Shown here in pieces: positions 1 to 32,703 of a stretch of 32,703 nt of DNA (positions are counted from its first letter, which is position 1; every line of letters begins with the position of its first letter). Origin of the DNA: Candidatus Buchananbacteria bacterium (GTDB taxonomy: Bacteria; Patescibacteriota; Patescibacteriia; 2-01-FULL-39-33). Under the pieces are notes generated by a model. That model was not told the DNA's origin. It saw only the letters and a list, made by a program, of their open reading frames with translations, and ran no database searches. The translations under genes were made by a program, and so were the position numbers. The stretch is taken from NCBI GenBank assembly GCA_903907165.1, contig CAIVNC010000015.1, positions 1 through 32,703 of the forward strand. Direction: 5' to 3'.

Positions 1-115
1 GATTTGCCTACGGCCGTTCACTCCCATGAAAAATCAGCACAATATTTTCAAATGCTCGCGGGAGGATGCGGGATGCAAAATTCTGAATACAAAATACAGA
101 ATGCAAATAATGATC
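1..115. repeat. partial second copy (right half plus A-rich tail) of the 24473-24604 element
   Basis: GATTTGCCTACGGCCGTTC...AATCAGCACAATATTTTCAAATGCTCGCGGG shared with 24546-24607; similar GAATACAAA/GATGCAAA word tail. Confidence 0.75.
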
Positions 116-144
116 AAATTCTAATTATATTTATCCCCTCTTTT

Positions 145-173
145 TTGACAAATCACAAGAAAAATACTAAGAT
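145..173 (+). promoter_or_regulatory. sigma70-like promoter for the HTH gene (TTGACA 145-150, 17-nt spacer, TAAGAT 168-173)
   Basis: Read directly; followed by palindrome 176-193 and an ORF at 218. Confidence 0.55.
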
Positions 174-175
174 AA

Positions 176-193
176 GTCTAGACATGTCTAGAC
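176..193. promoter_or_regulatory. perfect 18-bp palindrome GTCTAGACATGTCTAGAC, putative operator
   Basis: Identical to its own reverse complement; lies immediately downstream of the -10 box of the HTH gene. Confidence 0.6.
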
Positions 194-217
194 AGAAGTC
201 TATTTTTTATCAAAAAT

Positions 218-580
218 ATGGCAGTCAATCCAATTAGATTAACTATCTCCCAAGCCTCCAATCTTTTTGGTATTAGCCAAAAAACCATCCGCCGAGCCAT
301 TGCTGAGCAAGAAATCCATTATATTGTTGTACGAGGTGTCTATAAGATCAACTTTGAAAGCATGCTCAAATGGTCCCAAGAACGGATCAAAATTAGCAAT
401 AAACTGGCCAACCAAGGGATTGGTCAATACGTCGAAAAGTGGAAAATCAAGAACCGACTTTACTCCCCCAACCCCAAATTAGCTGAGACAAAAGAAGGCC
501 AAGAGGTCAAAAAACGAGGCCGACCAAAGAAGGTTGTCGCTCCGGAAATTAACAAGTTAGAAGAAGAAACTAAAGAATAG
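218..580 (+). CDS. helix-turn-helix DNA-binding protein (MerR/excisionase-like HTH) with basic AT-hook-like tail (KKRGRPKK)
   Basis: ORF 120 aa; LTISQASNLFGISQKTIRRAIAEQEI...YKINFESMLKW pattern typical of HTH_17-like domains. Confidence 0.7.
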   Translation: MAVNPIRLTISQASNLFGISQKTIRRAIAEQEIHYIVVRGVYKINFESMLKWSQERIKISNKLANQGIGQYVEKWKIKNRLYSPNPKLAETKEGQEVKKRGRPKKVVAPEINKLEEETKE

Positions 581-610
581 CATGGATCCCGGATCAAGTC
601 CGGGATGACA
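581..610. repeat. short palindromic repeat CATGGATCCCGGATCAAGTCCGGGATGACA, copy 1
   Basis: 30 nt identical to 1623-1652; internal inverted repeat CCCGGA/TCCGGG. Confidence 0.8.
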
Positions 611-635
611 ACCATAATGAAGTTATCCACTTTAC

Positions 636-664
636 TTGCTTTTTTCTGACAAATACCTTATAAT
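636..664 (+). promoter_or_regulatory. promoter for secE-nusG (TTGCTT, 17-nt spacer, TATAAT)
   Basis: Motif read directly, upstream of secE. Confidence 0.5.
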
Positions 665-737
665 AAGTTCATAAAGTTATTATCCGCCTCGAGCGGATTT
701 TAAGTATCAAGAATTATCTAAATTTAAACAAAAAGAG

Positions 738-917
738 ATGAACAAGCTCATGAAGTACATCCAAGAATCAAGAGTCGAACTAAAGAATGTGTCCTGGCCA
801 AGCAAAAAGTCAGTCCAACAACACACCATTTTGGTTATTGTTATTTCCCTAGGTGTGGCTGGTTTTTTGGGAGCCATTGACTACGTTTTAACCTCCGGCT
901 TACAAAGATTTTTCTAA
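738..917 (+). CDS. secE: preprotein translocase subunit SecE (59 aa)
   Basis: ORF below the track's length cut-off: MNKLMKYIQESRVELKNVSWPSKKSVQQHTILVIVISLGVAGFLGAIDYVLTSGLQRFF*; ELKxVxWPSKK motif and single TM segment; precedes nusG. Confidence 0.93.
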   Translation: MNKLMKYIQESRVELKNVSWPSKKSVQQHTILVIVISLGVAGFLGAIDYVLTSGLQRFF

Positions 918-981
918 AATTAAAAACTATAATTATAACTTTTAGCTAATTCTGTTTGAATTAAGCTAAATTAACAACAAT

Positions 982-1527
982 ATGGCCAAACAAACATTAC
1001 AACTTGGCAGACGCTGGTATGTCATCCACACCTATTCGGGACTCGAAGAAGCTGTGGCTCACAACCTCAAACAGCGTATTGAATCCATGGACATGGAAGA
1101 CAAGATCTTTAACATCTTGATTCCAAAAGAAAAGAAGATTCGCATCAAGGCTGGTAAACGCAAAGTCGTGGAAGAAAAAATCTACCCTGGCTACGTCCTA
1201 GTCGAAATGATCGTTAACGATGAATCTTGGTACGTTGTCCGCAACACACCTCACGTCACTGGCTTCGTCGGATCCGGCACTACCCCAACCCCAGTTTCTG
1301 AAGAAGAAATCAAATCTTTACAGAAACGCATGGGTGTTGATGAGCCAGAATTCCAGATCGACTTCGTCAAAGGCGACGCTGTCAAAATCTCCGATGGCCC
1401 ATTCAAAAATATGGACGGCAAGGTTTCCGAGATTGATGAAAGCCGAGGCAAAGTCAAAGTCATGGTTTCCATGTTTGGCCGCGAGACTCCAGTTGAATTA
1501 GATTTTTTACAAATCAAAAAAGTTTAA
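982..1527 (+). CDS. nusG: transcription termination/antitermination protein NusG
   Basis: RRWYVIHTYSGLEEAVAHNLKQRI..., C-terminal KOW domain (GDAVKISDGPFKNMDGKVSEID). Confidence 0.97.
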   Translation: MAKQTLQLGRRWYVIHTYSGLEEAVAHNLKQRIESMDMEDKIFNILIPKEKKIRIKAGKRKVVEEKIYPGYVLVEMIVNDESWYVVRNTPHVTGFVGSGTTPTPVSEEEIKSLQKRMGVDEPEFQIDFVKGDAVKISDGPFKNMDGKVSEIDESRGKVKVMVSMFGRETPVELDFLQIKKV

Positions 1528-1540
1528 AGATACAAGTACA

Positions 1541-1562
1541 AATCCCAAGTCTCTTGGGGTTT
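1541..1562 (+). other. hairpin AATCCCAAG-TCT-CTTGGGGTT in nusG-rplK spacer
   Basis: Inverted repeat read directly; no strong U-tract. Confidence 0.4.
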
Positions 1563-1622
1563 GGATCATGAATCTTTACTTTCAAACATTGAGCTTCTAC
1601 TTTGTTTGAAAATAATGAAAGA

Positions 1623-1652
1623 CATGGATCCCGGATCAAGTCCGGGATGACA
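1623..1652. repeat. short palindromic repeat, copy 2 (nusG-rplK spacer)
   Basis: Identical to 581-610. Confidence 0.8.
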
Positions 1653-1672
1653 TACTAAAATAATATAATGCT

Positions 1673-2095
1673 ATGGCAAAAAAAATAAAGACAGTTATAA
1701 AATTGCAAATTGCCGGCGGTAAAGCTAATCCAGCTCCACCGGTCGGTCCAGCTCTTGGTCAGCACGGCTTGAACATTGCCGAATTCTGCCAGAGATTCAA
1801 TGACGCCACTAAAGATAAGATGGGCGACATTATTCCAGCTGAAATCACCGTTTACGATGATCGCACTTACACCTTTATCCTTAAGACTCCCCCAGCCGCT
1901 GAACTAATCAAAAAAGCTGCCGGAATCGCCAAAGGTTCAGGCAAACCACTAAAAGAAAAAGTTGGCAAAATCAGCAAAGCTCAAGTCCTAGAAATTGCAA
2001 AAGCAAAATTAGTCGACTTGAACACTACTAACATCGACGCTGCTTGCAGAATCATTGAAGGTACTGCTAGACAAATGGGCGTAGAAATCAAATAA
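1673..2095 (+). CDS. rplK: 50S ribosomal protein L11
   Basis: [34 protein letters not shown] signature. Confidence 0.98.
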
Positions 2096-2105
2096 ATTAA
2101 TTAAA

Positions 2106-2134
2106 GTGGGAGGACAAAAATCCGCTCGCACCAC
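2106..2134 (+). promoter_or_regulatory. probable ribosomal protein L1 autoregulatory leader
   Basis: GTGGGAGGA-caaaa-aTCCGCTCGCACCAC between rplK and rplA: GTGG/CCAC outer and GGA/TCC inner helices, resembling the known L1-binding mRNA element. Confidence 0.6.
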
Positions 2135-2148
2135 ATAAACATAAAGAA

Positions 2149-2844
2149 ATGAAAAAAGTTGAACACAAACCATCCAAGCGTTACCAAGAAGCTATCAAGC
2201 TTGTTGACGCTAAGAAAGTTTATTCTGTTGACGAGGCCATTGCTCTCGTCAAACAAACTTCCACTGTCAAATTTGATTCCGGCATTGATGTCCACGTCAA
2301 ATTGACTATTGATCCTCGCAAGGGCGATCAACTCGTTAGAAGCACCGTTACTTTGCCACACGGCAATGGACGTTCTGTCACCGTGGCTGTTGTCACTGGC
2401 GACAGTGATCAGCAAAAAGCAGCCAAAGCTGCTGGCGCCGAAATCGTTGGTGAAAAGGAATTGATTGAAGAAATCAAAGCTGGCAAAGCCACTTTTGATG
2501 TCTTAGTTGCTACTCCAGATGCCATGAAACTTTTGGCTCCAGTCGCTAAAATCCTCGGACCAAAAGGCTTGATGCCTAATCCAAAGGATGGCACGGTCAC
2601 CCAAAACATCGGCGAAGCCGTTGCTCAATTGAAAAAGGGTAAGATCAGCTACAAAAATGATGATTCCGCCAACCTTCACGTCTTAATCGGCAGAGCTTCA
2701 TTTACCGAACAGCAATTAAAAGAGAATTTCCAAACCATAATGGACAGCATTCTCAAAGCTAAACCAGCTGCTTCCAAAGGTACCTACATCAAAAGCGTAT
2801 CACTAGCCAGCTCCATGGGGCCTGGCGTCAAAGTCGCTTTATAA
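2149..2844 (+). CDS. rplA: 50S ribosomal protein L1
   Basis: Full-length L1-like sequence, GPKGLMPNPKDGTVT signature; directly after L11. Confidence 0.98.
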   Translation: MKKVEHKPSKRYQEAIKLVDAKKVYSVDEAIALVKQTSTVKFDSGIDVHVKLTIDPRKGDQLVRSTVTLPHGNGRSVTVAVVTGDSDQQKAAKAAGAEIVGEKELIEEIKAGKATFDVLVATPDAMKLLAPVAKILGPKGLMPNPKDGTVTQNIGEAVAQLKKGKISYKNDDSANLHVLIGRASFTEQQLKENFQTIMDSILKAKPAASKGTYIKSVSLASSMGPGVKVAL

Positions 2845-2864
2845 TTTTTTACTGAATATACAAT

Positions 2865-2897
2865 AAAAACATCTCGATGAAAGTCGAGATGTTTTTA
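2865..2897 (+). terminator. intrinsic terminator after rplA
   Basis: AAAACATCTCGA-tgaaag-TCGAGATGTTTTT. Confidence 0.85.
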
Positions 2898-3006
2898 TTT
2901 GTCCCCTAGCCTCCCAGCCGGCAATTTGGTAAAATAAAGGTAGCTTAATTTTGCAGTAAAAATCTGTGGACAAGTGCCACCGATATTTTACTGATAACCA
3001 TAAAAT

Positions 3007-3504
3007 ATGGCTCAACCTCACCGCCACGATCGGCTTTCCTGGGACGAATGTTTAATGCAAATGGCTTGGCTTATCGGCCAAAGATCATCAGATCCCAGCA
3101 CTCAGGCCGGCGCCTGCATTGCTAACGAAAAAAATGTCGTCATCGGACTCGGCTATAACGGCTGGCCTCGCGGCATCGACAATGACGCCTTACCGTGGGA
3201 ACGAGAGGGCGATTTTTTGACCACCAAATATGCCTACGTCGTCCATGGCGAAGAAAACGCCATCTACAATGCCAGCACCGATGTTGCCGGTTGCAAACTT
3301 TATTGCACGCTTTATCCTTGCAATGAATGCGCCAAAACCATTATCCAATCTGGTATTAATGAAGTTATTTACATGAGCGACAAATATCACGATCATCAAA
3401 GTTGGGTCGCTTCTCGCAAATTATTTGAACTAGCCGGAATTAAGACCAGGCAATACATTCCTCAATTCAAAATCAATTTGGAAAATAACGACGGACAAAT
3501 CTAA
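3007..3504 (+). CDS. dCMP deaminase (ComEB-like)
   Basis: RLSWDECLMQMAWLIGQRSSDPSTQAGACI; zinc motif HGEENAIYNA...PCNECAKTIIQSGI. Confidence 0.9.
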   Translation: MAQPHRHDRLSWDECLMQMAWLIGQRSSDPSTQAGACIANEKNVVIGLGYNGWPRGIDNDALPWEREGDFLTTKYAYVVHGEENAIYNASTDVAGCKLYCTLYPCNECAKTIIQSGINEVIYMSDKYHDHQSWVASRKLFELAGIKTRQYIPQFKINLENNDGQI

Positions 3505-3519
3505 TCAATAAATTGAACT

Positions 3520-4074
3520 ATGGACAGAATTATCATCGGACTTGTCGGCGAACTTGCCAGTGGCAAAGATACAGTAGCTGATCATCTCAAAGAAAAATAC
3601 GGTTCCGAAACTATCAGTTTTTCCAAATCATTGCGCGACATTCTCGATCGCCTCTTCCTGCCTCAAACTCGCCAAAACATGGCCAATCTCGGTATTGATT
3701 TGCGCGCCAGATTTGGTCAAGATCTTCTGGCCAAAGTTATCGCCGAAGAAATCAAAGCCAGTGACAAAAAAATGGCTTGCCTGCCAAACGTCAGACTAGA
3801 AAGCGACATCGTTTATCTCAAAGAAATTCCTGGATTTTTCTTGGTTTCCGTCAATACCGAAGCTCAAACTCGCTACAATCGCTTGATCGGTCGCAACCAG
3901 AATCCTGATGATAAAACTAAAACTTGGGAAGAATTTTTGGCTGACTCAGAGTTATCCACAGAGATTCAAATCCGTGATTTAATACCAACTTGCAAATACC
4001 ACTTGGACAACAATGGAAATTTTGAAAGCCTATATAAGCAAATCGACGAAATGATCGTTAAAATTAGAAATTAG
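3520..4074 (+). CDS. P-loop nucleoside/nucleotide kinase-like protein (dephospho-CoA kinase/dNMP kinase-like)
   Basis: Walker A GELASGKDT near N-terminus; small NMP-kinase-like fold. Confidence 0.65.
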   Translation: MDRIIIGLVGELASGKDTVADHLKEKYGSETISFSKSLRDILDRLFLPQTRQNMANLGIDLRARFGQDLLAKVIAEEIKASDKKMACLPNVRLESDIVYLKEIPGFFLVSVNTEAQTRYNRLIGRNQNPDDKTKTWEEFLADSELSTEIQIRDLIPTCKYHLDNNGNFESLYKQIDEMIVKIRN

Positions 4075-4087
4075 AAATTATTCTATT

Positions 4088-4702
4088 ATGTTTAAAAATA
4101 AATACAAAGGCAAATTCATTGCCGTGGAAGGCTTAAGCGGTTCTGGCGCTTCGGATCAGGCTATGGAAATTGCCAGCTACCTCAAGAAAGACAAAAAGTC
4201 TATCTGGTTCACTAGCGAACCGACCAACAATCTTGTCGGCGCCATGATCAAAAGCTGTTTGCTCGGCGATTGGAAGATGGACAGTCCGGCCGGCTTGCAA
4301 CTACTTTTTGCTGCCGATCGTGCTCATCATTTGGAAAAAGAAATTATTCCTCGCCTCAAAGAAGGAATCAACGTTATTACCGACCGCTATTTATTATCCT
4401 CAATCGCTTATGGTTCAATCGAAATCGGCGACACCGACTGGCTTTCCCGCATCAATGATCAATTCCTTTTGCCAGATTTAACTATTCTAATCAAGACTTC
4501 AGCTAAGAACTGTATAAAGAGAATGAAGGAAAATCAGAAGGCTTTCAGCCTGTTTTCCAGCGAAGAAAAGCTACAAAAAGTCTGGCAGGCCTACGAGATG
4601 ATTCAGAAAAAATATCCTAACATCAAAATTTTTGACGGCGATAAAGAAGAATTTCAATTCTTCGACGAAATCAAGAGAGAGATAGACAAATTATTAAAAT
4701 AA
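4088..4702 (+). CDS. tmk: thymidylate kinase homologue with atypical Walker A (GLSGSGAS)
   Basis: KFIAVEGLSGSGASDQAMEIASYLK...TSEPTNN...DRYLLSSIAYGS; Tmk architecture, but the P-loop Lys position is Ala. Confidence 0.8.
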   Translation: MFKNKYKGKFIAVEGLSGSGASDQAMEIASYLKKDKKSIWFTSEPTNNLVGAMIKSCLLGDWKMDSPAGLQLLFAADRAHHLEKEIIPRLKEGINVITDRYLLSSIAYGSIEIGDTDWLSRINDQFLLPDLTILIKTSAKNCIKRMKENQKAFSLFSSEEKLQKVWQAYEMIQKKYPNIKIFDGDKEEFQFFDEIKREIDKLLK

Positions 4703-4716
4703 ACTAAATAGATAAA

Positions 4717-5574
4717 ATGGAAGGTTATCTATCTAAAAAAATAACTGCTTTTTTGTTTGTGCTTTTTTTGGTTTGGCCAATCTCGGCAATTCACGCTTCA
4801 AATCTATCTCCTCAAGATGACCCTAGCTCGACAGTAGATTCAGATAGCGACGGTCTGACTGACTACCAAGAAGTTCATATTTATCACACTGATCCGCAAA
4901 AGGCTGACACTGACGGTGATGGTTTTACTGATGGCGCGGAAGTTAAAAACGGTTATTCTCCCCTAGTGCCAAATTTAAAAATAAACCAAGTTGATACCGA
5001 CCATGATGGATTAAATGATGATTTAGAAATCAAATTAGGTACGGATCTGACCAATCCTGACACTGATGGCGATGGCCACAATGATGGCCAGGAAGTTAGC
5101 TATGGCTATAATCCATTAAGGGGCAACGATGATCATTCCATGCCTCGCCGAGTTGAAGTTGACCAGACCAAACAGCAGATGTATTATTTTTTGAACAACG
5201 TTCAAATTGGTACCATCCCCGTCTCGACTGGCCTACCAAAAACTCCCACACCAAATGGCACCTATAAAATAATAACTAAGAAACTCTACGTCGATTATTT
5301 TGGCGTTAACTATAGTTACCCCAATACTAAATGGAATTTGCTGTTTAACCAAGGTCAACTGGGCTATTACCTTCACGGCGCTTTTTGGCATAATGAGTTT
5401 GGCATCGAACCGATGAGTCATGGTTGCGTCAATATTGCCTATAACAACGCCGAAAAAATCTACAATTTCCTCGACGTCGGCGATAGCGTCAAAGTTTACG
5501 GCAAATGGACCGGTAAATGGAAAACTCCAACTAAAGTCAAAGCTGCCGTTCTCGGAGCTAAAATAAAAAAATAA
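4717..5574 (+). CDS. secreted L,D-transpeptidase (YkuD) with N-terminal thrombospondin type 3/EF-like Ca-binding repeats
   Basis: Signal-like hydrophobic N-terminus; several DxDxDGxxDxxE repeats; C-terminal HGAFWHNEFGIEPMSHGCVNI catalytic motif. Confidence 0.9.
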   Translation: MEGYLSKKITAFLFVLFLVWPISAIHASNLSPQDDPSSTVDSDSDGLTDYQEVHIYHTDPQKADTDGDGFTDGAEVKNGYSPLVPNLKINQVDTDHDGLNDDLEIKLGTDLTNPDTDGDGHNDGQEVSYGYNPLRGNDDHSMPRRVEVDQTKQQMYYFLNNVQIGTIPVSTGLPKTPTPNGTYKIITKKLYVDYFGVNYSYPNTKWNLLFNQGQLGYYLHGAFWHNEFGIEPMSHGCVNIAYNNAEKIYNFLDVGDSVKVYGKWTGKWKTPTKVKAAVLGAKIKK

Positions 5575-5600
5575 ACCACCGGAAGCTCCGGTCGCATAAA

Positions 5601-5629
5601 AGTCACTTCTTTCCGAGGTGATTTTTTGT
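5601..5629 (+). terminator. intrinsic terminator
   Basis: TCACTTC-tttcc-GAGGTGA followed by TTTTTT. Confidence 0.7.
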
Positions 5630-5705
5630 TAAACTTTGGCATGTTGATAACTTTGTTTGTTGTTCACGACATAATAATTTATAATGACTGTGAGCAAAAA
5701 ATTAA

Positions 5706-5734
5706 TTGACTTGTCCGGGGCCTTAACTTAAAAT
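5706..5734 (+). promoter_or_regulatory. promoter for tmk-thyX (TTGACT, 17-nt spacer, TAAAAT), overlapped by GGGGC...GCCCC inverted repeat
   Basis: Read directly. Confidence 0.5.
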
Positions 5735-5773
5735 AGCCCCAGGACATTAAAAATTGCAATAAGCCAAAACATT

Positions 5774-7474
5774 ATGAAATTAGGCAAATTCATCGTTATT
5801 GACGGTACAGACGGTTCTGGCAAAGGTACCCAAACCACCATATTGGCTCAAAAATTGGCTCTGGGGGGATTTGCGGTTGAGACCGCCGATTTTCCCAGGT
5901 ACGGCCAAGAAAGCGCTATAATGGTCGAATCTTACCTTGCAGGGGCATTAGGAACGGCCCAAGAAGTTGGCCCTTATGCTGCCTCCAATTTATACGCTGT
6001 TGACCGTTGGGCCGCCAGTCGGGAAATGAAGAATCAACTAGCTTGTGGCAAGGTGATTATTTCCAATCGTTGGGTCTCAAGCAATGCCGGTCATCAAGCT
6101 GGCAAGATCAGCGACCCGGCAAAGCGAGAAGAATTTTTGAACTGGCTATTCGACTTGGAATATAAAAAATTAGAGCTACCCCAACCAGATTTGAACATTT
6201 TATTATACGTTCCACCAGAAGTCGGTCAAGAACTGAAATCTCGACAGAAAGATCAAAATGGCCAAGTGATGGACATACACGAAGCTGACATTAGTCATTT
6301 GAAATCTGCCTCTCAAGCTTATCTCGAAGTTGCCAAGAAAATGGGCTGGACGATTATCGACTGCGCACCAGAAGGCCAGATGAAAAGCATCGAAGAAATT
6401 AGTGAATTAATTTGGCAAGAAGTTTTACCAATAATCCAGCAAGGAGACAAAAAAATGAGCATTACCCCCGTTAGTCAAAAAGTTGAAGTCTTGGGTCACA
6501 CCCAAGGACAGGCTCATCCGGAATTTCCGGAACTGATTGAACGCGCCGGACGCACTTGCTACCAATCATGGGAAAAAGCTGCTCCAGGCACGGCTGAAAA
6601 GTTCGTTGATATGGTCATCCGTAGCGGACACGAAAGCGTCATTGAACACTCTTGGTTTGTTTTCCTGATCAAAAATATCAATGACGGCATCACGACCACG
6701 GCCAAAGGCATTGTTTTTGATTTGCTTTTGACCAACAACCTCTTTTCGGTCAGTTGTCGAGCCAATGGAGATTACCTGGTCAGCGGAAATGCTCGCATGT
6801 GGCGAAATTATTTCAAAAAGGCCAATGAGAATACCGTCTTTAAAAACATCTTCCTGGCTCAAATAAAGCAAGTGACTCCGATCCTCTTCAAAGATTTTGA
6901 AATGCCGCCCGATAATTTTATCAACGACCGGCAAATCATCATCAATCCGGAAATCAATTGGACCACGGAAGAAAAGTTGAATCACTGGTGGACTATCATT
7001 CGTTTTAGCGGTTACACTCGCGCCTTCACTCATCAGCTGGTTCGCCATCGTCCTGTCGCTATCTCCCAAGAATCGCAAAGATATTGCGATGAAGCCGGAT
7101 TTTATTCCAATGGCTATTTTGTCATTCCACCATCAATCGTCGAAGCTGGCAAAACCGAAGAGTATTTGACCATGCTTAAACAGATTGATGACAACTACAA
7201 AGCGCTTCAAACTCTGACCAACGCTGAGGGCAAAAGATTGATCCGCAATGAAGACGCGCGATTTCTCCTGCCCAACGCTTGTTGCAGTGAGATCGTAATG
7301 TCAGCCAATCTCAAGGAGTGGCACTGGATTCTCAAGATGCGCTGTGACAAACACGCTCAATGGGAAATCCGCCAAGCTGCCATGTCAGCCCTGCGACAAT
7401 TTCAAAATCTGTTCCCTGGTTGCTTTGACGATTTTGTCATTGCCGATGATGGCCTTTCCGCCGAACTGAAGTAA
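5774..7474 (+). CDS. fusion protein: thymidylate kinase (aa 1-~227) + flavin-dependent thymidylate synthase ThyX (aa ~228-566)
   Basis: N-part KFIVIDGTDGSGKGTQ...DFPRYG...NRWVSSNAGHQAGKI; C-part ThyX with RAGRTCYQSWEK, SGHESVIEH, HQLVRHRPVAISQESQRY (RHRx7S motif). One continuous ORF without stop at the junction. Confidence 0.92.
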   Translation: MKLGKFIVIDGTDGSGKGTQTTILAQKLALGGFAVETADFPRYGQESAIMVESYLAGALGTAQEVGPYAASNLYAVDRWAASREMKNQLACGKVIISNRWVSSNAGHQAGKISDPAKREEFLNWLFDLEYKKLELPQPDLNILLYVPPEVGQELKSRQKDQNGQVMDIHEADISHLKSASQAYLEVAKKMGWTIIDCAPEGQMKSIEEISELIWQEVLPIIQQGDKKMSITPVSQKVEVLGHTQGQAHPEFPELIERAGRTCYQSWEKAAPGTAEKFVDMVIRSGHESVIEHSWFVFLIKNINDGITTTAKGIVFDLLLTNNLFSVSCRANGDYLVSGNARMWRNYFKKANENTVFKNIFLAQIKQVTPILFKDFEMPPDNFINDRQIIINPEINWTTEEKLNHWWTIIRFSGYTRAFTHQLVRHRPVAISQESQRYCDEAGFYSNGYFVIPPSIVEAGKTEEYLTMLKQIDDNYKALQTLTNAEGKRLIRNEDARFLLPNACCSEIVMSANLKEWHWILKMRCDKHAQWEIRQAAMSALRQFQNLFPGCFDDFVIADDGLSAELK

Positions 7475-7497
7475 TAAGTAAAAGAACAATCTTTTCC

Positions 7498-7537
7498 AAC
7501 CCCGCCAATCAGTTTTTGGCGGGGTTTTTCTTTTTTT
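7498..7537 (+). terminator. intrinsic terminator after tmk-thyX
   Basis: AACCCCGCCA-atcagttt-TTGGCGGGGTT + T-run. Confidence 0.9.
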
Positions 7538-7566
7538 AACTTATCCACAGTCAAAACCGCTAAATA

Positions 7567-7595
7567 TTGACAAGATTATAAATATATCCTATAAT
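7567..7595 (+). promoter_or_regulatory. perfect consensus sigma70 promoter (TTGACA-17 nt-TATAAT)
   Basis: Exact consensus hexamers with optimal spacing. Confidence 0.8.
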
Positions 7596-7654
7596 AGATA
7601 AATTCGTACTGTCTGTAAAATTCATTAAGAAATACAAAGAAAGGAGTAGAACCC

Positions 7655-7870
7655 ATGAAAATCGGAAGTTCTTTGTGGGCATGCATCACTTGGCGAAATC
7701 TTTTTTGCCTCGCCATCTATCTGGTCATCTTTTTTTACCTGAGCCTTTTCTATCGTGACACATCCCTGCACGTAGTAGCCATTATTATGCTTTCAGCCAT
7801 TCCCAGTGCTTTTTTCTGGTTTGCCTCGGAAGCATACTTAATGGCCAAAGCCATTTCAAAGGAAAACTGA
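7655..7870 (+). CDS. small membrane protein (71 aa, two predicted TM segments)
   Basis: GAAAGGAG ribosome-binding site 5' of ATG; hydrophobic segments FCLAIYLVIFFYLSLFY and VVAIIMLSAIPSAFFWFA. Confidence 0.65.
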   Translation: MKIGSSLWACITWRNLFCLAIYLVIFFYLSLFYRDTSLHVVAIIMLSAIPSAFFWFASEAYLMAKAISKEN

Positions 7871-7875
7871 CAAAC

Positions 7876-7974
7876 ATGATAGTAAACATCAGGATCGTCC
7901 CCAAGCCAAGGAAGAACACCATTAAGAAAATGCCCCATCGTAAGCAACCCAGTCATCGAGGCGGACGTCGTTAA
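7876..7974 (+). CDS. very basic 32-aa peptide MIVNIRIVPKPRKNTIKKMPHRKQPSHRGGRR
   Basis: Own translation; starts 6 nt after the preceding stop codon; below the ORF-track cut-off. Confidence 0.4.
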   Translation: MIVNIRIVPKPRKNTIKKMPHRKQPSHRGGRR

Positions 7975-8000
7975 TCCCAAATTCCAAGGAGAACACTCTT

Positions 8001-8123
8001 ATGGCACTTCTCCGTAGTTTCTGGAAATTTATCATCAGAAAGGGCCGGATTAGAAAATCTGGTCGAACTCCCAGGCAGAGTATGGCCCCCTTTCGGAAAT
8101 CGATTCTGATGAAGAAGAAGTAA
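8001..8123 (+). CDS. very basic 40-aa peptide MALLRSFWKFIIRKGRIRKSGRTPRQSMAPFRKSILMKKK
   Basis: Own translation; AAGGAG at 7986-7991, 9 nt before ATG. Confidence 0.5.
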   Translation: MALLRSFWKFIIRKGRIRKSGRTPRQSMAPFRKSILMKKK

Positions 8124-8150
8124 TTTCATCACTCCTCCCAAGGACTTTTC

Positions 8151-8186
8151 ACCCCCCCCGTCGACACGATGGGGGTTTTAATTTTA
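8151..8186 (+). terminator. intrinsic terminator closing the small-ORF unit
   Basis: CCCCCGTCG-aca-CGATGGGGG + TTTT. Confidence 0.75.
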
Positions 8187-8238
8187 TCTTTTTTCTCTAA
8201 AATGTTAGAATGTAGACATAAAATAATAATCTAAAGAC

Positions 8239-8748
8239 ATGGGACTAAGAATGGATCCAACTCAAATGAAGCAATTCGCCCCAAAAAGAATTGGGATCAA
8301 TGACTTATATAAACATTCTACTGGCACGAGAGAAGTTTCCACCTATGGCAAAAGCATGATAGCCAAGGCTCTGACTGAAGCCGGATACGACCAAGCGACG
8401 ATTAGTAAAATCTCCAGCGGTACCAGATTAGACAAGAGCACTATAACTAAGGTCGTAGAGGATTTGGGTAAAGCTAAGGTTTTTGGCTTTGAAAAAGCTG
8501 GCTATCTAGTTAAGGATTATGTTCATCATGAAACCAAAAAACGCCAAAATATTGCTACCATTAGCAAAGAAAGAACTATCGAAGCCATAAATCAAGGTGG
8601 TAACGAATCAACAAGTACTGGCATGATAACTGCCAACAAAAAAACTTCTACTCAATTTAAAACAAAACTAGGAAGTATTGTGGCTGGAAGCGCTTCTTCT
8701 GGACTTAAAATTGGCGGCGGCGGATCCAAGCCAAGGTTAGGATTTTAG
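8239..8748 (+). CDS. hypothetical protein, possible HTH core, Gly/Ser/Lys-rich C-terminus
   Basis: 169-aa ORF with downstream terminator; no family recognised. Confidence 0.6.
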   Translation: MGLRMDPTQMKQFAPKRIGINDLYKHSTGTREVSTYGKSMIAKALTEAGYDQATISKISSGTRLDKSTITKVVEDLGKAKVFGFEKAGYLVKDYVHHETKKRQNIATISKERTIEAINQGGNESTSTGMITANKKTSTQFKTKLGSIVAGSASSGLKIGGGGSKPRLGF

Positions 8749-8757
8749 ACTTTTTCA

Positions 8758-8781
8758 CCCCGTCGCCAAGGCGGGTTTTTT
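8758..8781 (+). terminator. intrinsic terminator
   Basis: CCCGTC-gccaa-GGCGGG + TTTTTT. Confidence 0.7.
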
Positions 8782-8845
8782 ATTTGCCTTTTTGGCTTAA
8801 AAATGGTAAAAATATCTAATAAAGATTAATTCAAATCACTGTATT

Positions 8846-10375
8846 ATGAAGTCGTATATTCCTGTTATTGGCTTGGAAATCCATGCCGAACTCAAAACTA
8901 AGACTAAAATGTTCTGTTCTTGTGAAAATGGCTATAAGCTTTTTGACAAGCCCAATGAAAACATTTGCCCAGTCTGTATGGGTCATCCTGGCATGTTACC
9001 AGTCATCAACCGCCAAGCTATCGAGTGGACACTACTCACCGGCCTTGCCCTCAATATGCAAATCGCCAAGGTCACTAAATTTGATCGTAAAAATTATTTT
9101 TATCCAGACTTGCCAAAGGGCTATCAGATCTCTCAATACGACCAACCACTCACCCACTCCGGTGTTTTGAAAATCGGCAAACGAGAAATAGGCATCATCC
9201 GCATTCATCTTGAAGAAGATACCGGCAAGCTCGCTCACGTGGGCGGCGGTAGTCTTGTTGATCTTAGCCGTGCTGGCACACCGCTAATGGAACTCGTCAC
9301 CGAACCATCAATTGAGTCATCTCAGGAAGCCAAAGAATTTTGCCAAATGTATCAGCAAATTTTGCGCTACTTAGAAATTTCTGACGCTGACATGGAAAAA
9401 GGTCAGATGCGTTGTGAGGCTAACGTTTCCATCCAGGAAGCTGGCCGCTTTATTATTGACGGACCAGAAGTCAAATCAATTTTAGATTATGAATTAAATC
9501 CAAAAGTTGAACTCAAAAATATCAACTCCTTCCGCGCCATGGAACGCGCCATCGAATACGAAATCAAACGCCAGACCAACGCCCTAAACGCTGGCGAAAA
9601 ATTAGTCCAGGAAACTCGCGGTTGGGATGATAGCAAGCAATCGACTTTCTCTCAGCGTATCAAGGAAACTGCTGCCGATTATCGTTATTTCCCTGAACCA
9701 GATTTACCGCCACTCGAAATCGACGACGAACTCATTACTAGATTAAAAGCAACTTTGCCAGAATTACCTCCAGCCAAATTGGAAAGATTTGTTAATCAAT
9801 TTCAATTTGAAGTGGAAACCGCTAAGATTCTGATCGCCGACAAAGACCTAGCTAGCTACGCGGAAAATGTCATTTCTGAAATGGGCGACTGGCTCAATTC
9901 TATTCCAGAAACAGAAGGCACAGCCGAAGAAATTTGGGCCAAAGAAGGCAAGAAAATGTCACGCTTGGCTGGCAATTGGCTGGTCAATCAGCTCTTGAAA
10001 CATCTCAATGAACAAAAAACCACTATCAAAGATTGCAAAATCACCCCCGAAAACTTTGGCGAATTTTTGACTTTGATTTATCAGAATAAAATCAATAATA
10101 CGACCGCCCAACAAATTCTGGAAGAAATGTTTAATACTGGAACTTCGCCAATCAGCATTATGGAAGAAAAAAATCTTGGACTTGTTGATAATGCTGAAGA
10201 ACTTGAAGCAACAATCGAAAAAATCTTGGCCGAAAATCCAAAAGCTATCGAAGATTTTAAAGCTGGCAAAGAAAACGCCTTTAAATTTTTGACTGGCCAA
10301 GCCATGAAAGAAACCAAAAGCAAGGCTAGTCCGCAAATGATCAACGATATTTTACAAAAAAAATTAAACGCTTAA
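8846..10375 (+). CDS. gatB: Asp-tRNA(Asn)/Glu-tRNA(Gln) amidotransferase subunit B
   Basis: VIGLEIHAELKTKTKMFC...NRKNYFYPDLPKGYQISQYDQPL-type signature (KNYFYPDLPKGYQISQ), C-terminal GatB/Yqey domain. Confidence 0.97.
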   Translation: MKSYIPVIGLEIHAELKTKTKMFCSCENGYKLFDKPNENICPVCMGHPGMLPVINRQAIEWTLLTGLALNMQIAKVTKFDRKNYFYPDLPKGYQISQYDQPLTHSGVLKIGKREIGIIRIHLEEDTGKLAHVGGGSLVDLSRAGTPLMELVTEPSIESSQEAKEFCQMYQQILRYLEISDADMEKGQMRCEANVSIQEAGRFIIDGPEVKSILDYELNPKVELKNINSFRAMERAIEYEIKRQTNALNAGEKLVQETRGWDDSKQSTFSQRIKETAADYRYFPEPDLPPLEIDDELITRLKATLPELPPAKLERFVNQFQFEVETAKILIADKDLASYAENVISEMGDWLNSIPETEGTAEEIWAKEGKKMSRLAGNWLVNQLLKHLNEQKTTIKDCKITPENFGEFLTLIYQNKINNTTAQQILEEMFNTGTSPISIMEEKNLGLVDNAEELEATIEKILAENPKAIEDFKAGKENAFKFLTGQAMKETKSKASPQMINDILQKKLNA

Positions 10376-10396
10376 TTAATTTTTAAATTAAAAAAT

Positions 10397-10714
10397 ATGA
10401 GCGAGAGACATAATGAAGTAGCCTGGGGCAAACAAGTAGAAGAAGAGTCAGGGAGAATCTTAACTGAGGAAGAAAAAGCTAAACTTGATAATCTTTTTGA
10501 AGATTATTACAATCAGCCAGATCTCTTGAAATTAGACAATTTCAGTTACTGGGCTAGAGCTTCACAGCAAGTTTATGAGTTAAACAAGACTGGCAAGCTT
10601 GATGATCTAGACCAAAAAAGAAGAGACAAAATCCTAGCTATCGCGGCCAACATTCAAGGAGATGATCGATATCAAGATTATTTAAGAAGAAAAGAAGACG
10701 GCATTGCCGCCTAA
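10397..10714 (+). CDS. hypothetical charged protein (105 aa)
   Basis: ORF between gatB and a terminator. Confidence 0.6.
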   Translation: MSERHNEVAWGKQVEEESGRILTEEEKAKLDNLFEDYYNQPDLLKLDNFSYWARASQQVYELNKTGKLDDLDQKRRDKILAIAANIQGDDRYQDYLRRKEDGIAA

Positions 10715-10718
10715 ACTC

Positions 10719-10751
10719 AAAAACCACTGATTCAACTCAGTGGTTTTTTAA
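10719..10751 (+). terminator. intrinsic terminator
   Basis: AAAACCACTGA-ttcaac-TCAGTGGTTTTTT. Confidence 0.85.
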
Positions 10752-10754
10752 TAA

Positions 10755-10790
10755 TAAAAAAAGCGATTTCAGTAAAAACTGCATCGCTAT
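10755..10790 (-). terminator. intrinsic terminator for the minus-strand 143-aa gene
   Basis: Minus strand AGCGATGCAGT...ACTGAAATCGCTTTTTTT. Confidence 0.7.
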
Positions 10791-11218
10791 ATATACTTGA
10801 TCGCCACCGAAAAAGATAGGCTATTATGATCAACATCATCTAGACGGAAAGAAATAACACCATCCCGAACCAATCTTCTGAAGATTTGGCCAAAGTGATT
10901 GAGATCAATTCCACTAGACGGATCGACTGATAGACTAACCCTGTAAAGAAGTGGATCGGATCCGTTAATTTCCATCTTCAAAAAAATTAAATTGATTACG
11001 ACCAGTCTCTCGGCAATTGGCTTAGTCAAAAAATCATTGCCGACCTGCTCAGTGAACGACATGATGTCATTCAGGAAAATAGTTTCTTTTCTTTGGCGAC
11101 GGGTGGAATTGATCCATATTATGAAATGCCTCAAAAATCTGAAAATTTCCATCTGGAAAAAATACCAGCCAGCTCTTTCCTGTTGCTCAGAGAGCACAGT
11201 AATAATTTCGGCAGGCAT
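10787..11218 (-). CDS. hypothetical protein (143 aa)
   Basis: AAGGAGGG RBS 8 nt upstream of ATG on minus strand; terminator immediately downstream; no family recognised. Confidence 0.65.
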   Translation of the reverse strand: MPAEIITVLSEQQERAGWYFFQMEIFRFLRHFIIWINSTRRQRKETIFLNDIMSFTEQVGNDFLTKPIAERLVVINLIFLKMEINGSDPLLYRVSLSVDPSSGIDLNHFGQIFRRLVRDGVISFRLDDVDHNSLSFSVAIKYI

Positions 11219-11279
11219 GATCTATGCCCTCCTTGTTTTGGATTTAATAAAAAGAACCTCTAACCGAAATTAAAGAGTA

Positions 11280-12203
11280 TCACCTTTTAAGGAACTTGTC
11301 AACTAGCCTTTCTATCTGAGCCAAATCCTCAATCCAAACGATGTTTTCATCTCGTTTAAACCAGGTTAATTGCCTTTTGGCAAAGTGGCGTAATTCACCT
11401 TCCAGTTCAATAAGCATGGACTCATAGTCCATCTGACCACGCAAATATTTGACCACATAACGATATTCCAAACCAAAAGAATCCAACCTTTTCCAGGACA
11501 CACCTTCTTTTCTTAATCTTTCCACTTCTTCAATCATGCCGTGCTTAAACCAGTCTTTCATGCGTTTGGCTATTTTTTCATAAATAACCTCTATTGGAAA
11601 TTTAATACCTATAGTTAAAATTTCATAGTCTGGCAATTTTCTTGCCGGTTGATCGGCCTTAGACTTGCCGGTCAATAAATAAATTTCTAAAGCGCGCTGG
11701 ACTCGCCTTCTATTTTTTTGATCAATCGCTTGATAAATTTTACTATCAACTTTTTTTAATCTTAAGAGAAGTTGCGGTAAAGTTAATTTATTCAGCTTAT
11801 CTCTCACCTCTTTTGATTTCTTGCTATCAACCAACCCAAAAACGTAACCTTTGGTCACGGCATCAAGATAAAGTCCTGTACCGCCAGTTAAAAATGGGGT
11901 CTTTTCCCGGCTCAAAACATCCTCTACAGCCCGGTAAGCGGCCTTTTGGTATTTGGACACGTTATAATCAGTTTTTGGTGAGACAACGTCAATCAAATGA
12001 TAAGGGATTTTTATCTTCTTGCCTGATTTATTTTTAACCACATAATCAGCCAAATCTTTGCCGGTGCCAATATCCATGCCACGATAAACCTGGCGAGAAT
12101 CGGCTGAGATGATTTCGCCCTGGTATTTGGCAGCGAGCCTGACAGCTAGTTTTGTTTTACCGCAGGCGGTTGGCCCAAGAATGACAATTAATTTTCTATT
12201 CAT
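11280..12203 (-). CDS. miaA: tRNA dimethylallyltransferase MiaA
   Basis: VILGPTACGKTKLAVRLA...ISADSRQVYRGMDIGTGK. Confidence 0.97.
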   Translation of the reverse strand: MNRKLIVILGPTACGKTKLAVRLAAKYQGEIISADSRQVYRGMDIGTGKDLADYVVKNKSGKKIKIPYHLIDVVSPKTDYNVSKYQKAAYRAVEDVLSREKTPFLTGGTGLYLDAVTKGYVFGLVDSKKSKEVRDKLNKLTLPQLLLRLKKVDSKIYQAIDQKNRRRVQRALEIYLLTGKSKADQPARKLPDYEILTIGIKFPIEVIYEKIAKRMKDWFKHGMIEEVERLRKEGVSWKRLDSFGLEYRYVVKYLRGQMDYESMLIELEGELRHFAKRQLTWFKRDENIVWIEDLAQIERLVDKFLKR

Positions 12204-13456
12204 ATTTTTCCAAATAAACCCCAGCTATCGGCTCTTTCTACAACAACTTCGACAAACTGACCCGTTAAATCCTGACCGGTCGAGAAGCCGATCAAGCGAT
12301 TATCAATGGTCTTGCCCATGGCTCGACCGTTATTGTAACTATCCACCAGAACTCTAACTTTTTGACCAATTAATTTCTGATTTTCTACGAAAGCTGTTTC
12401 CGCCAAAACATCGGTCAATTTTTGCCAACGTTTCTTTTTTTCTTCAATTGAAATATTATCTTCCATTTTGGCCGCGACGGTGCCGGCTCTTGGTGAATAT
12501 TTGGCAATAAAAGCCATTGAAAAAGCGGCCTTTTTGAAAAGTTCTACGGTGTTTAAAAATTGTTCCACGGTCTCTCCAGGGAAGCCAACAATCGCATCCG
12601 TTGACAACATAATTTCCGGAATAGACTCTTTGGCTTTTTCAACTAAGTTTAAAAACTTTTCTGGCGTATATTTCCGATTCATGTTTTTCAGAACCTCTTC
12701 ATCACCACTTTGAACCGCTAAGTGCAAATAAGGTGTCAAATGCTTTCTATTTTTTATGACTTCCAATAAATCATCGGAAAAATCCTTAGGATGGCTAGTC
12801 AAAAATCTTAACCACCAGTCGCCGGTAATACTATCAATTTCCGAAAGTAATTTGGGGAAATTATAATTATCGTGAGCATACGAGTTAACATTTTGACCCA
12901 ATAAAATTATCTCTTTATAGCCATCATCAATCAGTTTTTTGCACTCGGCAATAACCTCTTCAGCTGGCCTGGAAACCTCTCGGCCACGAGCATACGGCAC
13001 GGCACAATAAGCGCAAAAATTATTACAGCCGGTCATAATCGGCACATAGGCGCTAAAACTGGAATTTCTTTTGGGTTCGATTTGAAAATATTCTTCAGAA
13101 TTATCTTTTTTTGTTTTTATCAGCTCGCCTATTTTTGACATTTGATCCGAAGAAATAACCAAATCAAAAAATCCGGCCAACTTCTTTTTATCTTCATCAA
13201 GCACGCAACCAGTTAAAACCGTCAAAAGTTTTCCAGCCTGTCTTTTCTTCAGCCAATGGCGAGATTTGCCAAAAATGCGATCAACAGCGCTTTTTCGAAC
13301 TGAACAAGCCACAACAATAATTAAATCAGCCTCTTGTTCAGAGTCGGTTTTTTGATAACCATTTTCCTCAACCAAAGTAGCAATTCTTTCCGCGTCAGAA
13401 CTGTTCATTTGGCAACCAAAAACCAATAAATTGTATTTTTTTAATTCATTTTCCAT
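12200..13456 (-). CDS. miaB: tRNA-2-methylthio-N6-dimethylallyladenosine synthase MiaB
   Basis: MTGCNNFCAYCAVPYARGREVSR radical-SAM motif, UPF0004 N-domain, TRAM-like C-terminus; overlaps miaA by 4 nt. Start assigned to internal Met (MENELKKYN). Confidence 0.95.
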   Translation of the reverse strand: MENELKKYNLLVFGCQMNSSDAERIATLVEENGYQKTDSEQEADLIIVVACSVRKSAVDRIFGKSRHWLKKRQAGKLLTVLTGCVLDEDKKKLAGFFDLVISSDQMSKIGELIKTKKDNSEEYFQIEPKRNSSFSAYVPIMTGCNNFCAYCAVPYARGREVSRPAEEVIAECKKLIDDGYKEIILLGQNVNSYAHDNYNFPKLLSEIDSITGDWWLRFLTSHPKDFSDDLLEVIKNRKHLTPYLHLAVQSGDEEVLKNMNRKYTPEKFLNLVEKAKESIPEIMLSTDAIVGFPGETVEQFLNTVELFKKAAFSMAFIAKYSPRAGTVAAKMEDNISIEEKKKRWQKLTDVLAETAFVENQKLIGQKVRVLVDSYNNGRAMGKTIDNRLIGFSTGQDLTGQFVEVVVERADSWGLFGKI

Positions 13457-13506
13457 AAATGCTATTCTAACAGAAAAAAAGCAAAATTTCAACCCTTACG
13501 AATTAT

Positions 13507-13536
13507 AAAAATCCCCACAGAAAGTAGGGATTTTAT
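13507..13536. terminator. hairpin/terminator near miaB upstream region and end of minus-strand operon
   Basis: AAAATCCC(C)...GGGATTTT; symmetric, could act on either strand. Confidence 0.5.
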
Positions 13537-13544
13537 AAAATATT

Positions 13545-13670
13545 TTATTGTAGAAAAATAAAGGCTAAAATCGTGCCGATAGCCACGCCACCACCGAGCC
13601 ACAAAAAAGTTAAACCAATCACCTGCTTAACTCTAGTATTTGTAGCCACCCTAGATTTATCTTGAACCAT
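13545..13670 (-). CDS. 41-aa single-TM protein MVQDKSRVATNTRVKQVIGLTFLWLGGGVAIGTILAFIFLQ
   Basis: Starts 1 nt after the upstream gene's stop; hydrophobic C-terminal segment. Confidence 0.5.
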   Translation of the reverse strand: MVQDKSRVATNTRVKQVIGLTFLWLGGGVAIGTILAFIFLQ

Positions 13671-13671
13671 A

Positions 13672-14826
13672 TTATTGAATAGTAATCTTAATCTTACTAG
13701 CTTGCTTTGGCAAAGTCTTTTTCCAGTAAGGGGAAACATAAACTTCTACTTTTTTAACCAAGTCAGACTGCTCCAAATAAGCTTTGACTTCATCAACGGT
13801 TTTACCTGTAAAGTTAGCTTTATCAAACAAAGAATTATTCTCATTTGGTTTGGCAAGCAAACTATACTTAACTTTCACTAAAACATCGCCAGCATAATTG
13901 GGGTCAACAACTTCATACTTAATACTATTCATATCCACCGATGAGGTTATAAATCCCGACCAATCCATGCCTTCAACTTTTTTATTTATTAAATCAGCTA
14001 ATTGATTTTGATCTAATGATAATTGTTTAACCGTCGCTTGAACTGTGACATTAAACGTATCACCAATATCGCCGATTTGTTTATCAGAAGTAACGCTGGT
14101 GATTTCCGCCGAAACAATATCCTTGTCAGTCAAGCCTTTGTCTAGCTTAGCAGCCTCAATAACCTTCGCCATCATCTCTTGTTTTGCCCTTGCCAAATCA
14201 CTGCTAGCCAAAGCCTTAACTTCATGAGGCGAAGCACTTAAAGTAGCAACAACTTCACCATAAATCTTGCTCTGTAAGGCTGGATCGAGTTTAATAATTT
14301 TAAGATTACCAACAGCAATATCAGAAAATTGAGCTGAGTCTTTTGGATAAACATCAACATTAACTGAACCTCCGGCTGGTACTGTCACGCTATCATTAGT
14401 ACGAACGATAACATTATTTTCAGCCTGAAGTTGAGTAGTTTTGACCAACTTCTGATCCTTATTGGAATTATTAACAATCTTAATAGTGCCAACAATCGTA
14501 TCCGACTGGATAGTTTTTGTACTCAAAATATTAAAAGTACTAGTAACAACTTGCTGCCAAGTATTTACCGTGCCAGGCAAAATATTATTGCCATCACTGG
14601 TAGTTTGAGTAGTTGCTCCAGGACGAACCTCGACACTGAGATCTAAATTAATGCTTTTTTCACTAGCACTGATAATAATTGTGCCCTGGTTATAAAACAT
14701 TAAAAATATTGCCACTACGAGCATTACCGTAAAAACCGCAAAGAACACTGAGATATTTCGATACAACCCCATCTTTGGCATTTTAATTTCTTCCTGATTG
14801 GCTAAATAATTTCTTTTGGCAGGCAT
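13672..14826 (-). CDS. membrane-anchored hypothetical protein (384 aa), extracytoplasmic beta-rich/baseplate J-like domain
   Basis: Single TM near N-terminus (ISVFFAVFTVMLVVAIFLMFY) then long exported domain. Confidence 0.75.
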   Translation of the reverse strand: MPAKRNYLANQEEIKMPKMGLYRNISVFFAVFTVMLVVAIFLMFYNQGTIIISASEKSINLDLSVEVRPGATTQTTSDGNNILPGTVNTWQQVVTSTFNILSTKTIQSDTIVGTIKIVNNSNKDQKLVKTTQLQAENNVIVRTNDSVTVPAGGSVNVDVYPKDSAQFSDIAVGNLKIIKLDPALQSKIYGEVVATLSASPHEVKALASSDLARAKQEMMAKVIEAAKLDKGLTDKDIVSAEITSVTSDKQIGDIGDTFNVTVQATVKQLSLDQNQLADLINKKVEGMDWSGFITSSVDMNSIKYEVVDPNYAGDVLVKVKYSLLAKPNENNSLFDKANFTGKTVDEVKAYLEQSDLVKKVEVYVSPYWKKTLPKQASKIKITIQ

Positions 14827-14864
14827 AATTTATATCGTTATTACTCTTTCTTTTATATTTAAAC

Positions 14865-15821
14865 TTAATTTTTCCTCCATTCGCTGATTACTGCCTTGAC
14901 CGATGCAGCTGAAACTTCTGGTCTAATGGTATTTTTGCCGTCAAGATTATCCAAACGAACCTTACTACAAGCTTCATCAAGAGCGTCAATCGCTTTGTCG
15001 GGATAAGAACGATTTTTAATATTTTTAGTACCACTGATGGCCTCGGTCAAGGCCGATTCTAAAATCTTCACCTGATGAAAATTTTCATAAATTTTTTTGA
15101 TACCAACTAAAGTTTCTTTGACTTCAACTGGCGACAGCTCTCCAATGAAAACTGGCTGTAATCGACGATCAAGCGTTTTATCTTTTTTGATGTATTTTTC
15201 ATACTCATCACCAGTTGTCGCTCCGACAACATGAAGCTCACCGCGAGCTAGGAGCGGCTTCAAGATATCCGAGGCATTAATCGCCCCTTCGGCTTCTCCC
15301 GCCTGAGCTAAAATATGGATTTCATCAATGAAAAGAATAATCATTTGGTTGGCGGCCATGATTTCGTCGGTTACTTTTTTTAACCGATCTTCAAATTCAC
15401 CGCGATATTTAGTGCCGGCGAGAATGGCGCTCAAATCCAAAGCTAAAACTCGCTTATCATAAAGCACGGATGGTACTTGTTTTTTAACAATTCTCTCAGC
15501 CAAACCCTCAACAATGGCAGTCTTGCCAACGCCAGCATTGCCAATCAGAACGGGATTATTCTTCGTTCGACGAGATAACAATTGAATCACCCGCCTGATT
15601 TCTTTTTTGCGACCAATGACTGGATCTAGCTTTTTTTCTAGAGCCATCTTGGTCAAATCCCTAGAATATTGACCCAAAGTTGGAAATTTAGAAAAAGAAA
15701 TACCCAGGCTGTGACCACTACTATGATGTTGCTTGTGCCAAAAATACCAAGCTAAGCCTCCGACAAGAACTGCCAGAATCAAATATTTGAATTGAGGCAA
15801 AAGATTTAGATAACCTTCCAT
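14865..15821 (-). CDS. membrane-anchored Clp/Hsp100-type AAA+ ATPase with a single (D1-like) AAA module
   Basis: TM segment [58 protein letters not shown]; ends after the AAA lid. Confidence 0.85.
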
Positions 15822-15908
15822 TATCGTTTTTTTAATTTCTATATCCTCTATATTATATCACAAAAGTCTAATTGAGAACAACTTTGAAATTTATTTTTAT
15901 CTAAATTA

Positions 15909-15937
15909 ATAACCCCGCCCATTAGACGAGGTTATTA
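15909..15937 (-). terminator. intrinsic terminator after surface-protein gene
   Basis: Minus strand AATAACCTCGTC-taatgg-GCGGGGTTATT. Confidence 0.7.
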
Positions 15938-15969
15938 GAGTGTCATTTTTAATTACTTTAGAAAAATGA

Positions 15970-17925
15970 TTATTGACAACTACTGTCTTCGTAGGGATGC
16001 CAAGTGCTAGCATTGGCGCCACCAGCTCCAACCCATATTCCATTTGAACAACTATACTTGTAAGCCGTGCATATACTACCGCTAGGGTAATAAACAGTGT
16101 CTGACGAGCCGTTTTCCTCCTCATCTCCGCTATGATAGAGGCAATTCGATCTGCAATTTTGATAAACTGGCGATCTTGACCATTTTCCGTTAGCACAAGT
16201 TGATGTTACGACAGAACACTTACCAATCGCTTGATTATAAGTACCTCCTGACCAGCCATTTGCTTCTGCTCCTAAATCTGAATATTCACAACCTGGCGTG
16301 CAATGTTGATAAACTGGCCAAGCGACCGACCAAGTTCCATTAGTGCAATTTACATGCTGAAGAACGCAAGAGCCAACATTTTCATTGTAAACCCAGGGCT
16401 GTGAGCCATCAATTACTGAGCCTCCGTCTTCATAATCACAATCACTAGCTGGGGCTGAGCTACAATCGACAGACTGATTACCAAGAACACAAGTCCATAA
16501 CCACTGTCCATTTTCAAATACTGGCAGGACAGTATTGCCATCAGGATCAAAAGCAAACCCAGAGTCACAAAGAGGACGCCATGAATTATCATTGGCTGGG
16601 GAGTGGGAGCTTGGTTGGTAAACTCCATCCGCTGGGCCACAATCAGGACTAGGAATGGTTATATTGATATTACCGGTACTATATGAGACTTGTGGAATTA
16701 GTTCAGATCCGGGAGCAACAACTTTAATTTGATACGTCCCGGAGTCAAGATAGTTAGACGTATTATCTTTTTCGTCGATGCATTTTAGGCCAATAAGACT
16801 CGTAAAACTGAAAGTAAATGTTCCCGTAAAAGTCCCTGTGAATGGCTTTAGAGTTCCTACTCTCCAGAGACACGTCTCTGAAGTACCTTGTTTGACTAGA
16901 TAAAAATAAAGAGTTGGTGATGGCGAAGAGGGCGAAAATAATAATTGATCGTCATACTTGTATGAAACAGAATACTCTGTTTTTGAATCCGGCCAGTTTT
17001 CGCCTCCAATTGGATTAGTAATAACAACGTTTGGAACTATCGGCGCAGAGCAGTAACTTATACCAACCCCAGCCAAAGAACACGTCCAATTATAAGTTCT
17101 TGTACTTTTATTAATAACTGGCGTACTTGACACGCCACCTGGCCTACATAAATCTAAGCCTATTTGTCCCCTCGTTACAATCCCATTAGCTGGACCGCAC
17201 AACAAGCTGATTGGGGAAGTGGTAGCTGGAGGAACGCATTTACCGCTAGAACAACTAAAGTAAGCGCCTAACGATGGGCAGTTCCATACTGTTCCCGCAC
17301 CCTTGTCATCCCAAATACCAATGCAGCGGCCTTCCTGAAGTGTGGTTGAATTAATACAGTAATCAGGCGACGTATAGTTTTGTTTGGCTGTTTGAGAGTA
17401 GCCAGAGGTATATCCATAAACAAGTGGATTGTTTCCGCCATCAGAATCAGTGCAAGACTGGACTTGAACACACCTACCATCAGAACAACTAGAATTGGCA
17501 GGGCAATCTAAGGTGTGAGTTTCAGCCCAAACGCCATTGCAAGTTTGCTCATAAACACTGGTTGTGCTAGCGCAAGAATCAGTATAGGTGTATGTTGCTC
17601 CGTTTGTTCGAGAATAACCAGAAGTTGAACCTTTTACATAAATTGTATTTGCTGGGGTAGAAGTACAAGATTGATAACCGCAAGTGCCTCCACAGCCATT
17701 TGAAGTACCACCATTCTTACCTGCACAATTAGGAACGCAAGGAGGAGTAGTAGTTACCGTGGTGGTTGAGGTGCTAGCTATTCTAACAACCCCAGCCATC
17801 ATTAATGAAGCGAAAGCTCCAATAAGAGCAATACCGCAAATTATTAAAGTACCGACAATGATCTTGGTCTTAGTGTCAATGGCAGTAGCCACTGGAGCCG
17901 CCGAGATCTTTTTGCGTGGAGGCAT
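15970..17925 (-). CDS. large Cys-rich cell-surface protein (651 aa) with N-terminal TM anchor and several repeat types
   Basis: TM TKIIVGTLIICGIALIGAFASLMMAG; repeats CGPA(N/D)G..., CPxxxxCSxGxCV..., and C-terminal CxY...CxNGxW...YxxC. Confidence 0.85.
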   Translation of the reverse strand: MPPRKKISAAPVATAIDTKTKIIVGTLIICGIALIGAFASLMMAGVVRIASTSTTTVTTTPPCVPNCAGKNGGTSNGCGGTCGYQSCTSTPANTIYVKGSTSGYSRTNGATYTYTDSCASTTSVYEQTCNGVWAETHTLDCPANSSCSDGRCVQVQSCTDSDGGNNPLVYGYTSGYSQTAKQNYTSPDYCINSTTLQEGRCIGIWDDKGAGTVWNCPSLGAYFSCSSGKCVPPATTSPISLLCGPANGIVTRGQIGLDLCRPGGVSSTPVINKSTRTYNWTCSLAGVGISYCSAPIVPNVVITNPIGGENWPDSKTEYSVSYKYDDQLLFSPSSPSPTLYFYLVKQGTSETCLWRVGTLKPFTGTFTGTFTFSFTSLIGLKCIDEKDNTSNYLDSGTYQIKVVAPGSELIPQVSYSTGNINITIPSPDCGPADGVYQPSSHSPANDNSWRPLCDSGFAFDPDGNTVLPVFENGQWLWTCVLGNQSVDCSSAPASDCDYEDGGSVIDGSQPWVYNENVGSCVLQHVNCTNGTWSVAWPVYQHCTPGCEYSDLGAEANGWSGGTYNQAIGKCSVVTSTCANGKWSRSPVYQNCRSNCLYHSGDEEENGSSDTVYYPSGSICTAYKYSCSNGIWVGAGGANASTWHPYEDSSCQ

Positions 17926-17994
17926 AGATTTAATCTTCTTGAGCTTTTCTGCTCATTTAGTTAAAATTTACCTTAATTATACCACTTTTAAAAC

Positions 17995-18034
17995 AAATCA
18001 GAGACTTTGCCTGTGCATAAGTCTCTGATTTTAT
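17995..18034 (-). terminator. terminator-like hairpin downstream of dnaE
   Basis: AAATCAGAGACTT...AAGTCTCTGATTT inverted repeat. Confidence 0.7.
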
Positions 18035-18053
18035 GAATTTATTTAAAAAAATT

Positions 18054-21000
18054 CTAACTGAGCACAATCTTTTCTCTGCCGATGATGGCGCCAACTGCGG
18101 TGGCAAATTCTTCACCAGCTTGAACCTTAAAACTAGTCCTCTTTTTTTCTTTCTGACCACTAGCTTTAGTGATTTCTAGCTCAACATCGTGGTTGCCTGG
18201 AAATTTAAAGAAAATGTTTTTAATTGAGATAGATAATTCATGTTCAAGCGGCTCGGACAACACCAAGCAAGCTTTTTTCGCTGAAACAACTGGAGTTGCC
18301 TTGCTACCAGTACTACCGGGACTACCGCCTTTATTAAATCTTCGGTATTTATCATTACCCGAAGAATGAGCTAGCAAGAAACTATTGACCGTCTCAGATA
18401 AATTTTCCATATTTAAAATCGCTGCTCGATCGCAAATAAGCTTGGTTTCATCATCTTTGTCAGACAAATTGCCGGCACACATAATAATATTGCCCTCAGT
18501 CCATAAATTTCGATTAGACTCAAGCATTCTAGGGAAAACCAAGATTTCTACGTCACCACTACTATCTTCAATCTTGGCAAACATCATCGTCTCCCCTTTT
18601 TTGGTTTGGATTTTTTTGAGTGTGCTTATAACTCCGGCTACTCTCACCTCGGCTCCGGCCGCGCAATTCTTGAGCGACGAGCAAGCTACTACCATGCGGC
18701 TCAGCTTATCTCGATATTCATCCATTGGATGTTCTGACACATACATGTTTAACAATTCCTTCTCCCAAGCTAATTTTTGGCGTTTAGTCACTGGTTCGGT
18801 CTTATCCAAACGCAATGATGGCATCGTTTTTTCGCCCAAAGAACTAAAAAGACTGCCTTGATTACTCTCAGCTTCTTGATGAGACTCTTGGATAAATTTA
18901 AGTAGTCGATCGAGATTACATAACATTTCATTACGTTCACCAACTTCATCCATACAACCGGATTTAATCATAGCATCGAGCGAACGTTTATTTAAATCTT
19001 TTGTTTTAACTCTGGTCAAAAAGCTTTCCAAATCTTCAAATCGGCCGTTTTCGCGACGTTCAGTAATAATCGTTTTAATGACATTTTCACCCAAGCCTTT
19101 GACCGCCATCAGTCCGAAACGGATACGAGGCTTGCCTGTCGCGAGACTTTCAGCCACAACCGTAAAAGTAGAATAACTTTCATTAATACTTGGCGGCAAA
19201 ACTTCAATGCCCATTTGACGACACTCATCTACTTCAATAGCAATACGATCAGAATTTCCTTGGTCCGAAGTAAGAAGAGCGGCCATAAACTCGGCTGGAT
19301 AATTAGCCTTAAGCCAAGCGGTCTGATAAGCAATAACCGCATAACAAGCGGCATGAGAACGATTGAAACCATAGGAAGCAAATGGCAAAATAAATTCCCA
19401 AATCTTCTTGGCCACTTTTTCATCAATACCATTACTAATCATGTCCTTAACCATCTTGATCGCCTGTTCATCAAGAAGCTCTTTGATTTTTTTACCAACC
19501 GCTTTACGCAAAATATCCGCTTCACCATAACTAAAGCCCGCCAAATCACGAGCGATCTGCAGCAACTGTTCCTGATAAACGGCCACGCCGTAAGTCTTGC
19601 CCAAAATCGGGCGCAGCTTTTCATGCAGATAAACCGGCTTAATACGGCCATGCTTGCCATTAATATAATCCGGAATATACTCCATTGGACCAGGACGATA
19701 CAGCGCCACCATAGCAATAATATCTTCAATGCTAGTTGGCAGAAGCTGTTTCAAATATCTTTTCATGCCCGAAGATTCAAATTGGAAGACACCGGTAGTT
19801 TTGCCGTCTTGGAAAATCTTGAGCGCTTTTTCATCTTCCAGTGGAATTGATTCCATATCCACCTTTACACCATGAATTTTCTCAATAATCTCCAGGGCTT
19901 GTTCGATGATTGTTAAGTTACTTAGTCCCAAAAAGTCCATTTTGAGTAGTCCCATGTCTTCAACGGAATGGCCTTCATACTGAATAACAATTGAACCTTC
20001 AGCACTGCCTGGTTGGCGCGGACTGTAATTATCTAGAGACTCTGGAGTAATAACCACACCGCAAGCATGAGTCGAGGCGTGGCGAGCCACACCTTCAAGG
20101 CGTCTAGCAATGGTCATTAATTTTTCACCATCCGGCTCTGCCAAAATTTCCTTGAACTCAGGCACCGTCTCGATAGCCTCTTTGAGTTTCATGCCCATTG
20201 GAATCAATTTGGAAATGCGATCACAGTAGCTATATGGCAAACCCATAACGCGACCAACATCACGAATCGAAGCGCGAGCAGCCATCGTTCCAAAAGTAAT
20301 AATCTGAGCAACCTTATCGGCGCCATATTTTTCAGTCACATATTTCAAAACATCATCACGGCGAGCATCGGCAAAGTCGGTATCAATATCAGGCATGGAA
20401 ATACGTTCTGGGTTCAAGAAACGCTCAAACACCAAATCGTATTTAATCGGATCAATATTGGTAATACTTGAAAGGAAGGCGACCAGGGATCCGGCAGCTG
20501 AACCACGACCTGGACCGACGATAACACCGTTGTTTTTGGCCCAACTAATAAAATCAGACACAATCAAAAAATAGCCGGCGTAACCAGTCTTTTTAATAAC
20601 ACTAAGTTCATAATCCAAACGTTCTTGAGCTTCTGGTGGGGCCGGTTCTTTTTGATATTTCCGGATCATGCCTTCCTCGCAAATCACTCGGAGCTGATCA
20701 TCGGCCGTACGACCCTCAGGCAATGGGAATTTTGGCAAAATAGTTTTACCCAAAACAATTTCCAAATTACACATGTCAGCTACCTTAACTGTATTCTCTA
20801 TCGCCTCTTGATGATCGGCGAACTCGGCTCGCATCTGGTCGGGAGATTTGAAAGATAAATCTATACCGACATAAGACATGCGATCTTTATCACCTAAAGT
20901 TTTTTTGGTTTGAATACAAAGCAAAATATCCTGAGCAAAATCATCATCCTTGGCCGGATAATGAATATCATTGGTGGCGACCACCGGCACATTCATTTCT

Positions 21001-21584
21001 TTGGACAATTTAAAAATCGCCTCATTAACTTCTTGCTGCTTGGGCAAACTAGGATGATATTGGACTTCCAGATAAAAACTATCCTCGCCAAAAAGTTTTT
21101 GATAACGAGAAATCATTTCTCTAGCACCATCGAGATTGCCATTCAAAATATTGACCGGCAATTCACCAGCCAGACATGCCGTGAGACACACCAAGCCTTC
21201 GTGATATTTTTCTAGCAATTCAAAATCAATCCTGGGTTTATAATAATAACCTTCAAGATTAGCAATGGTTGTTAGTTTTACCAAATTTTTATAGCCAACT
21301 TCGTTTTTGGCCAGTAGAATAAGATGGTACGGCTTAACGTCAATATTAGCTCGTTTATTCAAGTGACCGTTTCGAGCCACATAAGCCTCAACTCCAATAA
21401 TCGGCTTAATTCCGGCCTTCTTGGCCTTTTTATAAAACTCAATGGCGCCATACATCACACCATGATCCGTAAGAGCCATGGCTGGCATACCGTATTCAAC
21501 GGCCTTTTTAACAAGATCGTCAATCTTGCCCAAGCCATCCAGCAGGGAGTAATGAGAGTGGGTGTGGAGGTGGACAAAAGACAT
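18054..21584 (-). CDS. dnaE: DNA polymerase III subunit alpha
   Basis: PHP domain FVHLHTHSHYSLLDG; polymerase motifs GPGRGSAAGSLVAF, PDIDTDFADARRDDVLKYV; C-terminal OB domain. Confidence 0.98.
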   Translation of the reverse strand: MSFVHLHTHSHYSLLDGLGKIDDLVKKAVEYGMPAMALTDHGVMYGAIEFYKKAKKAGIKPIIGVEAYVARNGHLNKRANIDVKPYHLILLAKNEVGYKNLVKLTTIANLEGYYYKPRIDFELLEKYHEGLVCLTACLAGELPVNILNGNLDGAREMISRYQKLFGEDSFYLEVQYHPSLPKQQEVNEAIFKLSKEMNVPVVATNDIHYPAKDDDFAQDILLCIQTKKTLGDKDRMSYVGIDLSFKSPDQMRAEFADHQEAIENTVKVADMCNLEIVLGKTILPKFPLPEGRTADDQLRVICEEGMIRKYQKEPAPPEAQERLDYELSVIKKTGYAGYFLIVSDFISWAKNNGVIVGPGRGSAAGSLVAFLSSITNIDPIKYDLVFERFLNPERISMPDIDTDFADARRDDVLKYVTEKYGADKVAQIITFGTMAARASIRDVGRVMGLPYSYCDRISKLIPMGMKLKEAIETVPEFKEILAEPDGEKLMTIARRLEGVARHASTHACGVVITPESLDNYSPRQPGSAEGSIVIQYEGHSVEDMGLLKMDFLGLSNLTIIEQALEIIEKIHGVKVDMESIPLEDEKALKIFQDGKTTGVFQFESSGMKRYLKQLLPTSIEDIIAMVALYRPGPMEYIPDYINGKHGRIKPVYLHEKLRPILGKTYGVAVYQEQLLQIARDLAGFSYGEADILRKAVGKKIKELLDEQAIKMVKDMISNGIDEKVAKKIWEFILPFASYGFNRSHAACYAVIAYQTAWLKANYPAEFMAALLTSDQGNSDRIAIEVDECRQMGIEVLPPSINESYSTFTVVAESLATGKPRIRFGLMAVKGLGENVIKTIITERRENGRFEDLESFLTRVKTKDLNKRSLDAMIKSGCMDEVGERNEMLCNLDRLLKFIQESHQEAESNQGSLFSSLGEKTMPSLRLDKTEPVTKRQKLAWEKELLNMYVSEHPMDEYRDKLSRMVVACSSLKNCAAGAEVRVAGVISTLKKIQTKKGETMMFAKIEDSSGDVEILVFPRMLESNRNLWTEGNIIMCAGNLSDKDDETKLICDRAAILNMENLSETVNSFLLAHSSGNDKYRRFNKGGSPGSTGSKATPVVSAKKACLVLSEPLEHELSISIKNIFFKFPGNHDVELEITKASGQKEKKRTSFKVQAGEEFATAVGAIIGREKIVLS

Positions 21585-21602
21585 TATTTAAAGATTTTAA
21601 TT

Positions 21603-22709
21603 TTAATTTAACTGAATCTCAACTGTTTGATCTTTTCCACTGCGAGTGATTAGCAAGTCAACTTTGTCACCTTTTTTATAATTACCAATAATTTCCGCTA
21701 GACCCTGATAAACATTGAGTTCGGAATCATCAACTTTTTTGATCAAATCACCATCTTTTAATTTACCTAAGGCTGGACTGGCCTTAGCGGGACTACCATA
21801 GACTAAAGCACCTCGATCACTAATATCACCAAGACCATCAACTTGAGCTAGATCAATATAATTAACTCCCAATACCGGACGAGTTATTTTTTGACCGCCC
21901 AGAACTTGATTAATTGCCGATTTAAGATAATCAATCAAAACGACTTTACCACCAACTACTACGCCAACAACTTGGGCCTTAAGATCGGTAACCACCGCGC
22001 CATCAGGCACACCAGCAAGTGAGACATCAAGAAAAATTTGTTTGTTAAACGATTCTGAGGACTGAACTAAATCAGTCCTGACTTTAAAATCATAGCCAAT
22101 ATTTTTAATATGAGCCAAGACTAGTTTGTTGCCCTGAGCCAAGACTACACTTTGACCACTTTGAAGTTTAGTATCATCACCAATCTTAGCGACAGTCAGA
22201 TTATTGCTAGCCATCTTACCAAAAAGTAATCCCGTGGCACTATCTTCTACAAAATCACCAATCTCATATTTCTTGGCTTGATAACCAATAGCCGCGTAAC
22301 GATATTTCTGATTGGCAATAGCGCTTTTACTCGTCACCACCCAACCATCGGCCGTCAAAACAAAGCCCTGACCAAGCAACTCACTTGGCAAATAAGAACG
22401 AGTTAAATTATTAGTATCCTTTTTTAAATTATAAAGATTAACAAGTGCCGGCAATAAATCATTTTCTACTTGATTAAACTGGACATCTTCCTGAACAATA
22501 ACATTGCGGGGTTGATCGATAACAATTTGCTGATTATTGGTAGCATTACTAACATTAACTCTGCCAATGAACGGCAGGCCAGTGGAAGTGACAACGGCAT
22601 AGCCGCTAACCCCAGCTACAAAACCGACGATTACAGTTACGATAACAAAAAAAATCGGACTAGCAGTAAATTTTTTCTTTTCTTGATTTTCAGACATAAA
22701 GTTGATCAA
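21603..22709 (-). CDS. HtrA/DegP-like trypsin-fold + PDZ membrane protein, predicted catalytically inactive
   Basis: TM anchor; LGQGFVLTADGWVVTSKSAI (HtrA GSGFIxxxDGxIxTNxHV-like); C-terminal PDZ (LGVNY...SPAKASPALGKLKDGDLIKKVDDSELN). Confidence 0.75.
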   Translation of the reverse strand: MINFMSENQEKKKFTASPIFFVIVTVIVGFVAGVSGYAVVTSTGLPFIGRVNVSNATNNQQIVIDQPRNVIVQEDVQFNQVENDLLPALVNLYNLKKDTNNLTRSYLPSELLGQGFVLTADGWVVTSKSAIANQKYRYAAIGYQAKKYEIGDFVEDSATGLLFGKMASNNLTVAKIGDDTKLQSGQSVVLAQGNKLVLAHIKNIGYDFKVRTDLVQSSESFNKQIFLDVSLAGVPDGAVVTDLKAQVVGVVVGGKVVLIDYLKSAINQVLGGQKITRPVLGVNYIDLAQVDGLGDISDRGALVYGSPAKASPALGKLKDGDLIKKVDDSELNVYQGLAEIIGNYKKGDKVDLLITRSGKDQTVEIQLN

Positions 22710-22712
22710 TAA

Positions 22713-23477
22713 TTAAAGCCACTTGGCAGTTCCCAGAATAATTAATAAAAAAACAATTACAAAAATAAAATATTGCCAAAATAATTTCCTAGTTAACTTC
22801 TTTTCCCAATTCAGAGTCGCTAAAGAAACAAAGAAATAGTAGAAAATAGCAATAATGCCACTTAAGACATAAATACTACTCGGCCAAAAAAATAAGGCTC
22901 CAAGTAGCTCGGATAAAACCAGAGTAATAACTGCCGAGTAAACTAGGTTGCTTTTTCTTGGTAAACCCAAAAAGGCAAATCTATCGAGCAGTATTACGGC
23001 TAAAACAAAAATACTGATCAATAAAGCCCACCACCAATCCAGACTCAAGAAAACATAAAAATTCAGCAAATCAGCCACCAAGAAAAAAACTAAAACTAAG
23101 TTCAGATAAGCGCTAATATTTTTCAAATCAAAAATGGATCTCTTATCGGTTCGATAAAAATAATTAAAAATAGACTCTAAGTACATTGCATAGCATGCCG
23201 CCCAAAAAATTGAAAAAGCAATAATTATAGACTGGCTGGAAAAAAGCATAAAAGAAGCAATACCAATCGATAAGAAAATTATTGAATAAATGCAAGCCAA
23301 CCAAACTCTCTGTCGTCGCAGTCTCACAAAAAGAATCGCGAAGTAGAATAGATTAATTAAAACGGCAACGGTTAAATATACCGGCCAAGAATCGGGATAA
23401 ATAAAAAGCTCTCGAAGCAAGCCCAAATAGACTAAGGGCAAGATAATCGGAGCAATTCTGATTAGAAAAAAAATCAT
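22713..23477 (-). CDS. polytopic membrane protein (254 aa)
   Basis: Many hydrophobic segments. Confidence 0.75.
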   Translation of the reverse strand: MIFFLIRIAPIILPLVYLGLLRELFIYPDSWPVYLTVAVLINLFYFAILFVRLRRQRVWLACIYSIIFLSIGIASFMLFSSQSIIIAFSIFWAACYAMYLESIFNYFYRTDKRSIFDLKNISAYLNLVLVFFLVADLLNFYVFLSLDWWWALLISIFVLAVILLDRFAFLGLPRKSNLVYSAVITLVLSELLGALFFWPSSIYVLSGIIAIFYYFFVSLATLNWEKKLTRKLFWQYFIFVIVFLLIILGTAKWL

Positions 23478-23483
23478 AATTAA

Positions 23484-23927
23484 TTACCTAAGACTAGTCA
23501 TCAAATCGCTCAAATCTTTCAGTTTTAGTTTGATAACATCAATTTTGCCATCACTAGCGGCTTTTTCAATCGCCGACAGATCCAAAACAACCGAAAGATG
23601 AGTATCTTTATACTCCGCCGGTAAGGTTAAGGCTAAAACATTCAGGCTCGACTTCTTAGTTTTATCTATAAAATCAGCGGATGTCAAATTAGCAGTGGCC
23701 GCTTCAGACAAATAATTGGATAAAATAAATTTTAGGCCAGACAAATAATCACTTTTCATCTTGACATAATCGACTGATTGTGTATTATTTTGGCTAAATT
23801 TAATTGTTTTTTGATGCCAAACACCATTTTTATCTAGAGTTAGAAAAATCAAAGCAAAGACTACAAAAGCGAGTAAAATAGCCACGGCCGATTTTTGAGA
23901 TAGCTTTATTTTAGTAACGTCAGGCAT
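23484..23927 (-). CDS. single-TM hypothetical protein (147 aa)
   Basis: TM SAVAILLAFVVFALIFLTL then exported domain. Confidence 0.7.
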   Translation of the reverse strand: MPDVTKIKLSQKSAVAILLAFVVFALIFLTLDKNGVWHQKTIKFSQNNTQSVDYVKMKSDYLSGLKFILSNYLSEAATANLTSADFIDKTKKSSLNVLALTLPAEYKDTHLSVVLDLSAIEKAASDGKIDVIKLKLKDLSDLMTSLR

Positions 23928-23936
23928 GATTTTAAA

Positions 23937-24272
23937 TTAAAATATAAAAATGGAAATAAAGGCCAAAACAATAAAAACTGAGAGCAAGGCGCCAGCCGAA
24001 GAGGCAATACAAATCACAGCCTCTTGATATTGTTTTTGCATAGCAAAATAAATTGGATAGCCAAGCATCAAAAGAGCTGAAATAACAACACTCATGACCA
24101 GTAAAATCAGAAATGACATTGTTCCGATAATAATACCCCATCCGGCTTGAGCGAAAATCACAGGGCTAATTAGGAAAAAGAAAGAAACGATCAAGATCCA
24201 GCCAGCTTCTAAAAAACCGGCTAAAGCGGCCTTTTTGGCCATCTCGTGGTGATTAACCTTTTTGACAAACAT
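23937..24272 (-). CDS. small polytopic membrane protein (111 aa)
   Basis: Three to four hydrophobic segments. Confidence 0.65.
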   Translation of the reverse strand: MFVKKVNHHEMAKKAALAGFLEAGWILIVSFFFLISPVIFAQAGWGIIIGTMSFLILLVMSVVISALLMLGYPIYFAMQKQYQEAVICIASSAGALLSVFIVLAFISIFIF

Positions 24273-24341
24273 GGTTTTAAATTATTTTTTATAGTCTTAT
24301 TATACAATAAAAAGCAAGGGCATTGCAAACCATGCATTTGC

Positions 24342-24366
24342 GTCATCCTCGCGAACGCGGGGATCC
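24342..24366. repeat. variant short palindromic repeat GTCATCCTCGCGAACGCGGGGATCCA
   Basis: Reverse complement TGGATCC...GGATGAC shares the termini of the 581-610 repeat with a different stem. Confidence 0.6.
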
Positions 24367-24472
24367 ATTCCTCTCACTTAAGTTAGAATTGGTTTATTAT
24401 TGTTTAATGGAATTTTTCAACCTTCCTCGGATATTGCTATGCCACTTTTTCAAAAAAGTAGCACAAAAACTT

Positions 24473-24604
24473 GCGAGCAGGTGAAAATCATGGCTGAATT
24501 TTAGGCTTCACTCACTAAATCACCAAATCGCAGTAGCTCATGGGTGATTTGCCTACGGCCGTTCGTTCCCGCCCAAAATCAGCACAATATTTTCAAATGC
24601 TCGC
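24473..24604. repeat. ~132-bp nested imperfect hairpin element with dispersed copy at left window edge
   Basis: Three nested complementary arm pairs: 24473-24488/24589-24604, 24494-24506/24571-24582, 24518-24525/24543-24550. Right half recurs at about 1-61. Confidence 0.7.
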
Positions 24605-24676
24605 GGGGATGCAAAATGCGGAATACAAATGCATGATGCAAATGCTGGTGCGGAATACGAATTCAAATACAAAATC

Positions 24677-25219
24677 CTATCGCGCTGAAAATTCGCAGCC
24701 GCAGTAGTTTTGGCGGTAAAAATTTTGAGCGGCACTAAATTTCATGGCTTTCAAAAAGCCGTTTCTTTTTTTCCAATCACCGGCCAAGAATTTAATGTCC
24801 TTGATTTCAGCTAATCTCTCCCCTTCGGCATTAATTAATTTAGCGTCTTTATGGGGACTAATCGAAAGCGTGGTAGCAAAATAATCAAATTTGTGAGAAG
24901 CGGCGAAACTGGCTGTCTTTTCTAGACGAATACAAAAACACATGGCGCAACGCTTGCCTTTTTCTGGTTCGTTCTCCAAACCCTTGATAGCCTCGAGCCA
25001 TTCCTTGTGATCATATTGAAACTCAAAAAAATCTGCGCCCTGACTGGTGAAATACTTTTTGGCTTCATCGCGACGTTTCTTATATTCTTCCACTGGATGA
25101 ATATTGGAATTGTCATAATAAATGGAAACTTCGTAATCCTTGGACAACTCGTGAAATAAAAAACCGCCGCAAGGAGCGCAGCAATCATGAAGTAAAAGTC
25201 TAGGCTTAGACATAACCAA
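24677..25219 (-). CDS. queH: epoxyqueuosine reductase QueH (DUF208)
   Basis: LLLHDCCAPCGG, YYDNSNIHPVEEYKKRRDEA, GKRCAMCFCIRLEKTA, YCGCEFS Cys motifs. Confidence 0.93.
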   Translation of the reverse strand: MVMSKPRLLLHDCCAPCGGFLFHELSKDYEVSIYYDNSNIHPVEEYKKRRDEAKKYFTSQGADFFEFQYDHKEWLEAIKGLENEPEKGKRCAMCFCIRLEKTASFAASHKFDYFATTLSISPHKDAKLINAEGERLAEIKDIKFLAGDWKKRNGFLKAMKFSAAQNFYRQNYCGCEFSAR

Positions 25220-25234
25220 AAAATACTTAAGTAA

Positions 25235-25675
25235 TTATTTTTGCAAACTGGAAAGCAAATAAGAATTAGCCTCGGCTAAAATCTCTTTCAAATTTTTGAA
25301 TTTAATATACTTTGTCGCCATCTTGAAATCTAACCAAGCAAAGCCTTGATGTTCATGAGAAATTTTAATTTCTGCTTTTTCCGGTGCTTTAGCCAAATAC
25401 AAAATAAAATCTTTGCGAATAAGCGGCGTGCCCTCGCGATGCTTTTCTTTGAAGAAAAACTGAGTTTGTTGACGCCAACCGTCGATCAATTCAACATCAA
25501 TTCCGGCTTCTTCTTTTAATTCTCTTAGTGCTGCTTCGCCTTCAGATTCTCCTGCCTCTACGTGGCCCTTGGCAAAATTCCAATAATCTCCGCCATGATA
25601 AAGCACGAGATAATTAATCTCATTATTTTCTCCAATTCGATAAACAATAACACCAGCTGATTTTTCTTTTAACAT
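25235..25675 (-). CDS. NUDIX hydrolase
   Basis: GHVEAGESEGEAALRELKEEAGI (Nudix box GX5EX7REUXEEXGU). Confidence 0.95.
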   Translation of the reverse strand: MLKEKSAGVIVYRIGENNEINYLVLYHGGDYWNFAKGHVEAGESEGEAALRELKEEAGIDVELIDGWRQQTQFFFKEKHREGTPLIRKDFILYLAKAPEKAEIKISHEHQGFAWLDFKMATKYIKFKNLKEILAEANSYLLSSLQK

Positions 25676-25678
25676 ATT

Positions 25679-26926
25679 TTATTCACTTAGATATTTTCTT
25701 CCTTTTAAACTATCAGGAAAATATTCCTGATCTTCTTTGTAATCGTGATCGGGACTATATTTATAATCCTTGCCGTAACCAAGCTTTTTCATGAACTTAG
25801 TTGGCGCATTGCGCAAATGAATCGGCACGGGCTGATCCATGGTTTCTTTAACATCCTTGACCACTTCGCCGTAAGCGCGATAAAGCTCGTTGCTTTTTTT
25901 GCATTTGGCGAGATAGACAACAATTTGAGCCAAAATTACATTACATTCTGGCATGCCAATAAAGTGGCAAGCCTGATATCCCGCCACCGCCTGCTCCAAA
26001 GCGCGAGAATTGGCCAGGCCAATATCCTCAGAGGCAAAACGTACCATTCGCCTGGCGATATAGAGTGGATCTTCACCAGCCTCAAGCATTCTTCCGAGCC
26101 AATAAAGCGCCGCATCGGCATTACTGCCTCGCAGAGATTTGTGCAAGGCGGAAATAATATTGTAATGTTGGTCGCCACCTTTGTCGTACAAATGAGCCGA
26201 ACGCTGAAGCGAATCTTTGATTTTATCTTTACTTAATTTGATTATACCAGATTTTGTCCGAGTTGTCGCCTTTACTGCCAATTCTAGAACATTTAGAGCT
26301 GTTCGCGCATCGCCATTGGCGAGCATGGCCAAATATTTCAAAACTTCTTCGTCGGCCTGAACTTTGTAATCGCCTAGTCCACGCTCGCGATCACCTATCG
26401 CCATGGCCAAAATTTTGAGCAGATCTTTTTCTTCCAATTGATTCAAAATAAAAACTCGCGACCGCGACAATAAAGCTGAATTAACTTCAAAACTCGGATT
26501 TTCAGTTGTCGCTCCAATTAGAGTCAGCGTACCTTTTTCCACATGATGCAAAAGTGCGTCTTGTTGCGATTTACTCCAACGATGAATTTCGTCAATAAAT
26601 AAAATTGTTCTTTGATTGTGGAATTTTGAGCGGTCTTCAGCTTCCTTAATAACAGTACGCAACTCGGCCACGCCAGAAGTGACGGCGGAGAAAGAAACAA
26701 AAATCGAATTGGTCATCAAAGCAATTACCCGAGCAAGCGTTGTCTTGCCAGTGCCCGGCGGTCCCCAAAAAATCATCGAGGGAATTTGATCGCTCTCAAC
26801 GAGCTGGCGAAAAAATTTCTTTTTACCAACTAAATCACTCTGGCCGACAAATTCGTCCAGATTTCTTGGCCTCATTCTTTCAGCTAGAGGCGCGTTGATA
26901 TTATTTTTTTGATCAAATAAATCCAT
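25679..26926 (-). CDS. rarA: replication-associated recombination protein A (RarA/MgsA), AAA+ ATPase
   Basis: PLAERMRPRNLDEFVGQ...WGPPGTGKTTLARVIA...GATTENPSFEVNSALLSR. Confidence 0.96.
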   Translation of the reverse strand: MDLFDQKNNINAPLAERMRPRNLDEFVGQSDLVGKKKFFRQLVESDQIPSMIFWGPPGTGKTTLARVIALMTNSIFVSFSAVTSGVAELRTVIKEAEDRSKFHNQRTILFIDEIHRWSKSQQDALLHHVEKGTLTLIGATTENPSFEVNSALLSRSRVFILNQLEEKDLLKILAMAIGDRERGLGDYKVQADEEVLKYLAMLANGDARTALNVLELAVKATTRTKSGIIKLSKDKIKDSLQRSAHLYDKGGDQHYNIISALHKSLRGSNADAALYWLGRMLEAGEDPLYIARRMVRFASEDIGLANSRALEQAVAGYQACHFIGMPECNVILAQIVVYLAKCKKSNELYRAYGEVVKDVKETMDQPVPIHLRNAPTKFMKKLGYGKDYKYSPDHDYKEDQEYFPDSLKGRKYLSE

Positions 26927-26977
26927 AGCCCTATTTTACTACTATAAGATGTTTATATCAAATAAAGATTAAGAAAT

Positions 26978-27006
26978 AAAAAAAGCCGCGAAAACATATC
27001 GCGGCG
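26978..27006 (-). terminator. intrinsic terminator of the GC-rich orphan gene
   Basis: Minus strand GCCGCG-atatgtttt-CGCGGCTTTTTT. Confidence 0.85.
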
Positions 27007-27045
27007 TGAAACGGGGAGGTCTTTGTTGATGACAATGAACAACGG

Positions 27046-27549
27046 TTATTTGAGAGGAGCTGTGGGCGCCTCGGGATCACAATGTTCCGGCTTTTTCTCG
27101 GGGGAATTGTCGCCGTCGGGCTTTTCCTCGGAGTCTTCCGATTCACTGCCACAACTGCAGCAGCCGATCACCACCATGTCCATGCTGATTTCCCTCGGCA
27201 TCATGACTGCCATCCAGTTGCGACAGATCACGATATCGCCAGTCGGAGGTTTTTTCCAGTTGAACTGTTGGCAGATCGCCATATCCAACATGAGATCGGC
27301 AATACCCTTTTTAATCCGCAAGGAACGGTAGCCCGACTCGTCGGGCTTGGGTCCAAGCTCCTTGATCTTGAAATCCATGAACTGCATGTAGGCAAAGAGT
27401 CTTTTGATCCACTCATTGCCATCAACCCTGCCGATGACCGTGGATCCCTCGGGCGCTTCGGTGTCCGGCTCCTGCATAGCCGCCAGGCTGAATTTCGAGA
27501 TTTCTTCGAGCAAGGCGATCCAGTCTTGATAAGTTCCCAAATGACTCAT
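27046..27549 (-). CDS. GC-rich orphan hypothetical protein with CCxC and acidic/Pro tail
   Basis: Open from ATG at 27549 (track extends to a TTG at 27564); promoter, G-rich RBS-like stretch and terminator on the same strand. Confidence 0.65.
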   Translation of the reverse strand: MSHLGTYQDWIALLEEISKFSLAAMQEPDTEAPEGSTVIGRVDGNEWIKRLFAYMQFMDFKIKELGPKPDESGYRSLRIKKGIADLMLDMAICQQFNWKKPPTGDIVICRNWMAVMMPREISMDMVVIGCCSCGSESEDSEEKPDGDNSPEKKPEHCDPEAPTAPLK

Positions 27550-27602
27550 ATTAGCATCCCCCAATAATAGAATGTACCTACAATGGTTGAAACCATCATC
27601 TC

Positions 27603-27631
27603 TTTATAGCAAATATAATCATTTTTGTCAA
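27603..27631 (-). promoter_or_regulatory. minus-strand promoter (TTGACA, 17 nt, TATAAA)
   Basis: Plus-strand TGTCAA 27626-27631 and TTTATA 27603-27608. Confidence 0.7.
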
Positions 27632-27644
27632 ATATCAAACCTTA

Positions 27645-27673
27645 TTGACAAAAATCCAGACTTCCCATATACT
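27645..27673 (+). promoter_or_regulatory. marR operon promoter (TTGACA, 17 nt, TATACT)
   Basis: Read directly. Confidence 0.75.
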
Positions 27674-27701
27674 TAGACTATCTAACTATTTCAAAGTCTA
27701 A
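27673..27701. promoter_or_regulatory. inverted repeat TTAGACT-N15-AGTCTAA, putative MarR operator
   Basis: Overlaps the end of the -10 and the likely start site of the marR operon. Confidence 0.55.
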
Positions 27702-27711
27702 TTTATTACTT

Positions 27712-28143
27712 ATGCCTAATAAAATCGACCATTTGATCTCGCTAATGTTTAATACTCGTCGCCTTATCAAGGAAAAGGCGGTCGAAGAAAGCAAAAACTC
27801 TCCCCTATCCATGATTCATCTGGAAAGCCTCCGTTTTATCACCGAAAAGAAAAATCCGACCATGAAAGAACTGGCCGACTATCTCGGAGTCACCGCTCCC
27901 ACCGCCACCTCACTGATAAACATCCTCATCAAAAATAAATACGTCAAAAGAGTCAGTGATAAAAATGACCGACGCATAACCAGGCTAAGCATTACCGCCG
28001 CCGGCAGAAAAAATGTTGAAATTAATGGCCAAAAAATCTGCGAGAAAATGAAAATGGTTTTTGATCACCTAACCCAAGAAGAAATCAATCAGCTAACTAA
28101 AATATTAGAAAAAATTTACAGCTATCATCAAGCTAACAATTAA
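27712..28143 (+). CDS. MarR family transcriptional regulator
   Basis: Winged helix: TMKELADYLGVTAPTATSLINILIKNKYVKRVSDKNDRRITRLSITAAG. Confidence 0.93.
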   Translation: MPNKIDHLISLMFNTRRLIKEKAVEESKNSPLSMIHLESLRFITEKKNPTMKELADYLGVTAPTATSLINILIKNKYVKRVSDKNDRRITRLSITAAGRKNVEINGQKICEKMKMVFDHLTQEEINQLTKILEKIYSYHQANN

Positions 28144-28147
28144 ACCT

Positions 28148-29788
28148 ATGAAAAAGCCAAGTCTAAAAGTCATCATTATTGCCATCTTCGTTGCCATCCT
28201 AATCGGCGGCTCTGCCTGGGCAATAATTTCCCTGACTAACGTCCCGGGAAACAACTACCAAGAAACAACTGTTAGCCGCGCTACGGTTACTAAAGAGATT
28301 AAAGCTTACGGCCAAGTTAAGGCCGCTGAAGATGTTGATCTTGATCCAGAACGTTCTGGCAAAATAGTCTCCGCCAGCGTTAAAGTTGGCGACCAAGTCA
28401 AAGCTGGCCAAACTATCTTTGCTTTAGACAATTCTGACCTTGGAACTCAAATCCAACAAGCTCAAGCCAATTTACTTAGCGCTCAAGCTGGTATGGATCA
28501 GCTTCAAGCCGCTCTTGATGGCCAAAACAGCAAATTGCAAGACATGAAAAATGGTGCCAGACCAGAAGAGATTGCCATTAAGCAAGCTCAGCTAGATCAA
28601 GCTAAGAGCAATCTAAAAAGCCAATATGATAATACTCTCGTAGCTTTAAACGACGCTTATGCTAAGGCTGATCAAGCAATTCATCAAAACACTGATTATC
28701 TTTTTACCAACCCATCATCTGGCAACGCCAAACTAATTTTCCTGTCCTCCAATTCTCAATCTACCAGCGCCACAGAAAACGAAAGAAATCAGATAGAAGC
28801 AATTTTGAATAGCTGGAAATCAGATTTAACCAATGCCAAAAATAATCCCAGCCCAGAAAATATCGAGGCCATGATTAATCCTGACAAAACAAAATTAAAT
28901 ACTTTAAGAGACTATTTGGACGATCTTTTATTAGCTTTAAATAGTTCTGTTAGTGTCGATCCAACTGCTTTAGCTAATTATAAATTGGCCGTGAATACTT
29001 CTAAAACTTTGATCAATGCAGCAGCTGCTGAAGTTAATGCTCAAGACCAAGCCATCGCTGGTCAAAAGACAGCTCTACAAACTGCTCAGCAAGGCTACGA
29101 TCTTACAGTTGCTGGCTACACTCAAGACCAATTGGACGGCCAAGTCGCTCAGGTTAACGCCGCAGCTGCTAGCGTCAAAGGCCAACAAGCCAGAATTATG
29201 CAAGCTCAAGCTGCGCTCTCTAGTCTTGTAATTCAATCTTCAAAAAACGTTATTAAATCCCCCATTGACGGTATTATTTCCAAACAAGACGCTAAAGTTG
29301 GCGAAATCGCTTTACCAAACGTTCCTTTAGCTAGTGTCATGAGTAATGCTAAATTTCAGATAGAAGCTAGAGTTTCTGAAAACGATTTGCCAAATATCAA
29401 CATCGGCGACTCTGCCAATGTAACTTTAGACGCTTACGGCGACAATCAAATTTTTAGCGCCAAAATTATTTCTAAAGATCCAGCCGAAACAATCAGCGGT
29501 GGAGTAGCTAGCTACAAGATTGATTTACAATTTGATAACAATAACGACTTGATCAAATCTGGCATGAACGCTACTGTCAAAATCTCTGCCGGCCAAAAAG
29601 ATAATGTTTTGTCTTTGCCAGAAGCTTCCATTATAAAAGAAGACAATAAATATTACGTTATGAAAGACCTAAATGGTAATTCAGTTAAAACCGAAGTAAC
29701 CATCGGCCTCAAAGGTTCAAATGGCTTATGGGAAATCGTCGGTGGCCTAAACGAAGGCGATAAGATTATTAATTTCTCCAGCAAATAA
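28148..29788 (+). CDS. HlyD/RND-type periplasmic adaptor-like (membrane fusion) protein
   Basis: N-terminal TM, lipoyl-like halves (GKIVSASVKVGDQVKAGQTIFALDN / IKSPIDGIISKQDAKVGE), long coiled-coil. Confidence 0.9.
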   Translation: MKKPSLKVIIIAIFVAILIGGSAWAIISLTNVPGNNYQETTVSRATVTKEIKAYGQVKAAEDVDLDPERSGKIVSASVKVGDQVKAGQTIFALDNSDLGTQIQQAQANLLSAQAGMDQLQAALDGQNSKLQDMKNGARPEEIAIKQAQLDQAKSNLKSQYDNTLVALNDAYAKADQAIHQNTDYLFTNPSSGNAKLIFLSSNSQSTSATENERNQIEAILNSWKSDLTNAKNNPSPENIEAMINPDKTKLNTLRDYLDDLLLALNSSVSVDPTALANYKLAVNTSKTLINAAAAEVNAQDQAIAGQKTALQTAQQGYDLTVAGYTQDQLDGQVAQVNAAAASVKGQQARIMQAQAALSSLVIQSSKNVIKSPIDGIISKQDAKVGEIALPNVPLASVMSNAKFQIEARVSENDLPNINIGDSANVTLDAYGDNQIFSAKIISKDPAETISGGVASYKIDLQFDNNNDLIKSGMNATVKISAGQKDNVLSLPEASIIKEDNKYYVMKDLNGNSVKTEVTIGLKGSNGLWEIVGGLNEGDKIINFSSK

Positions 29789-29789
29789 T

Positions 29790-30440
29790 ATGGAAAATAC
29801 TCAAAAAAAATCCCCTGCCATGTTCTGGCAGAAAAATAAAAAAACAATTATCAGAGCCTTAATCAGTCTTGTCGTTCTAGTGGCTATCGGTGCGTTTATT
29901 TATTTAAAATTCATTCCTAAAACTATCTACATTGAGAAATCTCAAATCAGTGCTGATCAGATTGACCTTTCTGTTAAAGTTCCTGGCGTCTTGCAAGAAA
30001 CCATGGTTAATCCTGGAGATATTGTTTCAGAAAATACTATCGTCGCTAAAGTTGGCGATCAATTAATCAAAACCACTTCTGGTGGAGAAATTATTGCTGT
30101 TCATAATGACATCGGCAAAATATTTAATCCTGGAGAAGTTATTATTTCTATGATCGACCGCAATGAACTAAGAGTTGTTGGACAGATTCAAGAAACCAAG
30201 GGTTTAAGTAAAATTAAAATCGGTCAAAAAGTTTTATTTAAAGTAGATGCTTTTGGCGGTAAAAAATATTACGGCATTGTCGATGAAATCAGTCCGACTT
30301 CCCATGACACTGGCATTGCCTTTAACATTTCCGACAAGCGCGAAACCAAAGAATTTGATATCAAGGTTCGTTTTAATATCGACGCCTATCCAGAATTAAG
30401 CAATGGCATGTCTGCCAAAATTTGGGTTTACGAAAATTAA
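29790..30440 (+). CDS. second, shorter HlyD/EmrA-like secretion protein
   Basis: N-terminal TM and barrel-sandwich/beta-barrel-like segment (VPGVLQETMVNPGDIVSENTIVAKVGDQ). Confidence 0.8.
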   Translation: MENTQKKSPAMFWQKNKKTIIRALISLVVLVAIGAFIYLKFIPKTIYIEKSQISADQIDLSVKVPGVLQETMVNPGDIVSENTIVAKVGDQLIKTTSGGEIIAVHNDIGKIFNPGEVIISMIDRNELRVVGQIQETKGLSKIKIGQKVLFKVDAFGGKKYYGIVDEISPTSHDTGIAFNISDKRETKEFDIKVRFNIDAYPELSNGMSAKIWVYEN

Positions 30441-30449
30441 TTTAACTTC

Positions 30450-31949
30450 ATGTCAGACACCATAGAATCAAAAGGCAATCTCAAGTGGTGGATTCTTTTT
30501 ACAGTTATCATCGGTACTTTTCTTGGCCGTCTAGATCAAACTATCGTCGGTCTCGCCCTGCCAAAGATCATGAACGATTTTGGTATCACTATCACTTCTG
30601 CCGCCTGGATCACCACTGCCTACATTATTGCTAACGCTGTTTTCGTTCCTATTTGGGGTAAATTAGGCGATATTTTGGGTCGTAAAAAAATCTACATCTT
30701 AGGATTTTCTATTTTTATCGTCGGCTCAGTCCTTTGCGCCCTGGCTTGGAATTTACAATCGATGGTAGTTTTTAGAATCATTCAAGCTATTGCTGGTTCC
30801 GCCGACTATCCAACGGCTATGGCCATTATCGCCATTACTTTCAAAGAAGGTAAAGAAAGAGCTCAAGCTCTTGGCATCTGGTCTTCATCTTTTGCTGCGG
30901 CTGCTGTTTTTGGCCCACTGATTGGCGGACCACTGATCGATAACTTTAGCTGGCAATCAGTTTTTATGATCAACCTTCCAGTTGGTATTATTGGACTCAT
31001 CATGGCTCTGATTTTTATTCACGAATCCAAATCTGAAGAAAAAGAAAGACCGGCCTTCGACTGGGTGGGAGCTCTTGTCTTAGGCATCTCCCTCGCTTCT
31101 TTAGTCTTAGTCTTGGATAAAGGTATCGATTGGGGTTGGATGTCACTAAAAAGCTGGATCGCCTATGTTGTAACTGCCGTTGCTACTGGTGTTTTTATTT
31201 TGATAGAAAAAAGACACAAGGCTCCTATCGTTGATCTTAAATTTTTCAAAAATAAAAATTTCGTTACTGGTCTAGTTAATAACTTTGTGATTTTCATGGG
31301 CATGATGGGTTGTGTTTATCTCATTCCAATTTTTGCTCAAACTTTTCTCGGCTTCAACGCCACCAAAACCGGTCAACTTTTTATTCCAATGGCTGCAGCC
31401 ATGATGATCGCCGCCCCACTTGGTGGCAGTCTCACTGGCAAATTCAAACCGAAATACATTATTTTTGTCAGCTCGATTTTCGCTTCTATTGGGATTTATC
31501 TTTTCTCTTTTGTGGAAGCAAAATCTGGAGTACTTGATATTATTATTCCATTATCAATCATGGCTTTCGGCATGGGTTTTGGTATGGCTCAACGCACCGC
31601 CGTTATTTCCAATTCCGTACCCAAGGAAGAAATTGGTAGTGCCTCATCCGTTCTAGCTTTAACGAGAAACATCGCCGGTGCTTTTGGCATTGCGCTTTTT
31701 GGCACAATTTTAACCAGTGCCATGAAAACTCATGCTATAGACCTATCTCATTCAACAACTATCAATACACTAACTCCGTCCATTTTCCGAGAAGTCGTTG
31801 GCCTCATCACCCTTCAAGCACAAATTTTGTCTTACCGCACGGTTTTCACTTGGTCAGCAATTATTGTTTTCTGTGGTTCGTTCTTGTCATTGTTTATAAA
31901 TCCTCCGATCAGAAAAATGGCCAAGGAAGATGAGATTTTTATTGAATAA
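30450..31949 (+). CDS. MFS transporter, DHA2/EmrB-QacA type
   Basis: LDQTIVGLALPKIMNDFGIT...WITTAYIIANAVFVPIWGKLGDILGRKK; 14-TM-like hydrophobicity. Confidence 0.95.
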   Translation: MSDTIESKGNLKWWILFTVIIGTFLGRLDQTIVGLALPKIMNDFGITITSAAWITTAYIIANAVFVPIWGKLGDILGRKKIYILGFSIFIVGSVLCALAWNLQSMVVFRIIQAIAGSADYPTAMAIIAITFKEGKERAQALGIWSSSFAAAAVFGPLIGGPLIDNFSWQSVFMINLPVGIIGLIMALIFIHESKSEEKERPAFDWVGALVLGISLASLVLVLDKGIDWGWMSLKSWIAYVVTAVATGVFILIEKRHKAPIVDLKFFKNKNFVTGLVNNFVIFMGMMGCVYLIPIFAQTFLGFNATKTGQLFIPMAAAMMIAAPLGGSLTGKFKPKYIIFVSSIFASIGIYLFSFVEAKSGVLDIIIPLSIMAFGMGFGMAQRTAVISNSVPKEEIGSASSVLALTRNIAGAFGIALFGTILTSAMKTHAIDLSHSTTINTLTPSIFREVVGLITLQAQILSYRTVFTWSAIIVFCGSFLSLFINPPIRKMAKEDEIFIE

Positions 31950-31965
31950 CAAACAGAAAAACCCG

Positions 31966-31990
31966 CTATACTCCTAGCGGGTTTTTTATT
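31966..31990 (+). terminator. intrinsic terminator after MFS gene
   Basis: ACCCGCTA-tactcc-TAGCGGGTTTTTT. Confidence 0.85.
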
Positions 31991-32018
31991 TGACTTTTTC
32001 CTCAAAATGGTCTATAAT
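31990..32018 (+). promoter_or_regulatory. promoter for pflB (TTGACT, 17 nt, TATAAT)
   Basis: Read directly. Confidence 0.7.
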
Positions 32019-32113
32019 TAAAGGACAAAAATCAAAAAAATGAGTTAAAAACTCCAAGCCAAAAGTGCGTGGTTTTTAATTTCTCTAAAATTGTTAATAA
32101 TAAAGTCAAAAAT

Positions 32114-32703
32114 ATGGCATCAGAACTCAAATCCGGAGCATGGCAGAATTCCATCGACGTCCGCGACTTCATTTATCAAAACATCACTTCCTACGACGGC
32201 GATGATTCTTTCTTGGTCGGTCCGACAGAAAAAACTGAAAAAGTTTGGACGGCCTGCAAAGAATTAATCAAACAAGAAATTGCTAACGGCGGAGTTCTCG
32301 ATATCGATACCGAAACTATTTCTAATATCACTAGCCATAGACCTGGTTATATTCAAAAAGAATTGGAAACTATTGTCGGCTTGCAAACAGACGCCCCACT
32401 CAAACGCGCTGTCAAACCATTTGGCGGTGTTCGCGTGGTTGAAAAAGCTTGCGAAGAAAACGGTCGCAAACTCAATCCAGAAATCAGCAAAATTTGTAAC
32501 GAATATCGCAAGACTCACAACGACGGAGTTTTTGATGCCTACTCTGAAGAAATCCGCGCTTATCGCTCCGCTCATGTTATCACGGGACTTCCAGATAATT
32601 ATGCTCGCGGAAGAATTATCGGCGATTATAGACGCATTGCTCTTTACGGTATCGATAAATTAATCGAAGCCAAAGAAAACGACAAGAAACATTTGCTCGG
32701 TGA
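32114..32703 (+). CDS. pflB: pyruvate formate-lyase (formate C-acetyltransferase), 5' part, truncated by window end
   Basis: Own translation MASELKSGAWQNSIDVRDFIYQNITSYDGDDSFLVGPTEKT...GLPDNYARGRIIGDYRRIALYGIDKLI; absent from ORF track because it has no stop in the window. Confidence 0.93.
   Translation, partial: MASELKSGAWQNSIDVRDFIYQNITSYDGDDSFLVGPTEKTEKVWTACKELIKQEIANGGVLDIDTETISNITSHRPGYIQKELETIVGLQTDAPLKRAVKPFGGVRVVEKACEENGRKLNPEISKICNEYRKTHNDGVFDAYSEEIRAYRSAHVITGLPDNYARGRIIGDYRRIALYGIDKLIEAKENDKKHLLG

Follow-up and report, generated by a model that had tools for sequence, protein, structure and literature searches.

The window, a 32,703-nucleotide stretch of contig CAIVNC010000015.1 from a Candidatus Buchananbacteria bacterium, contains an open reading frame (ORF) in which a thymidylate kinase (Tmk)-family domain is joined to a flavin-dependent thymidylate synthase (ThyX) domain (Table 1). 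The fused ORF is preceded, in this order, by genes for a deaminase, a small P-loop kinase, a second Tmk homologue (Tmk1) and a TSP3-repeat protein with an L,D-transpeptidase (YkuD) domain. The last of these genes (4717-5574) separates tmk1 from the fusion; in the nearest relative, genome G006, tmk1 and tmk2 are adjacent. The deaminase and small kinase genes (3007-4074) match the C- and N-terminal parts, respectively, of NF041025 (anti-phage dCTP deaminase), far under its cut-off. A perfect sigma-70 consensus (TTGACA-17-TATAAT, 7567-7595) is located 3' of the fusion gene and 5' of a small ORF at 7655.

Table 1. Features of the fused ORF and its surroundings (positions in the window)
Feature	Position	Strand	Basis or remark
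Deoxycytidylate-deaminase-type gene, same neighbourhood	3007..3504	+	PF00383
Small P-loop kinase-like gene	3520..4074	+	Common beside Tmk2 in Patescibacteria
Tmk1, second Tmk homologue	4088..4702	+	P-loop lysine replaced (EGLSGSGAS)
Promoter-like site, TTGACT-17-TAAAAT	5706..5734	+	Weak evidence; site count near shuffle expectation
Fused ORF, Tmk-family kinase and ThyX, 566 aa	5774..7474	+	Single frame, ATG start, internal stops absent; domain profiles
Tmk-type kinase domain, residues 1-221, divergent clade termed Tmk2 here	5774..6436	+	PF02223; kin; PDB matches
P-loop GTDGSGKGT, residues 11-19, lysine retained	5804..5830	+	Sequence; conserved positions
Junction/linker, residues 222-235 (QQGDKKMSITPVSQ)	6437..6478	+	Sequence; low pLDDT at 225-228
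AAGGAG Shine-Dalgarno-like site, 8 nt 5' of internal ATG	6441..6446	+	
Internal in-frame ATG (Met228)	6455..6457	+	Matches free thyX start codon of G006
ThyX domain, 339 aa	6455..7474	+	PF02511; TIGR02170; PDB 3gwc/2af6
Insertion of ~108 aa within ThyX	6680..7003	+	Also in G006
RHRx7S motif (RHRPVAISQES), complete	7043..7075	+	Sequence; alignment with M. tuberculosis ThyX
Terminator-like hairpin, 11 bp, with T-run, 3' of fused ORF	7498..7526	+	

The original prediction placed a kinase and ThyX in one 566-aa ORF, and this was confirmed: the frame is single, every motif quoted for it is present, and both halves score above the Pfam gathering cut-offs. PF02223 covers residues 9-199 (58.4 bits; cut-off, 27), and PF02511 matches the C-terminal half in two stretches, the best of which spans residues 408-548 (166 bits; cut-off, 24.8). 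AlphaFold2, run with an alignment, modeled two confident domains (mean pLDDT 87) with a low-confidence stretch between them, and pLDDT falls below 50 at junction residues 225-228. In a Foldseek search against the PDB, the thymidylate kinase (4unp, 1g3u) and the ThyX (3gwc, 2af6) of Mycobacterium tuberculosis were among the best matches and are the nearest solved structures of the two domains; each of the matches listed covers one domain or the other. In M. tuberculosis, unlike in the window, the two are separate proteins and ThyX lacks the insertion.

The ThyX half also exceeds the cut-off of the NCBIfam model TIGR02170 (131-134 bits versus 87.9), and the ThyX motif quoted earlier, RHRPVAISQESQR, lies within it. 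Aligned with M. tuberculosis ThyX (3gwc), it shows RHRPVAISQES, GHESVIEH, RFLLP and KMRCDKHAQWEIR, and the two proteins share the RHRx7S motif, the GHxSVxEH region, the R-x-x-LP segment and the R...HAxxEIR region. The window ThyX is a single Thy1 domain with an insertion and not of the tandem type described below; it is 47% identical to the ThyX of G006, which carries the insertion as well. Phages also have ThyX proteins of similar length. The insertion contains LVSGNARMWRNYF, similar to the TGNxRAWRHF segment found further along in ordinary ThyX. The genome (755 kb, 86% complete, a single draft assembly of 57 contigs) has one ThyX ORF, the fused one, and no match to ThyA was found in it at that completeness. 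The fused ORF would thus be expected to serve as the thymidylate synthase.

The kinase half retains the motifs GTDGSGKGTQ, DFPRYG and NRWVSSNAGHQ, but the "canonical" dTMP kinase first proposed is too strong a description. Its best NCBIfam models are all dTMP kinases, and all score under their equivalog cut-offs (NF005923, 122.9 versus 193; TIGR00041, 61.2 versus 83.25), so that dTMP as the substrate is something we infer. The domain belongs to the divergent Tmk2 clade and sits on a long branch (0.8 changes per column); its nearest kin, G006 and the Tmk of family f9, are 54-61% identical to it. The DR(Y/H) motif reads NRW, with the Asn for Asp that is the norm in this clade (86%). Of the columns at least 85% conserved among about 100 kinase relatives, the window lacks just one, at a gap of a single residue (Y164), and the P-loop, FPRY, DR, NR, GHQ and DIHE residues are in place. 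The genome has two Tmk homologues, both of them in the window. At the position of the P-loop lysine, homologues of Tmk1 have Thr in G006 (GLDGSGTT) and Asn in G097 (GQDGSGNS); a lysine-free thymidylate-kinase subfamily adjoins Tmk2.

The junction reads ATC CAG CAA GGA GAC AAA AAA ATG, where a single C/T transition would turn CAG (Q222) into TAG or CAA (Q223) into TAA. Of the 179 internal ATGs that lie in frame within genes of the window, only ATG6455 is preceded by a 6-base Shine-Dalgarno match, AAGGAG. An equally strong site precedes 2 of the 32 gene starts in the window and 20 of the 32 genes lack a match of even 3 bases, which makes the internal one stand out. RNA structure prediction at the junction gave nothing beyond chance, and the Shine-Dalgarno site is not hidden in structure. 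Among the family members, both genes were found in G006 alone, and its order (deaminase, kinase-like gene, tmk1, tmk2, thyX) and neighbourhood (loci L002 and L061) are those of the window, with Tmk 54-56% identical; however, tmk2 and thyX are separate adjacent genes there, with a stop codon and 7 nt between them. This stop-to-start gap corresponds to in-frame sequence in the window. A stop codon at the junction in close relatives had been listed among the findings that would speak against a fusion. Indeed, G006 has one, and its presence between the genes argues for a fusion that is recent rather than false. Judged from these sequences, the fusion looks young, a recent in-frame joining of adjacent tmk and thyX genes, and in the simplest history the tmk stop was lost and the thyX initiation site was left behind. 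As this site and ATG6455 are retained, free ThyX may still be made, alongside the fusion protein.

No second genome with the exact fusion was found in the genome and viral contigs searched; likewise, no phage record matched at least 80% of the fused-ORF query, and the plasmid search returned no close relative. A two-piece match in MT837662.1, an unannotated fecal "phage" contig, proved to be separate adjacent thyX and tmk genes in reversed order, and a 691-aa frame in genome G612 was rejected because its Tmk is encoded by a gene of its own (234 aa). On wider comparison, the architecture did not prove to be unique. PF02223 and PF02511 do occur in one protein elsewhere, as Tmk-ThyX-ThyX proteins that are standard in Saccharibacteria (e.g., JAGQNK010000022.1 and CP023991.1), another class of the window's phylum, Patescibacteria. 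Relatives of the Saccharibacteria genome G510 (same contig as JAGQNK010000022.1) carry, in many families, a 750- to 830-aa frame with two Thy1 domains behind Tmk. When named genomes were scanned, the best 80 loci were nearly all from Candidatus Saccharibacteria or Saccharimonadia, and 78 of these 80 have one frame with an N-terminal part of at least 200 aa and a tandem ThyX. The N-terminal domain is a Tmk of the window's kind in 44 of the 78 frames and a different Tmk type in the others; Pfam confirmed the domains on examples of both types. Three Saccharibacteria loci (L199, L230 and L233) join a different, canonical-like Tmk to the same tandem ThyX, either through a further fusion event or by swapping of the domain. 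At L135 (1477-3816), from a genome related to G510, the Tmk-ThyX-ThyX frame is split into 342 and 433 aa, which is either real or an assembly error.

These widespread proteins share with the window an N-terminal Tmk and a C-terminal ThyX in one frame. However, they are longer (~780 aa), have two kinds of Tmk domain and carry tandem Thy1 domains, which places the window fusion outside their family. In L159, L199, L233 and other Saccharibacteria, one half of the tandem ThyX has RHR but lacks the Ser, whereas the other carries EQSTRY and no RHR. From the sequences, the tandem protein is possibly a pseudo-heterodimer, and as its motif is split across halves, its synthase activity is less certain than that of the window protein. 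A strong internal Shine-Dalgarno site (at least 5 matching bases) was present in 10 of the 78 Saccharibacteria fusions. Grouping of the window kinase with these fusions was rejected in a careful tree of 45 rows (approximately unbiased [AU] test, p=0.0001); in a quick tree of 106 rows the same grouping had an AU p of 0.55, and because this second tree is undecided, weight also falls on the evidence from ThyX. A common origin was rejected on the 45-row tree together with the differing ThyX partners, and sequence comparison thus indicates that the window fusion and the Saccharibacteria fusions are of separate origin.

We consider a bifunctional dUMP-to-dTDP enzyme the best reading of the fused ORF, with a probability of roughly 60%, as the ThyX motif is complete and the conserved Tmk residues are retained. 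The part of the original prediction that assigned it two consecutive steps stands to that extent. The C-terminal domain would methylate dUMP to dTMP with FAD, NADPH and methylene-tetrahydrofolate, and the tethered N-terminal kinase would phosphorylate dTMP to dTDP with ATP, so that two consecutive steps towards dTTP would be co-localized at a fixed 1:1 ratio. The gene would have arisen when adjacent tmk and thyX of a dTTP-synthesis cluster were joined in frame by loss of the tmk stop, and since the original initiation signals of thyX (ribosome-binding site and start codon) persist inside it, some free ThyX is probably made too. We infer both activities, the substrate of the kinase and the production of free ThyX; substrate channelling, proposed in the original prediction, is a hypothesis suggested by the tether.

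The same internal initiation site could instead mean that the two proteins are mostly made separately, with ATG6455 driving ThyX and the fused product minor. This is rather unlikely, although the site is unmatched among the internal ATGs, is accessible and coincides with the thyX start in G006. In the absence of a stop between the domains every ribosome initiating at 5774 would yield the fusion, most genes in the window lack a Shine-Dalgarno sequence, such that the internal one may be a relic, and the Saccharibacteria fusions stay in frame mostly without a strong internal site. A sequencing or assembly error appears improbable. Under this explanation, tmk in the true genome ends in a stop, e.g., at codon 222 or 223, and tmk and thyX are a pair of ordinary genes; one wrong consensus base could have created the fusion in this single draft assembly, the genes are separate in the nearest relative, and the exact fusion was found in this genome alone. 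However, the wrong base would be required at the exact place in an otherwise intact 566-aa frame, the stop-to-start gap of G006 is itself in frame in the window, and the same pair is fused in other, independent assemblies. It is very improbable that one domain is a non-catalytic scaffold or regulator, or that the kinase has drifted to another deoxynucleotide substrate. The equivalog scores, the Asn in the DR motif and the long branch would fit such drift, but the kinase keeps its catalytic motifs and the genome's only other Tmk, Tmk1, lacks the P-loop lysine.

The Tmk-ThyX architecture is not unique, yet it appears to be undescribed. The original prediction had allowed that the fusion might be already widespread and characterized: it is widespread elsewhere, and no paper describing Tmk-ThyX, or any synthase-kinase pair, was found in a search of the literature outside preprints and most subscription journals. 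Bifunctional thymidylate enzymes such as dihydrofolate reductase-thymidylate synthase (DHFR-TS) are the textbook cases of channelling. The database matches included a 384-aa "dTMP kinase" of white spot syndrome virus, a thymidine kinase-thymidylate kinase fusion. Like the window protein it joins Tmk to a dTMP-producing enzyme, but the partner is a thymidine kinase (salvage) and not a thymidylate synthase. The DHFR-TS of protists and plants is likewise a bifunctional enzyme of the thymidylate cycle, which differs in pairing folate recycling with a ThyA-type synthase and in having no kinase (PMC4866688, PMC5464667). In baculoviruses, a Tmk-dUTPase fusion (pelu112) has been tested for effects on replication, and such fusions were repeatedly acquired (PMC4895240). 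They too combine Tmk with an enzyme of the dTMP route, but the partner is dUTPase and the host an insect virus.

Within Patescibacteria, the Tmk2-clade kinase is joined to a range of other partners. It is fused to dUTPase (on the N side in family f26 and the C side in f49), to ThyA (G175; in its near relatives, thyA and tmk lie side by side as separate genes), to thymidine kinase (G141) and to a nucleoside-deoxyribosyltransferase-type domain (G528, G409 and probably G387). These partners are enzymes leading to dTMP, which, like the ThyX fusions conserved in many Saccharibacteria families, supports dTMP as the substrate of the kinase and the metabolite shared with its partners. Furthermore, two genomes (G094 and G178) have a canonical Tmk joined to thymidine kinase. 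The sequences suggest that recurrent joining is favored, and flux, stoichiometry, gene overlap or mere deletion bias in compact operons might each account for it. That this one kinase has been combined independently with many enzymes of the dTMP route in reduced genomes points to selection for tethering this step. More tentatively, Patescibacteria might repeatedly tether this divergent kinase to any enzyme that feeds it dTMP (ThyX, tandem ThyX, ThyA, dUTPase, thymidine kinase or deoxyribosyltransferase), forming convergent one-protein dTTP "metabolons" with direct hand-over of dTMP, of which the window fusion would have been caught at birth with its old ribosome-binding site in place.

Separate, newly fused and long-fused genes form a natural series that could show whether fusion alters flux, stability or only expression. 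Humans have no ThyX, and in bacteria the enzyme is a drug target, which makes its fused form of practical interest. ThyX is also fused to a deaminase (genome G160); a deaminase domain (PF00383) and Thy1 share one 634-aa frame at locus L078 (738-2639).
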